DNA from: Solemya velum gill symbiont
GTDB taxonomy: Bacteria > Pseudomonadota > Gammaproteobacteria > Chromatiales > Chromatiaceae
DNA: 64,000 nt
Direction of reading: 5' to 3'
Assembly: GCF_000787395.1 (NCBI RefSeq)
Contig: NZ_JRAA01000001.1
Location: 744,001-808,000 of the forward strand
Below the pieces are notes generated by a model. The model was given only the letters and a program-made list of their open reading frames with translations, did no database searches and was not told where the DNA came from. Of this stretch, positions 1 through 64,000 are shown in pieces; position 1 is the first letter of the stretch; each line of letters opens with the position of its first letter. A program made the position numbers and the translations under genes.

Positions 1-42
1 GAAACCCTGCTCTTTTCTGACCTGTTTGTTTACGTCTTTCAT
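1..42 (-). CDS. pilA: Type IV pilin, N-terminal leader only (partial, runs off left edge)
   Basis: Reading leftward from an ATG at 42 gives 14 codons, MKDVNKQVRKEQGF, before the window ends. This has the form of a class III prepilin leader: short, rich in Lys and Arg, ending in Gly then Phe, the site cut and N-methylated by PilD. An AAGGGG ribosome site lies 9 bases before the ATG. The gene is divergent from pilBCD, as pilA is in Pseudomonas. The product would be the major pilus subunit, or less likely a minor pilin. The hydrophobic helix that should follow lies outside the window, so the identity rests on the leader and the neighbours. Confidence 0.72.
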   Translation of the reverse strand, partial: MKDVNKQVRKEQGF

Positions 43-99
43 TTGAATAAACCCCTTGTTTAAGTATTTCAATATCTTAGTTTCAGCATGATGAGTCTC

Positions 100-117
100 A
101 AGCATCACCACTGCCTA
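100..117 (-). promoter_or_regulatory. Candidate sigma-54 promoter for pilA
   Basis: On the minus strand GG and GC are separated by exactly 10 bases, within AGGCAGTGGTGATGCT. The sigma-54 consensus is TGGCAC, five bases, TTGCW. GGCA and TGCT match; the base before GG, the sixth base of the -24 element and the first T of -12 do not. The predicted start lies near 90, giving a leader of about 48 bases. In Pseudomonas pilA is transcribed by RpoN under PilSR; that is family knowledge. Confidence 0.45.
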
Positions 118-306
118 TATTGTTGATTATGGACATCCAACACCACTGGAGTCAACAAAAGTTCTCATCCGGAGCGCCTTCGACCAAAAAACCAGTCAAA
201 TCAATGCTCCCATAAACTTTAGTCTAGCATAATATATAATGTTCAATGCAATAAGAAAGATTCTGTTTTAATTTTTTAATCCGACATTCCTAACAGTGGA
301 AATATG

Positions 307-326
307 CAGGTTAATGCATTAACCTG
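307..326. repeat. Perfect 20-bp palindrome in the pilB leader
   Basis: CAGGTTAATG is followed directly by its reverse complement CATTAACCTG. The palindrome ends 72 bases before the pilB ATG and downstream of the TATAAT at 235-240. A gapless 10+10 dyad suits a dimeric repressor better than an RNA hairpin, because no loop is available. No binding protein can be named from the sequence. Confidence 0.6.
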
Positions 327-398
327 AACACTAGGCATGTAAAGAGATTCCGGCATCTCAACAATCTCCGGTAACACCGTTTAAGTACAGGAAAAACC

Positions 399-2096
399 AT
401 GGCACTGACTGGACTGGTAAAACATCTGCATAAACGCGGACTCATAAACAAAGAGGACGCAGAAAAACTAATCGAAGAATCACGCCAGACAGACACATCC
501 CAGGTTTCACTGCTACTCAAGTCCGATGACTTTACCCCTCGAAAAATCAGTCTTCTGATCTCGGATGCCTACAGCCTGCCTTTTCTCGATCTGGACTCCA
601 TCATTGTTCAGGATATGCCTCTCAACCTTCTGCCCGAGGAGTTCATCCGTTCACGGCGCGTGATGCCGCTGCACCAGCACGGAAGAACCCTCTTTATAGG
701 TATTACAGATCCTGTCTCACTTGAGGCGATTGAGCAGATCTCCTTCAAGACCGCACTCTCGACCAGGCCGGTAGTCATTGACGATGATGCGATGAAAGCG
801 CTTCTCGACTCTGACATGTTCAAGGGTGATGAAGCAGCGTTCGACGCGCTCGATGCAGCCCATCTTGATAACATCGAATTCGACGCAGGTGAATCAGAGG
901 ACGATGAAGAAGAGCAGGTCTCTTACAGTGATGATACGCCTATCGTACGCTTCATTAACAAAATCCTCGTCGATGCAATCAACAGTGAAACCTCGGATAT
1001 TCACTTTGAACCATACGAAAAGTTTTACCGTATCCGCTACCGTCAGGATGGCGTTTTGCGTGAAGTCGGCAGACCCCCTATCACAACTGGCGCACGGCTT
1101 TCATCACGCCTGAAAATCATGGCAAGGCTCAACATCACGGAAAAACGCATCCCGCAGGATGGTCGTATCCGTTTGCACCTGTCGAAACACAGGTCGATCG
1201 ATTTTCGTGTCAATACCCTGCCTACTCTATATGGTGAGAAGGTCGTGCTGCGTATACTCGATCCAAGTACCGCCAAACTCGATATTGATATTCTCGGCAT
1301 GACAGATGAGCAAAACAAGCTCTACAGGGAAGCCATCGGGCGTCCATACGGCATGATCCTGGTCACGGGTCCTACCGGTAGTGGTAAAACCGTAACTCTC
1401 TACTCGGCGATGAACAAAATTAACAAACCCGGAACCAATATCTCTGCCGCAGAGGATCCGGTAGAAATCCCCCTGGCGGGGATTAACCAGGTCAATGTCA
1501 ACCCCAAGGTTGGCTTGACCTTTGCCAGTGCTCTGCGAGCATTCCTGCGTCAGGATCCGGATATCATCATGGTGGGTGAGATTCGTGATATTGAAACCGC
1601 CGAGATTGCCGTCAAGGCAGCACAAACAGGCCACCTGGTTTTTTCAACCCTGCATACTAATGACGCACCCCAGACCCTGACACGTCTAGCCAACATGGGA
1701 CTGCCGCCCTATAACATTGCCGCCTCGGTTCTGCTGATAATGGCACAGCGTCTCGTGCGCGTCCTCTGCCCACACTGCAAGGAACCCGAGAGCCTGCCTG
1801 ATGAAGTTCTTCTCGAAGAAGGTTTCTCACTCGAGGACATCAAAAAGGGCATCAATCTTTTCAAAGCGGTCGGCTGTGACAAGTGTACCGAAGGCTATAA
1901 CAGTCGTACCGGTATCTTCCAGCTTCTGCCTGTCAACGAGGCGATGCAGAAGATGATTCTTGAAGGCGGTACAACATTGGAGCTGGATGAACTGGCTGAA
2001 ACCCAGGGTGTATGGAACCTGCGTCGTTCCGGCCTTGAGAAGATCAAGCAGGGATTCACCAGTCTCGAAGAAATCAACCGCGTCACCCTGGATTAA
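399..2096 (+). CDS. pilB: Type IV pilus extension ATPase PilB
   Basis: Cytoplasmic hexameric ATPase that drives pilin polymerisation through PilC. The 565-residue length is normal for PilB. The N-terminal third matches the GspE/MshEN domain. The Walker A motif GPTGSGKT starts at residue 324, followed by the Asp box and the VGEIRDIETAEIA segment. Four cysteines in two CxxC pairs (457, 460, 493, 496) form the family zinc site. The stop is 8 bases before pilC, and pilB-pilC-pilD-coaE read as one operon. The ATG has a moderate AGGA site (ACAGGAAAAACC) before it. Confidence 0.97.
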   Translation: MALTGLVKHLHKRGLINKEDAEKLIEESRQTDTSQVSLLLKSDDFTPRKISLLISDAYSLPFLDLDSIIVQDMPLNLLPEEFIRSRRVMPLHQHGRTLFIGITDPVSLEAIEQISFKTALSTRPVVIDDDAMKALLDSDMFKGDEAAFDALDAAHLDNIEFDAGESEDDEEEQVSYSDDTPIVRFINKILVDAINSETSDIHFEPYEKFYRIRYRQDGVLREVGRPPITTGARLSSRLKIMARLNITEKRIPQDGRIRLHLSKHRSIDFRVNTLPTLYGEKVVLRILDPSTAKLDIDILGMTDEQNKLYREAIGRPYGMILVTGPTGSGKTVTLYSAMNKINKPGTNISAAEDPVEIPLAGINQVNVNPKVGLTFASALRAFLRQDPDIIMVGEIRDIETAEIAVKAAQTGHLVFSTLHTNDAPQTLTRLANMGLPPYNIAASVLLIMAQRLVRVLCPHCKEPESLPDEVLLEEGFSLEDIKKGINLFKAVGCDKCTEGYNSRTGIFQLLPVNEAMQKMILEGGTTLELDELAETQGVWNLRRSGLEKIKQGFTSLEEINRVTLD

Positions 2097-2104
2097 TAAC
2101 AAGC

Positions 2105-3358
2105 ATGGCAAAACAACCGAAAGACTCCCAATCTCCCGTCAAGACAGTAGAAATAAAGACCTACAAGTGGGACGGGAGAGACAGTCGGGGAAAAAAAGTT
2201 TCAGGCGAAGTACAGGCAAAGGACCTCAAGCAGGCCAATGCCCAGCTGCGCAAACAGAACGTAACCCCTAACAAGCTCAGTATCAAGAAAGATACACTTC
2301 TGACCAAGCTCTCTGAAAAGTCCATCAAGAGCAGGGACATCACTTTCTTCACGCGCCAGTTATCCACCATGATTGATGCCGGTGTTCCATTGGTACAAGG
2401 CCTGTCAATCATCGCAGGCAGCCATGATAACCCCTTGTTCAAACGCATGGTCGACAGCTTGCGTACAGAGATCGAGAGTGGCTCGACTCTCTCAGATAGT
2501 ATGACCCATTTCCCGAAATATTTTGATACGCTCTACATCAACCTGATCAAGGTCGGTGAGGATGCAGGTATTCTCGAAGAGGTGCTGCGGAAACTGGCTG
2601 ACTACCGGGAAAAAACCGAAAGCCTGAAAGCCAAGGTCAAGAAAGCAATGATCTACCCGGCAGCGGTCATCACTGTCGCTATTACCGTAACCACGATCAT
2701 CCTGATCTATGTTATCCCGCAGTTTGAGAAAATCTTTACATCTGCAGGGACCAATCTACCTCTCCTCACCCGGGTCGTTATCAACGCCTCCCATATCATG
2801 GCCGAATATGGATGGTTAATGCTGATCGGCATCGCCACGATGTTCATTCTTTTCATCAGGTCATGGAAACGCTCTCCAAAGTTTCAGCGAACCGTTGGTC
2901 GCCTGCTGTTGAAAATGCCAGTACTTGGCGAGATCATGCTGAACTCCTCGCTCGCACGTTTTTCCCGTACGCTGGCGACAACGCTTGCCGCAGGTGTACC
3001 CATCGTCAAATCTCTTGTTTCAGTTTCCGGGGCAACAGGCAACGCTGTGTTCACGGATGCCGTCCTGCGTATGCGTGACAGTGTATCCACCGGTCAAACA
3101 CTCAACTTTGCCATGACCCAGGAACCGCTCTTCCCGAACCTGATGCGACAGATGATTGCCATCGGTGAAGAGACAGGTGCTCTCGAGTCACTGCTTGGGA
3201 AAATAGCTGACTATTACGACGAGGCTGTTGATAACGCGGTTGATTCTCTCAACAGCCTGCTCGAACCATTAATCATTGTCGTTCTCGGTGTTATCGTCGG
3301 TACCCTGGTTATTGCCATGTACATGCCGATCTTCCAGTTCGGTAATGTTGTCGGATAA
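2105..3358 (+). CDS. pilC: Type IV pilus inner-membrane platform protein PilC
   Basis: Polytopic platform protein of the GspF/PilC family that couples the PilB and PilT motors to pilin assembly. At 417 residues it is of usual length. It has two homologous T2SSF domains: the first runs about 75-200 and ends in a transmembrane helix, the second about 280-400 with the matching DAGVPL/AAGVPI and IGEETGALE motifs. A third helix lies near 225-245. The cytoplasmic N-terminus is Lys-rich. It starts 8 bases after pilB and ends 18 bases before pilD. Confidence 0.97.
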   Translation: MAKQPKDSQSPVKTVEIKTYKWDGRDSRGKKVSGEVQAKDLKQANAQLRKQNVTPNKLSIKKDTLLTKLSEKSIKSRDITFFTRQLSTMIDAGVPLVQGLSIIAGSHDNPLFKRMVDSLRTEIESGSTLSDSMTHFPKYFDTLYINLIKVGEDAGILEEVLRKLADYREKTESLKAKVKKAMIYPAAVITVAITVTTIILIYVIPQFEKIFTSAGTNLPLLTRVVINASHIMAEYGWLMLIGIATMFILFIRSWKRSPKFQRTVGRLLLKMPVLGEIMLNSSLARFSRTLATTLAAGVPIVKSLVSVSGATGNAVFTDAVLRMRDSVSTGQTLNFAMTQEPLFPNLMRQMIAIGEETGALESLLGKIADYYDEAVDNAVDSLNSLLEPLIIVVLGVIVGTLVIAMYMPIFQFGNVVG

Positions 3359-3376
3359 CAGGACTGAATTGGACTG

Positions 3377-4243
3377 ATGCAGGATTTACAACTTGTGCCA
3401 TTGCCACTCATCCTGGTATTTGCCTGCATCATAGGACTACTGGTTGGCAGCTTTCTGAATGTTCTGATCCTGCGCTTGCCAGCAAGGATGAAATACAGCT
3501 GGAGACAGGAGTGCGAGGAGTTTCTTGGCAAAGAAGTATCAACAGAGGATGAACCACCAGGGATCATTCTGCCCGCTTCGCACTGCCCGACATGTAAGAC
3601 CCGGATCAAGCCCTGGCACAACATACCAGTCATCAGTTACCTGCTGCTACGTGGCAAATGCCACACTTGCAACACATCGATCAGCCTGCGCTATCCTTTC
3701 ATCGAGCTTCTGACTGGCCTGCTGACGCTTTACGCAATCATCCACTTTGGAGTAACTGCACAGGCACTCGCCGCGATTATTCTTGTCTGGGCATTGATCG
3801 CCCTGACTTTTATCGACATCGATGAGCAGTTACTGCCCGACAGCATCACGCTTCCGTTAGTCTGGCTCGGTCTGTTTATCAACACCCAGTCCCTGTTTGC
3901 ATCACCAGTCGATGCCATCTATGGAGCCGTTTTCGCCTACCTGCTGCTCTGGAGTATCTACCACCTGTTTCGACTGGTTACCGGCAAGGATGGCATGGGC
4001 TTCGGAGACTTCAAACTCCTCAGCCTGTTTGGCGCCTGGTTTGGCTGGCAACTACTGCCGCAGATACTGATCATCTCATCACTTTCCGGAGTACTGGGAG
4101 CTGTCATCCTAATGCTTGCCGGCAAGGCGCGCATGGGCAAAGCTCTGCCCTTCGGCCCCTACCTTGCACTCGGCGGACTCATCGCGCTCTTCTGGGGCAA
4201 CGAGATCAATACCTGGTACCTTGGCATCTCGGGCCTCGCCTAG
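3377..4243 (+). CDS. pilD: Prepilin peptidase / N-methyltransferase PilD
   Basis: Inner-membrane aspartic protease that removes the prepilin leader after Gly and N-methylates the new Phe. It has both domains. The N-terminal cytoplasmic loop carries the zinc-binding CxxC pairs at C70/C73 and C95/C98. The peptidase part has the catalytic aspartates in FIDIDEQLLPD (D149) and GFGDFKLL (D211). At 288 residues and about eight membrane helices it is full length. Its expected substrate is the pilin whose leader lies at 1-42. Confidence 0.97.
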   Translation: MQDLQLVPLPLILVFACIIGLLVGSFLNVLILRLPARMKYSWRQECEEFLGKEVSTEDEPPGIILPASHCPTCKTRIKPWHNIPVISYLLLRGKCHTCNTSISLRYPFIELLTGLLTLYAIIHFGVTAQALAAIILVWALIALTFIDIDEQLLPDSITLPLVWLGLFINTQSLFASPVDAIYGAVFAYLLLWSIYHLFRLVTGKDGMGFGDFKLLSLFGAWFGWQLLPQILIISSLSGVLGAVILMLAGKARMGKALPFGPYLALGGLIALFWGNEINTWYLGISGLA

Positions 4244-4244
4244 C

Positions 4245-4853
4245 ATGTTGCGTGTCGCACTGACTGGCGGCATTGCCAGCGGAAAATCTGTTGTCACCGA
4301 CCTGTTCGAAAAACTCGGCGCTGAAGTTATTGATACGGACCTTATCAGCAGGGAACTGGTAGAACCCGGCAATCCACTGCTGAAACAGATTTGCGAACTC
4401 TTTGGTGAAGATATCCTTGATGAGTCACAGGCACTCGACCGAGCCAAGCTGCGTCAACGTATTTTCAATAACAACGAGGAACGAATCGCCCTGGAGGAGT
4501 TACTCCACCCTGCGATCAGGCAGCGTGTCTATGAACGCATTGCCGAATCCGACGCAGACTATGTCATTGTCGCCATCCCTCTTCTGACAGAAACCCGCTA
4601 TCCGTACGAGCTTGATCGCATTCTTGTCGTTGACGCACCACGACAGCAACAACTGGAACGACTGGTTGAACGCGACAAATTATCCGGTGAAGCTGCCAAA
4701 AAAATGGTTGAAGCACAGTCGGACCGGGAAGTTCGGCTTGCAGTTGCAGACGATATCATCACGAATGATGACAGTATCTATGCACTGAAGCAGAAGGTTG
4801 AGGAGTTGCACAAACACTACACCCAACTAAGCCAAGCGACCACAAGTGAATAA
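4245..4853 (+). CDS. coaE: Dephospho-CoA kinase CoaE
   Basis: Last step of coenzyme A synthesis: ATP-dependent phosphorylation of the 3'-hydroxyl of dephospho-CoA. The P-loop GGIASGKS spans residues 8-15 and the product is 202 residues, the family length. I chose the ATG at 4245, two bases after the pilD stop, because the protein then begins MLRVALTGG as family members do. An upstream in-frame start at 4116 would add 43 residues that only read through pilD out of frame. Linkage to pilD and zapD is standard in gammaproteobacteria. Confidence 0.96.
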   Translation: MLRVALTGGIASGKSVVTDLFEKLGAEVIDTDLISRELVEPGNPLLKQICELFGEDILDESQALDRAKLRQRIFNNNEERIALEELLHPAIRQRVYERIAESDADYVIVAIPLLTETRYPYELDRILVVDAPRQQQLERLVERDKLSGEAAKKMVEAQSDREVRLAVADDIITNDDSIYALKQKVEELHKHYTQLSQATTSE

Positions 4854-4926
4854 GGCCGCTTTTATTTAGGGAATAAATCGAGCACAATAGCTATGACAGG
4901 ACTACAATCAGGATACTGCTGAACAA

Positions 4927-5697
4927 GTGGCAAAGAATATTACATTCGAACATCCTCTCAACGAGCGCACGCGTCTGTTGCTGCGACTTGCGCACCTGTT
5001 CGACCAGCTCTCAGCATTCCAGCCACGTGAGGAGCAGGTTGATTCGCGCGTTGCAGTCAATGTTCTGTTACAAATCTCTTCAATTCTTTCCCGTTCGGAT
5101 ATCAAGTCAGAAGTCATTAAAGAGCTTGAGCGCCACATGACTAACCTGGTGCGCATCAGCCAACACTCTGATGTCGACATGAGCCGCCTGGACTCTGTTG
5201 TCAGCCAGCTCGAAAATAACCTCAGCGGACTTCACAACATCTCCTGCCAGCTCGGACAGGAGCTACGTGATCACGAATTACTTAAATCGATAACGCAGAG
5301 AACCTCAATACCGGGCGGGAGCTGTGACTTTGATATGCCTGTTTATAACCTCTGGCTACAGCAAAGCGCACAAGTACGCTGTAAGCAGTTGAAGGAATGG
5401 ATGGCCCCTCTTGAACCATTGCAGAATTCTGCAGCCCTTCTTATTGACCTGATCAGGACCAGCAGCAGACCTGTCAAGGAAGTTGCCGAACAGGGATTCT
5501 TCCCGCAATCACTCGACAGGAAAACACCAGTGCAGATGCTGCGCGTAACCATACCCGTCAAACTGGGACTGATTGCTGAAGTCAGTGGTGGGAAGCACAG
5601 ATTCAGCGTACGTTTTCTGAAAGTGGACAGCTTTAAGGATCGCCCTACACAAACAACTGAATCAGTTCCCTTTGAGTTAACCAAGTGCGTCTTCTAG
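4927..5697 (+). CDS. zapD: Cell division protein ZapD
   Basis: Cytosolic FtsZ-associated protein (formerly YacF) that cross-links FtsZ filaments. The N-terminus ITFEHPLNERTRLLLRLAHL is the family signature, and the 256-residue length is typical. The start is a GTG. In enterics coaE-zapD is followed by yacG; no yacG is seen here. The last 21 bases overlap the end of the convergent MutT-ThiE gene, so the two 3' ends share DNA. Confidence 0.95.
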   Translation: MAKNITFEHPLNERTRLLLRLAHLFDQLSAFQPREEQVDSRVAVNVLLQISSILSRSDIKSEVIKELERHMTNLVRISQHSDVDMSRLDSVVSQLENNLSGLHNISCQLGQELRDHELLKSITQRTSIPGGSCDFDMPVYNLWLQQSAQVRCKQLKEWMAPLEPLQNSAALLIDLIRTSSRPVKEVAEQGFFPQSLDRKTPVQMLRVTIPVKLGLIAEVSGGKHRFSVRFLKVDSFKDRPTQTTESVPFELTKCVF

Positions 5698-6627
5698 AAC
5701 AGGCCAAATCCCACTGATACCTGCGATACCCTGGGCACCTGCCTGCCATGCCCGTTCAATGTCAGACTCACTCATACCACCTAGCGCATAAACCGGCATG
5801 GTGACATTTTCAGTCATTTGACCAAACATGTCCCAGCCCAGTGGTGCTGCATGTGGATGCGACAGCGTTCTCTGCACCGGCGAGAGTGTGACGAAATCGA
5901 CATTCAGCACAACCGCCTGCATGAGTTCTTCATGCGTATGACAAGAGGCAGCAACCATTTGGGCAGATGACAATGGACGCTGGTCGAGCGCCATCAGGTC
6001 AGCCGCGCGCAGATGCACACCGCAGCCAAGCTCATCAGCCATCCCAACCTCTTTAACCAATAGGGCAAGTTCTGTATAGCGATCCAACAGCTGTTGTGCA
6101 ATCTCGATCACTTGCGCGTGACTGTGTTCAAGCAGGCGCAGCTGTAACAGAATCAGCTCCTGCCGGGGTACTTTTGCGGCGATGAAATCAAGACGCCGCA
6201 TCAATTCAACACGATCAATACCAGGCGGAGTCACCAGGTAGCGGGAGGGCAATTCTAACGCTGTGACAATTGGCTTGTCGGCTGGAGGCAATGGATAGCG
6301 TGCAAGGGAATCAGGCTCAACCCAGGCAATCTCCTGCCCTTCCCGCCCGGACGCCTCACCGTGCCACCGATCAACAAGATGAACATCGAGCAGCACTTCA
6401 CGATCAAGATACGCATGCCTGACCTGTATCAGGGGACGGTGGGTCTCAACCAGGATGCCAAGCTCCTCGTCAATCTCGCGCTTGAGGCCATCCGCAAGGG
6501 ATTCGCCAGGTTCAAGCTTGCCGCCGGGAAATTCCCATAACCCGCCGAGATGCTTATCATCAGGGCGACGCGACAGCAAGATACGTCCTGCCTGATCACG
6601 GATAACTGCTACAGAAACATGTAGCAT
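5677..6627 (-). CDS. Nudix hydrolase (MutT-like) fused to a ThiE-like domain
   Basis: Residues 1-130 form a MutT-type Nudix domain. The Nudix box runs from G36 to I58 (GGKLEPGE, then REIDEELGI), expected to hydrolyse 8-oxo-dGTP and clean the nucleotide pool. Residues about 140-316 resemble thiamine-phosphate synthase, a TIM barrel, with GCGVHLRAADL and YALGGMSESDIERAWQAGAQGIAGISG. This fusion is common in gammaproteobacteria; whether the second domain makes thiamine phosphate is not established by sequence. It sits in the mutT position next to secA and argJ. Confidence 0.9.
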   Translation of the reverse strand: MLHVSVAVIRDQAGRILLSRRPDDKHLGGLWEFPGGKLEPGESLADGLKREIDEELGILVETHRPLIQVRHAYLDREVLLDVHLVDRWHGEASGREGQEIAWVEPDSLARYPLPPADKPIVTALELPSRYLVTPPGIDRVELMRRLDFIAAKVPRQELILLQLRLLEHSHAQVIEIAQQLLDRYTELALLVKEVGMADELGCGVHLRAADLMALDQRPLSSAQMVAASCHTHEELMQAVVLNVDFVTLSPVQRTLSHPHAAPLGWDMFGQMTENVTMPVYALGGMSESDIERAWQAGAQGIAGISGIWPVLEDALG

Positions 6628-6651
6628 GTGAATAGTGAGCGAGCGATCAAA

Positions 6652-7857
6652 TCAGCTTCGATACTCGGCATTGATCTTAACGTAGTCGAACGACAGGTCG
6701 CAGGTCAATACGAGACTACTCGCATCACCACGCCCCAGTTCAATATGAATGGTATAGGCATCCCTATCCATAACGGCTTGTCCTGCCTCCTCGGTATAAC
6801 CGGCATCACGCCCACCGCCTGACACAATCAGAACATCATCAAGCAGAATACGTACGGCATCGAGATCGAGCGCTTCAACACCCGCCCTGCCGACAGCCGC
6901 GAGGATTCGGCCCCAGTTCGGATCGCTGGCAAACATTGCCGTTTTGACTAATGGTGAATGCGCTACCGTGTAGGCAACATCCCTCGCCTCCTCAACACTT
7001 GCAGCACCGCTGACATGAATTTCGACCAGCTTGGTTGCACCTTCTCCATCCTTGACGATGGCTCTTGCGAGCTCCATGCAGACGTCGAGAACTGCGGAGC
7101 ACACGGTATTACCGGCGGAGCTTTCAAGGTCATCAACCACGACATCGCTACAGCCGGTTGCGATCAGGACGCAGGCGTCATTGGTCGAGGTATCACCATC
7201 GACAGTAATGCTGTTGAAACTTGGGGCGACCGCCTCATTGAGGCACTGCTGCAGCAACTCTTGCGGCATTCCTGCATCAGTTGCGACATAGGCAAGCATG
7301 GTTGCCATGTCCGGACGAATCATGCCAGAACCCTTTGCCATACCAGTGACTGTCACTTCGCTATCACCAACTTTGACTCTCCTGCTCACCAGCTTGGCGA
7401 CTGTATCAGTCGTCATGATAGCTTGTGACGCACGCTGCCAGCCTTCCTCTTGCAAGCCTTCAAGCAATGAAGGAACCGCTGCAGCAATTGCCTGCGTATT
7501 GAGATCTTCGCCAATTACGCCTGTTGAGAATGGTGCAACCTGGCTGAGTGCGCAGCCGGCGGCGGCTGCAAGTGACTTGCAGGATTCACGCGCTGCTCGC
7601 AGACCGTTATCGCCGGTTCCGGCATTGGCATTGCCGGAATTAACCAGCAGGTATCGCGGTGTACCAGCCTCAAGATGTTCACGCGCAACAGTTACGGGAG
7701 CAGCACAGAAGGCGTTGCGGGTAAAAACAGCAGCTATGCTGGCGTCATCAGCCAGCTCAATTGCAACCAGGTCATCGCGTCCACTGTAGCGAATACCTGC
7801 AGCAACACTTGCTAACCTGATACCTGCAACCGGGTAAACCTTGTCAGTGGCTGTCAT
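6652..7857 (-). CDS. argJ: Glutamate N-acetyltransferase / amino-acid acetyltransferase ArgJ
   Basis: Arginine biosynthesis enzyme that moves the acetyl group from N-acetylornithine to glutamate and, in bifunctional forms, also makes N-acetylglutamate from acetyl-CoA. The precursor self-cleaves before the Thr of the ATML motif, here T187 within MIRPDMATMLAYVATDA, giving alpha and beta chains. The upstream GMAKGSGMI is intact and the length of 401 residues is normal. It lies 12 bases downstream of secA and is probably co-transcribed with it. Confidence 0.96.
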   Translation of the reverse strand: MTATDKVYPVAGIRLASVAAGIRYSGRDDLVAIELADDASIAAVFTRNAFCAAPVTVAREHLEAGTPRYLLVNSGNANAGTGDNGLRAARESCKSLAAAAGCALSQVAPFSTGVIGEDLNTQAIAAAVPSLLEGLQEEGWQRASQAIMTTDTVAKLVSRRVKVGDSEVTVTGMAKGSGMIRPDMATMLAYVATDAGMPQELLQQCLNEAVAPSFNSITVDGDTSTNDACVLIATGCSDVVVDDLESSAGNTVCSAVLDVCMELARAIVKDGEGATKLVEIHVSGAASVEEARDVAYTVAHSPLVKTAMFASDPNWGRILAAVGRAGVEALDLDAVRILLDDVLIVSGGGRDAGYTEEAGQAVMDRDAYTIHIELGRGDASSLVLTCDLSFDYVKINAEYRS

Positions 7858-7869
7858 GCGCAGGCTTCC

Positions 7870-10671
7870 TCAAGATAGCTTACCGTGACACTGCTTGTAT
7901 TTTTTGCCGGAGCCACATGGGCACGGCTCGTTGCGGCCAATCTTGCGTTCATCACGCACAAATGGCTGATGCTCTTCCTCAGATGGCTCTGACTCCGATT
8001 CAGCTGACGCGCTGTCACCAAGGCCTTTGAACTCCTGGTGCATGAACTCCATCTGCTTTGGCGCTTCATGCGGCACATCCAGAGGAGATGTTTGCTGAAT
8101 ACGAACAAGTGACAGCGTCTTGATAACATCGACCTTGATCGTATCGAGCATTGCCGAGAACATTTCGAATGCCTCGCGCTTATACTCCTGCTTGGGATTT
8201 TTCTGTGCATAGCCACGCAGGTGAATTCCCTGGCGCAGGTAATCCATCGCCGCAAGGTGCTCTTTCCAGTGCGTATCCAGCGTCTCAAGCATGATGCCCT
8301 TTTCGAAATTTCGCATCTGCTCGGCACCGGCCAGCTCGACTTTCTTGTCGTAAATCGTGTTGAGCATCTCCAGCAGTCGACCCCGCAATGTCTCCTCATG
8401 CAGGTCGTGGTCTTCATCAAGCCACTTCTGTAGCGGGGCTTCCAGTGCGAATTCACGCTTCAGCGCCTCTTCGAGGCCGGGCACGTCCCACTGCTCCTCA
8501 AGACTCTGCGGAGGAATATAGAGGCTGATGGTATCGTTGAGCACTTCCTCGCGCATTGCCAGGATGGTGTCATAGACATCTTCCATATCCATCAGGTCGT
8601 TGCGCTGTGTATAGACAACTTTACGCTGGTCATTGGCGACATCATCGTACTCGAGCAGTTGCTTACGAATATCGAAGTTGCGCCCTTCAACCTTGCGCTG
8701 GGCATTCTCAATCGCCTTGTTAACCCATGGGTGCTCAATCGCCTCACCTTTATCCATGCCCAGCTTTTGCATCATGCCGGAAACTCGATCAGATGCAAAA
8801 ATACGCATCAGGCTATCCTGCAACGAGAGATAAAATCTGCTTGAACCGGCATCACCCTGACGTCCCGAACGACCACGCAGCTGATTATCGACACGGCGTG
8901 ATTCGTGGCGCTCTGTACCGATTACGTGTAAGCCGCCAGCTTCAAGGACCTTGGCATGACGCTCCTGCCACTCTGACTTGATCTTCTCAACTTGCGCATC
9001 TGAAGCATCATCATTCAGCGCCTGCAGTTCAGCATCAAGACTGCCGCCAAGAACGATGTCGGTACCACGACCCGCCATATTGGTTGCAATAGTAACCGCA
9101 CCCGGACGACCGGCATCCTCGATAATATGCGCCTCGCGCTCATGCTGTTTCGCATTGAGCACCTGGTGTGGAATCTTGCGTTGATTCAGCAGTTTCGAAA
9201 TCAGTTCTGAAACCTCGATCGAGGCAGTACCAACCAGCGAGGGCTGGCCACGTTTAACGCAGTCGCGAATATCCTCGATAATCGCCTCGTACTTTTCATC
9301 CGGTGTCAGGTAGACCAGGTCTGCACGATCATCACGCGTCATTGGCTTGTTGGTCGGGATAACAACCACTTCAAGACCGTAGATCGACTGTAATTCAAAG
9401 GCCTCGGTATCGGCCGTACCAGTCATTCCCGAGAGCTTGTCATAGAGGCGGAAAAAGTTCTGGAAGGTGATCGATGCGAGCGTCTGGTTTTCCTTCTGGA
9501 TCGCCACACCCTCTTTCGCCTCGATCGCCTGGTGCAGGCCCTCGGACCAGCGACGTCCGGGCATGGTTCGGCCGGTAAATTCATCAACGATGACAATTTC
9601 ACCGTTTTGAATAATGTAGTCGACATCCTTCTGGAACAGCACATGTGCACGCAGTGCTGCGTTGACATGATGCATCAGCATTATATTCTGCGTATCGTAA
9701 AGGCTGGTTTCCGGATCCAGCAAACCTGCATCTGCCAGCGTCTGCTCGATATGCTCATGACCTTCGTCACTGAGAAAAACCTGGCGTGCTTTCTCGTCCA
9801 CCGAGTAGTCACCCGGACCAAAATCCGGTTCGCCATCTTCATTCGTGATCGGATCCTGGCGCGTCAGGGCCGGAATCAGCTTGTCGATGCGGGAGTAGAT
9901 TTCCTGATCACCCTCGGCAGGCCCCGAGATAATCAGAGGCGTCCTGGCCTCATCGATAAGGATGGAGTCAACCTCGTCAACCACGGCAAAACTGCGAGAG
10001 CGCTGCACACGCTGCTCTGCATAGAAGGCCATGTTGTCACGCAGGTAATCGAAACCATACTCGTTGTTCGTACCGTAGGTAATGTCAGCCTCGTACGCCT
10101 CTTTACGCGTAGCGTAGCGCAGGTGAAGATAGCCACCCTCGTCACCCTTGTAATCAGCATCGAAGAGAAAAGACGCTTGGTCAGGATTCAGACCGGACGA
10201 CTGAATGATGCCCAGCGAGAGACCAAGAAAATTATACAGGCGCCCCATCCACTCACCATCGCGGCGAGCCAGGTAGTCGTTGACGGTTACAACATGTACA
10301 CCATTACCATCCAGCGCATTGAGATAGACAGCCAGGGTTGCAACAAGTGTCTTACCCTCACCGGTACGCATCTCGGCAATCTTGCCATCGTGCAGAACCA
10401 TGCCGCCAATCATTTGCACATCAAAGTGGCGCATACCAAGCACGCGGCGACTCGCTTCGCGTACGGCAGCAAAGGCCTCCGGCATCAATGCATCGAGTGA
10501 TTCGCCGGCCTCGTGGCGTTCCCTGAACTCAGTGGTCTTCGCCTTCAGCTGCTCATCGGAAAGCGCTTCGAATTGAGGTTCGAGATCATTGATTTGCGCA
10601 ACTGTCTTGCGCATACGTTTGACCAGCCGGTCATTACGGCTGCCAAATATCTTGGAAAGTAGCTTTGCCAT
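7870..10671 (-). CDS. secA: Preprotein translocase motor SecA
   Basis: ATPase that pushes unfolded precursors through SecYEG. The 933 residues include the Walker A segment MRTGEGKT (G104-T108), the [23 protein letters not shown]-like motif, the preprotein cross-linking domain, the second nucleotide-binding fold ([10 protein letters not shown]) and the C-terminal zinc finger C917-x-C919...C928-H929 that binds SecB and phospholipid. The acidic linker before the finger is of ordinary length. No secM-type arrest gene is found upstream; the 170 bases before secA hold only weak promoter-like sequence. Confidence 0.98.
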
Positions 10672-10841
10672 TATCTATCCGTCACAAATTTCAGCCGCTG
10701 ATGATACCGTATTCGCGGCCATGAGACACGAAGATTGGGGCAGATTTGCCAAAAAACAGGAGGAAATCGCATAACTTAGCCGAAACCGGCTATTTCTGAT
10801 AGAAATGATATCCCGGCTGGAATCTGTGCCGGGCAACAGAT

Positions 10842-11768
10842 TCAGGATTTGTCGACGTGCTTGATGAATTTTTTAGGGTTGACTGCAACGCCGTCCTTGC
10901 GCACTTCGAAGTGCAGGTGCGTACCGGTGGCCGAGCCTGTGCGGCCCATGAGGGCAATTTTCTCACCCTTTTCGACAAGATCGCCCTCGCCAACCAGAAG
11001 CTTGCTGTTGTGTGCATAGCGAGTCAAATAGCCATCGGCATGGCGAATCTCAACAAGGTAGCCATAGCCGCTCACGTACTTGGACTTAGTAACAATACCA
11101 GGAGCTACTGCAAGAATTTCTGTCCCTCTCCTGCCCGGGAAGTCGACTCCCAGGTGCATTTTCCGCTTGCCGGAAATAGGATGGATACGACTTCCGAAGC
11201 CTGAAGAGACCCAGCCACCCTTACCGACAGGTAGACCGGAAGGCATGATCTCCCTGAGTACATCCTTATTCATCAACACCTCTTCAAGAAGTGTCAGCTG
11301 ATACTCCTGCTGCTTCAGCAGGGTCTCAAAATTATCCAGCTCCGCCAGCAAGCGAATACCTGATTCACTCTCGCCGTCACTGCCGTTATCAAGTCCGCCA
11401 AGACCAGGCTCCTGGCCAAAAACAAACTCACTCTCATCGAGTTCAGCAACGCCAACCAGGTGTTCACCGACAGCCTCAAGACGCATCACCTGCGCCTGGA
11501 TGGAACCGAACCTGACAGCCAGCGCGTCAAGTTCATCCTCTGCACGTGCCTGTGCTTTTATCACGGTCTGACGATCTTCGTTAAGATTATGCTGAAGCAG
11601 ATCAATCTTGGTCAGCATCTCAGGGGATGCCTGCTGAAGACCGCGTTCATAGCCAAGCATGACTCCAACACCACCACTGATTGCGCCTACAACAGCAAGC
11701 ACAAGCACCAGCGATACTATAGATCCTATGGAAATGCGGTTCTTTTTTGCGATCAAAGATGTCACCAT
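10842..11768 (-). CDS. M23 family metallopeptidase (LytM type), membrane anchored
   Basis: Predicted periplasmic peptidoglycan endopeptidase or regulator. The ATG at 11768 gives 308 residues: a short cytoplasmic end, one membrane helix (about 12-35, poly-Val/Gly), a coiled-coil region (about 50-175) and a C-terminal M23 domain. The zinc ligands look intact: H205-x3-D209 (HLGVD) and H284-x-H286 (HLHFE), so it may be an active enzyme. An upstream in-frame ATG at 11825 would add 19 residues unlike a signal; the later start is preferred. It is divergent from the DciA gene, with 67 bases between. Confidence 0.9.
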   Translation of the reverse strand: MVTSLIAKKNRISIGSIVSLVLVLAVVGAISGGVGVMLGYERGLQQASPEMLTKIDLLQHNLNEDRQTVIKAQARAEDELDALAVRFGSIQAQVMRLEAVGEHLVGVAELDESEFVFGQEPGLGGLDNGSDGESESGIRLLAELDNFETLLKQQEYQLTLLEEVLMNKDVLREIMPSGLPVGKGGWVSSGFGSRIHPISGKRKMHLGVDFPGRRGTEILAVAPGIVTKSKYVSGYGYLVEIRHADGYLTRYAHNSKLLVGEGDLVEKGEKIALMGRTGSATGTHLHFEVRKDGVAVNPKKFIKHVDKS

Positions 11769-11835
11769 GTAATTAAGCCGACCTGGTAAACACCGGTCGC
11801 CCTTATTAATTATAAATCCGAACACTTAATCATCC

Positions 11836-12270
11836 ATGAAAAAAGAGCCCAAGAGCCTTCAGCAAATCCTGCGCAAGGCGCCATCTATCAAGAAACTTCT
11901 GCAGGAGGCAGACGCCGATCATAACCGCTTGATCCAGTTACGACAAATGGTTCCCGCGGAGCTTGCCTCCCACTGTGTCAGTGTCCACCAGCAAAAGGGG
12001 ACAATGACTATCTATCTTAGCTCACCCGCATGGGCGAGCAGAATGCGACTTATATCTAAAAAACTAGCAGATAAACTGGGTGTACGCTATATATCATGCA
12101 AGGTACAGGCTTCGCGTACACAACCAAAAATCACAAATAAAATCACCTCTCGGGCTCGTCACTCAGACTTGGCCGCCGATCTTATCGAATCGTCTATCGG
12201 CCACTCTTCTGATCCTGAACTTGATGCCATCCTGAAACGCCTGGCACAAGCAGTAAGACCGAAACACTAA
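11836..12270 (+). CDS. dciA: DUF721 / DciA-family protein
   Basis: A protein of 144 residues with the DUF721 core (RQMVPAELASHCVSV to SCKV, about 35-95), the fold of DciA, which helps load the replicative helicase DnaB in bacteria lacking DnaC. Basic N- and C-terminal tails are typical. The place between lpxC and secA, where enterics have secM, is a common location for this family in gammaproteobacteria. It is convergent with lpxC, with 7 bases between stops. The functional assignment rests on family membership. Confidence 0.8.
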   Translation: MKKEPKSLQQILRKAPSIKKLLQEADADHNRLIQLRQMVPAELASHCVSVHQQKGTMTIYLSSPAWASRMRLISKKLADKLGVRYISCKVQASRTQPKITNKITSRARHSDLAADLIESSIGHSSDPELDAILKRLAQAVRPKH

Positions 12271-12277
12271 ATAATGG

Positions 12278-13198
12278 TTATGCCGTCTCCGGAGTCGCCG
12301 GCCTGGCATAGGAGATTGGCGCATTCGCCTCCTCGTTGAAAGTCACCTCTTCCCAGGCATCCTGCTGAACCAGCAGCTCACGCAGCAGCTTATTATTCAG
12401 CGCATGCCCTGATTTGTAACCGTTGAAATGCCCTATCAGGCTGTGACCCAGCAGGTAAAGATCGCCGATCGCATCAAGGATTTTGTGCTTGACGAACTCG
12501 TCATCGTAACGCAGACCATCTTCATTGATGACCCGATACTCATCGACGACAACAGCGTTATCCAGGCTTCCGCCCAGTGCCAGGTTCATCTCGCGCAAAG
12601 CCTCGATCTCGCGCAAGAAACCGAATGTACGTGCACGGCTGACTTCGCGAACAAAAGAGGTGGAAGAGAAATCGATGGATGCAAAAGCAGGACGCTCAAC
12701 AAAGGCAGGGTGATCGAACTCGATACCAAAACTCACCTTGAAACCATCGAAAGGCTCGAACGAGGCTCGCTTGTCACCGTCCGTGACCTCAATAGGTTTT
12801 TTGATACGAATAAAACGCTTGGCGACATCCTGCTCAACAATACCGGCTGACTGAATCAGGAATACGAAGGGTGCCGCACTGCCATCCATGATTGGAATTT
12901 CTACCGCACTGACATCAACAAATGCGTTATCAATACCGAGACCGGCAAATGCGGAGAGCAGGTGTTCGACTGTGGAGACCTTGACGCCCTCTTCATTCAC
13001 AAGGGAAGTCGAAAGGCTCGTGTCACCAACGTTTTCTGCCCGTGCTTCAATGTCGACAGGCGCATCAAAATCAAGACGTCGAAAAACAATTCCTGTATCA
13101 GGGGCTGCGGGGCGCAATGTTAGCAGCACCTTCTCACCTGAATGAAGGCCGACACCAGTCGCCTTAATGCTGTTTTTCAAAGTACGCTGCTTAATCAT
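12278..13198 (-). CDS. lpxC: UDP-3-O-acyl-N-acetylglucosamine deacetylase LpxC
   Basis: First committed step of lipid A synthesis, a cytosolic zinc enzyme. With the ATG at 13198 the zinc ligands fall at H79, H238 and D242, the same numbers as in Escherichia coli, which supports this start over a GTG one codon upstream. The [14 protein letters not shown] and KSGHALNN motifs are intact and the length of 306 residues is normal. It is the last conserved gene of the dcw-lpxC-secA layout but is separated here from ftsZ by a molybdenum-cofactor island. Confidence 0.98.
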
Positions 13199-13265
13199 CA
13201 CGCAATGCTCTCATTATTAATTGTGCCGTGACCGGAGAACCGCCTGTAAGTGGCTGTTTCTTATC

Positions 13266-13283
13266 ATTAGGGAATACCCTAAT
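13266..13283. repeat. Perfect 7-4-7 palindrome over the lpxC -10 region
   Basis: ATTAGGG, four bases, CCCTAAT. The dyad covers most of the predicted -10 hexamer and the expected start of lpxC. It could be an operator, or a hairpin at the very start of the lpxC transcript. No regulator can be assigned. Confidence 0.5.
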
Positions 13284-13307
13284 ATTGAACACGAATTGGT
13301 TTCTCAA
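13279..13307 (-). promoter_or_regulatory. Candidate sigma-70 promoter of lpxC
   Basis: On the minus strand TTGAGA (13307-13302) and TATTAG (13284-13279) are spaced by 17 bases, with a start expected near 13272, about 75 bases before the ATG. The -10 overlaps the palindrome at 13266-13283. Confidence 0.45.
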
Positions 13308-13418
13308 TGCAAGCTTATCTGTTGCTTTACGAAAGAAAATTCTATTATCACCCCGTGTCTCATCGACAGGAATCGCGTAAGATTGCATCCAAACTCTCTT
13401 CCTTCGAATGAAATCAAT

Positions 13419-14681
13419 ATGACAACAAGCACCCGTGATCTGAACAACAGTTGTGATTGTGATAACTCCAGAGAAAAATTACAACCTCTGGAATCAGCAC
13501 TCGATGCCCTGCTGTGTGCAGCACCAGGAATAAGCGATACAGAAACAGTGCCACTGCATGATGCGGCCGGCCGCATTCTTGCAGTCGACCTAGTGTCAGG
13601 AATCGATGTGCCACCGGCAGACAACAGTGCCATGGACGGTTATGCCATTGCCAACGCAGACTACAAGGGAGAGCCATTGAGAATCTCTCAACGCATTCCG
13701 GCGGGCATCTCTCCCGACCCTCTTGAAGCAGGTACCGCCGCACGTATCTTTACGGGCGCTTTCATTCCCGCAAATGCTGATGCAGTGGTGATGCAGGAGA
13801 ACGCATCAATAGGTGAGGATGGCAGCGTCTCCTTCTGCGGCGAGATCAGGACAGGCCAGAATGTTCGCAGCAGGGGTGAAGACATTACCCGTAATGAGAC
13901 CATATTAAATAAAGGTCGCAGACTGCTGCCACAGGATATCGGACTTGCTGCCTCGGTTGGTATCGGTGAAGTCGAGGTCTACAGGCGCGTGCGTGTCGCT
14001 ACATTCTTTACCGGCAGTGAACTGGTGCAACCGGGCAAGCCGCTTGAGCCAGGCCAAATCTACAACTCAAACCAGTCTGTACTCAATGCGCTGCTCAGCG
14101 CATGTGGCTGCGAACTGGTGAGCCTCGGCATTACTGAGGATACGCTTGAAGCTACCATAGAAACCTTCAAGCAGGCTGCCTCGGAGGCTGATTGCATTAT
14201 TACCAGCGGTGGTGTCTCGGTCGGTGAAGAGGATCATGTCCGTGCAGCCCTCGAGTCTCTCGGCAAAATCGATTTCTGGCGCGTCGCCATCAAACCGGGA
14301 AAACCGGTCGTGTTTGGCCAGGTCGACGATACACCGGTTATCGGTCTACCCGGAAACCCGGTCTCTGTCTTCTCCACTTTCTGCCTGTTGGCACGCCCCT
14401 TCCTGCTGACCATGCAGCAACGTGAAGATGTGATGCCTGTTTCGCACCAGGTCAGCGCCGGTTTCGACTGGAAAAAATCGGGTTCACGTCGTGAATTCGT
14501 GCGTGCACAGCTGCAGACAGATGCACAAGGACGCCAAAGCGCGATACTTTACCCGAACCAGGGCTCAGGCGTACTCTCCTCGACTTCATGGGCGCACGGC
14601 TTCGTCGAGGTTCGGGAACATAAAACCGTCACTACAGGCGATAGAGTCGTCTTCTATCCATTCAGCGGACTTATGTCATGA
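13419..14681 (+). CDS. moeA: Molybdopterin molybdenumtransferase MoeA
   Basis: Inserts molybdate into adenylylated molybdopterin to give Moco. The ATG at 13419 yields 420 residues; a longer reading frame to 13221 would add a non-homologous tail running into the lpxC promoter. Family motifs are present: [49 protein letters not shown] and [10 protein letters not shown]. The stop overlaps the moaC start by an ATGA, so the two are translationally coupled. Confidence 0.96.
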
Positions 14682-15154
14682 GCAAATTGACACATATAAA
14701 TGATAAGGGTGATGCCGTCATGGTCGATGTCTCGGCCAAGCAGGCAACAGTACGAGAGGCAAGAGTCAGCGGTCAGGTCAGCATGCTGCCGGAAACACTG
14801 AAGCTGATCATCGAAGGCAACCATAAGAAAGGTGACGTACTCGCAACCGCTCGCATCGCAGGCATACAAGCAGCCAAGCGCTGTTGGGAACTGATCCCCC
14901 TGTGCCACCCACTGCAACTATCATCTGTCACTGTTGAACTGACTACGGATGAAACCGACAACTCGGTACATATACTTGCTACCTGTAAAACAGTTGGCCC
15001 CACGGGTGTCGAAATGGAGGCACTGACCGCAGCATCGGTCGCTGCCCTGACAATCTACGACATGTGCAAGGCCGTTGACCGAGGCATGGTCATTGGTGAG
15101 ATCGCCCTGCTTGAGAAGAAGGGTGGAAAGAGCGGTCACTGGAAACGCAAGTAA
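14678..15154 (+). CDS. moaC: Cyclic pyranopterin monophosphate synthase MoaC
   Basis: Converts the MoaA product 3',8-cyclo-7,8-dihydro-GTP to cyclic pyranopterin monophosphate. The 158-residue product has the family motifs [25 protein letters not shown] and [12 protein letters not shown], and ends in KSGHW. No moaA is found in the window, so the first enzyme of the pathway must be encoded elsewhere. Confidence 0.97.
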
Positions 15155-15209
15155 AAAACTGACTGACAACAACACCAGCGTAATTAACAGGACAACCACC
15201 TTTTCATCT

Positions 15210-17300
15210 ATGAAGCACTCTATGGACACTAATCAGGACAACCCCACCCAGCCACGTATCATGAAGCCGGCTGCGATTGCCTCTATTGTATTCCTGTTCA
15301 CCACGCTGATAATTTACCTGCTCTACCGCATAGCTTTTATCCACTATTTTTCACCCGGCACATCAAGTGACGACGTATTACTGATTACCCTGTATGGCAT
15401 GCGACTGGATACAGCACTTGTCGCAATCGAGCTCGCGCTCATGACGCTTGTCTTTCTCCTGACACGTCATTTCCGCTTGCGCGCCTTTGTTTTAACACTG
15501 ATCACACTAACCCTGATTCACATCATCCTGGGCTTATCCAACATACTTTTCTTTATGGAACGTGATCAGCACTTATGGGAGATGCTTCTCGCCAACATCA
15601 CCAGTCCAGATGAAGTCCTGATCGCCATCCTTCCATTTATCCAACTCCACCCGGCGCTCATCACCACGAGCCTGCTTCTTACCGTAATGGTGTTCTATTT
15701 TTCCTATAGAGCCACACGTCAGTTGCCGGGTATGAAACTCGACCTGTGGAAACCGCGCCGTCACCTCGGTCGTGGCATCATGCTAATCCTGTTTTTCTCA
15801 ATCTCCAATCTTGACGCAGTTGATAACAAGGTAAAAAAACACTGGACGCTTGGCTGGATTCCATTTCCGACAACCAGCCAGCTCTATATGCGCTTTGATG
15901 GCTACCAGACCAACCAGGCCGTGGTTAATCCGTTCCATGATTTTCTGCGCTTTTATGTACCCGCAACCTTTACCAGCATGTCATCAGACAAGACCGAACT
16001 GCTTGATCGCGAGGAAGCACTGAAGACAGGAAAAATATTGCTGGGAAATGACAGCAGCAATGAAACCTATCCACTCATGCACACGCTGAAACAACGACTT
16101 GAGCCTGGACTGAAGAACGTGATTATTATCCAGGTCGAGGGATTGAGCCAGTCGGTCATCGGACGCCGTAAGGAGGGCAGGGAAATGACTCCCTTCATGA
16201 ACCAGCTCAGCCAAAAAGGACTCTACTTTGATAACATGGTGCAGAGCTTCAACGCTACCGACGGTGCTGTGTTTTCTACCGCCACCGGTGTACACAAAGC
16301 CTTCTTTAACCAGAACTGGAAATATTTCCTGCCAGTGGAGATCAACGGTTATTTCGCCTCCCTTCCCCACCTGCTGGGAACTGATCACTACCAACACTTC
16401 TCCATGCATGCCTTCCACAACCGGCGTGAACTATTCAGCAGTTTTATGAGCAACCAGGGCTACAAGTCACTCGATTACCTCGATTTTCAAGTACGCCTGG
16501 GAGGCGAAGAGGTGATGCCTGAGTTCAGCAACGGACTGGGCATATTTGACGGTTTCTTTTTACAAGAGGCTGCCGACTTCCTTGCCGCTGTCGACACACC
16601 ATATACAGCTCACCTGCTCACCACCACGACGCATTCACCATGGCAAATCCCGGAAGATGCCGAGAGGCCTTTCAAGAACAAAAAAGCAAATGCCTTCCAC
16701 TATCTGGATCAAAGTATCGAGTCTCTGTTCAAGACCCTCAGGGGAAATCGCACCGCTTTTGAAGAGACCCTGTTTGTTATCGTGGCTGATCACACCAGCG
16801 TACTTTATGATGAGGGCATGATGGAACGTATCAGGGTGCCACTGATTATTTACAACCCGCATCTCGAAGTGATGAAAGACCATTGGCAGCCACACCCCGG
16901 GCACTATGCAAGCCAGGTAGATATCATTCCGACCATACTGCAGTTGCTGGATGGCAATCACATATACAGCGGCATGGGAAACAGCCTGTTACAGGAAACG
17001 CTGCCAGATGCCGGTGCCATCAGCAGCAACCGCTACGACAGCCTCTACCTCAAAGGCAACTACGCCTTGCGCTATTCACCTTTTGCAGCAACCGGAGATG
17101 AAATCCAACTATTCGAGATTCGCAATGATGAAATCATCGAGGATGACATTTCTGATACCCATCCCGATGTCGTCGAACGGCTCAGGCATGAGTACCTCTC
17201 TCTTTATGAGACCTCGGCAAGGCTCGCAAAAGAGAAGCGCTATATTCCGGTTGAGCAGGCAAATTCAACGTCTGATACCACCGCTTCAGTCAGCCGGTAG
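15210..17300 (+). CDS. LTA synthase-like membrane sulfatase / phosphotransferase
   Basis: Predicted inner-membrane protein of the alkaline-phosphatase superfamily (LtaS/OpgB-like sulfatase family). The ATG at 15210 gives 696 residues; an upstream frame to 15075 lies inside moaC. Roughly five membrane helices occupy residues 20-200, followed by a periplasmic sulfatase domain (about 290-640). NATDGAVFSTATG near T350 corresponds in position to the LtaS nucleophile region, and VADHTSV and HYASQVDIIPTIL match the metal-binding end. The donor and acceptor are unknown; phosphoglycerol or phosphoethanolamine transfer to a periplasmic glycan is the usual guess. Its place inside a moa gene run is unusual. 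Confidence 0.8.
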   Translation: MKHSMDTNQDNPTQPRIMKPAAIASIVFLFTTLIIYLLYRIAFIHYFSPGTSSDDVLLITLYGMRLDTALVAIELALMTLVFLLTRHFRLRAFVLTLITLTLIHIILGLSNILFFMERDQHLWEMLLANITSPDEVLIAILPFIQLHPALITTSLLLTVMVFYFSYRATRQLPGMKLDLWKPRRHLGRGIMLILFFSISNLDAVDNKVKKHWTLGWIPFPTTSQLYMRFDGYQTNQAVVNPFHDFLRFYVPATFTSMSSDKTELLDREEALKTGKILLGNDSSNETYPLMHTLKQRLEPGLKNVIIIQVEGLSQSVIGRRKEGREMTPFMNQLSQKGLYFDNMVQSFNATDGAVFSTATGVHKAFFNQNWKYFLPVEINGYFASLPHLLGTDHYQHFSMHAFHNRRELFSSFMSNQGYKSLDYLDFQVRLGGEEVMPEFSNGLGIFDGFFLQEAADFLAAVDTPYTAHLLTTTTHSPWQIPEDAERPFKNKKANAFHYLDQSIESLFKTLRGNRTAFEETLFVIVADHTSVLYDEGMMERIRVPLIIYNPHLEVMKDHWQPHPGHYASQVDIIPTILQLLDGNHIYSGMGNSLLQETLPDAGAISSNRYDSLYLKGNYALRYSPFAATGDEIQLFEIRNDEIIEDDISDTHPDVVERLRHEYLSLYETSARLAKEKRYIPVEQANSTSDTTASVSR

Positions 17301-17397
17301 GCCGCCATGCGAAACAACCCCGAACTGACCAGGTATTGGTGTCTCTTGAATTCGTTCAACTGGCAAGAAACCCTGTGCTGCGATAACATCGGTCACA

Positions 17398-17493
17398 CTG
17401 AGCGGAGAGAAGCGTTCGATTCCAATCCCTCCAGCTCAGCCCAACTACAGTGGTGAAAGCTTCCTCCACCACGAGACAGGTAATGGAGACGAG
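17398..17493 (+). promoter_or_regulatory. Structured leader of moaD-moaE, candidate Moco-type switch
   Basis: Three pairings stand out. CTGAGC (17398-17403) pairs with GCTCAG (17434-17439), extended inward by GGAG with CTCC across a one-base bulge. GTGGTG (17450-17455) pairs with CACCAC (17467-17472). CTCCA (17464-17468) can instead pair with TGGAG (17484-17488), which contains the moaD ribosome site. The last two pairings exclude each other, so one form would hide and the other free the ribosome site. The location suggests a molybdenum-cofactor riboswitch, but I cannot run a covariance search and the match to that family is unproven. Confidence 0.45.
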
Positions 17494-17739
17494 ATGATCA
17501 GAATTTGCTACTTTGCCCGGCTCGCAGAAGAACTGGGATGCCGCGAAGAGGAACTCGATAGTGGTTTCGATACAGTGCGAGACCTTGTTGAAATGCTTAA
17601 GCAACGTGGCGAGCCATGGCAGTCGACACTATCGGACGGTAAGCTGATGGTGGCACTCAATCACACCATGGGGTCGCTCGACTCCCAACCAGCAGATGGT
17701 GATGAGATTGCTTTCTTTCCCCCTGTCACAGGTGGCTGA
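17494..17739 (+). CDS. moaD: Molybdopterin synthase sulfur carrier subunit MoaD
   Basis: Ubiquitin-fold small subunit of molybdopterin synthase. Its C-terminal Gly-Gly becomes a thiocarboxylate that donates sulfur to cyclic pyranopterin. The 81 residues end in FFPPVTGG, exactly as the family requires. A GGAG ribosome site sits five bases before the ATG, inside the leader structure described at 17398-17493. The gene is two bases from moaE. Confidence 0.95.
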   Translation: MIRICYFARLAEELGCREEELDSGFDTVRDLVEMLKQRGEPWQSTLSDGKLMVALNHTMGSLDSQPADGDEIAFFPPVTGG

Positions 17740-17741
17740 AG

Positions 17742-18197
17742 ATGCCGGGCTCCGTTCGTATACAGCATGAGGATTTTGATATTGGCGCTGAAATACGCCA
17801 TTTTCAACAATCACGCACCGAGATAGGAGCCGTCGCGACATTTACCGGGCTTGTTCGCGATCTCAATCTCAGCGACAAAGTCTCTTCAATGACGCTTGAA
17901 CACTACCCCGGCATGACGGAAAAATCCCTTCAGGAGATTCTTGAGCAGGCGATTGAACGCTGGCAACTGATCGATGCAATGGTCATTCACCGTGTCGGCA
18001 AACTGCTGCCTGGTGACCAGATCGTTTTTGTTACTACTGCCAGTGCCCATCGTGGTGATGCATTTTCTGCATGTGAATTCATCATGGATTACTTGAAGAC
18101 ACAAGCGCCTTTCTGGAAAAAGGAGGAGACTGCATCGGGTAGCCGCTGGGTGGATGCGAGGGAGACAGACTCAGATGCGGCAGAGCGCTGGAAGTGA
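17742..18197 (+). CDS. moaE: Molybdopterin synthase catalytic subunit MoaE
   Basis: Large subunit that makes the dithiolene of molybdopterin with MoaD as sulfur donor. At 151 residues it is of normal length, with family features GAVATFTGLVRD, LEHYPGMTE, IHRVGKLLPGD, the SAHRGDAFSACEFIMDYLK segment and the KKE motif near residue 127. It is convergent with ftsZ; the 196 bases between hold several short dyads but no clear terminator with a T-run. Confidence 0.96.
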   Translation: MPGSVRIQHEDFDIGAEIRHFQQSRTEIGAVATFTGLVRDLNLSDKVSSMTLEHYPGMTEKSLQEILEQAIERWQLIDAMVIHRVGKLLPGDQIVFVTTASAHRGDAFSACEFIMDYLKTQAPFWKKEETASGSRWVDARETDSDAAERWK

Positions 18198-18393
18198 CTG
18201 GCCATACCTGGCCCGGTAGAGATTCATCCCGCCGAAGTCAGTGACTCCTGAGGTCAGGCCGCTGACACGCTAGCTAGCGCACCAGCGACCTCCCACGGGC
18301 GTTTCATACAGAGGGCACAAAACCCTCATGCAAATCAGCGTGTGGAGAGCATGCTGTTTGCATCAACGTACATTCTTACGAATGTAACATTTG

Positions 18394-19644
18394 TCAGTCC
18401 GCCTGGCGCCTCAGAAAAGCCGGGATATCCAGGTAATCCATATCATTCTGATCGAGTGCATCCTGCGCATCTACCGGGCGACTCTGCGCCTCATTTTGTC
18501 GGCGAATTACTGTCGGCTCATCAAGGCCCGCATACGGACTGCTTCCCTCTGCAGGCGTACTACCCGACGCATTACCGGCAACAGCATCAGCTCCGGCTTC
18601 AAGATCAGACCCCACAGCTCTCTGTGGCACTCTCTGTTCAGTGGGCACTTCAATCGTTTTCAGAACTGGTTTGTGTGCGCCCTTGGTCTGACCACCGAGA
18701 CCTGTAGCAACCACTGTTACACGCAGTTCGTCCTGCATGTCCGGATCGATGACAGTACCAACAACAACAGTCGCATCTTCATCTGCATAATCCTTAACGG
18801 TCACACCAACCTCGTCGAACTCACCAATTGACAGATCGAGTCCTGCGGTAATATTAACCAGCACACCCTTTGCACCTGCGAGGTCGATATCCTCGAGGAG
18901 CGGGCTTTGCAGGGCAATTTCTGCAGCATCACGTGCACGGTCCTCACCGGATGCAGCACCACTGCCCATCATCGCAATACCCATCTCCGACATTACGGTT
19001 CTAACGTCTGCAAAGTCCACGTTGATCAAGCCAGGCTTGGTAATCAACTCGGCAATACCTTGTACAGCATTGAGCAGTACGTCATTTGCAGAGTTGAATG
19101 CATCCAGTAGTGACATGTTGGAACCCAGCACTTCACGCAGCTTCTCATTCGGGATGGTGATCAGTGAATCGACATGCTTGCGCAACTCCTCAATGCCTGC
19201 CTCAGCAATATTCATGCGCTTTTTGCCTTCAAAACCGAAAGGCTTGGTAACCACGGCAACTGTCAGGATGCCCATGTCACGTGCGACCTCGGCAACGACT
19301 GGTGCCGCTCCGGTTCCGGTTCCACCACCCATACCTGCAGTGATAAAGACCATGTCCGCACCGTGCAGCAATTCCTTGATACGCTCCTTGTCTTCGAGTG
19401 CAGCCTGGTGTCCAACCTGCGGATTTGCACCGGCTCCGAGACCCTTGGTCAGGCTGGTACCAATCGGCAATTGTGTCGCAACGCCACTTTTATTGAGTGC
19501 CTGCACATCAGTGTTGGCACAGATAAAATCAACACCTTCAAGGTTTGCCTGCAGCATGTGTGACACGGCGTTACCGCCACCGCCACCTACGCCAATTACC
19601 TTGATCTCTGCCTCTTGCGAGTAACTATCTACTATCTCAAACAT
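18394..19644 (-). CDS. ftsZ: Cell division GTPase FtsZ
   Basis: Tubulin homologue that forms the division ring. The 416 residues show the GGGGGNAV start of the nucleotide fold, the tubulin signature [13 protein letters not shown], the T7 loop NVDFADVRT, a variable linker and a C-terminal peptide [14 protein letters not shown] that binds FtsA, ZipA and ZapD. It is the last gene of the dcw run, 73 bases after ftsA, so it may have its own promoter inside ftsA or in the gap. Confidence 0.98.
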
Positions 19645-19717
19645 ATTTTCTCTCCACGCCCGTTAACGATGCCTGATGATGTACCGGAAAACGCTTTCCG
19701 ATCTCTCCACACCTGCA

Positions 19718-20953
19718 TCAAAAATTACCCTGGAACCAGCTTCTCATACGATCCCAGATACCTTTTGCACCCGATGGTGAAGGCGCATCCTTGATGCGCG
19801 CTGCCTCCTCCCGGTGCCCGAACAAGAGCAATCCAACGCCAGTAGCGTGAATAGGATTGCTCACCACTTCAGACATGCCAGTAACATGCTGGGGTATACC
19901 CAGTCGTACCGGCATGTGAAAAATCTCTTCGGCCAGATCCACAAGTCCTTCAACCTTGGAACTGCCGCCTGTCATAACGATTCCGCCAGCAAGTCGTGGC
20001 TCAAAACCACTGCGACGCAGCTCTACCTGGATCAGCTGAATCAGTTCCTCGTAACGTGGCTCGATAACCTCTGCCAGCGTTTGACGGGAAAGACGTCTCG
20101 GTGGACGATCACCGATACTCGGAACCTCGATGGTTTCGTCAGCTGTCGCCAACTGTCTCAGTGCGCAGCCATAACGCATCTTTATTGCCTCGGCGTTTGG
20201 CATCGGTGTACGCAATGCAACTGCTATGTCATTGGTCACCTGGTCGCCCGCGATTGGAATCACCGCCGTGTGACGGATCGCACCCTCGGTAAACACCGCG
20301 ATATCTGTCGTACCCCCACCGATATCCACCAGGCATACCCCCAGCTCCTTCTCGTCATCCGAAAGGACCGAGTAACTGGAAGCGAGCTGCTCAAGAATCA
20401 GGTCGTCGACTTCAAGACCACAACGCCTGACACACTTTTCAATATTTTGCGCAGCACTGACCGCTCCGGTAACCATGTGCACACGCGTCTCAAGACGCAC
20501 ACCCGACATTCCGACAGGCTGACTCACTCCCTCCTGGTCATCGATAATGAATTCCTGCGGCAGGATATGAAGCATCTTCTGATCAGCCGGGATGGCAACT
20601 GCCTGTGCCGCATCGATAACGCGATCGACATCGCTGCGGGTCACCTCGCCATCCTTGATTGCAACCGCACCGTGTGAGTTAAGGCTCTTGACGTGACTAC
20701 CGGCAATGCCTGCATAGACGGAGTGAATTTCACAACCCGCCATCAACTCGGCCTCTTCCACGGCACGCTGAATAGAACTGACGGTTGACTCGATATTTAC
20801 GACAACGCCTTTTTTCAACCCGCTAGACGGGTGCGTGCCGATACCGATGATCTCGATCTCATCATCGTCGCGAATCTCACCAACAAGGGCGACGATCTTG
20901 GAAGTTCCTATATCAAGACCAACAATCAGCTTGCTGTCGCCACGTTTGCTCAT
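19718..20953 (-). CDS. ftsA: Cell division actin-like ATPase FtsA
   Basis: Actin-fold protein that tethers FtsZ to the membrane and recruits late division proteins. The phosphate-binding segment VGLDIGTSK opens the protein, and DIGGGTTDIAVF and GIVMTGGSS follow. The C-terminal IWDRMRSWFQGNF is the amphipathic membrane-targeting helix. At 411 residues it is normal. The start overlaps the ftsQ stop by ATGA. Confidence 0.98.
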   Translation of the reverse strand: MSKRGDSKLIVGLDIGTSKIVALVGEIRDDDEIEIIGIGTHPSSGLKKGVVVNIESTVSSIQRAVEEAELMAGCEIHSVYAGIAGSHVKSLNSHGAVAIKDGEVTRSDVDRVIDAAQAVAIPADQKMLHILPQEFIIDDQEGVSQPVGMSGVRLETRVHMVTGAVSAAQNIEKCVRRCGLEVDDLILEQLASSYSVLSDDEKELGVCLVDIGGGTTDIAVFTEGAIRHTAVIPIAGDQVTNDIAVALRTPMPNAEAIKMRYGCALRQLATADETIEVPSIGDRPPRRLSRQTLAEVIEPRYEELIQLIQVELRRSGFEPRLAGGIVMTGGSSKVEGLVDLAEEIFHMPVRLGIPQHVTGMSEVVSNPIHATGVGLLLFGHREEAARIKDAPSPSGAKGIWDRMRSWFQGNF

Positions 20954-21744
20954 GATGTAGTTTCCTCTGAAATATTCTGTTCGTAATCCTGCAAGTCGAG
21001 CTCCACAGCCACTCCATTTGAATAACGTGCATCAATTCGGCTCAGCGATGCCAGTTGATCGCTGAAGTGACGCATAAATCTCAGGGTACGATCGATGCGG
21101 GCATCAACCTCGCTGCTGCCAAGCACGATAGCCAGGCCACTATCAAGGATCATGCTCCAGCCTCCCCTGCTGCTTCGGCTGAGTGATTCGATCTCACCGA
21201 ATGATTTAAATCTCTTACCCAGTTGCTGGTATTTCTGAAACACCAGCGTGTGGTAGGCGTCATCACCGTTAAGTCGCGCCAGGTGCATGTAATCAAGCAT
21301 ATCCGGCGGCTCGTAAAGCACGCCCTTGAGGCTAATCAGCTTTGTCGCACCCCAGCGTAATTTCGGACGATGCTGTTCAACCCGTATGACCAATGTTCCG
21401 GGCCAGATACGACGCACACTCGCTTCCGCAATCCAGGGCACCTCGAGAACGCGCTGCTGTACCTCGTGAACATCCACGGCCAGGAAACCATCGGCAATTG
21501 CCGGAGCGACCGCCTGCTTGATTGCATCGCTGTCGAGTTGTTTGCCTGGTGCATCTACAATCACTTCGGTAATCGGCAACTGCATACGTTCGGCAACTGC
21601 CTGGTAGACGAACAGGGCTGCAAACGCGATGACCGGCACACAAAAAACAATCAGCGCAACGCGCAGGTGACGACGCCACTCGATCGGCTTGCGAGGCGGC
21701 GCTTTGACTTTGCGTGACACCTTGCGATTACGCGTCGCGGTCAT
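20950..21744 (-). CDS. ftsQ: Cell division protein FtsQ
   Basis: Bitopic divisome protein that forms the FtsQBL complex. A basic cytoplasmic tail is followed by one membrane helix (about residues 29-52), a POTRA domain beginning near [12 protein letters not shown] (about 76-145) and the beta domain. The length of 264 residues is ordinary. It overlaps ftsA and ddl by four bases each. Confidence 0.96.
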
Positions 21745-22694
21745 GCATTCACCTCGCTGTCATCTTCGAGTGTCTGCTCAAGAATGCGCACAACCAGAGA
21801 GTCAAAATCGATTCCTCTCGCCTGTGCTGCCATCGGTACAAGGCTATGGCTTGTCATGCCCGGCACAGTGTTCACTTCGAGAAGCCAGAAATTTCCCGAC
21901 TCATCCATCATCAGGTCAACACGTCCCCAGCCACTTGCCCCGACTGCACTGTAGGCCTCGAGGGCCAGCTTCTGTGCCTCTCTCTCCTTCTCATCAGAGA
22001 GACCGGAGGGAATCAGGTAACGTGTTTCATCCGACTCGTACTTCGCTTCGTAGTCATAGAAATCACTATCGGTTTCAAGGCGAATCACAGGCATTGCCTC
22101 ATCACCAACAACGGCCGCCGTGTACTCACTGCCAGTTATCCATTGCTCAACCAGTACATTGGCGTCATATTTTGCTGCTGCCTCCCAGGCTCCACGTAAC
22201 TGGTCTGCCGAGGTAACCTTCGCCATACCGATACTTGAGCCCTCCTGGGCAGGCTTGACCATCAGGGGAAAACCCAGCTCGGCAACTGCATCCAGGTCTG
22301 CTGCCTTGCGTACCATGCGATAGGCAGGTGTCGGTAAGCCAATCGCATTCCACAACAGCTTGGTACGGAACTTATCCATTCCAATCGCAGAACCGAGTAC
22401 CCCACTTCCCGTATATGGCAATGCGAGAATCTCCAGCGCACCCTGCATGGCGCCATCCTCACCTCCACGGCCGTGGAGGACGATAAAAACCCGATCAAAA
22501 CCACCATCGATCAGTTGTGACAAGCTCTCCGGCCCCGTGACATCAATACCATGCGCATCAACACCCTTGTGTTGCAGCCCGGCAAGAACTGCAGCACCAC
22601 TGACCAGTGACACCTCACGTTCTGCAGCCGTACCACCCATCAATACGGCAACTTTTCCGAGTGCCTGTTTCTGTTCTGCACTAATCTGGCTCAT
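21741..22694 (-). CDS. ddl: D-alanine--D-alanine ligase
   Basis: Makes the D-Ala-D-Ala dipeptide used by MurF. It is an ATP-grasp enzyme of 317 residues with [14 protein letters not shown], the [15 protein letters not shown] loop, [10 protein letters not shown] and the metal-binding end [15 protein letters not shown]. In the dcw context this is the DdlB form. It overlaps ftsQ and murB by four bases each. Confidence 0.97.
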
Positions 22695-23569
22695 GATGGA
22701 TCTCCCACAACATGGACTTCAGGAACCAGTTGAATACCATTCAGTTCCTCAACCGTTGTCTGCACGTGCGCAATCAACTGTTCAATATCAGCGGCCGTTG
22801 CGTCACCCTGGTTAACGATGAAATTTGCATGTTTTTCCGAGACCATGGCACCACCGATGGCAAATCCCTTGAGGCCCGCCTCTTCAATCAGTCGTGCAGC
22901 ATAATCATTATCGGGATTTCGAAAAGTCGAACCACAAGTTGCCTGGTTAGTCGGCTGTGTAGCCGAGCGCTTATCCAGCAAGGCACGAATCTTCTCCTGC
23001 GCTTCATCAACATCGCCATTCTCCAAGCAGAATTCTGCAGCCAGAAACCACTCCCCCTCCTTTCCTTCAACATGGCGATACGCAACGCGGTACTCATCTG
23101 GCGAACGACGATGAATTTGCCCTTGTCGGTCAATGGTTTCGACAGCTTCGACATGCTCCCAGGTCTCACTGCCGAAAGCGCCTGCATTCATTGCCAGCGC
23201 ACCGCCAACCGTACCCGGAATGCCTGCAAAAAATTCCAATCCGGTAAAGCCTTCACGGGCACAGATACGCGCGATCTTGGCACAGGTAACTCCCGCCTCT
23301 GCACGTAATATGCCGTTCTCCATGAATCGCATTTCGAGAAGCCTGTTCTTGGTTACGATCACGGTACCGTTAAAGCCTCCGTCACGTACCAGCAGGTTAC
23401 TGCCGAGTCCGACCCACAAGAGTGGTTCATTCTCAGGCAGGCCCGAGAGAAACAGCGCAAGATCTTCTGCATCTTCGGGACGATAGAGGCGCTTGGCTTC
23501 ACCACCGGTGCGCCAGCTACAGAAGTCACCCATTGACACATTCTCCTGAAGTTCGCCACGCAGCTTCAT
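22691..23569 (-). CDS. murB: UDP-N-acetylenolpyruvoylglucosamine reductase MurB
   Basis: FAD enzyme that reduces the enolpyruvyl group to lactyl, giving UDP-MurNAc. FAD-binding motifs [18 protein letters not shown] and [18 protein letters not shown] are clear, as is CGSTFRNP with the catalytic Ser. I chose the ATG at 23569, which overlaps the murC stop as ATGA; a GTG at 23578 would add three residues. The result is 292 residues, the short type II length. Confidence 0.96.
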
Positions 23570-25002
23570 TTGCCACACTCCTCAAGGTCCGCAGGCAGAC
23601 TGGCTGCAACCTTGCCGATATCACCCGCACCCATGACCAGTATCAGGTCACCCGGTTCAATGATCGCTGCAATCCGGTCAGAGAACTCATCAACCTGCTC
23701 AACAAAGATGGGCTCCAGTTCACCGCGCTGACGAATGGCACGTGTCAGTGAACGTCCGTCGGCACCGGGTATTGGCGTTTCGCCAGCCGCATAAACCTCA
23801 CCGAGCAACAGCACATCTGTTGAAGAGAGCACCGCGACAAAATCATCAAACTGTTCCTGTGTACGTGAATAGCGATGCGGCTGAAAGGCAAGCACGATTC
23901 GATGCTCCGGCCAGCCTTCACGAGCTGCAGTCAAGGTTGCGGCAAGCTCACGCGGATGATGGCCGTAATCGTCTACCACCAGAACTTCTCCATCGCGCCA
24001 TGCCACGTTACTGATCTGAAAACGGCGACCGATACCTTCAAAACGTGTCAATGCAAGCTGGATACTTTCATCATCAACACCGAGCTCTGTCGCAACTGCA
24101 ATTGCAGCCAGTGCATTCAACACATTGTGCTCACCCGGCATATTCAGGGAGACCTGCAGTTGTTCGCGGTCAGCACGTTCAACTGTAAAGTTTGTTTTCA
24201 TCCCTTCCTGAACCATATCGACAACGCGTACATCTGCATCATCCGCTGCACCATAGGTAAGAACAGGACTGGTAATTTTCGGCAGCAGCTGGCGCACTTC
24301 ATCATCATCGATGCACATCACCGCAAGACCATAGAATGGCAAGTGGTGAAGAAACTCGATAAAGGTTTGGCGCAGCTGGTCAAAATCGCCACCATATGTG
24401 CCCATGTGATCAGCATCGATATTGGTGACGATCGAAATCATCGGCTGCAGGTAGAGAAAAGAGGCATCACTCTCATCCGCTTCGGCAACCAGGTACTGGC
24501 TTTCACCCAGCTGCGCATTGGCACCTGCCGAGTTCAGTTTTCCGCCGATCACGAATGTCGGATCAAGATTACCCTCAGCAAGAATACTTGCCACCAGGCT
24601 GGTAGTGGTGGTTTTTCCATGTGTACCGGCGACAGCGATACCGTAACGAAAGCGCATTAACTCAGCGAGCATTTCTGCACGTGGTACAACAGGAATGCGC
24701 TGCGCCTTTGCGGCGACCAGCTCAGGATTATCCTGCTTGATGGCACTTGATACGACAACCGCATCACAACCCTCGATCTGTTCAGCGGCATGACCGATAT
24801 AGATGGTCGCGCCCATGTCTCGCAGCTGCCTGACAGGGACATTCTCGGCGATATCAGAACCGGACACTTTGTAACCCAGGTTGAGCATTACCTGCGCAAT
24901 ACCGTTCATACCGGATCCACCGATACCGACAAAGTAGAGATGCTTGACGCGTGACTGCATCGCTTCTGCTGTGCGTCCATTCATTACTGGATTATCAGCC
25001 AT
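23566..25002 (-). CDS. murC: UDP-N-acetylmuramate--L-alanine ligase MurC
   Basis: Adds L-Ala to UDP-MurNAc, the first Mur ligase. The 478 residues include the N-terminal Rossmann motif [11 protein letters not shown], the P-loop [11 protein letters not shown], the [10 protein letters not shown] segment and the [10 protein letters not shown] motif of the C-terminal domain. The start overlaps the end of murG by 8 bases; ATGs further in would remove conserved sequence. Confidence 0.98.
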
Positions 25003-26065
25003 GCCCTAAAGCCTCCTCGCAAAGAGTTGCAACCCGTGACGTTGCATCCGGTTTGGCAAGCTGCCTGGCTATCACAGCCATCTTCTTCAGCTTTGCCCTG
25101 TCACTGGCGACAATAAAGTTCGCCAGCAGATGTGCATCAAGGTCGCGCTCCTGTATCAGCTCGGCAGCGCCTGCATCCGCCAGGTAACTTCCATTCGCTG
25201 TCTGGTGATCATCAACAGCGTACGGATAGGGAACCAGGCAGGCCGCCACACCAGCTGCGGCAAGCTCAGATACGGTGAGCGCACCGGAACGGCAAATCAC
25301 CAGGTCGGCCCATGCGAATGCTTCCGCCATATCATCAATAAATGCGCTAACGCTGGCATCAACACCTGCGCTGCGATAACTCTCAGCAGCAGCAGCATCC
25401 TTGTTGCGACCGGCCTGGTGGCGAACCACGGGCCGCTTGTCAGCATCAATCAGTGCCAATGCAGCAGGTACGGTTTTGTTGAGTGCTGCAGCGCCAAGTG
25501 ACCCACCAACGACAAGCAGCTGCAATTTGCCCTCGCGTGCGTCATACCGTTTCTGTGGCTCTGCCAAAGTCGTGATTTCCGGGCGTACAGGATTGCCGGT
25601 CAGTACTACCTTGTCGCCCTCGAAGGCGCCCGGAAAAGCCTGGCACACACGTGATGCAATTTTCGAAAGCAGCCTGTTGGTCAATCCGGGAATTGCGTTC
25701 TGCTCATGAATCAGCAGGGGAATCCCCATCAGGCGTGCAGCCACACCGCCAGGAGCAGCGGCAAAACCACCCATGCCGATAACAAGATCAGGAGTGCGGT
25801 GTTTCAATACACGTGATGCCTGCAACAGCGCACGGCTCAGTTGCAACGGCGCAAGCAGCAGACGCTTGATCCCATTACCACGCAGCCCCTTGATGTCGAT
25901 GGTATCGATCTCAATACCCTCTGTAGGTACAAGGCGTGATTCGAAACTCTCTTTCGAGCCCAGCCATGTCACCTTGTGCCCCCTTGCGATCAGCTCTTTT
26001 GCAGCCGCAAGTGCGGGAAAAACGTGCCCGCCTGTACCACCGGCCATTACGAGAATCTGCGCCAT
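24995..26065 (-). CDS. murG: UDP-N-acetylglucosamine transferase MurG
   Basis: Adds GlcNAc to lipid I on the inner face of the membrane to make lipid II. The glycosyltransferase of 356 residues carries [10 protein letters not shown] at the start, [17 protein letters not shown] and the nucleotide-sugar site [11 protein letters not shown]. It overlaps ftsW by 19 bases and murC by 8. Confidence 0.98.
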
Positions 26066-27234
26066 AACGCACCCTCCTTCTTGACCGGTTTTTGTGCTGC
26101 AACGATGCCACTCACTTCCATGTGGATACGCTGTAGAATCGCGATGACCAGGCAGGCAACGATGATACTGTTACCGCCGTAACTCATTAGTGGCAGCGTC
26201 AATCCCTTGGTCGGCATCATGCCGAGATTGACCGCAATATTGATAAAGCCCTGTAGACCGATCCACAGGCCACAACCATAGGCAACATAGACAGAGAATC
26301 GATTACCCGCCTTCTCGGCCAGAACGGCGATACGAATCGCACGCCATGCAATAAAGGTAAACAAAGCGATCACGGCAACTGTACCCATCATGCCGAGCTC
26401 TTCACCAATCACCGCAAGCAGAAAGTCATTGTGCGCCTCTGGCAGGTAGAAGAGTTTCTGTATACCGTTTCCGATACCGACACCAAACCATTCGCCACGC
26501 CCGAATGCGATCAACGCATTGGACAGCTGGTAGCCGGAATCAAGTGGATCAGCAAACGGATCGATAAATGCCTTGATACGCTCCCAGCGGAACGGCTCGA
26601 ATACAATCAGTGCCACCACGGCAGCAGCAGCCATCGCGAGAATGATGCTGAACTGCCACAAAGGAACACCTGCCAGCCACAACATGCCGAGAGCAGTCAT
26701 CATCAGAACAAAGGTGGTTCCAAGGTCCGGCTGCAGCAGGATCAGCACCGAGGCCATGATGATAAGGATGATCGGCTTGATAAAACCCCACACCTTTCTT
26801 GCCACCTCGCTCTCGCGCCTGTGCAGGTAGCCTGCAAGAAACATCATCATGAAGAGTTTCATGAACTCACTGCTCTGCAGGTTGAAAGGCCCCATCGGGA
26901 TCCAGCGTCGCGCACCATTGGCTTCACGCCCAACACCTGGTATCAGCACCATAACCAGCAATAACAATCCAACGGCATACAGCCATGGGCTCCAGCGCTC
27001 CCACTCCCGCATTGGTATCGCCAGGGTAACCAGGCTCGCACCGAGACCAATAAAAATAGCAATCATGTGGCGCTGGGCATAAAACCAGGGCGCCGCCTCG
27101 CTACGATGAAATGTCGCTGATGTAACAAAAACCAGGCCCGCAAAGAGTAGGGTCAAAGCAGCCCCCAGCAGCTGGTAATCCAGTGCCAGAGGCTCCTTGA
27201 AGCGCTGTTGAATGATCTGAGCGACAGCAATCAT
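26047..27234 (-). CDS. ftsW: Peptidoglycan glycosyltransferase FtsW
   Basis: SEDS-family septal glycan polymerase that works with FtsI. It has ten predicted membrane helices in 395 residues. SEDS motifs are seen, including the large periplasmic loop with GRGEWFGVGIGNG and AHNDFLLAVIGEE and the C-terminal MPTKGLTLPLMSYGGNS. The N-terminus shares one base with the murD stop. Confidence 0.97.
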   Translation of the reverse strand: MIAVAQIIQQRFKEPLALDYQLLGAALTLLFAGLVFVTSATFHRSEAAPWFYAQRHMIAIFIGLGASLVTLAIPMREWERWSPWLYAVGLLLLVMVLIPGVGREANGARRWIPMGPFNLQSSEFMKLFMMMFLAGYLHRRESEVARKVWGFIKPIILIIMASVLILLQPDLGTTFVLMMTALGMLWLAGVPLWQFSIILAMAAAAVVALIVFEPFRWERIKAFIDPFADPLDSGYQLSNALIAFGRGEWFGVGIGNGIQKLFYLPEAHNDFLLAVIGEELGMMGTVAVIALFTFIAWRAIRIAVLAEKAGNRFSVYVAYGCGLWIGLQGFINIAVNLGMMPTKGLTLPLMSYGGNSIIVACLVIAILQRIHMEVSGIVAAQKPVKKEGALWRRFS

Positions 27235-28565
27235 TACAACAACTTCCCCACTTCAGCCATGAAGACTTCACCACGTTCAATATAGTTTTTATACATATCG
27301 AAACTGGCGCAAGCAGGAGAGAGCAGCACGCGGTCACCCGGAAGTGCAGCGGCAGATGCTGCCGCCACGGCCTCGGCCATGTCTCCTGCATATTGAATAT
27401 GGACCTGTGCCGGCAATGCGTCAGCGATCTGCTGCGCATCACGCCCTATCAGCACAAGCGTACGTATATAGGTGGGTGCAACTTCTGCAAGTTCGTTAAA
27501 TGACGCGCCCTTGCAATCACCTCCGGCGATTAACACGGTACGACTCGCATCATTGTGATCAAGCCCCTGCAGAGCCGATACCACGGCACCGACATTGGTG
27601 CCCTTGGAGTCGTTGTACCAACTGACACCATTTTTTTCGGCAACAAACTGGGTGCGATGTGGCAGACCGTGAAACTCCACAGCTGCATCCAGCATCGCCT
27701 GCATCGGCAGGCCAGAAGCATGTCCCAGCGCAAGAGCCGCAAGCACATTGGCAACGTTGTGCTGTCCGACAATCCTCAGTCCGGAAACCGGTAACAGTGC
27801 TTCATCACCATGGCACAACCAGCTTTCACCATTGATCGAGCGCAAACCGAAATCGCCGTCTGAGGGTTCGGCCGTGGTAAAGCCGACACTCTTTTCTGTC
27901 TCAGCCAGTGCCGCTGCATCTGCATCATCACGGTTGACGACTGCGTGCTTCGCATTGGCGTAGACAACAGCTTTTGCAGCGACGTAATCGGCATAGCTGT
28001 CATAACGGTCCATGTGATCAGCCGAAAGATTCAGCACAACAGCAGCCTCGGCTCGCAAAGAGTGAACCAGCTCAAGCTGAAAACTCGACAACTCCAGCAC
28101 ATAGAGCTCAGCCGTCTCATCAAGCAGATCCAGAACCGGGATACCCAGGTTGCCGCCAACTGCGGCAGCTTTACCAACGGCTTTCGCCATTTCACCAAGC
28201 AGGGTGGTGACAGTGCTTTTGCCGTTGGATCCGGTAATCGCGATGATCGGCGCTGCTGCTTCACGAATGAAAAGCTCGATGTCACCGATAACCTCGACAC
28301 CTGCTTCTATTGCATCCTGAATCGCAGCTTCAGCCAATGGCACGCCAGGGCTCACAACCAGGCGTTCAGCACGTGCGAACTGCTCTGGATTGAAGGCACC
28401 TGTCACAACAACAACCTCGGGGTAATCACTCTGCAGTTGCGCCAGGCCGGGGGGAATACCCCGACTGTCACACGCCTCAACTGACACGCCCTGTGCACAC
28501 AGAAAACGGACACAGGAGAGACCGGTCACGCCCAGTCCAACGACCAGCGTGCGGGGTGCCTCCAT
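27234..28565 (-). CDS. murD: UDP-N-acetylmuramoylalanine--D-glutamate ligase MurD
   Basis: Adds D-Glu to UDP-MurNAc-L-Ala. It shows VVGLGVTGLSCVRFL, the P-loop TGSNGKSTVTTLL, NLSADHMDRY and YNDSKGTN. I chose the ATG at 28565 because an AGAGGA ribosome site lies five bases before it and the protein then starts directly at the Rossmann fold (443 residues). ATG 28586 and GTG 28598 are in frame but lack a ribosome site. The gap to mraY is 43 bases. Confidence 0.96.
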   Translation of the reverse strand: MEAPRTLVVGLGVTGLSCVRFLCAQGVSVEACDSRGIPPGLAQLQSDYPEVVVVTGAFNPEQFARAERLVVSPGVPLAEAAIQDAIEAGVEVIGDIELFIREAAAPIIAITGSNGKSTVTTLLGEMAKAVGKAAAVGGNLGIPVLDLLDETAELYVLELSSFQLELVHSLRAEAAVVLNLSADHMDRYDSYADYVAAKAVVYANAKHAVVNRDDADAAALAETEKSVGFTTAEPSDGDFGLRSINGESWLCHGDEALLPVSGLRIVGQHNVANVLAALALGHASGLPMQAMLDAAVEFHGLPHRTQFVAEKNGVSWYNDSKGTNVGAVVSALQGLDHNDASRTVLIAGGDCKGASFNELAEVAPTYIRTLVLIGRDAQQIADALPAQVHIQYAGDMAEAVAAASAAALPGDRVLLSPACASFDMYKNYIERGEVFMAEVGKLL

Positions 28566-28608
28566 CTTGTCCTCTGTTATTGCCATTGCTGTGTTCACAT
28601 CTCTGCCA

Positions 28609-29688
28609 TTAACGAATTTTCAATGTTGCCAATCCAACCAGCACCAGGATCAGACTGATGATCCAGAAACGCACGATGATGGTTGGCTCTGCCCATCCCT
28701 TGAGTTCATAGTGGTGATGCAGTGGCGCCATGCGGAAGATACGTTTGCCACGTGTCTTGAATGACCACACCTGCAGCATCACCGAGAGCGTCTCGACGAC
28801 GAAAAGCCCTCCCATAATGACCAGCACGACCTCCTGCCTCACCGAAACTGCGACCACGCCGAGTGCCGCACCAATTGCAAGCGCACCGACATCACCCATG
28901 AACACCTTTGCCGGGTAGGTGTTGAACCACAAAAAACCAAGACCTGCACCAATCAGTGCCGAACAGAAAATCACCAACTCGCCAACCCCGGGGAGGTAAG
29001 GCATGTGCAGATATTCAGAAAAGTTGCTATGTCCCGACAGGTAGGCGAAAACGGCAAGCCCACCGGCGACCAGCACAGTCGGCATAATCGCCAGACCATC
29101 TAGCCCATCGGTCAGGTTCACCGCGTTGGATGAACCGACGATGACGAAATAACTCATGACAATGTAAAAAAGCCCCATATCAAACACGGCATCCTTGAAT
29201 ATCGGGATCAGGAACTGCGTCTCTTGCGGAGCTGTTGACGTCATGTAGAGGGCAGTAGCTGCACCGATACCCAGAATCGACTGCCACAGATACTTGTGTC
29301 TGGATGCCAGCCCCTTGGGGTCCTGCTTGACGATTTTTTTGTAATCATCAATAAAGCCGATGATGCCGAATCCCATGGTGGTCAGTAGTGCGATCACGAC
29401 ATAGCGGTTGCCGAGGTCTCCCCACAAGAGTGTCGCCACAGCAACTCCGGCAAGGATCATGACACCACCCATGGTTGGTGTACCCGCCTTGCTGAAATGG
29501 CTCTCCGGGCCATCGTCACGTACCGGCTGTCCCTTGTAGGTTGCCAGCTTGCGAATAATTGCCGGGCCAGCAACGAATGAGAAAATCAGGGCCGTCAGCA
29601 CACTCAGAATGGCGCGTAAGGTGATATAGCCAACGACTGCAAAGCTGCTGTCAAACTGAGCCAGGTAATTGGCAAGAAGAATCAGCAT
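28609..29688 (-). CDS. mraY: Phospho-MurNAc-pentapeptide translocase MraY
   Basis: Ten-helix membrane enzyme that transfers phospho-MurNAc-pentapeptide to undecaprenyl phosphate, giving lipid I. It is 359 residues long. The family aspartate-rich motifs are intact: [20 protein letters not shown] and the [11 protein letters not shown] loop, with APLHHHYEL near the C-terminus. It shares one base with the murF stop. Confidence 0.98.
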
Positions 29689-31055
29689 CAGTTTTGCACC
29701 CCTGCGTCCATTAATAGTTGGACAACCCGCTCCATCGCCGAGGCCCTCGATCCCTTGACCAGAACAGTGTCGCCTTGAATCAGTTTTTCATTCAGAAACT
29801 GCTGCATTTCATCAAGTGATGCAGCTGCATATGCATTCTCGCCAAAAGCGTCCGCTGCATGACGACTCAGTTCACCAAACGTCAGCAGCAGATCAATTCC
29901 TGCTTCACGTGCAACCACGCCAAGATTTGCATGTTGCTGTTCAGCGCCCTCACCAAGTTCGGCAAGATCCCCCAATACAAGCACTGAACGCCCGGGCAGT
30001 TCTTTGAGAACTGTGATCGCGGCGGTGACTGAGTCCGGATTTGCGTTATAGGTGTCATCGAACACACGACAGCGTTCGGAAAAGAGCGGCATGAGACGTC
30101 CGGGGACAGGCTTCAGCCCTGCCAGCGCAGTTGCCATGTCTTGCATAGCAACTCCAGCCTCGTGCGCAACAGCAACAGCAGCAACTGCATTCATACAGTT
30201 GTGACGACCTGCAAGGGGAATAGTCAGGCTCAGTTGTTTTCCCTCAAGCACGCATTCGAATGACTGGGAAAAACCCTTCTCATCCCACTCGGAGCGAATC
30301 GACTCCTCAAGCAGGCGTACATCAACATGTTCAGAGACGCCAAATGTCACCAGCTTGTGATCACCCGCCAGGCTGCGCCACATGGACAGCCATTCGGAAT
30401 CACCATGACAAACGAATACACCGTCATCACCTAGCCCCTCGATGATCTCCGCCTTGGACTCGGCAACCCCCTGCAGAGAACCAAAACCCTCGAGGTGAGC
30501 ACGCCCGGCATTATTCAGCAGGGCAATATCCGGTTTTACAAGATGAGTGAGGTAACGGATTTCACCACGATGATTTGCACCCATCTCAATCACGGCCCAG
30601 GCTTCATCCTGCAGACCGGTGAGCGTCAACGGAACCCCGATATCGTTATTCAGATTACCCCGGGTCATCAGGACATCAGCTTTCTGATCCAGAATCGCAG
30701 AGATCATCTCCTTGACAGTGGTCTTGCCGTTACTACCGGTGAGACCAATCACGCGTGCATCGGATTTCTGTCGCCATGCAGAAGCGAGTTCACCAAAGGC
30801 ATGAAGCACATCATCAACCACTATCTGTGCAATACCGTCTTCCAGCGGGTGATCAACCAGGGCGGCAACTGCGCCATCTGCAGCCGCCTGTCCTACATAT
30901 TCATGGCCATCGAAGCGCTCACCGGAAATCGCAACAAACAGCGAATTACTTTCAACTGCACGACTGTCGCTACCGACACGGTCAAAAACCACGTCCGAGC
31001 CGATCAGCCTGCCGTCTAAAATTCTTGCTGCTTCGCTGGTGCTGAAACTGATCAT
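29688..31055 (-). CDS. murF: UDP-MurNAc-tripeptide--D-Ala-D-Ala ligase MurF
   Basis: Completes the pentapeptide by adding D-Ala-D-Ala. The ligase of 455 residues has P-loop [37 protein letters not shown] and [11 protein letters not shown]. The adjacent MurE is of the diaminopimelate type, which fits its tripeptide substrate. It overlaps murE by four bases. Confidence 0.98.
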
Positions 31056-32575
31056 GCACTCATCTCCTCGAAACAGCGCCTGGCCACCTCGACATCACTG
31101 AAATGGGTGCGTCGGTCACCGATAATCTGGTACTCCTCGTGTCCCTTACCTGCGATCAGGACAAGGTCATCCGCAGATGCCTGCTGAAGGGCAAGAGCAA
31201 TTGCCTGCGCCCGATCAAGTTCGATTTGGCTCTTTGCCTGATCAGCAACACCCTCAAGAATCTGATCAACGATCAACTGCGGCTCCTCGGAACGCGGGTT
31301 GTCACTTGTAATGACGAGGCGGTCGGCAAGAGAATTCGCAACGCGCCCCATCTCTGCACGCTTGCCCTGATCACGGTCACCACCGCATCCAAATACACAC
31401 CAGAGGTCACCCTGTGTATGCTCGCGACACGCATCCAGCGCCTTCTCAAGTGCATCCGGGGTATGTGCATAATCGACAACAACCGTTGCCGCATTCTCCC
31501 TGGTCAGCAGTTGCATGCGACCAGGTACGGGCTGCACCTGCGAGAGTAGAAAGATCGCCTGCTTGAGAGAGTGCCCCAGTGAAATCAGCGCACCTGCTGA
31601 CAACAGCAGGTTATCAACATTGAAACGCCCGAACAGACCTGTATGCATTCTCTCCACATCACCCATGTAGTGCAGGTCAAATGCCAGGCCGGCCGCCGTG
31701 GTTTCTATTTTTTCTGCCGCAAGGCCCGATTCGAGCGCATGCATCTCACCCCTTGATGAAACAGGAATTAACTTCACACCGTCATCCAGGACAGAGGAGA
31801 TTGTTTCAGCATAGTCATCATCGAAATTGATGACCGCCGCTTTCAGCCCCGGCATCCTGAACAGCCGCGCCTTGGCATCGCCATAGGCCTCCATGCTGCC
31901 GTGGTAATCAAGATGGTCACGACTGAGATTGGTAAATACGGCAACATCAAAACGGGCACCGGCAACTCTTCCCTGCGTCATCGCATGTGACGAAACTTCC
32001 ATGGCGACGGAAGAGCACCCCGTATCATGCATCTCTGCCAGAAGCCCCTGCAGGGTCACCGCATCAGGCGTGGTATGGGTTGCCGATGACAACTCTCCCG
32101 GTGTGCCGTTGCCAATGGTCCCGATCATGCAAGCATGGCTTTGCAGGTTCAACGCATGTGCAAGCATCCAGGCACAACTGGTTTTTCCATTGGTTCCGGT
32201 AATACCGACAAGATCAAGCTTCGCTGAAGGGTCGCCATAAAACCTGGCTGCAATCACACCAGCCGCCTGCGTCAGCTCTTCAAGCGCGACAACAGGAATG
32301 ACAGACGACGCACCTTCAATACGCTCTGCGTTCCAACGCTCATCAATTTCGGCCACTACAGCAATTGCACCCTGCGACACCACTGTGTCGAGATAATCGA
32401 GACCATGAGAGCGCAGACCAGCACGCGCAATAAACAACGAACCCGGTTTAACCTCGCGGCTATCCTGGGTTACAGAGGTGACTGCCAACTGCGCCACCTC
32501 CTGCGGTAGCGTAACGATACCGGTGAGCAGGCTATCCAGGATTATCATCTGCTTGCGTTTGTCGGCAGCCATCAT
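31052..32575 (-). CDS. murE: UDP-MurNAc-L-Ala-D-Glu--meso-diaminopimelate ligase MurE
   Basis: Adds the third stem-peptide residue. P-loop GITGTNGKTSCAW and the DNPR motif (ITSDNPRSEEP), which recognises meso-diaminopimelate rather than lysine, are both present; this sets the cell-wall chemistry of the organism. Length is 507 residues, or 506 from a second in-frame ATG one codon later at 32572. It overlaps ftsI by four bases. Confidence 0.98.
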   Translation of the reverse strand: MMAADKRKQMIILDSLLTGIVTLPQEVAQLAVTSVTQDSREVKPGSLFIARAGLRSHGLDYLDTVVSQGAIAVVAEIDERWNAERIEGASSVIPVVALEELTQAAGVIAARFYGDPSAKLDLVGITGTNGKTSCAWMLAHALNLQSHACMIGTIGNGTPGELSSATHTTPDAVTLQGLLAEMHDTGCSSVAMEVSSHAMTQGRVAGARFDVAVFTNLSRDHLDYHGSMEAYGDAKARLFRMPGLKAAVINFDDDYAETISSVLDDGVKLIPVSSRGEMHALESGLAAEKIETTAAGLAFDLHYMGDVERMHTGLFGRFNVDNLLLSAGALISLGHSLKQAIFLLSQVQPVPGRMQLLTRENAATVVVDYAHTPDALEKALDACREHTQGDLWCVFGCGGDRDQGKRAEMGRVANSLADRLVITSDNPRSEEPQLIVDQILEGVADQAKSQIELDRAQAIALALQQASADDLVLIAGKGHEEYQIIGDRRTHFSDVEVARRCFEEMSA

Positions 32576-34365
32576 TGCGTGCCCCCCATCGCTGTCAGAT
32601 GCAGTGGAGGGCGTGGCACATCACTGTCGGGAGCGATATTCATCAACTGCAGCGCGTGCCCCATGACATCGGCAAAAACAGGCCCTGCGACCTGTCCGCC
32701 GTAATACACATCACCTTTTGGCTCTTCGAAAACCGTCACCAGCACGAGCCTCGGATTTGATGCGGGAGCAATACCGGCAAATAGCGCACGATAGCGCTTA
32801 TCGGTATAACCATCCTTGCCGACTTTTTTCACAGTACCCGTCTTACCGGCAACACGGTAACCGGCGATTGCGGCAAGCGGCGCTGTCCCCTCTGTTGAGA
32901 CGACCGCCTCCATCATCTCGCGAACATCACGCGCAATGTCATGATCCAGAATGCGCTGCTGGTCCAGCGGCTGCGAGCTTTTCAGCAAGGTCACCGGGCG
33001 CTTGATGCCATCGGCAGCAATCACGCTATAGGCCTGTGCCAGTTGCAACGCAGATACCGACAGTCCGTAACCGAAAGCGAGAGTCGCTTTTTCGATCTCT
33101 GCCCAGCGGCTGTAGTTAGGTAGATGACCACTACTCTCACCGGGAAAGCCGACGCCGGTAGAGAGACCAAATCCAAATGAATCGAGCATGCGCCAGTACT
33201 CTTCGCTCTTCATCTGCAGGGCGATGGTTGCCGCACCAACATTACTTGACTTGCGCAACACGCCGGCGAGGTCGAGCTCGCCATAGGTTTTCGGATCCTT
33301 AATTGTGTTCGACCCGACCTTGAGCAGCCCCTTACGAGTTGTTTTTATTCTTGATTTTGCATCGACAACACCCAACTGCATTGCCGATGAAACCGTGATT
33401 GGTTTCATGGTCGAGCCTGGCTCAAACGTATCAACGACGGCACGGTTACGCAGACGTCCACCACGGTTGCTGCGATTTGCATTGGGATTAAACGATGGCT
33501 GGTTGACCATCGCCAGTACTTCACCGGTGGTCACATCCAGTAACACCAGCGATGCTGAATTTGCCTTGTGCTTGCTAACTGCGTTCTTCAGCGCCCTGTA
33601 GGCGAAATACTGCAAACGCCTGTCGAGGCTGAGCGTGACATCCTCTCCCGATTTTGCATCCTTGATACTTTGCAGGACATCAAACAGCTGTCGCCTGGCA
33701 TCCCGACGTACCAACTGCTCCCCACTGTGCGGCCGCAACGCCTCCTCGTAGAGTAGCTCGATACCCTCCTGCCCACTGTCATCACGCCCGGCAAAACCGA
33801 CAACGTGGGCAAACACCTCGCCAGACGGATAGTAACGACGATACTCACGCTTGATGTTGACGCAACGAATTCCTGACTCATCAGCAACGCTGAGTACGTG
33901 CGCTGCGTCCTGCGGCTTAAGCCAGCGCTTGAGATAGACAAAGCGCTTGTTGCTGTAGAGAGCCAGGCGCTGACGCAATGCATCCGGGTCCTGCTTGAGT
34001 GCGGAAGCCAGGGTACGAACTGTCTGACTATCCTGTTTGATGCAACTGGGGTCAGCCCATATGGAGTCAACAGGCGTACTCACTGCCAGTACCTCGCCAT
34101 TGCGATCAAAAATGCGCCCGCGCTCGGCAGAAACAGGTACTTTCCTGAGGTTCTGACGATCACCATGCTTTTGCAGAAAATCTGTTCGGCTCACCTGTTG
34201 ATACCAGGCACCTGCCACCAGCACACTCGCGACGAGGAAAATAACGAACAGCATAAAACGGCGACGCATATCATAAGCAGGTACCGGCAAGGCAGCAGCT
34301 TGCCTGGCCTTACTCTTGCGCAGGCGGCTTGCAGCAGATTCCTGGTTTTTAACGCGCTTCTTCAA
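32572..34365 (-). CDS. ftsI: Septal peptidoglycan transpeptidase FtsI (PBP3)
   Basis: Class B penicillin-binding protein that cross-links septal peptidoglycan with FtsW. It has a basic cytoplasmic tail, one membrane helix (about 37-56), a pedestal domain and a transpeptidase domain with S318-TM-K321, S373-S-N375 and K508-T-G. At 597 residues it is standard. It overlaps ftsL and murE by four bases each. Confidence 0.98.
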   Translation of the reverse strand: MKKRVKNQESAASRLRKSKARQAAALPVPAYDMRRRFMLFVIFLVASVLVAGAWYQQVSRTDFLQKHGDRQNLRKVPVSAERGRIFDRNGEVLAVSTPVDSIWADPSCIKQDSQTVRTLASALKQDPDALRQRLALYSNKRFVYLKRWLKPQDAAHVLSVADESGIRCVNIKREYRRYYPSGEVFAHVVGFAGRDDSGQEGIELLYEEALRPHSGEQLVRRDARRQLFDVLQSIKDAKSGEDVTLSLDRRLQYFAYRALKNAVSKHKANSASLVLLDVTTGEVLAMVNQPSFNPNANRSNRGGRLRNRAVVDTFEPGSTMKPITVSSAMQLGVVDAKSRIKTTRKGLLKVGSNTIKDPKTYGELDLAGVLRKSSNVGAATIALQMKSEEYWRMLDSFGFGLSTGVGFPGESSGHLPNYSRWAEIEKATLAFGYGLSVSALQLAQAYSVIAADGIKRPVTLLKSSQPLDQQRILDHDIARDVREMMEAVVSTEGTAPLAAIAGYRVAGKTGTVKKVGKDGYTDKRYRALFAGIAPASNPRLVLVTVFEEPKGDVYYGGQVAGPVFADVMGHALQLMNIAPDSDVPRPPLHLTAMGGTQ

Positions 34366-34625
34366 GGCTCAAGCACCTGTATCTGTTCTATAGAAGGCAT
34401 ATGCATCGAAAGCTTTTCACGTGCCAGCTCTTCAATTCGTACATACCCGGCGAATGTCGCCAGTTCGAGCTGCAGCTTGCCCCATGTAATCTGTAATTCA
34501 TCGAGCTGCACACGCAGCGACTCTTTTTCAGCAAACAACTCACGGCGCTGCTGCTGCGTCTCGACCAGTGCGAGGCCGGACCACACCACGGCCACGATCA
34601 AAGTGCTCAGCACCAGCCACTTCAT
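34362..34625 (-). CDS. ftsL: Cell division protein FtsL
   Basis: Small bitopic divisome protein of 87 residues, with a membrane helix at about 3-20 followed by a leucine-zipper-like periplasmic coiled coil. Identity rests on size, topology and the fixed place between rsmH and ftsI. It partners FtsB and FtsQ to activate FtsWI. It overlaps both neighbours by four bases. Confidence 0.93.
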
Positions 34626-35554
34626 GCCGCCAGCCTCTCGGCGACACGCAGTCTCGAACTGCGTGCACGCGGATTTCTGTTAATCTCCTCTTCGCCGGGC
34701 GCCACCGGCTTACCAACCAGGCGCATTGGCGCATGCATTCCCTCGCTTGATACCGGCAATCCCTTCGGCAGGTGATCCGCGGTAGACTGATAACGCATAA
34801 AGCGTTTAACCAGGCGATCTTCCAGCGAGTGGAAACTGATCACTACCAGGCGTCCACCCGGCTTCAGCACTTCCAGTGATTGTTGCAATGCTGATTCGAC
34901 CTGCTCGAGCTCACGATTCAGCTTGATGCGCAACGCCTGGAAGGTACGTGTCGCCGGATGCTTACCCTTCTCCTTTCGCGGTACTGACGCCTCAACAAGC
35001 TGTGCCAGCTGCAAGGTCGTAACAATTGGCTGTTCATCTCGCTGCGTCACTATCGCTGTAGCGATGCGCCCGGCAAATCGTTCTTCGCCGTAACGCCTCA
35101 ATACATCGCGAATCTCCTCCTGCGATGCAGTTGCCAGCCAATCAGCCGCAGTCATGGACTCACGCTGATCCATACGCATATCGAGCGGCCCGTCACGCAT
35201 GAAGCTAAATCCACGCTCATCTTCGTCTAATTGCGGCGAAGAAACGCCAAGATCAAGCAAAATACCGTCAACCTTGCCCGTTTTTCCTGCTTCGGCAGCC
35301 ACTTCCGCCAAGGCTTCAAAACCTTTATGGAACATCTGGAAGCGAGGATCATCACCAAAACGCTGCTGCGCACAGGCAACAGCGGCGGCATCCCGGTCAA
35401 TCCCGATCAAGCGCCCGTCCGTTCCAAGCTGTTCCAGAATTTTTGCACTGTGCCCTCCACGCCCGAAAGTCCCATCGATATAGACGCCGTCAGGCTTAAC
35501 CGACAGCGCCTCCAGTGTCTCGTTGAGTAGCACTGGAACATGTTCGTTCTCCAT
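34622..35554 (-). CDS. rsmH: 16S rRNA (cytosine1402-N4)-methyltransferase RsmH
   Basis: SAM-dependent methylation of C1402 in the ribosomal P site; its partner RsmI, which methylates the 2'-O of the same base, is encoded nearby at 37238-38092. The 310 residues start [13 protein letters not shown] and contain [34 protein letters not shown] and [13 protein letters not shown]. The gap to mraZ is four bases. Confidence 0.98.
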
Positions 35555-35558
35555 AGGG

Positions 35559-36026
35559 TTAGAGCATCAACTGCTGCAGACTGTCAGAAACTTCCGAGTC
35601 CGTCTGTCTTGCAGCTTCCAGGCAGGCTGCGTTTTGCTCCTCAAGCGCCGCTTCAGACCAGATCTCGAAACGTTTGCCCATTCCGACAATGCCGACCTGG
35701 GCATTGGCATCCAGCCCAGCGTGCACACGATGTGACGCCGGCAGCAGAATCCTGCCCTGCCCGTCAAGTTCAAGTTCAAAGAGATTGGTAAAGAGGATGT
35801 GTTTAAGGACAGCATTTTCATGTTTCAATGACGGCAGGGATGCAATCATCTCGGCAGTTGTCTCCCACTCGTCCCATGGATACATCCACAGGCAGGAACC
35901 GCCTGTCGGGTGAATCGTCACCGCGACGCGGGAACCGCAACGCTCGCGCAAGCGATCGCGGTGTCGCGCTGGTATCGCGACCCGGCCCTTTGCATCCATC
36001 TTGACGAGGTTGGTTCCAAAATACAT
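35559..36026 (-). CDS. mraZ: Transcriptional regulator MraZ
   Basis: First gene of the dcw cluster. MraZ binds direct TGGGN-type repeats in its own promoter and damps dcw expression. The ATG at 36026 gives 155 residues starting MYFGTN; an in-frame start at 36128 would add 34 residues and read through the operator and promoter. Two AbrB-like half-domains carry the DxxGR motifs (DAKGRVAIP and DGQGRILLP). Its operator at 36051-36076 lies directly upstream. Confidence 0.97.
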
Positions 36027-36050
36027 AAATAGCCCTTTTAAGGGATTTCT

Positions 36051-36076
36051 CCCCCTATTTCCCCACTTTCCCCCAC
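36051..36076 (-). promoter_or_regulatory. MraZ operator: three direct repeats on a 10-bp period
   Basis: On the minus strand GTGGGG (36076-36071), GTGGGG (36066-36061) and AGGGGG (36056-36051) follow each other with exactly four bases between, a period of 10 bp. This is the spacing reported for MraZ boxes. The third repeat is degenerate at two positions. They lie just downstream of the -10, around and beyond the predicted start, suited to autorepression. Confidence 0.85.
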
Positions 36077-36086
36077 ATACACCTAA

Positions 36087-36115
36087 ATAATAGGCTGGAT
36101 TAGCGGTCGAGTCAA
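36087..36115 (-). promoter_or_regulatory. Sigma-70 promoter of the dcw cluster
   Basis: TTGACT (36115-36110), 17 bases, TATTAT (36092-36087), each with a single mismatch to the consensus hexamer. The predicted start is near 36080, next to the MraZ boxes and about 54 bases before the mraZ ATG. This is the strongest core promoter I see in the window. Confidence 0.8.
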
Positions 36116-36268
36116 GGTCAATGGACAAAAAAAGACTGAATTTACAATCACTTACAGCTGATGCGCTGTTTTTAAAAAAGCTCGCTTAAAACATCTCCAT
36201 AAAGAATGCTTTTAAAGTGAATTATTAAGATAAGTAGATCAAATAGAGAACAAAGGCGAAAAAAAGTG

Positions 36269-36630
36269 GGGTGAGAGCCGACCGATAAGCCGGGTTCTGT
36301 CGTGGATAATCATTCATCTAGGGGATGCGTCGCCACATCCCTCGAGCGACCTACCCGAAAGCGCCTGCGGACCACAGACTGCAACAAGTGCACGCTTTCC
36401 TATTTGGTCTTGCTCCGGGTGGGGTTTACCATGCCACAACTGTTGCCAGTTGCGCGGTGCGCCCTTACCGCACCATTTCACCCTTACCGGCCCCGAGGGG
36501 CTTAGGCGGTATCTTTTCTGCGGCACTTTCCGTCGGATTTCTCCGCCCAGGCGTTACCTGGCACCCTGTCCTGTGGAGCCCGGACTTTCCTCTCCCGCTT
36601 GCGCGGCAGCGATCATCTGGTCGACTCTCG
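36269..36630 (-). ncRNA. rnpB: RNase P RNA (bacterial type A)
   Basis: Catalytic RNA that trims the 5' ends of tRNA precursors with the RnpA protein. The minus strand contains the conserved blocks GAGGAAAGTCCGGGCTCC, GGGTGCCAGGTAACGCCTGG, GGTAAGGGTGAAATGGTGCG and the 3' block AGAACCCGGCTTATCGGTC. The ends pair as the P1 stem: GAGAGTCGACC near 36629 with GGTCGGCTCTC near 36283-36273. Ends are set to within a few bases. Open frames on the plus strand here are shadows of this RNA. Confidence 0.97.
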
Positions 36631-36688
36631 CGAGCAAGGTACTACTTTCGGTGGCAAGTTGCAACCAACAACTTTTGCCACTCACACC

Positions 36689-36716
36689 CTTGAATCCGCA
36701 AACCCCCGCCCTATAT
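36689..36716 (+). promoter_or_regulatory. Sigma-32 heat-shock promoter of the Hsp20 gene
   Basis: CTTGAA (36689-36694), 14 bases, CCCTATAT (36709-36716). The sigma-32 consensus is CTTGAA with a C-rich CCCCATAT and a 13-15 base spacer; only one base differs. The predicted start is near 36724, giving a 48-base leader with an AGAGGAG ribosome site. Confidence 0.75.
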
Positions 36717-36771
36717 TTATTTCAGGAACAGAAATTTACTGAATATCTGAATTATCAGAGGAGATAAAACT

Positions 36772-37203
36772 ATGGCTATCATGACACGCGACCCCTGGAG
36801 TTTGCTTGACCAGTGGAACAGGGAGTTGAACCAGCTGCCTTCAAGAGGCGATGACACCAGTCGTGTCGAGGGCAGTGACTGGACGCCTGCGGTGGATATC
36901 AAGGAAGAGGATGATCGCTTCGTTCTGCACGCCGACATTCCCGGCGTCAGCGCAGATGAAATCGAGCTTTCCATGGATCAGAATGTGCTTACCATCAAGG
37001 GAGAGCGTAAACACGAGTCTACTGAAAGTGGACAAGGCTTCAAGCGAGTGGAACGCTCTCACGGCATATTCGCACGCCGTTTTGCACTGCCAGAAGGTGT
37101 TGATGCCGAACACATCAGCGCCTCCAGCAAGGATGGCGTACTTGAAGTAGTGATCCCCAAGCAGGAACCACAGTCGCCACGCCGCATCTCGGTACAGTCT
37201 TAA
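36772..37203 (+). CDS. Small heat-shock protein, Hsp20 / alpha-crystallin family
   Basis: ATP-independent holdase that binds unfolding proteins. The 143 residues begin with an aromatic N-terminal arm (DPWSLLDQWNREL), then an alpha-crystallin domain (about 40-130) with ADIPGVSADEIELSM and the FARRFALPEGVD segment. The C-terminal RRISVQS carries an I-x-V oligomerisation motif. It stands alone between rnpB and rsmI and has a sigma-32-type promoter. Confidence 0.94.
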   Translation: MAIMTRDPWSLLDQWNRELNQLPSRGDDTSRVEGSDWTPAVDIKEEDDRFVLHADIPGVSADEIELSMDQNVLTIKGERKHESTESGQGFKRVERSHGIFARRFALPEGVDAEHISASSKDGVLEVVIPKQEPQSPRRISVQS

Positions 37204-37220
37204 GCGACAACAAATGGATT

Positions 37221-37242
37221 CCTGATCGCGCAGGCGATCAGG
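37221..37242. terminator. Hairpin between convergent Hsp20 and rsmI genes
   Basis: CCTGATCGC (37221-37229), a GCAG loop, GCGATCAGG (37234-37242): a perfect 9-bp stem. It overlaps the rsmI stop codon. Only a short CTTTC follows on the plus strand and no T-run on the minus strand, so it is a weak or bidirectional terminator at best. Confidence 0.45.
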
Positions 37243-38092
37243 GCTCTTTCATCTCCATGGCACGCTGATAGAGCTCTTTTTTACGCAAATCTGTCAGGCG
37301 CGCCACCATCGCTGCTGCCTGACTTGGTGGTAACTCATCCAGTGCAGCTTTGAGCAGCTTGTCGACACCGATGACCAGCTCTTCACCACCACCCTCCGGT
37401 GCAGGCTCAACCAGGACCACCATCTCGCCACGCGTCTGGTTTGCATCGTCTGTAAGCATCTCGAGAAGCTCACCCGACGTTCCACTAAGAAGAGTTTCAT
37501 ACTGCTTGGTCAGCTCTCTCGCTATCACCACCTGCCTGCTGGCCTCGAAAACCGTTCTGAAATCCTCGAGTGATTCACGCAAACGGTGAGATGATTCATA
37601 AAAGATCAGTGTGTGTGGCAGATTCATCAACTCCTCGAGCCGCGACCTACGCTTTGAACTGTTGCGCGGTAAAAAACCCTCGAACTGAAAGCGGTCGGAA
37701 GGTAAGCCGGAAACGCTCAGCGCCGTGATAACGGCACTTGGCCCGGGCACCGGAACCACGCGCGCCCCCGCCTCTCGACACGCACGCACAACGACAAAGC
37801 CCGGATCACTGATCAGTGGCGTTCCCGCATCACTGACCAACGCAACCGAAAGCCCCGAGGAGAGCTTGTCGATCAACTGACCACTACGTTTCTCTTCATT
37901 GTGCTCATGCACAGAAAGCAACTCGGCGCGAATCCCCAACGCACTTAACAGTTGCCCCGTGTGACGGGTATCCTCGGCAGCGACAAGATCAACTTCAGAC
38001 AGAATCCTGACTGCACGTCGTGAAATATCTTCAAGATTTCCTATCGGCGTGGCAACGATATAGAGAACGCCCGATTTTTGTTCAGTTGACAT
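37238..38092 (-). CDS. rsmI: 16S rRNA (cytidine1402-2'-O)-methyltransferase RsmI
   Basis: SAM-dependent 2'-O methylation of C1402, next to the base modified by RsmH. The ATG at 38092 is preferred: it has a GGAG site and gives LYIVATPIGNLEDIS close to the N-terminus, as in the family (284 residues). A TTG at 38140 would extend it by 16 residues. Tetrapyrrole-methylase motifs AEDTRHTGQLL, VSDAGTPLISDPG and PGPSAVITALSVSGLP are present. It is divergent from lpoA with 54 bases between, the usual arrangement. Confidence 0.97.
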   Translation of the reverse strand: MSTEQKSGVLYIVATPIGNLEDISRRAVRILSEVDLVAAEDTRHTGQLLSALGIRAELLSVHEHNEEKRSGQLIDKLSSGLSVALVSDAGTPLISDPGFVVVRACREAGARVVPVPGPSAVITALSVSGLPSDRFQFEGFLPRNSSKRRSRLEELMNLPHTLIFYESSHRLRESLEDFRTVFEASRQVVIARELTKQYETLLSGTSGELLEMLTDDANQTRGEMVVLVEPAPEGGGEELVIGVDKLLKAALDELPPSQAAAMVARLTDLRKKELYQRAMEMKEP

Positions 38093-38146
38093 CACCGCTC
38101 CGAGTTCCGATACTGAATCCTTCACAGGAGTACGATTCAAAATAAT

Positions 38147-39466
38147 ATGAAACCCATGCTATCACCGATCAAGCTGCTATTGGCAGCAACCATAGTCGTC
38201 ACAACACTTTCTGCCTGCGGCGGCAGGGGCATCAGGACAGATGCACCTCTACGCACCGCTGCCACATCTGCACCCGATGCCTCTACGAGGATTGCAGTGA
38301 TGCTGCCGATGAGCGGAAAGTATGGACGGGTCTCGGCCGCGATACGCAATGGCATGGAACTGGTCAACAGCAGACGATCGCCTTCACAGCGCCCGATGCT
38401 TGAGTTTATCGATTCGGGCAATGATCTTTCAGATGCACTCCTCTCCACAACAACCGGTGCTGACATCATGGTCGGCCCTCTCTCACGCGAGAACGTGGAC
38501 CAGGTCATGCGTGAGACAACCAGCCTGCCAAGAACAGTTATCACCCTCAACCAGGTGAGTGACATATCTCCCTATGGTGTTTTCCAGTTTGGCCTGTCAC
38601 CGGATGAAGATGGCCGACAAATCGCCAACAAGGCCTTTGCCGACGGCTACCGCACAGCCTCAATCCTCTACCCGGAAACAACATGGGGCAGCCGCTACCT
38701 TGCCGGCTTCAGCAAACACTGGGAACGCCTTGGCGGTGTCACCGCTACAATTGCCGCATACCCGCTTCCCGGCGAGACAGTAACAGACAGCCAGGAGAAA
38801 AAAACCAACCGTGAGCGACTCACTGATGCAGTCAAATCGGTACTCGAAAACAGTGGTGACTTTGTCTACGTTGTCGGCAAACCCGCAAAAGCACGTGAAC
38901 TCAGAACATTCCTGCTCTACTACGGCAATTTCGACCTGCCTGTCTATATCAGCGCACGCGGTTACGACCGCCGCCTGTTCGCACACAATACGGCAGACCT
39001 CAGAAACGCCTGGATGCCGGCCATGCCGATCAACATCCCGGATGAGAGGCCCGAACCTGCAAGTGCAACACAAGGTGAAGCCGATACAACTGCGCAGGAC
39101 GCCGAGACCGCTGCCACCGAGGCACTTGCCATTCAACCGCAAAGCAACGAACCCGACTGGGCGATGCTGACCGCCAGTGCGAGCCAGTCCAGCGGCTATC
39201 AAAGCGATATTATCAGCAGCGCCGTACCCGGATGGAACGATATCGCCTCCATGCCAGGTTTCGATTCCAATTACGCTGCTTACTACGCGATGGGTATAGA
39301 CGCCATGATTTTGGCCCTGAACAGCTGGCAGCTTTCGCCTGACAGGACCATCAGAGGCAGTACCGGTCTGCTGTTCTCAGACCAGGATGGCATCATCCGA
39401 CGCCACCCTGCCTGGATCTATTACGACAAAGATCAGATCAAGGTGCAGCCACCCACAGTGCATTAG
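38147..39466 (+). CDS. lpoA: Penicillin-binding protein activator LpoA / LppC (short form)
   Basis: Outer-membrane lipoprotein that stimulates PBP1A. A signal peptide ends in the lipobox LSAC with Cys24. The rest is the LppC domain, a periplasmic-binding-protein fold (IAVMLPMSGKYGRVSAAIRNG). At 439 residues it lacks the N-terminal TPR domain that brings the Escherichia coli protein to 678 residues. There is an acidic, Ala/Thr/Gln-rich segment at about 305-335. The stop is 13 bases before the yraN ATG. Confidence 0.9.
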   Translation: MKPMLSPIKLLLAATIVVTTLSACGGRGIRTDAPLRTAATSAPDASTRIAVMLPMSGKYGRVSAAIRNGMELVNSRRSPSQRPMLEFIDSGNDLSDALLSTTTGADIMVGPLSRENVDQVMRETTSLPRTVITLNQVSDISPYGVFQFGLSPDEDGRQIANKAFADGYRTASILYPETTWGSRYLAGFSKHWERLGGVTATIAAYPLPGETVTDSQEKKTNRERLTDAVKSVLENSGDFVYVVGKPAKARELRTFLLYYGNFDLPVYISARGYDRRLFAHNTADLRNAWMPAMPINIPDERPEPASATQGEADTTAQDAETAATEALAIQPQSNEPDWAMLTASASQSSGYQSDIISSAVPGWNDIASMPGFDSNYAAYYAMGIDAMILALNSWQLSPDRTIRGSTGLLFSDQDGIIRRHPAWIYYDKDQIKVQPPTVH

Positions 39467-39479
39467 CCGGGGCCAGCCC

Positions 39480-39857
39480 ATGCAAACCACAAGGAGTAGT
39501 GGAACAACAGCTGAAAACCTGGCACTGAACTACCTGCAAAAGCGGGGGCTATCTCTTGTCACGAAAAATTACAGCTGTCGCTGCGGTGAAATCGATCTCA
39601 TCATGCAGGATTCCGGGGCGCTGGTATTTATTGAAGTGCGCTACCGGAAGAGTACCCGTTTCGGGCTCCCCGAGGAGACGGTCGATAGCAGAAAACAGCG
39701 CAAGCTTATTCTCACTGCACAACGCTACCTCCAATCTGCACAGATCGATGCCGAATGCCGGTTCGACGTGATCGCTATTTCAGAAAAGAGGCCAATCAAA
39801 TGGACGCGGATTCAACTCACTAGTGCAACGGATGGGTTAATCCCGAAAAATACTTGA
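39480..39857 (+). CDS. yraN: YraN-family (UPF0102) nuclease-fold protein, C-terminus replaced by IS30 sequence
   Basis: The protein has a PD-(D/E)xK-like core (SCRCGEIDLIMQ then FIEVRYR), of uncertain function and usually next to lpoA. The ATG at 39480 was chosen; a longer frame lies inside lpoA. Native sequence ends at R110. From residue 111 the frame enters the IS30-family element and stops after 15 foreign residues (125 in all). The missing end (IHGIKNAFYIV, then stop) is readable on the far side of the element at 40868-40903, so the original protein was 121 residues. Activity of the altered protein is unknown. Confidence 0.88.
   Translation: MQTTRSSGTTAENLALNYLQKRGLSLVTKNYSCRCGEIDLIMQDSGALVFIEVRYRKSTRFGLPEETVDSRKQRKLILTAQRYLQSAQIDAECRFDVIAISEKRPIKWTRIQLTSATDGLIPKNT
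39810..39829 (+). repeat. Left inverted repeat of the IS30-family element
   Basis: ATTCAACTCACTAGTGCAAC. It pairs with the right repeat at 40850-40869, matching at 15 of 20 positions, including ATTCAA at the tip and AGTGCAAC inside. The transposase stop codon lies within it. Confidence 0.85.
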
Positions 39858-40774
39858 TTGGGCGTTTTAATGCCAAGACATTTTCGGGGACGATTGTTCA
39901 GTTTATTCATCACCTGGTTGATTTCCGCCTGAGTGATGGTTGTAAAGTCCCGATGCTTTGGGAAGTATTGGCGAATGAGTCCATTGGTGTTCTCATTCAA
40001 GCCACGTTCCCAGGAGGCATAGGGATGGGCAAAGAAGAACCTGGCACTGAGGCCTTTAGCGATGGTCTCGTGACCGGCGAATTCCTTACCATTATCTGAG
40101 GTCAGCGTGTGAACGCGGCCGGCGATGGGTTTGAGCAGTTTGAGGATAGCGCTGGTGACGTTGCTGGCGGTTTTTCTCTCCACCTTATGGATGAGCGTCA
40201 ATCGGGATTTACGCTCGGTGATTGAAACGATGGCCTGTTTGTGGCCTTTTCCGATAATGGTATCAAGTTCCCAATCACCGAAGCGTGAACGCTCATCAAC
40301 CACGGCAGGACGTTCATCGATGCTGACTCGGTTAATCAGTTGCCCTCGGCGGCTATAGCTGCCATAGCGCTTTCGACGCTGCTTCTGGCAACGCAGGTGG
40401 CGGTATAGGTTACCGCCCATGGATTTGTTCTGGAGAACGTACTGGTAAATCCACTCATGAGAGATTTGAATGTCAGCCTCATTGCACAGCCACAGGCTGA
40501 TTTGTTCCGGACTCCAGTCCTCGCGCAACAGATGCTCGACTCGCTCCCAGTGGGTAGTGGCAATACGGGGCTGGCTCTTGCTCTGACGGCGCTCTACAGA
40601 CAGCCGATGGGCCTGTTTGGGGCGATAGCCGCGCAAGCCACGGTTACGCCTCAGTTCGCGGCTGACAGTGGATTTGTGGCGCCCAAGTATCTTGGCTATC
40701 TCTGTTTGATTGTGACCTGCTTTCATCAGTGCCTGAATCTGGTATCGTTCTTCCTGGGTAAGCTGCGTGTACAT
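39812..40774 (-). CDS. IS30-family transposase
   Basis: DDE transposase of 320 residues, full length. The N-terminal helix-turn-helix (TQEERYQIQALMKAGHNQTEIAKILGRHKSTVSREL, about 5-40) binds the inverted repeats. The catalytic triad is likely in RFGDWELDTIIG, LTSDNGKEFAGHE and LNENTNGLIRQYFPK, all well kept. An AGAGGAG ribosome site precedes the ATG. The stop codon lies in the left inverted repeat. No frameshift is seen, so the element may be active. Confidence 0.95.
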   Translation of the reverse strand: MYTQLTQEERYQIQALMKAGHNQTEIAKILGRHKSTVSRELRRNRGLRGYRPKQAHRLSVERRQSKSQPRIATTHWERVEHLLREDWSPEQISLWLCNEADIQISHEWIYQYVLQNKSMGGNLYRHLRCQKQRRKRYGSYSRRGQLINRVSIDERPAVVDERSRFGDWELDTIIGKGHKQAIVSITERKSRLTLIHKVERKTASNVTSAILKLLKPIAGRVHTLTSDNGKEFAGHETIAKGLSARFFFAHPYASWERGLNENTNGLIRQYFPKHRDFTTITQAEINQVMNKLNNRPRKCLGIKTPNQVFFGINPSVALVS

Positions 40775-40849
40775 GGTGCTCCTCTAACTTTGGTCGGTGA
40801 GAGAAGCTACCTATGCTACCGCAGCTTGCCCTCTAACCAACTCTGTTGA

Positions 40850-40869
40850 GTTGCACTTGGAAATTGAAT
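40850..40869 (-). repeat. Right inverted repeat of the IS30-family element
   Basis: On the minus strand ATTCAATTTCCAAGTGCAAC, the partner of 39810-39829. It lies 75 bases upstream of the transposase ATG, leaving room for its promoter. Confidence 0.85.
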
Positions 40870-40903
40870 TCACGGGATAAAAAACGCCTTTTATATTGTC
40901 TAA
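40868..40903 (+). pseudogene. Severed 3' end of yraN
   Basis: Directly outside the IS30 right end the plus strand reads ATT CAC GGG ATA AAA AAC GCC TTT, then TAT ATT GTC TAA, that is IHGIKNAFYIV and stop. The xIKNAF sequence is the usual end of YraN proteins, and the frame continues exactly from R110 at the left junction. It has no start codon of its own. Confidence 0.85.
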
Positions 40904-40923
40904 CCCAGTCACAGACATATAAT
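40896..40923 (+). promoter_or_regulatory. Promoter of dolP
   Basis: TTGTCT (40896-40901), 16 bases, TATAAT (40918-40923). The -10 is a perfect consensus. The start is near 40930, about 29 bases before the dolP ATG. It overlaps the last codons of the original yraN, so it predates the IS insertion and should keep dolP expressed despite it. Confidence 0.65.
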
Positions 40924-40958
40924 GGATAAAAACAGGATTATTAACCTTGGATACCTAC

Positions 40959-41540
40959 ATGACATACAAAATGATTCTTGCCGCTCTACTCTCAGCCACC
41001 ATATTAACTGGCTGTACAACTGTGGCCGTTACGGGGGCTGTCGGCGGAGCTGCAACAATTCATGACAGGCGCACAACAGGTGCGGTAATGGACGACTCCC
41101 AGATTGAACTTGAAGCCATAGGCATCATGAACGACCATCCGGAAATTGATGAAGTCGCACAGATCTCACCCATCAGTCATAACAGGCGACTGCTGCTGAT
41201 CGGCCAGGCCTCCAACATGGAAGCGGCCCGCCGCTATGCAAAGCTGGTCGCCGCGATTCCGAATGTACGTGCCGTTTTCAACGAAGTTGAGCAAGGCGCA
41301 CATGCAAGCTTTGGTGACCGCACCTCGGATGCCTACATGACCACCAAGGTCAAACTCTCACTCACTGGCATGGATATCGAAGGCTTCGACATCACGCGCG
41401 TTAATGTCAGTACCTTCCTCGACCGTGTCTACCTAATGGGTCTCGTCACCAGGAGAGAAGCCGCAGCCGTTACCGATAGGGTACGTGGCATCAGCGGAGT
41501 CAAAAAGGTGATCGATATTTTTGAATACATCGACAGGTAA
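40959..41540 (+). CDS. dolP: BON-domain outer-membrane lipoprotein DolP
   Basis: Formerly YraP; supports outer-membrane integrity and the BAM machinery. From the ATG at 40959 the signal peptide ends in lipobox LTGC with Cys19, and two BON domains follow (about 45-115 and 120-190), the second with RVYLMGLVTRREAAAV. It has 193 residues. A TTG at 40947 and an ATG at 40971 are in-frame alternatives. The enteric order lpoA-yraN-diaA-dolP is kept except that diaA is absent and the IS30 element intervenes. Confidence 0.9.
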   Translation: MTYKMILAALLSATILTGCTTVAVTGAVGGAATIHDRRTTGAVMDDSQIELEAIGIMNDHPEIDEVAQISPISHNRRLLLIGQASNMEAARRYAKLVAAIPNVRAVFNEVEQGAHASFGDRTSDAYMTTKVKLSLTGMDIEGFDITRVNVSTFLDRVYLMGLVTRREAAAVTDRVRGISGVKKVIDIFEYIDR

Positions 41541-41547
41541 TTCACCC

Positions 41548-42945
41548 TTGTCTCCGGATTTTCTCGAGCGCCTGTGCAAAATCGCTGGCGCTGACAATGT
41601 TCTTAGCGAAGCCGGGCAAACCTGGGCTTACGGATATGACAACAGCAGGCGCCAGGCTCAACCGGGTGCTGTTGTACATGTTCAAAACGCGGCTCAGATC
41701 GAGGAGATTGTCAGGCTCTGTCATGAAAGCGGGGTTTCGATCACGGCTCGCGGCAAAGGCACAGGCACCACCGGCGCTACCGTCCCCCTCGATCACGCCC
41801 TGGTCCTCAGCTTCGAACGCATGAACCGTATCATCGAGATCGACACCGCCAATCGCCTTGCTCGTGTCGAACCCGGGGTGACCAACGGCGAACTTCAGGC
41901 AGCACTGAAACCCCTCGGTTTTTTCTGGCCACCCGACCCCACCAGCGCAGCCGTATGCACCATCGGTGGCAACCTTGCATATAACTCTGCTGGCCCACGT
42001 GCGGTCAAGTACGGTACACCAAGGGAGAACAGCCTCGGGCTCAAGGCGGTATCCGGAAGCGGGGAGGTATTTGCAACCGGATGCAACACCACCAAGGGCG
42101 TGGTGGGCTACGACCTGACACGCTTGCTGATTGGCAGTGAAGGTACGCTGGCAATCATCACCGAGGCGACACTCAAGCTGACCCCGCTTCCCGAAGCAAA
42201 ATGCACCATGCAGGCAACCTATCGAGATATAGAGTCAGCAGCCCAGGCAGTTGCCGCCATCATGGCTCAACCGGTCATCCCCTGTGCACTCGAATTCATG
42301 GATGGTACCGCTATAAAAATGGTGCGCGAGCATGCTGACCTCGGATTGGACGAGAGTGTCGGCGCACTCCTGATGATCGAAGTCGACGGAACTGAGAAGA
42401 GTATTGCCGAGGCTGCCGAAGCAGTCGCAACTGCTGCAAAATGCGGCAACTGCCTCTCTGTCGATATCGCCCAAACCGACGAGGAAGTGCAAAAACTGTG
42501 GAAGACACGCAAGGCGCTCTCCCCCGCTCTGCGCACAATTGCACCAAAGAAGATTAATGAAGATGTGGTTGTTCCAGTCTCATCGATTCCTCAACTCATC
42601 GCTGGACTGGAAAAGCTCTCTGCTAAACATGACATCATGATCGTGAACTTCGGCCACGCTGGCAATGGCAACATTCACGTCAACCTGCTGGTTAACCCGG
42701 ACGATGAAGAGGAGATGAAGCGCGCCCACAAATGCCTGGATGCTGTATTCGACCTGGTGCTGTCTCTCGATGGTACATTATCCGGAGAACACGGCGTGGG
42801 GCTCGAAAAGCGTGACTTCATCGATAGGGAGATCGACCCGGTCGCACTGCGCCTGATGCATGACATCAAGAAGCAGTTCGATCCGGCCAATATTCTCAAC
42901 CCCGGCAAGACCATTCCGCCACTTGAGTCAGATACAGGTAGTTAA
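41548..42945 (+). CDS. FAD-linked oxidase, GlcD / D-lactate dehydrogenase type
   Basis: Predicted flavoprotein that oxidises a 2-hydroxy acid such as glycolate or D-lactate. An N-terminal FAD-binding domain (ARGKGTGTTGATVPL, TIGGNLAYNSAGPRAVKYG, LIGSEGTLAIITEATLKL) and a C-terminal oxidase domain (NFGHAGNGNIHVNLL, LSGEHGVGLEKRDF) are both complete. There is no ATG; I favour the TTG at 41548 after an ACAGG, giving 465 residues. A TTG at 41521 would overlap dolP and add nine residues. No glcE or glcF is adjacent, so the electron acceptor is unknown. Confidence 0.88.
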   Translation: MSPDFLERLCKIAGADNVLSEAGQTWAYGYDNSRRQAQPGAVVHVQNAAQIEEIVRLCHESGVSITARGKGTGTTGATVPLDHALVLSFERMNRIIEIDTANRLARVEPGVTNGELQAALKPLGFFWPPDPTSAAVCTIGGNLAYNSAGPRAVKYGTPRENSLGLKAVSGSGEVFATGCNTTKGVVGYDLTRLLIGSEGTLAIITEATLKLTPLPEAKCTMQATYRDIESAAQAVAAIMAQPVIPCALEFMDGTAIKMVREHADLGLDESVGALLMIEVDGTEKSIAEAAEAVATAAKCGNCLSVDIAQTDEEVQKLWKTRKALSPALRTIAPKKINEDVVVPVSSIPQLIAGLEKLSAKHDIMIVNFGHAGNGNIHVNLLVNPDDEEEMKRAHKCLDAVFDLVLSLDGTLSGEHGVGLEKRDFIDREIDPVALRLMHDIKKQFDPANILNPGKTIPPLESDTGS

Positions 42946-43040
42946 AAACCCCTGTTTTTACACCTTGAAGTTAGCCGCTGGCAGTTCATACTTTGACTGA
43001 CAGTAATACAAAACAGTAACAGACAACCAGAGGATGAGTT

Positions 43041-43235
43041 ATGGCAACCTATGAATGTTCACAATGCGGCATGGCAGTCAATGCAACCTGTGCAAAATGC
43101 GATGCACCCCTCGTTAACGACACGCTCAAACTTGAAGACGGCAGTGAAGTGCAAGTATCCAAGTGCCCCAATGGCCACGGCATGATCAAATCCCCTCTCT
43201 GCTGTGGACAGGATATGACCTGCACAACCAGCTGA
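43041..43235 (+). CDS. Small Cys-rich metal-binding protein, desulforedoxin-like ends
   Basis: A protein of 64 residues with eight Cys and one well-placed His: C6-x2-C9, C17-x2-C20, C42 with H46 (KCPNGHG), C54-C55 (CCGQDM) and C61. The first CxxC and the CCGQDM end match the iron-binding arrangement of desulforedoxin, while the central CxxC...C...H could bind zinc. I do not recognise a named family. An AGAGGAT ribosome site precedes the ATG. It appears monocistronic, ending at the terminator at 43305-43337. A redox or metal-storage role is only a guess. Confidence 0.8.
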   Translation: MATYECSQCGMAVNATCAKCDAPLVNDTLKLEDGSEVQVSKCPNGHGMIKSPLCCGQDMTCTTS

Positions 43236-43304
43236 ACTTAAGATTTGAAGCAACGCCGCTCCATGACATCCATGTCACCGCGGCATTCACTACGTCCTGT
43301 ACAT

Positions 43305-43337
43305 AAAAAAACCGCGTCATAAAGACGCGGTTTTTTT
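43305..43337. terminator. Bidirectional intrinsic terminator
   Basis: ACCGCGTC (43311-43318), ATAAA loop, GACGCGGT (43324-43331), flanked by six A before the stem and a T-run after it, so it works on both strands. It would end the Cys-rich gene (plus) and the Fe-S carrier gene (minus). It is the clearest intrinsic terminator in the window. Confidence 0.9.
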
Positions 43338-43358
43338 ATTCTTTAGACTGACTCCGAA

Positions 43359-43727
43359 TCAGGAACAGCCGCCACCAGCAGAACCACAGGTTCCACAACC
43401 AGCGCCGTCAACCGGCTTCAGGTTATTGAAGACAAAGCTGGCATCGCCGTTGCCACGATCGACAAAATCGATTTCAACGCCTTTCAGATACTCCATGGTG
43501 CCATCATCGACAATCACCTTGAATGTGTTACACGCCAAAACCATGTCGTTTGAATTCAACTGGTCAGTAAAGCTCATGCCAAAGCTGATGCCGCTACAGC
43601 CGCCAGGTGTTGCATAGACGCGAACGCCCTGAACATCATCTTCGATCTGGGTAAAAAGTTCAGCCATCTTGCCCTGTGCTGTTTCAGTCAGGCTCAGGTC
43701 GGTATCGGTTAACAGGTTTGTGCTCAT
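43359..43727 (-). CDS. A-type iron-sulfur carrier (IscA/ErpA family), CxxC variant
   Basis: Predicted carrier that receives and hands on Fe-S clusters. The ATG at 43727 has a CGGAG site and gives 122 residues; a start at 43844 would add 39 unrelated residues. The first ligand is C44 in PGGCSGISFG. The usual C-terminal CxC is here C111-G-T-C114, followed by a Gly-rich tail with C121. The extra residue between the two cysteines departs from IscA, ErpA and SufA, so I give no symbol. No isc or suf genes are adjacent. Confidence 0.85.
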   Translation of the reverse strand: MSTNLLTDTDLSLTETAQGKMAELFTQIEDDVQGVRVYATPGGCSGISFGMSFTDQLNSNDMVLACNTFKVIVDDGTMEYLKGVEIDFVDRGNGDASFVFNNLKPVDGAGCGTCGSAGGGCS

Positions 43728-43879
43728 CAATCTCGCTCCGGGGAGAATACTAATCCTATTATTATAGCAGTATCTGTCGATGAATGGCCTGCGTGAGTTA
43801 CTGCAGGAAAATATAGGTAATTTCGGTCTATAATGGTCGTGCATGTCAAAAAAATAAACAGACCCTTATGGAGAGAAAC

Positions 43880-44323
43880 ATGAAGAACGCCATCATCATG
43901 CTGAGCGCGGCACTGATTCTGCTGGTAGCACCGCTGGTTTCTGCTGAAAACAGCACAGAAATCGAAGGTTACGTAATACACCACAACGCTATTACCACAG
44001 ACATACTGACGCCTGAAATCGCGCGTCACTACGGTATTATCCGCAGCCGCAATCGCGCCATGCTGAATGTCTCTGTGATGAGAAAGAAACAGGACGCACT
44101 GGATGAGGCAGTTCCGGCCGAGGTCAAGGCGTATACAACCAACCTCTACGGCCAGCAGAGGAAACTTGTTTTGAACATGGTCGAGGAAGGCAGCGCCATC
44201 TACTACATCGGTGACTTCCTGGTGCGTAACGGCGACCGCCTCAATTTTCATATCGACGTAAAACCTGAAGGCGAGAGGAATTATTCACCCGCCACTTTTA
44301 CCCAGGAATTCTATACGGAGTAA
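43880..44323 (+). CDS. DUF4426 family secreted protein
   Basis: Uncharacterised periplasmic protein of 147 residues. The ATG at 43880 has a GGAGAG site before it and gives a clean signal peptide (about 1-22, ending VSA-EN). An in-frame ATG at 43868 adds four residues. The mature part is beta-rich: VIHHNAITTDILTPEIARHYGI, RKKQ, and the closing FTQEFYTE are family features. Function is unknown. A TATAAT at 43829-43834 may serve as its -10. Confidence 0.8.
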   Translation: MKNAIIMLSAALILLVAPLVSAENSTEIEGYVIHHNAITTDILTPEIARHYGIIRSRNRAMLNVSVMRKKQDALDEAVPAEVKAYTTNLYGQQRKLVLNMVEEGSAIYYIGDFLVRNGDRLNFHIDVKPEGERNYSPATFTQEFYTE

Positions 44324-44367
44324 CTGCCAGCCGATCTCCCTGGTTCTCTGAATCACCCGGGCAGGGC

Positions 44368-45042
44368 CTAAAAAACGGCCCTGCTCAGGGTATAAACCCC
44401 GAAAGCAATCAACATCAAACCTGCAACTGTGCGCATACGCGGCTGTTGTACAAAGCTGACAAAGCGATTGGCGAACAAGCCGGTTGCCAGCAGGTTGGGT
44501 AGAGTCCCCACCCCAAAAGCGAGAAGCAGCAAGGCGCCATTGATCGCACTGCCGCTGGCCAGCGCCCAGATCAACATGCTGTAGACAAGTCCGCACGGAA
44601 GCCAGCCCCACAACATCCCCAGCAGCAAACCCTGCAACGGATTACGTACCGGAAGCAGACCCCTGCCAAGTGGTTCGATCAGCCGCCAGAAGTATCCGCC
44701 AACTATCTCGACATGACGCAACACCCTGCTCCAGCCGCCAATATAGAGCCCCAGCAGTAGCATCATTATGCCGGCAACGACTGCGAGAACAGACTGCATC
44801 AACTGCACCTGCTGTAGCGGCAATGAAAGTTGCCCGAGGGCACCGAACAGCCCCCCGGCAACTCCGTAGGAGAGCAGGCGCCCACTGTTGTAACTGAACA
44901 GCATTGGCAGCCTGGCCGCGGGTCTGGCGCCTGGTGACGCTATACTCAGGGCGCCAACAATACCGCCACACATACCGACACAGTGCACGCCACCGAGAAG
45001 CCCGGCACTAAATGCTCCAATCAGTGAGATTGCCTCATTCAT
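44368..45042 (-). CDS. TauE/SafE-like (UreH-type) membrane protein
   Basis: Integral membrane protein of 224 residues with about six helices, opening with the family motif GLLGGVHCVGMCGG and containing GMLWGWLPCGLVYSML. The conserved Cys residues in these motifs suggest metal or thiol handling; related proteins are annotated as cytochrome biogenesis or heavy-metal transport helpers near ccoNOP/ccoI, none of which are seen here. It overlaps ampG by eight bases and is probably co-transcribed with ampG and hemE. Confidence 0.8.
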   Translation of the reverse strand: MNEAISLIGAFSAGLLGGVHCVGMCGGIVGALSIASPGARPAARLPMLFSYNSGRLLSYGVAGGLFGALGQLSLPLQQVQLMQSVLAVVAGIMMLLLGLYIGGWSRVLRHVEIVGGYFWRLIEPLGRGLLPVRNPLQGLLLGMLWGWLPCGLVYSMLIWALASGSAINGALLLLAFGVGTLPNLLATGLFANRFVSFVQQPRMRTVAGLMLIAFGVYTLSRAVF

Positions 45043-46585
45043 TCGCCTGCTCTACCTCTGTATGACGGTTGGCGAGCCACACAAGGAGGAATACCGGCAC
45101 ACCAATCAGGGAGGCGCCAAGGAAGAATTGCTGATAGCCGATAGCATCAACAATCTGCCCCGAGTATCCACCCAGCAGTTTCGGAAACAGGGTCATCAGT
45201 GAACTGAATATCGCATACTGAATGGCAGTAAAAGAGAGACTTGTGAGGCTCGACAGGTAAGCGATGAAAGCGGCACTTGCCAATCCGGCAGTCAGATTGT
45301 CCGCACCGATGACAACATAAAGCAGTGGCAAATTACCGGGCGCCTGTGCCAACAGGATAAACAACAGGTTGGTCACAACCGTGAGGACGGCACCAAGCAT
45401 CAGCATGCGCATGACGCCGAATTTAAGTGTCAGAAAGCCGCCGAGGAACCCGCCAAGTATCGTCATCCAGATACCGAACACCTTGGTCACGGTGGCGATC
45501 TGCTGCTTGGAAAAACCCATATCCTGGTAGAAGACGTTGGATATAACACCAAGCACGATATCGGAAACACGGTAAAAACCGACCAGCAAGAGGATCAGCA
45601 GCGCAGCCTTGCCATAGCGATGAAAAAAGTCGGCAACCGGTGCGATATAGGTATCCCGCACCATTTCACGGCGTGCAACACCAATAACAACAACCAGCCA
45701 GGCAGCGCCCAGCGCCGCACCAAGAGAAACAGCCAGTCGCAAGGTCTCGCCTGCAAAGCCTGCCAGTGCCTTGTGTTGACCCTCGGCACCAGCCAGCGCT
45801 GCCTTGAGCCCGACTACCAGGTCACTCAGCAGCAGAAAACTGCCGATAAAGGTGCCTACAAAAATAATAAACAGCAACACGAAACGCAGGTAATCGCTGA
45901 CATGATGAAAATAGGAGGATTCACCGCGTGCTACGGGCTCGCGAACCAGCAGCGTCGTCAGCACCCCGATACCCATAAAAGCTGCCATCGACAGGTAGGT
46001 CCATTTCCACGCGGAGTAGATGTAAACCTCCTTGGTGGTACCCAATCCTGCTGCTATATATAGCGCCACTGCACCGGCAACCAGCATGCCGATACGATAT
46101 CCCGCGACATAGGTCGAAGCCATCAGCGCTTGCACATCCTTTTCCACCACCTCGATACGATAGGCATCGATAACAATATCCTGGGATGCCGATGAAAAAC
46201 CGAGCAACACTGCGGCAAAAGCCATCACCGAGAGGCCGGATTGGGTCGCAGGGTCACTGCTCGCCATCAGGATGATGGCAGTTATTACGGAGAACTGAGC
46301 CAGCAGCAGCCAACTGCGCCTTTGTCCGAGCAGCTTTGTCAGCGCCGGAATCGGCAGCTTATCGACCAGCGGTGCCCACACGAATTTGAAGGAGTAACCC
46401 AGTGCCGCCCAGCTGAAATAGGTGACGGCACCACGTTCGACACCGGCCTCACGCAGCCACAATGAGAGGGTGGAGAAAATCAGTAACAGCGGCAGACCGG
46501 AGGAGAAACCCAGGAACAGCATGGCGCTGACCTGTTTCCAGTTACTCCTCAGCAGATCCAGTCCGCCGCGTGTTGATGCAATCAC
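45035..46585 (-). CDS. ampG: AmpG family muropeptide permease
   Basis: Major-facilitator permease that imports GlcNAc-anhydro-MurNAc peptides for cell-wall recycling. The 516 residues have 12-14 predicted helices and the AmpG opening [26 protein letters not shown]. The start is a GTG at 46585, overlapping the hemE stop by four bases. The long central loop with several Lys/Arg is usual for the larger AmpG forms. Confidence 0.93.
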
Positions 46586-47664
46586 TCAGTATGATACTGC
46601 TTGCTTAGTGAATGTACGGCCTCTACCAGTGCAGCAGCGTGCTCGGGTGGAATCGTCGGGTGAATGCCATGTCCCAGGTTGAAGACATGCCCGCTTCCCT
46701 TGCCATAGCTCTTCAGAACAGTCGCAACTTCTGCGCGAATTCGCTCAGGTGAGGAGTAGAGTACGCATGGATCGAGATTGCCCTGCAGGGCGACCTTATC
46801 GCCAACACGCTCGCGCGCATCATTGATATCAATTGTCCAGTCGAGACCCAGGGCATCAGCGCCTGATGCAGCCATATCCTCCAGCCACAGGGCACCGCCC
46901 TTGGTGAACATAATGACAGGCACTTTACGTCCATCATTCTCACGCTGGAGACCGTCGATAATCTGCGTCATGTAGTTGAGAGTGAACTCACGATAGTCAC
47001 GCGGAGTCAGTACACCGCCCCAGGTATCGAACAGCATAACTGCCTGTGCTCCCGCGGCAATCTGGCCATTCAGGTAACTGGTTACCGATTGTGCCAACTT
47101 GTCGAGCAACAGATGCATGGTTTCAGGCTGCTCAAACATCATGCCCTTTGAGAGCGCGAAATTCTTGGTACTGCCACCCTCAACCATGTAGGTTGCCAGC
47201 GTCCATGGACTGCCGGAGAAGCCAATCAGCGGTACACGGCCATCGAGTTCACGCCGGATCACCCGCACTGCGTTCATAACGTAGTCGAGCTCATCTTCCG
47301 GATCGGGAATCGGCAGCGCTTCAACCTCAGCCTTAGTGCGCACCGGGCGTTCGAACAGCGGTCCCTCACCTTCACCAAAGTAGAGTCCCATGCCCATGGC
47401 ATCGGGGATCGTCAAAATGTCGGAAAAGAGAATCGCTGCATCCAGCGGAAAGCGTTCGAGGGGCTGAATTGTCACTTCGCAAGCAAGTTCCGGATTCTTG
47501 CACAGCGACAGAAAGTCACCTGCCTTAGCGCGCGTTTTACGGTATTCCGGAAGATAGCGACCTGCCTGGCGCATCATCCAAACGGGGGTCATATCAACAG
47601 GTTCGCGCAGCAGCGCTCTCAGGAAGCGGTCATTTTTTAGTTCTGTCACTGGAAGATCAATCAT
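46582..47664 (-). CDS. hemE: Uroporphyrinogen decarboxylase HemE
   Basis: Haem pathway enzyme that decarboxylates the four acetate side chains of uroporphyrinogen III. At 360 residues it has the signature motifs [25 protein letters not shown] (about 17-41), [13 protein letters not shown] and [17 protein letters not shown]. It heads a minus-strand run with ampG and the TauE-like gene and is divergent from the carbonic-anhydrase-like gene. Confidence 0.98.
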
Positions 47665-47714
47665 TTATGGGTACAATGGAACGATTCTAACACGGACTGG
47701 CCAGGATTCAGCGC

Positions 47715-48248
47715 ATGATTGAACCATTTGAGGGAGAGAATCCTGACATACAGGCTGACTGCTGGATTCATCCCAGTGCCGTCATCATCGGTGATGTCAC
47801 TATCGGCAGCCAGTCAAATGTCTGGCCACTATGTGTCATACGTGGTGATGTCAATTCAATCAGCATTGGTGAACGGACCAATATCCAGGATGGCAGCGTA
47901 CTGCACGTCACCTCGAAACGCGAGGATAATCCTGGTGCCGCTCTCGCTATTGGCGACGAGGTCACTGTTGGCCACAAGGTAATGCTACACGCCTGCACGA
48001 TTGGCAATCACTGCCTCATCGGTATGGGCGCCATCATCATGGACAACACTGTTGTCGAGGATAATGTCATCGTCGGCGCAGGCAGCCTGGTTCCCGAAAA
48101 AAAGCGACTCGAAAGCAAGCATCTCTACATGGGCAGTCCGGTCAAAAAGATCCGCCCACTGACTGAACAGGAGCTTAGCTGGCTGAAACGCTCAGCAGCC
48201 CATTACGTCAAACTGGCAGCTCGCCACGAAAACCCGGCATCATCATGA
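47715..48248 (+). CDS. Gamma-class carbonic anhydrase-like protein (YrdA/PaaY type)
   Basis: Left-handed beta-helix protein of 177 residues built of hexapeptide repeats (AVIIGDVTIGSQSNVWP, CVIRGDVNSISIGERTNIQDG). The metal-site histidines are expected in VLHVTSK, GHKVMLHACTIG and the second of these. Related proteins bind zinc and some act as carbonic anhydrases, but activity is not certain. It overlaps endA by ATGA. Confidence 0.9.
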   Translation: MIEPFEGENPDIQADCWIHPSAVIIGDVTIGSQSNVWPLCVIRGDVNSISIGERTNIQDGSVLHVTSKREDNPGAALAIGDEVTVGHKVMLHACTIGNHCLIGMGAIIMDNTVVEDNVIVGAGSLVPEKKRLESKHLYMGSPVKKIRPLTEQELSWLKRSAAHYVKLAARHENPASS

Positions 48249-48910
48249 AAAAAATTCTCTACGCATCACTCCTTCTCCTGACACTCAATGGCTGCAGTGA
48301 ACTGGAACAGGTTCTCACTGAACTTGAACAGGCTATACCTGAAAACAGCAACAGTCAGAGTCTTACCTATCATGACATCCGACCGGTATTCTGGGGCCAA
48401 GTCTATAGCAATGGAGGCAACACGCTTTACTGCGAACAATCGTTCGGAAAACGACACGGCCGGAACATTAATATTGAGCACGTCTTCCCGATGAGCTGGG
48501 TCACCAAGTCGCTAAAATGCGGCACACGTAACCAGTGCCGAAACAGCAGCGACAGGTTCAATCGTATTGAAGCCGACTTGCATAACCTCTATCCGGCACT
48601 CGCAGAGATTAACGATCTCCGTGGCGCCATGTCCTTTGTCATCATCAAGGGTGAAAAGCGGGTGCGCAAAGGTTGCGATTTCGAGGTCGACAAACGCAGC
48701 TACAAGGCTGAACCCCGCCCTGAAGTGCGCGGTAATATCGCGCGCGCCATGCTCTACATGGCTGACAACTACAAGGAACTTAAACTCTTCAAAAGCCAGC
48801 GCAAACTGATGGAGAAGTGGCACCGGGAAGATCCGCCGGACAGCGAAGAAAAACGACGCAATCGCCTGATCGAGTCGATTCAGGGCAACCGCAATCCCTA
48901 TATTGGCTAA
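48245..48910 (+). CDS. Endonuclease I family lipoprotein
   Basis: Predicted exported DNA/RNA endonuclease of 221 residues. A signal peptide ends with the lipobox LNGC (Cys17), so it is probably membrane-anchored rather than soluble like Escherichia coli EndA. The beta-beta-alpha-metal catalytic part is clear: NIEHVFPMSW, then DLHNLYPALAEINDLRG. It could degrade incoming or environmental DNA; no competence genes lie nearby other than the type IV pilus genes at the left end. Confidence 0.88.
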   Translation: MKKILYASLLLLTLNGCSELEQVLTELEQAIPENSNSQSLTYHDIRPVFWGQVYSNGGNTLYCEQSFGKRHGRNINIEHVFPMSWVTKSLKCGTRNQCRNSSDRFNRIEADLHNLYPALAEINDLRGAMSFVIIKGEKRVRKGCDFEVDKRSYKAEPRPEVRGNIARAMLYMADNYKELKLFKSQRKLMEKWHREDPPDSEEKRRNRLIESIQGNRNPYIG

Positions 48911-48911
48911 T

Positions 48912-48932
48912 TTCCTGCCTGCCAGGCAGGAA
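48912..48932. repeat. Near-perfect dyad between endA and metH
   Basis: TTCCTGCCTG, one base, CAGGCAGGAA: 10-bp arms, one base after the endA stop and 62 bases before the metH ATG. Without a T-run it is a poor terminator; it could end endA transcripts with help or act as an operator for metH. A TATAAT at 48959-48964 follows it. Confidence 0.5.
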
Positions 48933-48993
48933 TCAGCATCAATAACAGTTAAATCAGCTATAATTGCCGGCTATTTTCCCGATTGCTAGTCAG

Positions 48994-51900
48994 ATGTCAG
49001 ACAAAACCACTCTTATCAAAGAAGCCCTTTCGCAACGCATCCTGATTCTGGATGGTGCCATGGGCACCATGATCCAGCGCCACAAGCTGGAAGAAGCCGA
49101 TTTTCGCGGCGAGCGTTTTGCCGACTGGCACTCAGACCTCAAGGGCAATAACGACCTGCTCGTACTGACCCAGCCGCACATCATCCGTGACATCCACGAA
49201 GCCTATCTCGAGGTAGGCGCCGATATCATCGAAACCAACAGTTTCAATGCCACGCGCACCTCGATGGCCGACTACCAGATGGAAGAGCTGGCCTACGAGA
49301 TCAATCTCGAATCGGCAAAGCTGGCTCGTGAGGCAGCGGACAAATACTCTACCGATGACAAGCCACGCTTTGTCGCCGGCGGACTCGGTCCGACCAGCCG
49401 CACCCTGTCGATTTCACCAGATGTCAACGACCCGGGGTTTCGCAACGTCACCTTCAAAGAGCTGGTTGATGTCTATGTCGAGGCAGTGCGTGGACTAATT
49501 TCGGGCGGCGTCGACCTGATACTGATCGAGACCATTTTTGACACCCTTAATGCCAAGGCAGCCATTTTTGCCTGCCAGCAGGTTTTTGAAGAGGATGGTA
49601 TCGAGTTGCCGGTCATGATCTCCGGCACCATCACCGATGCATCCGGCAGAACTCTCTCAGGCCAGACCACGGAAGCCTTCTACAACAGCCTGCGCCATGC
49701 AAATCCTCTGTCGATAGGACTCAATTGCGCGCTCGGTCCGGACCTGCTGCGCCAGTATGTCGAAGAGATGTCACGTGTTAGCGAGACCTGGGTCTCAGCC
49801 TATCCGAATGCCGGCCTGCCGAATGAATTTGGCGAGTATGACCTTGATCCTCAGTCAATGGCCGAACAGGTTGCAGAGTGGGCGCAATCCGGTTTCGTCA
49901 ACATCGTTGGCGGTTGTTGTGGATCCAGTCCTGATCATATCAAGGCGATTGCAGATGCAGTCAACGGCCTGCCGCCGCGTAAACTGCCGGAAATTCCTGT
50001 CGAGTGCCGCCTCTCAGGTCTCGAACCACTCAACATCGGCAAAGAGTCGTTATTCGTCAATGTCGGTGAACGCGCCAATGTTACCGGCTCGGCAAAATTC
50101 AAGCGCCTCATCCTCAACGAGGAGTATGACGAGGCGCTCGACATCTGCCGTAGCCAGGTTGAGAACGGCGCACAAATCGTCGATGTCAACATGGATGAGG
50201 GCATGCTCGATGGCATAGCAGCAATGACCCGCTTCCTTAACCTGTGCGCAACCGAACCGGATATTGCCAAGGTACCCATGATGATCGACTCTTCCAAGTG
50301 GGAGATCATCGAGGCCGGTCTACAGTGTGTGCAAGGCAAGGCAGTTGTGAATTCCATCTCCATGAAGGAAGGAGAGGCCGCTTTTATAAAGCATGCAAAA
50401 CTGTGTCGCCGCTATGGTGCTGCAATCATTGTCATGGCATTTGACGAGGAAGGCCAGGCCGACACACAAGAACGCAAGGTTGAGATCTGCGAACGAGCTT
50501 ACAAACTGCTCACAGAGACAGTCGGCTTTCCGCCTGAAGATATCATCTTTGACCCCAACATCTTTGCCGTGGCAACCGGCATCGAGGAGCATGATAACTA
50601 CGGCGTCGATTTCATCGAGGCAACACGCGAAATCAAGCAACGCCTGGCGCACACACTGGTTTCTGGTGGCGTTTCCAATGTCTCCTTCTCGTTTCGCGGT
50701 AACAACCCGGTACGCGAGGCGATTCATGCCGTCTTCCTCTACCATGCCATCAAGGCCGGTATGGATATGGGCATCGTCAATGCAGCCCAGCTTGCCGTCT
50801 ATGATGAACTGCCTGCCGAATTGCGTGAAGCTGTCGAGGATGTGGTCCTCAACCGCTCATCCGATGCCGGTGAGAAGCTGGTCGAGATTGCACCAAACTA
50901 CATCGACTCCGGTGACGAGCAGGAGAAGTCAGATCACGCCGAGTGGCGCGAATGGAACGTTGAGAAACGCCTTGAGCATGCGCTGGTCAAGGGTATTACA
51001 GAATTCATCGATGAAGATACCGAGGCGGCACGCCTCAAACTGGGCAAGCCTCTGCTGGTTATCGAGGGCCCGTTGATGAACGGCATGAATATTGTCGGCG
51101 ACCTGTTCGGCGCAGGCAAGATGTTTCTGCCACAGGTGGTCAAGTCTGCACGCGTGATGAAAAAATCGGTGGCTTACCTGGAGCCTTTCCTCGAGGCGGA
51201 AAAGGCTGATTGTGCCCCGCAAGCCAAGGGCAAAATTCTTATGGCGACGGTAAAGGGTGATGTCCATGACATTGGCAAGAACATCGTCGGCGTGGTGCTG
51301 CAGTGTAACAACTACGAAGTCATCGATCTCGGTGTCATGGTGTCAGCAGAAACCATCCTGCAAACCGCCCGTGATGAGAATGTCGATATTATCGGTCTTT
51401 CAGGTCTGATTACACCGTCGCTTGACGAGATGGTGCATGTCGCCAATGAAATGACACGCCAGAGCTTCAACATACCCCTGATGATCGGTGGAGCGACCAC
51501 CTCGATGGCACACACCGCTGTCAAGATCGAACCAAAATATGCACATGGCGCTGTTTATGTAGCTGATGCTTCGCGTGCTGTCGGTGTTGCATCACAACTG
51601 CTTTCCAGTGATCAAAAAGCTGCTTTTCTTGCCGATACGAAAGATGAGTACGAAGCTGTGCGCCAGCGTCGTGCCAGCAAGGAGAACAAGCAACAACTGC
51701 TGCCTTTCAAGCAGGCACAACAGAATCCCACCCCGATCGACTGGGAGAGTTATACACCTGTCCAGCCAAACAATACGGGCATCACTGTACTGGATGATAT
51801 TCCAATCAGTGAACTGGTCGATACCATCGACTGGACCTTCTTCTTCCATGCGTGGCAGCTCAAAGGGCGTTATCCAAAAATCCTTGATGATGCCGAGAAA

Positions 51901-52674
51901 GGAGAAGAGGCACGCAAGCTGTTTGCCGATGCACAGAAGATGCTGCAACAGATTATTGATGAGGAGTGGCTCTCGGCAAAAGCAGTTGTCGGACTCTTCC
52001 CTGCCAACAGCCATGGGGACGACATCACCCTCGAACTGCCTGACGGCAGCCACAAGCAACTGCACTTCCTGCGTAAACAGGGCAAGCAGCCGGCTGGTCA
52101 TTACAATGAGTCGCTCGCCGATTACATCGCTCCCGAATCATCCGGAAAGCAGGATTATCTGGGTGGTTTCGCCTGCACAGCCGGCATAGGTATCGATGAA
52201 AAGGTCAGGGAGTTCGACAAGGATCACGACGACTATAGCTCGCTGATGCTCAAGGCACTTGCTGACCGCCTCGCAGAATCTCTTGCCGAGTGGCTGCATC
52301 ACAAGGTACGTACCGAGTTGTGGGGATACGCAAAAGATGAGTCCCTTAGTAATGATGACCTGATTGCCGAGAGGTACCAGGGCATACGCCCCGCAATCGG
52401 TTACCCTGCTTCACCGGACCACACAGAGAAAGATATCCTGTGGGAGATTCTCGATGCAGAAGCCAATACCGGTATCTGGCTGACTGAATCGAAGGCGATG
52501 GTACCCACTGCAGCTGTCAGCGGTCTCTATTTTGCACATCCACAGGCACGTTATTTTGCCGTTGGTAAACTCAATCATGATCAGGTTGCAGATTATTCGG
52601 AACGCAAACAGATGGAATTGAAAAGCATGGAACGCTGGCTTGCCCCTAATCTCGCCTACGATCCTGACGCTTAA
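48994..52674 (+). CDS. metH: Cobalamin-dependent methionine synthase MetH
   Basis: Transfers the methyl group of 5-methyltetrahydrofolate to homocysteine through bound cobalamin. All four modules are present in 1226 residues. They are: homocysteine domain (GLNCALGPD and [11 protein letters not shown] zinc cysteines, to about 325); pterin domain (about 345-640); B12 module with [15 protein letters not shown], the His being the lower cobalt ligand; and the reactivation domain with [13 protein letters not shown] chose the ATG at 48994 (MSDKTT); a TTG at 48964 is in frame but lies in the predicted -10. Confidence 0.98.
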
Positions 52675-52687
52675 CCCGGTCTGATCG

Positions 52688-53629
52688 ATGGAAGTCCTGT
52701 CGCTGTCACTGCCCTTCTTCGGACTCATACTCCTCGGCTGGGCATCGGCAAAGGCAACCTCCTACGGCGAGGAAGGGCTCAAGTGGATGAGCTTTTTCAT
52801 CATCTATATCGCGCTGCCTGCACTCTTCTTCCAGCTCATCCGCAAAACACCACTTGAGGAACTGGCGAATCCCGGATTCATCATCGGCACCAGCGGCAGT
52901 ACCCTGGCTATTTTTTTGCTCGCTTACCTGTTTGGGCGCTATTTCAGTCGCAATAACAATACCGAAAGCACCATGCAGGCGGTTGCAGGCAGCTATTCCA
53001 ACATCGGATATATGGGACCGGGCCTGACCCTCGCCGCATTCGGCGAGGCTGCCGTGGTACCAACTGCCCTGGTCTTCTGTTTCGATAACGCCCTGTTGTT
53101 CACCCTGACACCATTGTTTGTCGAACTCGGAAAACAGAGTGAACATCACATCGGAGCAGTGCTCCTGCAGGCCACTAAAAAAGTTCTACTGCATCCTTTC
53201 ATCATGGCAACAATTGCCGGTGTACTGGCGTCGGCTATTAACTTCGAGCCACCGCAGTTTATCGAGAATATCCTCAACCTTCTCAAGGGCGCAGCAGCAC
53301 CATGCGCCCTGTTTGTTCTTGGCGTCGTCATCGCCGGGCGCAAGGCACACCTCAACAGCATTGATATTCCGGTGACTCTGCTGATCAAGCTGATACTGCA
53401 TCCCCTGCTGGTTTACATACTATTAACCTGGATAGGTGATATACCTCCCATTTGGCTCTATACCGGTGTTCTGATGTCCGCCTTGCCGCCAGCGCTGAAT
53501 GTATTCATTCTTGCGCAGCAATACGATGCCTTCATTGAGCAGGCATCATCAATCGTGCTGATCGGCACCATCATTGCTGTATTCACTGTCACTGCCCTGC
53601 TCTATGCTATTCAATATGGCTGGATCTGA
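52688..53629 (+). CDS. AEC family transporter
   Basis: Auxin-efflux-carrier family membrane protein with about ten helices in 313 residues, opening EVLSLSLPFFGLILLGWASAKA. YSNIGYMGPGLTLAAFG and the C-terminal ALPPALNVFILAQQYD are the helix-break motifs of the family. The substrate is unknown; bacterial members move malate, malonate or amino-acid-like acids. It starts 13 bases after metH and overlaps tmcA by 14 bases, so the three genes probably share a transcript. Confidence 0.9.
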   Translation: MEVLSLSLPFFGLILLGWASAKATSYGEEGLKWMSFFIIYIALPALFFQLIRKTPLEELANPGFIIGTSGSTLAIFLLAYLFGRYFSRNNNTESTMQAVAGSYSNIGYMGPGLTLAAFGEAAVVPTALVFCFDNALLFTLTPLFVELGKQSEHHIGAVLLQATKKVLLHPFIMATIAGVLASAINFEPPQFIENILNLLKGAAAPCALFVLGVVIAGRKAHLNSIDIPVTLLIKLILHPLLVYILLTWIGDIPPIWLYTGVLMSALPPALNVFILAQQYDAFIEQASSIVLIGTIIAVFTVTALLYAIQYGWI

Positions 53630-55670
53630 CCGCACACTTCACCTGGTTAGCGGCGACATGGCATGGTGCCATGCGCAAGCCGGGAATATTCTGGATGATC
53701 TCGATCAGCACAGGGTGCTCCTGCTATCGAACAGCCTTGACGGTCTTGCTACCAGTCACTACAGGCAGATTCTGGGGAAAGAGTTTGATTGCATTATCTA
53801 TGACTGCTTCAGCGGGCTCGATGCAGATGCGCTAGGTTCAGTCTGCGGCACTGTTCGAGGTGGCGGTGCACTGATTCTGCTGACACCGCCCCTGACTGAC
53901 TGGAGCAACTTCAAGGATCCTGACTACAGGCGCCACGGTTATACCGATAATGAAAAACCACAAGGCCTGTTCATTCAACGCCTGGTACATCTGCTGTTGA
54001 ACTCCGATGCTGCCACCAGTCATAAGCAAAAAGAGAACAAGCAGGTCAATATCAGCCTGAAACCGGTAACAGCAACCGCAGCAACTGACGACCAGTTGCA
54101 TACCATCGAGGCAATTGAGCGTGTGGCACTGGGTCATGCAAAGCGCCCACTGGTAATCAAGGCAGATCGTGGTCGCGGCAAAAGTGCCGCCATTGGAATT
54201 GCTGCTGCCAAGCTGCTTGAAAAAGACAAGCGCAACATCCTGGTTACTGCACCGTCATTTGCAGCCGTGGAAACTTTGTTCCGGCATGCGGCAGACAATC
54301 TGCCCGGCTTTGCCATGCAGCAGCAGGCATTGACCCATGCAGACGGGCGAAGACTGGCTTTCATTGCGCCGGACAAACTGGTTCATGACAAGCCGGCATG
54401 CGACCTCTTATGTGTCGATGAGGCTGCAGCAATACCGGCACAACTGCTCGAGGCGATGCTCAAACAGCAAAACCGCATCCTTTTCTCGACAACCGTACAC
54501 GGCTACGAAGGTTCCGGTCGCGGTTTTGAAATCCGCTTCAGCAAGGTACTCGAGAGACTTACCCCACAGTGGAAAACAACAAGTCTGAAAGCACCAATCC
54601 GCTGGCGTGATGGGGATGCACTGGAAGCACTGCTCAATGACCTGCTGCTGTTCGATGCAGACCAAACAGCATTCGATACAGACATGCTCGACTCTTCCGA
54701 CCTGGTCATCAGCTGTGTCACTCAGCAGGAACTATTCAAAGATGAGGCTGCACTGCGTGCCTTCTTCGGCCTCCTGGTCACGGCACATTACCGCACCCGC
54801 CCCTTCGACTTGCGCCACCTGCTTGATGGCAAACAACTACGCTTGTGGAGAGCTACAATCAACAACCGACTGGTCGGTGCTCTTGTGTGTGTTGAAGAGG
54901 GAAATATCGACGAACAACTCGCTCAAGGAATTCGCAGCGGCAAGCGCAGACCAAAAAACCAGCTGGTTCCGCAGACTTTGCAACAGCATCTTGGCGTGGA
55001 CCAGGCACTGGAGACCAGCTATCTGCGCATCATGCGCATCGCTGTCGCCCCCGGACTGCAACGCAAAGGTATCGGCAGACGACTTCTGCAAACAGCAGCT
55101 ACAGATTACAGTCAATCAACAGACCTGCTCGCCACCTCGTTCGGAGCAACTGCTGAGCTACTCGATTTCTGGCGCACAACAGGTTTCACACCAGTGCGCA
55201 TCGGACTCACGCGGGATGCATCAAGCGGTTGCCATTCAGTGCTGATGCTCGCGCCACTCTCAGGTAATGGTGAAATGCTGATGCAAAACTGCCAGGAACG
55301 TTACCTTGAAACACTTCCGTACCTGCTGCGTGGAGGCTTAAGTGATCTCGAAACGAATATTATCCAAAGAGCATTTCCACACACCTCGGATGCGCTTACA
55401 AAAGAGAGCAGGAGCAGGCTTGAGCTATTCAGTACACATGCCCTGTCACTCGATGCTGTGCTGCCAGACCTGCACCAGTTAACCCGACTGCTTCTGTCCG
55501 GAGAGAGACACATCGATATCAAGCCGGAACACCTTGCCTGCCTTGTGAGTTATTCACTGCAGGAAATCGACAGCAAAGATGTTGCGACCAGGCTGGAAAT
55601 AGCAGGGAAATCGGCTGCCGAAAAACTATTGCGTGACGCAACGACGGAAGGATTGCAGCGACTGCAATAA
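53616..55670 (+). CDS. tmcA: tRNA(Met) cytidine acetyltransferase TmcA
   Basis: Makes N4-acetylcytidine at the wobble base of elongator tRNA-Met using acetyl-CoA and ATP. From the ATG at 53616 (684 residues) the order is an N-terminal DUF1726-like domain, an RNA-helicase module with Walker A GRGKSAA (from G186) and DEAAAIP as Walker B, a GNAT domain with VAPGLQRKGIGRRLL, and a C-terminal tRNA-binding part. In-frame starts at 53604 (ATG) and 53574 (TTG) lie deeper in the AEC gene. Confidence 0.95.
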   Translation: MAGSDRTLHLVSGDMAWCHAQAGNILDDLDQHRVLLLSNSLDGLATSHYRQILGKEFDCIIYDCFSGLDADALGSVCGTVRGGGALILLTPPLTDWSNFKDPDYRRHGYTDNEKPQGLFIQRLVHLLLNSDAATSHKQKENKQVNISLKPVTATAATDDQLHTIEAIERVALGHAKRPLVIKADRGRGKSAAIGIAAAKLLEKDKRNILVTAPSFAAVETLFRHAADNLPGFAMQQQALTHADGRRLAFIAPDKLVHDKPACDLLCVDEAAAIPAQLLEAMLKQQNRILFSTTVHGYEGSGRGFEIRFSKVLERLTPQWKTTSLKAPIRWRDGDALEALLNDLLLFDADQTAFDTDMLDSSDLVISCVTQQELFKDEAALRAFFGLLVTAHYRTRPFDLRHLLDGKQLRLWRATINNRLVGALVCVEEGNIDEQLAQGIRSGKRRPKNQLVPQTLQQHLGVDQALETSYLRIMRIAVAPGLQRKGIGRRLLQTAATDYSQSTDLLATSFGATAELLDFWRTTGFTPVRIGLTRDASSGCHSVLMLAPLSGNGEMLMQNCQERYLETLPYLLRGGLSDLETNIIQRAFPHTSDALTKESRSRLELFSTHALSLDAVLPDLHQLTRLLLSGERHIDIKPEHLACLVSYSLQEIDSKDVATRLEIAGKSAAEKLLRDATTEGLQRLQ

Positions 55671-55704
55671 CGCACCAAAACCTGGAAGCCTCTGACCCAC
55701 CCCC

Positions 55705-56259
55705 TTACTTGATAAGGTTGAGATATTCCATACGAGTCGCCTGCGACTTGCGAAATGCTCCCAGCATCACCGAGGTCTTCATTACAGAATTCTGTTTCTC
55801 GACACCACGCATCTTCATACACAGGTGCTCAGCTTCAATAGTTACCGCCACACCTGCAGGATTAATCGCCTGCTCAATCGCGTCGGCAATCTGTATGGTC
55901 ATATTTTCCTGGATCTGCAAGCGACGCGCATACATATCGACGATACGGGCGATCTTGGACAGGCCGATCACCTTGCCCTGCGGCAGGTAGGCAATATGTG
56001 CCTTGCCGATAAAAGGCAGCATATGGTGTTCGCACAGGGAGTAGAGCTCGATATCCTTGACGACAATCATGTCGTCGGCATCGCTGTCAAAGATCGCCTC
56101 GTTGACGACATCATCAAGAGACTGGCTGTAACCGCGGCACAGGAACTGCATGGCCTGCGCGGCACGTTCAGGGGTTCTTATCAGCCCATCGCGCTCGAGG
56201 TTCTCACCAACATTCTCAATAATGCCGGCATAATGGTCTGTCAGTTTATCCAGGGACAT
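55705..56259 (-). CDS. folE: GTP cyclohydrolase I FolE
   Basis: First step of folate synthesis: GTP to 7,8-dihydroneopterin triphosphate. The ATG at 56259 has a GGAG site six bases upstream and gives 185 residues; a frame to 56337 would add 26 unrelated residues. Zinc ligands C76 and H79 (CEHHMLPF) and C147 (HLCMKMRG) are intact. It is convergent with tmcA and divergent from the sensor kinase. Confidence 0.97.
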
Positions 56260-56413
56260 ATTGGCTCCGTGCAATTGGATGAAGGACAAATTCTGCCCTA
56301 TAGGCATTGATTGTATGCGACTGCACCCCGCACTCAAAGCCCGGAAAAATTCTGGAAATAGTGTTTCTGCGTTATCCTATAGGAATGTTTAGCAATTCGA
56401 CTCCTAAGACAGC

Positions 56414-58699
56414 GTGAGATTACGCACCGTCATCCTGCTGACGCTACTGCTGTTCGCGGTCGTCCCGACACTGCTGTTTGTCGCTTTCAGCTTCCCGTTG
56501 ATGTTTGACCGGATGCAGAGTGTTTATCACCAGGCGCACCTGCAGACGCTGCGTGCCGACTTTCGTGATCTCGATGAGCACCTTGCCGGACGCCGTGAAA
56601 TGACTCGCGTCCTTGCAAAGTTGCCGGAACCAGGTGTCGTGATCGGTGCCAACTCGACAGACCAGGCTCGCATTAATGACAGCCGCCAGCGCTACACCGG
56701 CTGGGTTAACGCGGTTTTCGGTGAGCAGCTTGACGTGGTTGGTATCTCCTTCATCGACCGAGATGAGAAGAAAAGCTTCTGGCTCTCGCGTGAAACAAGC
56801 ACCTCTCCATTTTCGCAGACCCAGGTACAACCCGATCAACCTGACAGCCGCCTGTTACAGGATGCAATGGAAGCGGGCCGATCAAGAGTACTGGTTTCAC
56901 CTGTCTATACCAGTGATGATGAGCAAGGACGTCCACATCCACGCATGCACCTGGTTGCACCGATTCATGCCAATGATGAGAAAGCTGTTGCGCTTGTCAT
57001 TACCACCATTGATATCGGCGGTCTTGCCAACGCCTATCGCAGCACCCTGTGGGTCGATGTAAAAGGGCGCTATATCGGCGCAACCGAGCAGGCCGGCAAC
57101 AATGCCTTCGATGATTATGTCGGACTCGAAACACTGCTCACAGGCAATCGAATCAGTTTGTGGCAAGACCCGGACAAGGGACAGATCATCTGGATACCCA
57201 TGTTCCGCTCCGCAGACGGTGAACCTTTGTGGGTTGGTCGCGTTGTCGGCCAATCACCGTTCACCGACCTGCTGCAAAACCTGCTGGTGCGTGGACTATT
57301 GATCAGCCTTCCTGTTCTGATCGGCATCTGGTTTGTTGCACGCCGGGTCACCCGCAGCATCGATAGCATCGGTAACAGCCTGGGTCAGGGTGTACAGCGC
57401 ATCGTCTCGGACAATAGCGAGGTTAACTTTAACTGGAAACGACCGATCGAGTTGAAGGAGGTTGGTGAAAACCTCAGTCGCTTGTCGGTAACCCATGCGC
57501 GCAACCAGCGTAATCTAGTCTCTCACACGCAGGAACTGGAAGAGAGCAACCGTTTCAAGTCAGAGTTTCTTGCCAATGTTTCGCATGAACTGAAGACCCC
57601 GCTCAATTCGATCCTTGTTCTGTCGAAACTACTCAAGGAGAGTGAAGAGCTGGATAGCCAGAAGCGTGAGCAGGCCGCGGTCATCAATACTGCAGGACGT
57701 GATCTCTACCGTCTCATCGAGAACATCCTCGAATTGAGCCTGCTCGAACGCATGGAGCAATCGCCCTCTCTCGAAGAGACGGATCTCAAGCAACTCATTC
57801 TAGACACGGTCGAGTTGATGCGTCCTCAGTATGAGGAGAAATCCCTCACACTGGAGACCCGCTTTGATATCGCCTCTGTGCCGATGATTGTCACCGACAA
57901 CAACAAGCTCAAGCAGATTCTACGCAACCTGCTCGCCAATGCGCTCAAATTCACCGAGCAGGGCGGCGTCACCATCAGTGTCAACATCGATTACTCGGAA
58001 GCGTCTCACTCCCAGCCGGTTCATATCTCGGTACAGGATACCGGCATGGGCATTCCTGCAGAGGAGCAGAAACGCATTTTTGAAGCCTTTCGCCAGGCTG
58101 ACGGCTCCATCCGGCGACGCTTCGGCGGTACTGGTCTGGGCCTCAACATAAGCCAACGCCTTGCCCATATGATCGGGGGGAAAATCAGTCTCGACAGTAA
58201 ACCTGGCGAAGGTGCCCGTTTTACAATCTCCCTGCCGCTGGAGTACAGCCCCCTGATCGCACCTGACGAGGAAACAACACCTGCGGTGGAGGAACAGGCG
58301 CCTGCAGTAGTCACAGAAAAGATGCCTGATTACCAGGGAAAACATGTACTCATCATTGATGATGACGTCGACAACCTGCTGCAACTCTCGCGCATTCTTT
58401 CGCAGTGGAACATCGAGGCAATCATCGCTTCTGATGATGAGGAGATACGGGAAGCCCTTGTCGAAAACCCGGATTGCCTGCTGACATTGGTCAACCTCAA
58501 ACTTTGTGAATCGAACAAGTGTGATAGCATTCATCTGATCGAGGAACAATCGTATCAGTGCACCCTGGTCGCAATCGGTGATGAAGAACACATAGATATG
58601 TCGAGCAAGCGCTTTGAACATGTTCTGACACCGCCTTTCGACGCAGAAAAACTGAAAGAGCTGATCGATCACAAATTGCAATCAATGAAGACTGATTAA
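56414..58699 (+). CDS. Hybrid sensor histidine kinase with degenerate receiver
   Basis: Membrane kinase of 761 residues. A first helix (about 5-25), a periplasmic dCache-like sensor (about 30-285) and a second helix (about 290-315) lead to a HAMP-like linker, a HisKA domain with H391 (VSHELKTPLNSIL), and a HATPase domain with NLLANALKF, DTGMGIP and GGTGLGLNIS. The C-terminal receiver (about 638-758) keeps the acidic DDD but has Asn694 (LVNLKL) where the phosphorylated Asp belongs, and Thr-Pro-Pro in place of the conserved Lys-Pro. It starts with GTG. The next gene, six bases on, is its likely partner. Confidence 0.93.
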   Translation: MRLRTVILLTLLLFAVVPTLLFVAFSFPLMFDRMQSVYHQAHLQTLRADFRDLDEHLAGRREMTRVLAKLPEPGVVIGANSTDQARINDSRQRYTGWVNAVFGEQLDVVGISFIDRDEKKSFWLSRETSTSPFSQTQVQPDQPDSRLLQDAMEAGRSRVLVSPVYTSDDEQGRPHPRMHLVAPIHANDEKAVALVITTIDIGGLANAYRSTLWVDVKGRYIGATEQAGNNAFDDYVGLETLLTGNRISLWQDPDKGQIIWIPMFRSADGEPLWVGRVVGQSPFTDLLQNLLVRGLLISLPVLIGIWFVARRVTRSIDSIGNSLGQGVQRIVSDNSEVNFNWKRPIELKEVGENLSRLSVTHARNQRNLVSHTQELEESNRFKSEFLANVSHELKTPLNSILVLSKLLKESEELDSQKREQAAVINTAGRDLYRLIENILELSLLERMEQSPSLEETDLKQLILDTVELMRPQYEEKSLTLETRFDIASVPMIVTDNNKLKQILRNLLANALKFTEQGGVTISVNIDYSEASHSQPVHISVQDTGMGIPAEEQKRIFEAFRQADGSIRRRFGGTGLGLNISQRLAHMIGGKISLDSKPGEGARFTISLPLEYSPLIAPDEETTPAVEEQAPAVVTEKMPDYQGKHVLIIDDDVDNLLQLSRILSQWNIEAIIASDDEEIREALVENPDCLLTLVNLKLCESNKCDSIHLIEEQSYQCTLVAIGDEEHIDMSSKRFEHVLTPPFDAEKLKELIDHKLQSMKTD

Positions 58700-58704
58700 C
58701 AGGT

Positions 58705-59538
58705 ATGCCAGACCACAGTAACTTTACACTCCTGATTGTCGATGACAATGCCGCCAATCTCTACAGCCTGCGTTCCCTGATCTCAAGCCATCTGCACGCC
58801 GCTGTTATCGAGGCGGATTCGGGCAAACAGGCAATTGAAATTGCATCCGAACGGGATGATATTGACCTGATTGTTCTGGACATCCAGATGCCGGAAATGG
58901 ATGGTTTTGAAGCAGCAACACTGCTCAAGATGCGCAAAAAAACGCGCGACATCCCGATTATCTTTCTGACGGCGGCTTTCAAAACCGAGGAGTTCCAGCA
59001 ACGCGGCTATGATCTTGGCGCGGCCGACTACCTGCTCAAACCGATTGACGACAATCAGTTGATCAACAAGCTCAGCACCTATTTTCGCCTGATCGAAAAA
59101 GAGCGCAATCTGAATCGCGTACTTGAACAGAAAGTCGCTGAGCGTACCGAACAGCTTCACCTGGCCAATCAGCACCTTGAAAAAATCCTCAATACCATGG
59201 GCGAGGCACTACTGGTGCTCAACAGGGAGGGGGTCGTCACTCGCACGAACCCGGCCGCCCTTGAGATGCTCGGGTATAATGAAGATGAACTGATCGGCAT
59301 GTCGATCGGTGATATTTTTGAAGAAGAGAGCGATGAACAGGCCAAGGCGTTCTTGGGCACCTGGCTGGAGGCATTGATTCGCACCGGTGCACTCAGTGCG
59401 ATTGAGGCCGCTTTCATCACCAGCACTGAAAAACGTATCCCAATCCTTTTTTCACGCACCGCTATCAATGATAATGCCGGTGAGGTTGAAGAAATAATCT
59501 GTATAGCCAAGAATATGAGTGGCTACCACAAGCTGTAA
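58705..59538 (+). CDS. Response regulator with receiver, coiled coil and PAS domain
   Basis: A protein of 277 residues. The receiver is intact: acidic D13-D14, phosphorylation site D59 (LIVLDIQMP), FLTAAF and YLLKPID. A coiled coil of the linker type (about 130-158) and a PAS domain follow (about 158-275, ILNTMGEALLVLNREGVVTRTNP). There is no DNA-binding, GGDEF or kinase output, so it may act by protein contact, possibly back on the kinase. It is probably co-transcribed with the kinase and the ArsR-type regulator 16 bases downstream. Confidence 0.9.
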   Translation: MPDHSNFTLLIVDDNAANLYSLRSLISSHLHAAVIEADSGKQAIEIASERDDIDLIVLDIQMPEMDGFEAATLLKMRKKTRDIPIIFLTAAFKTEEFQQRGYDLGAADYLLKPIDDNQLINKLSTYFRLIEKERNLNRVLEQKVAERTEQLHLANQHLEKILNTMGEALLVLNREGVVTRTNPAALEMLGYNEDELIGMSIGDIFEEESDEQAKAFLGTWLEALIRTGALSAIEAAFITSTEKRIPILFSRTAINDNAGEVEEIICIAKNMSGYHKL

Positions 59539-59554
59539 ACAGCAGGAAATAAGC

Positions 59555-59881
59555 ATGAGTGACACAGACAATACCGACACTCCGGTCAATGAAGATGCAA
59601 CCCTGACCGCCAATGCACTCAAGGCAATGGCACACCCCCTGCGCTGGCGCATTCTCTGCACGCTTGGGGACCAGGAACTCTCTGTCGGCGAGATCGTAGA
59701 ACAAATCGGCACATCCCAGAGCAATATCTCCCAGCACCTTGACCAGTTGCGCAACAAGCACATCCTGGTCTCGCGCAAGGAGGCCAACAGAATCTACTAC
59801 CGTATTCGTAACGAGCAGCTTCTGGAACTGATCGGCACCATGCGCAATGTGCTTTGCCCGACAAATCTGAGTGACATCTAA
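59555..59881 (+). CDS. ArsR/SmtB-family regulator, BigR/SqrR-like cysteine pair
   Basis: Winged-helix repressor of 108 residues. The ATG at 59555 has an AGGA site; an upstream frame to 59519 overlaps the previous gene. The DNA-recognition helix is in GTSQSNISQHLDQLRNKHILVSRKEANRIYYRI. Cys35 (RILCTLG) and Cys101 (NVLCPTN) are 66 residues apart. That is the spacing of the redox cysteines of BigR and SqrR, which form a disulfide or polysulfide bridge on meeting persulfides. Metal-site motifs of ArsR and SmtB are absent. The gene lies upstream of an RND operon with a palindrome over its -10. Confidence 0.88.
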   Translation: MSDTDNTDTPVNEDATLTANALKAMAHPLRWRILCTLGDQELSVGEIVEQIGTSQSNISQHLDQLRNKHILVSRKEANRIYYRIRNEQLLELIGTMRNVLCPTNLSDI

Positions 59882-59939
59882 GGATAATAAACCACATTTA
59901 TTACAGGGGTATTGACATCCGCTTCATTAAAGCTTCTTA

Positions 59940-59968
59940 TTGATCTATAGATTAATTTCTACTATATT
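59940..59968 (+). promoter_or_regulatory. Promoter of the RND efflux operon
   Basis: TTGATC (59940-59945), 17 bases, TATATT (59963-59968). A second possible promoter lies just upstream: TTGACA (59912-59917), 17 bases, TCTTAT (59935-59940). The first is favoured because its -10 is covered by the palindrome at 59964-59983. Confidence 0.6.
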
Positions 59969-59983
59969 AGATTTTTCTAATAT
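59964..59983. promoter_or_regulatory. Palindromic operator over the RND -10
   Basis: ATATTAGA, TTTT, TCTAATAT: a perfect 8-4-8 dyad. It overlaps five bases of the predicted -10 and lies 21 bases before the adaptor start. AT-rich palindromes of this size are typical ArsR-family operators, so the regulator encoded 58 bases upstream of the -10 is the natural candidate. Confidence 0.7.
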
Positions 59984-60003
59984 ATATGGTCCGGAGCTCA
60001 CTG

Positions 60004-61005
60004 ATGAACAAGGTAATACTGGCTGTTACCCTATTGCTGACATCCATGGTACAGGCTGCAGAGCCGAATGCAGGTTCTGCATCGCTGGAGCTTGCCAGTG
60101 CTACGCTGGAGAGCATGCCAAATCACCAGTACCTGGATGGCACGGTAGAAGCCGTCAACAGGTCAACTGTCTCGGCGCAAACCAGCGGACAGGTTAAAGA
60201 GATTCTTGTCGACGTCGATGACTTTGTCAGCAAGGATCAGGTCATTGTTCGCCTGCATGACACCCCCCAGCGTACCGCTCTCGAACAGGCAGAAGCACAG
60301 TTCAAACAAGCCAATTCAGATCATGAACGTATTGCCAGCATTTTCAAGAAAGGCGTTGCTACTGAAGCTGAAATGGAAAAGGCAGAGACGGCACTGACCA
60401 GTACAAGGGCAGCTCTCGAAAGCGCCCAGGAGCAACTCAACTACACGGTAATCAAGGCGCCCTACACAGGCATTGTCATGCAGCGGCATGTCGAACCTGG
60501 CGAAACAGCCAGCCAGGGAACACCACTGATGACCGGTGTCTCGCTGGAAAAACTGCGTGTCAGCGTGGGTGTACCCCAGACTCTCATCAACAAGGTGCGT
60601 GAATTTGACACTGCCTTTATCCTCTCCGGTGAGGAGCCGCCCATTCCCGTTACAAAAATCACGGTATATCCCTTTGCAGACTCGACCTCAGGTACCTTCG
60701 AGGTGCGGCTCGAGCTGCCGGAAACAAAACAGCAACTCTACCCGGGTATGTTCGTCAAAACAGCATTCCTGACCGGTCAGCGCGAATTTCTGACCGTACC
60801 CACTTCAAGCATTGTCTACCGCTCAGAAGTAACAGGCATCTACGTCGTCAAGGAGTCTGGCGCTGTCTCCCTGAGGCACATCCGTGTCGGCAATCATTTT
60901 GGACAACGCACCGCGATTCTCGCTGGCCTCGAACCGGGTGAGCAGGTTGCCCTGGACCCTGTAGCTGCTGGCATCATGGCACGCCAGGCAGCGGGAAAAG
61001 AGTAA
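60004..61005 (+). CDS. RND efflux periplasmic adaptor subunit (membrane fusion protein)
   Basis: Periplasmic adaptor of 333 residues that would link the pump to an outer-membrane channel. The ATG at 60004 has a GGAG site at the right distance and a Sec signal peptide (about 1-19, MVQAA). Two biotinyl-lipoyl halves flank an alpha hairpin (about 85-140), followed by beta-barrel and membrane-proximal domains (GEPPIPVTKI, LPETKQQLYPGMFVKT). It is short compared with AcrA (about 397). It is co-transcribed with the pump, four bases away. Confidence 0.93.
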   Translation: MNKVILAVTLLLTSMVQAAEPNAGSASLELASATLESMPNHQYLDGTVEAVNRSTVSAQTSGQVKEILVDVDDFVSKDQVIVRLHDTPQRTALEQAEAQFKQANSDHERIASIFKKGVATEAEMEKAETALTSTRAALESAQEQLNYTVIKAPYTGIVMQRHVEPGETASQGTPLMTGVSLEKLRVSVGVPQTLINKVREFDTAFILSGEEPPIPVTKITVYPFADSTSGTFEVRLELPETKQQLYPGMFVKTAFLTGQREFLTVPTSSIVYRSEVTGIYVVKESGAVSLRHIRVGNHFGQRTAILAGLEPGEQVALDPVAAGIMARQAAGKE

Positions 61006-61009
61006 TAGC

Positions 61010-64000
61010 ATGAGTCAGAATCTAGGCATATCGGGCAAGACTGCAAAACGCTTTCTGACCACCGAAATCACTCCGCTGCTGGCACTGCTTGGCATTCTTC
61101 TTGGCCTGTTTGCGATCGCCGTAACACCGCGTGAGGAAGAGCCGCAAATCAATGTCACCTTTGCGAATATATTCATTCCCTTTCCCGGCGCCACTGCTGT
61201 CGAAATTGAACAACTGGTTTCGACGCCTGCAGAACAGGTTCTCTCTGAAATCGAGGGAATCGAGCATGTCTATTCGACCTCTCGCCCCGGCATGGCAATG
61301 ATCACCGTACAGTACCGGGTTGGCGAGGATCGTACCCAGGCGATTGTACGTCTCTACAACAAGGTTTTCTCAAACCAGGACTGGTTACCAAAAAATCTTG
61401 GTGTTGGCACCCCCATCATCAAGCCCAAGGGTATAGATGATGTTCCCATCGTCACTGCAACCCTCTGGTCAAGCAACCCGTCAGTTGGTGCATATGAACT
61501 CGGCCAGGTTGCGCACACCATAGAGGCAGAACTGAAACGCGTACCTGGTACACGTGACATCTACACAATTGGGGAACCGGAGCGCACGGTCAAGGTCACA
61601 CTCAATCCGCAATCCCTGTCTGGTTACGGAATTGACCTCGACGATCTGCGCAATAGCCTGCGAGCCGCCAATTCCACGGCCGACGGCATCAGCGTCACCA
61701 GCGCAAACAGAGAGCTGTTAATTCAGGCTGGCACCTTTCTCACATCAGCATCTGAACTCGGTGGGCTGGTCATCGGTATGCATGACGGGAAACCAGTTCA
61801 CCTGCAGGATATTGCAACCATCAGCGAAGGACCGGATCATCCGCAGCAGTATGTGTGGATCGGTGCAGGTCCGCAGGCAGCCTCTAACGGCCTTGACCTC
61901 AGTGGTACGCAACCGGCTGTGACAATTGCGGTGGCGAAGAAACCGGGTACCAACGCTGTGAATATTGCCAAACGAGTCATAGACCGCTTCGAAGACATGA
62001 AGGGAATCTTTATTCCTGAAGGCGTCGAGGTAACTATCACACGCAACTACGGTGAGACAGCTGATCACAAGGCACGCAAACTGATTACCAAGCTGATTTT
62101 TGCAACCCTGTCGGTCATCGGCCTGATTGTTATTGCGCTTGGCTGGCGCGAGGCACTGATTGTCGGCGGGGCAGTTGCCATTACCCTGCTGATCACCCTG
62201 TTCGCCTCATGGGCGTGGGGCTTCACCCTCAACAGGGTTTCACTCTTCGCGCTTATTTTCTCAATCGGTATTCTTGTCGATGATGCCATCGTGGTTGTAG
62301 AGAATATCCACCGCCACCTGGCGATGGGAGCAGAGAACCTTCTGGAGGCTATACCCAAGGCTGTCGATGAAGTGGGTGGGCCCACCATACTGGCTACCTT
62401 CACGGTAATCGCCGCACTGCTGCCAATGGCTTTTGTCAGTGGGCTCATGGGCCCCTACATGTCGCCGATTCCGATTAATGCCTCGATGGGCATGCTGATC
62501 TCGTTGGCCGTCGCTTTTATTATTACGCCATGGTCTGTTAACAAGGTTCTGGGTAACAGTCATCACGCTCATGCTGTTGCCGACGAGTCACAGGAACACA
62601 AGCTGACGCCCTTCTTTGCACGAATCATGTCACCTTTTCTGGATGACTCCCGCGGTCGTGCAAACCGCTGGAAACTGCTGATAGCCATCCTGCTGTTGAT
62701 CGCAGCTTCTGTCTCGCTGGGCTTCTTCAAGCTCGTCGTACTGAAAATGCTGCCATTCGACAACAAGTCCGAGTTCCAGGTTGTTCTCGACATGCCGGAG
62801 GGAACTGCACTTGAACAGACCACGCGCGTTCTCAGCGAAATAGGCGACTTTATCGCTACCGTACCAGAGGTAACTAACTACCAGGTCTATGCGGGTACTG
62901 CGTCACCGATCGGTTTCAATGGACTGGTGCGCCAGTATTATCTCAGGGAGGGTGCCCACCTTGGTGACATCCAGGTCAACCTGGTCGACAAGAGTGAACG
63001 CGATCGTAAAAGCCACGAGATCGCCCGCTCGGTTCGCGAGCCTGTACAGGCTATCGCACGTCAATTTAACGGTAATGCGAAAATTGTCGAGGTACCACCC
63101 GGGCCACCGGTGATGTCACCATTGGTTGCCGAAATTTACGGTGTCGATTATGCCGGTCAGATCAGGACCGCCAAGGATGTACGCACTCATTTTGAGTCAA
63201 CTGCAGATATTGTCGATGTCGACGATATGATTGAGACACCGTCTGAAAAACGCATCATTATTATCGATCGCGCCAAGGCTGCTCGCCTCGGCATTGCACA
63301 GAGCAGTGTCGCGGCAGCGCTTGCCACCGTACTTGATGGTGAAGACGTGACTTATATGCACGGCGCCAACCTCAAGTACTCTGTACCTATCCGGCTCGAG
63401 TACAGCGAGGCTGACAAGGCGAATCTTGATGAGGTGATGTCGTTGAAAGTCCGCAGCCAGAGTGGCGCCCTGGTGCCCATTTCCGAGATCACCACGGTTG
63501 TCAGTGGCGCACGCGAGTTCACCATCTACCATAAGGACCTGCTGCCGGTCGTCTATGTTACCGGTGATATGGCGGGTGATTTAGACAGCCCGCTATACGG
63601 CCTGTTTGATATTGCTGGAAAAATTGATGAGCATGACGAATTTGAACAGTGGTACCTGACGCAGCCTGACAATCCCTATAACTACAGCCTCAAGTGGGAT
63701 GGGGAATGGCAGGTCACCTATGAGACTTTCCGCGACATGGGCGCTGCCTATGCTGTTGGCCTGGTTCTGATTTACCTGCTGGTGGTCGCACAGTTCCGTT
63801 CCTACCTTGTGCCACTGGTCATCATGGCGCCGATACCTCTGACCATTATCGGCATCATGCCGGGTCACGTGATAGCACAGGCACAGTTTACTGCGACCTC
63901 TATGATCGGCATGATCGCTTTGGCCGGTATCATCGTGCGCAACTCGATACTGCTGGTTGACTTTATCAATCAGCAGGTCCGGGAAGGTGAGGATTTCAGG
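61010..64000 (+). CDS. RND efflux pump permease subunit (partial, runs off right edge)
   Basis: Inner-membrane proton-driven pump; 997 codons are in the window and the frame is open at the edge. It begins with helix TM1 (LLALLGILLGLFAI) and the FPGATAVEIEQLVSTPAEQVL porter motif. The proton-relay pair is D424-D425 in TM4 (GILVDDAIVVVENIHRH), equivalent to AcrB D407-D408. TM11-12 follow near 950-990 (AGIIVRNSILLVDFI). PREEEPQI after TM1 is typical of the wider HAE1/HME-like group. Substrate cannot be told; only the tail is missing. No outer-membrane channel gene is seen inside the window. Confidence 0.93.
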   Translation, partial: MSQNLGISGKTAKRFLTTEITPLLALLGILLGLFAIAVTPREEEPQINVTFANIFIPFPGATAVEIEQLVSTPAEQVLSEIEGIEHVYSTSRPGMAMITVQYRVGEDRTQAIVRLYNKVFSNQDWLPKNLGVGTPIIKPKGIDDVPIVTATLWSSNPSVGAYELGQVAHTIEAELKRVPGTRDIYTIGEPERTVKVTLNPQSLSGYGIDLDDLRNSLRAANSTADGISVTSANRELLIQAGTFLTSASELGGLVIGMHDGKPVHLQDIATISEGPDHPQQYVWIGAGPQAASNGLDLSGTQPAVTIAVAKKPGTNAVNIAKRVIDRFEDMKGIFIPEGVEVTITRNYGETADHKARKLITKLIFATLSVIGLIVIALGWREALIVGGAVAITLLITLFASWAWGFTLNRVSLFALIFSIGILVDDAIVVVENIHRHLAMGAENLLEAIPKAVDEVGGPTILATFTVIAALLPMAFVSGLMGPYMSPIPINASMGMLISLAVAFIITPWSVNKVLGNSHHAHAVADESQEHKLTPFFARIMSPFLDDSRGRANRWKLLIAILLLIAASVSLGFFKLVVLKMLPFDNKSEFQVVLDMPEGTALEQTTRVLSEIGDFIATVPEVTNYQVYAGTASPIGFNGLVRQYYLREGAHLGDIQVNLVDKSERDRKSHEIARSVREPVQAIARQFNGNAKIVEVPPGPPVMSPLVAEIYGVDYAGQIRTAKDVRTHFESTADIVDVDDMIETPSEKRIIIIDRAKAARLGIAQSSVAAALATVLDGEDVTYMHGANLKYSVPIRLEYSEADKANLDEVMSLKVRSQSGALVPISEITTVVSGAREFTIYHKDLLPVVYVTGDMAGDLDSPLYGLFDIAGKIDEHDEFEQWYLTQPDNPYNYSLKWDGEWQVTYETFRDMGAAYAVGLVLIYLLVVAQFRSYLVPLVIMAPIPLTIIGIMPGHVIAQAQFTATSMIGMIALAGIIVRNSILLVDFINQQVREGEDFR

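Follow-up and report, generated by a model that had tools for sequence, protein, structure and literature searches.

In the gill symbiont of Solemya velum, an RND efflux operon lies directly downstream of the gene for a two-cysteine ArsR-family regulator, and between the two stands a perfect palindrome whose core, ATTAG-N6-CTAAT, recurs before orthologous pump operons well beyond the genus and before genes of sulfur oxidation. We consider it probable that this ArsR protein, or a paralog encoded elsewhere in the genome, represses the adaptor-RND operon at ATTAG-N6-CTAAT, and that bridging of its cysteine pair by sulfane sulfur derepresses the pump together with sulfur genes. On the grounds of sequence comparison, the protein, its cysteine pair, the operator, the conservation of this operator and, in another family, its location with a two-cysteine ArsR gene on one side and the pump on the other can be regarded as established.

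The Regulator, the Pump, and the Palindrome Between Them

The whole stretch of DNA analysed here, called the window, is 64,000 nucleotides long and corresponds to bases 744001-808000 of contig C1 in a 2.70-Mb genome of 10 contigs. The features that concern us lie at its end:

56414-58699, + strand: histidine kinase (HisKA 2.1e-15, HATPase_c 4.7e-29), first gene of the HK-REC/PAS-ArsR unit
58705-59538, + strand: response-regulator receiver and PAS protein, REC-PAS (Response_reg 1.8e-26, PAS_9 7e-13)
59555-59881, + strand: two-cysteine ArsR-family regulator of 108 aa (Pfam HTH_5 1.7e-11)
59940-59968, + strand: putative sigma-70 promoter of the pump operon, TTGATC-17-TATATT (consensus scan, 9/12 matches)
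59963-59984, no strand assigned: candidate operator, palindrome TATATTAGA-TTTT-TCTAATATA (9-4-9; core ATTAG-N6-CTAAT at 59966-59981)
60004-61005, + strand: RND periplasmic adaptor subunit (TIGR01730 3.4e-59, above its cut-off; HlyD_D23 1.9e-18)
61010-64000, + strand: RND permease, extending beyond the window end (ACR_tran 1.9e-141)

The gaps between histidine kinase and REC-PAS (5 nt) and between REC-PAS and ArsR (16 nt) are so short that the three genes probably form one transcription unit. The RND operon that the preliminary description had placed downstream of the palindrome is present as adaptor and permease. The nearest solved relatives of the permease are multidrug pumps of the HAE-1 type, including MexK, CmeB, MdtB and AcrB, the motif VDDAIVVVEN in TM4 is presumably of the same type, and the score on the CusA/CzcA model falls below its cut-off (219 vs 701 bits); with an ACR_tran permease and an adaptor, and nearer to HAE-1 than to heavy-metal pumps, the system classifies as an RND multidrug (HAE-1) pump. 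Within the final 10 kb of the window, none of the neighbouring ORFs could be recognised as sqr- or pdo-like. Farther upstream, window positions 39812-40774 (- strand) hold what we take to be an IS30-like transposase gene, with a near-same protein sequence elsewhere in the genome (L125), and a perfect 16-bp stem followed by a T run at 43303-43339 is probably a transcription terminator.

The palindrome is perfect, as had been claimed, and each of its arms is one base longer than in the 8-4-8 arrangement first given, so that it reads 9-4-9. When the 122-nt intergenic stretch was dinucleotide-shuffled 5000 times, palindromes with arms of at least 9 and a gap of 0-10 arose in 0.9% of the shuffles. 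The left arm carries the -10 of TTGATC-17-TATATT, which makes the proposed overlap with the -10 of the RND operon plausible at 9 of 12 consensus positions. In a search of the genome for further copies, proposed at the same time, TATTAGA-N4-TCTAATA is found a single time in the 2.7 Mb, and the core occurs exactly at eight places, i.e., before the pump, a SoeA-like gene, NirB, DUF302, a RimK-like gene and a family-less protein, near the start of a SulP transporter, and at one place without a clear gene. Within one mismatch the core is found once in the window, where 0.66 occurrences are expected by chance, so this rarity is no evidence in itself and the weight of the site comes from other genomes. 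Nor are one-mismatch sites in excess in the symbiont genome (40 vs 49 for the reversed-motif control), and hence no regulon list at one mismatch is claimed for it.

A Two-Cysteine Regulator Without Classical Metal Sites

Both the spacing of 66 residues between Cys35 and Cys101 and the lack of metal-binding motifs, noted in the preliminary description, were borne out: these are the sole cysteines of ORF 59555-59881, and histidines occur only at positions 27, 61 and 69. Classical metal sites of the ArsR/SmtB family are either a cysteine motif in alpha3 or a His/Asp site in alpha5, and a protein with neither a cysteine at the alpha3 position nor a histidine in the C-terminal helix lacks both. The cysteine pair at spacing 66 is kept in 79 of 80 ArsR homologs, the 80th being truncated by a contig end. 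The regulator of the Solemya elarraichensis gill symbiont is identical to that of the window, and the named relatives with homologs include Sedimenticola, Candidatus Thiodiazotropha, Thiocapsa and Allochromatium, all of them sulfur oxidisers.

The HTH_5 match and Foldseek agree on a winged-helix fold of the ArsR type. In the AlphaFold model (mean pLDDT 77.5) Cys35 lies within helix 28-37 and Cys101 just past helix 87-100, and the top Foldseek matches are HlyU, NolR, YgaV, SqrR and BigR, with SmtB ranking beside BigR. Among solved proteins, phmmer finds HlyU (1.3e-16), YgaV (1.7e-16), BigR (2.8e-16), SqrR (2e-11), SmtB (7.8e-11) and CzrA (3e-6), and NolR is again among the nearest. That the regulator stands nearer to the RSS group than to the metal sensors is thus shown by HlyU, YgaV and BigR only, since SqrR and SmtB score about alike and SmtB stands beside BigR by fold. 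The label of a BigR/SqrR-like sensor can be kept in part: the nearest solved relatives and the cysteine pair argue for it, whereas the score on the NCBIfam BigR equivalog model NF040642 misses the cut-off (74 vs 155 bits).

That the protein senses a metal or metalloid and the pump exports metal is very improbable. The generic metalloregulator model of NCBIfam is indeed exceeded (87 vs 55 bits), and SmtB is almost level with SqrR by sequence and with BigR by fold; against this reading stand the missing alpha3 cysteines and alpha5 histidine, the low CusA/CzcA score of the permease and the multidrug pumps as its closest solved relatives, and it was rejected on these grounds. It is somewhat less remote, yet still unlikely, that the dithiol is a general thiol or peroxide switch of the RexT kind and not a sensor of sulfane sulfur, as sequence alone does not give ligand specificity and a cysteine pair as such cannot separate disulfide from polysulfide chemistry. 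However, the nearest relatives by sequence and by fold are RSS-type proteins, several genes with the site in front of them belong to the sulfur genes of sulfur oxidisers, and peroxide sensors form a separate network cluster (PMC10509353).

The Site at Orthologous Pump Promoters

In gene order the pump does not behave as a conserved partner of the regulator. A REC-PAS gene stands directly 5' of ArsR in 30 of 30 loci (own locus included), a set that reaches only 1.5 kb, and adaptor and RND genes follow in 2 of the 30, both from Solemya symbionts, the only genomes with the pump directly downstream of a window-type ArsR; the idea of a conserved ArsR-pump pair was rejected accordingly. The link was at first seen as a local accident of the genus, a view that was reversed by pump promoters in other genomes. 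The proposed link of regulator and pump is partly supported: the pump directly follows a window-type ArsR in Solemya symbionts alone and the conserved partners are REC-PAS and histidine kinase, while the palindrome is conserved at the pump beyond the genus.

A permease match at E 1e-200 was found in 39 of 55 genomes, 31 of them at an identity of at least 54%, and 30 loci were taken, of which two without an adaptor (L160, L162) were left out. In the resulting 28 promoters, with start codons set by script, ATTAG-N6-CTAAT within one mismatch occurs 17 times (0.27 expected from dinucleotide shuffles) and exactly eight times (0.005 expected), counts that are not independent because the genomes are related; when the symbiont genome is excluded, 16 of 27 remain. 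Conservation follows the palindrome, arm columns being identical in 14-17 of the 17 sites and spacer columns in at most 12 of 17, and a TTG at a -35-like distance accompanies 11 of 16 orthologous pump promoters (1.5 expected). The other 11 of the 28 have no site within one mismatch; three of these have one at two mismatches, and one, L148, stops at a contig edge and was counted as a miss, the adaptor of the same genome on another contig (L231) having an exact site. Exact sites outside the 28 also precede adaptors of G001 (L008, L038) and G021 (L211).

In four relatives a pump ortholog lies near an ArsR gene with the site before the adaptor, exact in L047, with one mismatch in L046 and L050 and with two in L113; in the first three the pump is one or a few genes away from a window-type ArsR. 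Across 995 kb of ArsR-centred loci four exact sites were found, three of them at a pump promoter, against one for the reversed motif.

ArsR and Pump Loci in Other Lineages

A second and more distant arrangement strengthens the connection. The pump is found at E 1e-200 in 12 of 40 relatives of genome G050, and the regions of all 12 were examined. Nine of these loci, all of family f18, have an ArsR gene with a cysteine pair at spacing 66 divergent from the pump operon. Between ArsR and pump, a site within one mismatch is present in seven of the nine by script (0.03 expected, reversed motif 0), and in nine of nine once L313 and L314, whose intergenic stretches had been cut by spurious small ORFs, were re-read. 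Outside the nine f18 loci are L315, which is at a contig edge, L307, with no ArsR hit and no site within one mismatch, and L317, with an ArsR lacking the cysteine pair and likewise no such site. In eight of the nine f18 loci a small YgaP-like membrane protein, recognised by reading of the translations and by Pfam on L309 only, precedes the adaptor. The pump locus of G050 itself contains a LysR-type gene besides the divergent ArsR. With these loci and the 17 of 28 orthologous promoters, conservation of the palindrome before the same pump extends well beyond the genus.

In Aeromonas caviae (L366), a two-cysteine ArsR gene and an SQR-like gene point away from each other, with two one-mismatch sites between them; downstream of ArsR come YeeE/YedE-like and DUF6691 genes and then the adaptor and the RND permease. 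The locus is unannotated in its record, and the family matches are of unequal quality: weak for SQR (70 bits, cut-off 525) and for the YeeE/YedE type (20.7 bits, cut-off 400), strong for DUF6691 (144 bits). The record that contains it, NZ_AP026896.1, is labelled a 'plasmid', but at a length of 4.94 Mb it is probably a chromosome. PigS of Serratia, an ArsR of the RSS group, is reportedly associated with pmp (YeeE/YedE) genes and is not known to go with an RND pump; the Aeromonas locus resembles that system in its ArsR and, as its weak matches suggest, in YeeE/YedE-type genes.

In Vibrio sp. HDW18, a pump 55% identical to that of the window lies beside a DUF2892 gene, with neither an ArsR hit nor a site within one mismatch at the locus. 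This pump may be an ortholog of VexM, whose gene would lie near the BigR gene VCA0642. VexLM of Vibrio cholerae is an RND pump on the small chromosome that had no substrate in the tests reviewed (PMC10225521).

These loci bear on the rather improbable reading that the palindrome is owned by another transcription factor and ArsR is a chance neighbour. Direct binding by ArsR rests on inference, and no one-mismatch site precedes the own unit of either ArsR type in the family of the Solemya symbiont; such a reading would nevertheless leave aside the site between divergent two-cysteine ArsR and pump in nine of nine f18 loci with such an ArsR, and the two sites between the SQR-like gene and ArsR in Aeromonas.

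Conserved Partners of the Regulator and a Paralog as Possible Alternative Binder

The HK, REC-PAS and ArsR genes (56414-59881) form a unit conserved across the family. REC-PAS, at more than 50% identity, precedes ArsR in 53 of 54 named or own loci, the exception beginning at a contig edge, and its identity is about 64-70% among the relatives' loci. An ORF of more than 700 aa lies upstream of ArsR in 45 loci, and many relatives gave partial upstream matches to the histidine kinase, whose identity, where reported, was 27-48% beyond the genus. As the Pfam hits of REC-PAS include no DNA-binding domain, ArsR may be the output of this protein.

The genome encodes an ArsR paralog (G000:C1:1173020) that is 59% identical and has the same recognition-helix sequence, TSQSNISQHL. 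Its gene (L005, about 6079-7318, - strand) stands directly before rhodanese and secB genes, followed by gpsA. The unit is divergent from a phosphoglycerate mutase-like gene, and a similar order is seen in many relatives. A third ArsR-type gene of the genome (L006, 7329-7997) encodes 222 aa with a rhodanese-like C-terminal part, judged by reading of the translation. Within one mismatch, the site was found before 0 of 45 histidine-kinase genes and 0 of 28 paralog-ArsR genes, so that clear autoregulation through it is not seen; within two mismatches, 13 of the 28 paralog-ArsR promoters have it (4.1 expected), a count made without a reversed-motif control.

It is a serious possibility, although one that we rate below an even chance, that the paralog is the main binder in trans and that the window ArsR, drawn into the HK/REC-PAS unit, has other targets or a role in fine adjustment only. 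The shared recognition helix, the adjacent rhodanese gene and the above-chance count at two mismatches before its own genes would fit such a role. The genomes whose best ArsR match is paralog-like, at only 55-60% identity (G042, G047, G052, G054), keep the site at the pump, and in Candidatus Gallionella acididurans (L113) a paralog-like ArsR stands directly before adaptor and RND genes with a two-mismatch site. On the other side, the pump is directly downstream of the window ArsR in both Solemya symbionts and close to a window-type ArsR in L046, L047 and L050.

The Same Site Before Sulfur-Oxidation Genes

In the 34 genomes of the family (G000-G033), at least 88 exact core sites were counted, whereas the reversed motif yielded at least 31, of which a single genome contributes 10. 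Among the matches listed, 78 exact sites in 77 loci were examined, 73 of these loci having a candidate ORF. The genes recurrent downstream of sites among the matches listed are those for the pump, sulfur-globule-like secreted proteins, QmoA/HdrA-like, SoeA-like, kinase-like, thioredoxin-like and YgaP-TM-like proteins, and many other sites among the same matches have no clear gene or no sulfur-related gene. Two of these names are our own assumption: the secreted proteins are presumably sulfur-globule proteins, a name given without a family model, and the molybdopterin oxidoreductase-type genes are taken to be SoeA-like. Family scans of ten downstream examples returned molybdopterin oxidoreductase, HdrA-like, NirB, SulP, thioredoxin-like, YgaP-TM and DUF302 proteins, with SQR weakly matched and one protein without a family.

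The gene dsrA, which was not picked from site hits, has a site within one mismatch in 6 of 30 promoters, the symbiont's own included (expected 0.18, reversed motif 0), and within two mismatches in 16 of 30 (expected 3.7, reversed 4). For the soeA-like genes the corresponding counts are 8 of 29 (expected 0.27, reversed 0) and 22 of 29 (expected 3.0, reversed 7), for the globule-like genes 8 of 29 (expected 0.38, reversed 0) and 15 of 29 (expected 4.2, reversed 7), one locus each of an original 30 (L246 and L264) being omitted as too short, and for the qmoA-like genes 4 of 17 (expected 0.22, reversed 0) and 6 of 17 (expected 2.4, reversed 3). These full soeA, globule and qmoA counts are biased upward, since the genes were picked from exact sites seen in some of the same genomes. 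When the discovery genomes are held out (G000, G001 and G008 for soeA-like; G005, G017, G021 and G023 for globule-like; G006, G020 and G024 for qmoA-like), one-mismatch sites remain in 5 of 26 soeA-like, 4 of 25 globule-like and 1 of 14 qmoA-like promoters, and the last figure makes the case for qmoA weak.

In the Solemya velum symbiont, one-mismatch sites precede dsrA and two identical globule-like genes; a third globule-like gene, the best-matching one, has a site with two mismatches. The two identical genes (L293, 694-1113, and L294, 665-1084, - strand) occupy separate positions in the genome, each preceded by ATTAGAATTTACTGAT at a distance of about 90 nt, and their identity and partly common upstream sequence point to a probable recent duplication.

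Since sulfur-oxidation genes are likewise preceded by this site more often than expected, the pump seems to belong to a sulfur regulon. Membership in a sulfane-sulfur regulon is, in our judgement of the sequence evidence, the most likely interpretation, and the distribution of the site suggests one sulfur-controlled gene set common to the pump and the genes of sulfur oxidation.

Proposed Mechanism and Known Systems

Binding by ArsR, repression, sulfane sulfur as the signal and the choice of binder among the paralogs are what we infer from these comparisons. In its reduced, dithiol form, a dimer of ArsR, or of the 59%-identical paralog, would bind ATTAG-N6-CTAAT, cover the -10 of the adaptor-RND operon and so block RNA polymerase, which would leave the pump operon repressed. 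During oxidation of sulfide or thiosulfate, sulfane sulfur (persulfide or polysulfide) would rise, Cys35 and Cys101 would become bridged by sulfur, and the dimer would leave the DNA. The pump would then be made together with other site-bearing genes of the same genome or of relatives, namely soeA-like, dsr and sulfur-globule-like genes.

A wider reading, to which we give slightly less than an even chance, is that ATTAG-N6-CTAAT serves as operator for a whole set of sulfur-oxidation genes in purple sulfur bacteria and thiotrophic symbionts, in which a sulfane-sulfur-responsive ArsR would repress dsr, soe, globule and perhaps qmo genes along with the RND pump and let them go on the appearance of sulfane sulfur. 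A further signal would come in through histidine kinase and REC-PAS, which in this family share the operon with ArsR, and the cargo of the pump would be a sulfur compound or something formed on the side when sulfur is oxidised.

The proposed chemistry has precedents. In SqrR- and SoxR-type proteins, sulfane sulfur bridges two cysteines and the repressor is released (PMC10451225), and the site described for SqrR is ATTC-N8-GAAT (PMC9774250), the half-site geometry of which is that of ATTA-N8-TAAT in the window. Like SqrR, BigR, YgaV and HlyU, the regulator combines an ArsR fold, two cysteines that lie 66 residues apart in or at helices 2 and 5, and a palindrome over a promoter. Unlike them, it is the third gene of an HK-REC/PAS-ArsR unit, its site reads ATTAG-N6-CTAAT, and its likely targets are the pump and the dsr, soe-like and globule-like genes. 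In Hyphomicrobium denitrificans, SoxR and sHdrR are two-cysteine ArsR repressors of sulfur-oxidation genes that are released by sulfane sulfur (PMC10451225, PMC12423496). They resemble the window regulator in being two-cysteine ArsR proteins, and RND pumps are among the neighbours of such regulators; their targets, however, are alphaproteobacterial sox and shdr genes, and a conserved operator or a link to dsr, soe or sulfur-globule genes is not described in the accessible parts of these papers.

The preliminary description set an RND pump apart from the sulfide detoxification genes that BigR and SqrR usually control; a 2025 survey had already reported RND pump genes near two-cysteine ArsR regulators (PMC12423496). 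In a literature search covering mostly titles and abstracts, with few subscription papers, no description was found of the operator ATTAG-N6-CTAAT or of its occurrence upstream of dsr, soe or globule genes.

Little is known about how sulfur oxidisers sense their own sulfur compounds (PMC10451225). With a 16-bp site defined, two candidate sensors named and likely targets listed, the question can be put to the test in cultured relatives, for example Allochromatium or Sedimenticola. For the Solemya velum symbiont, in whose genome paper AcrAB-TolC-type pumps were suggested to expel host-derived antimicrobials (PMC4287430), membership in a sulfur-controlled gene set would provide a physiological setting for an RND pump otherwise annotated as a multidrug exporter.
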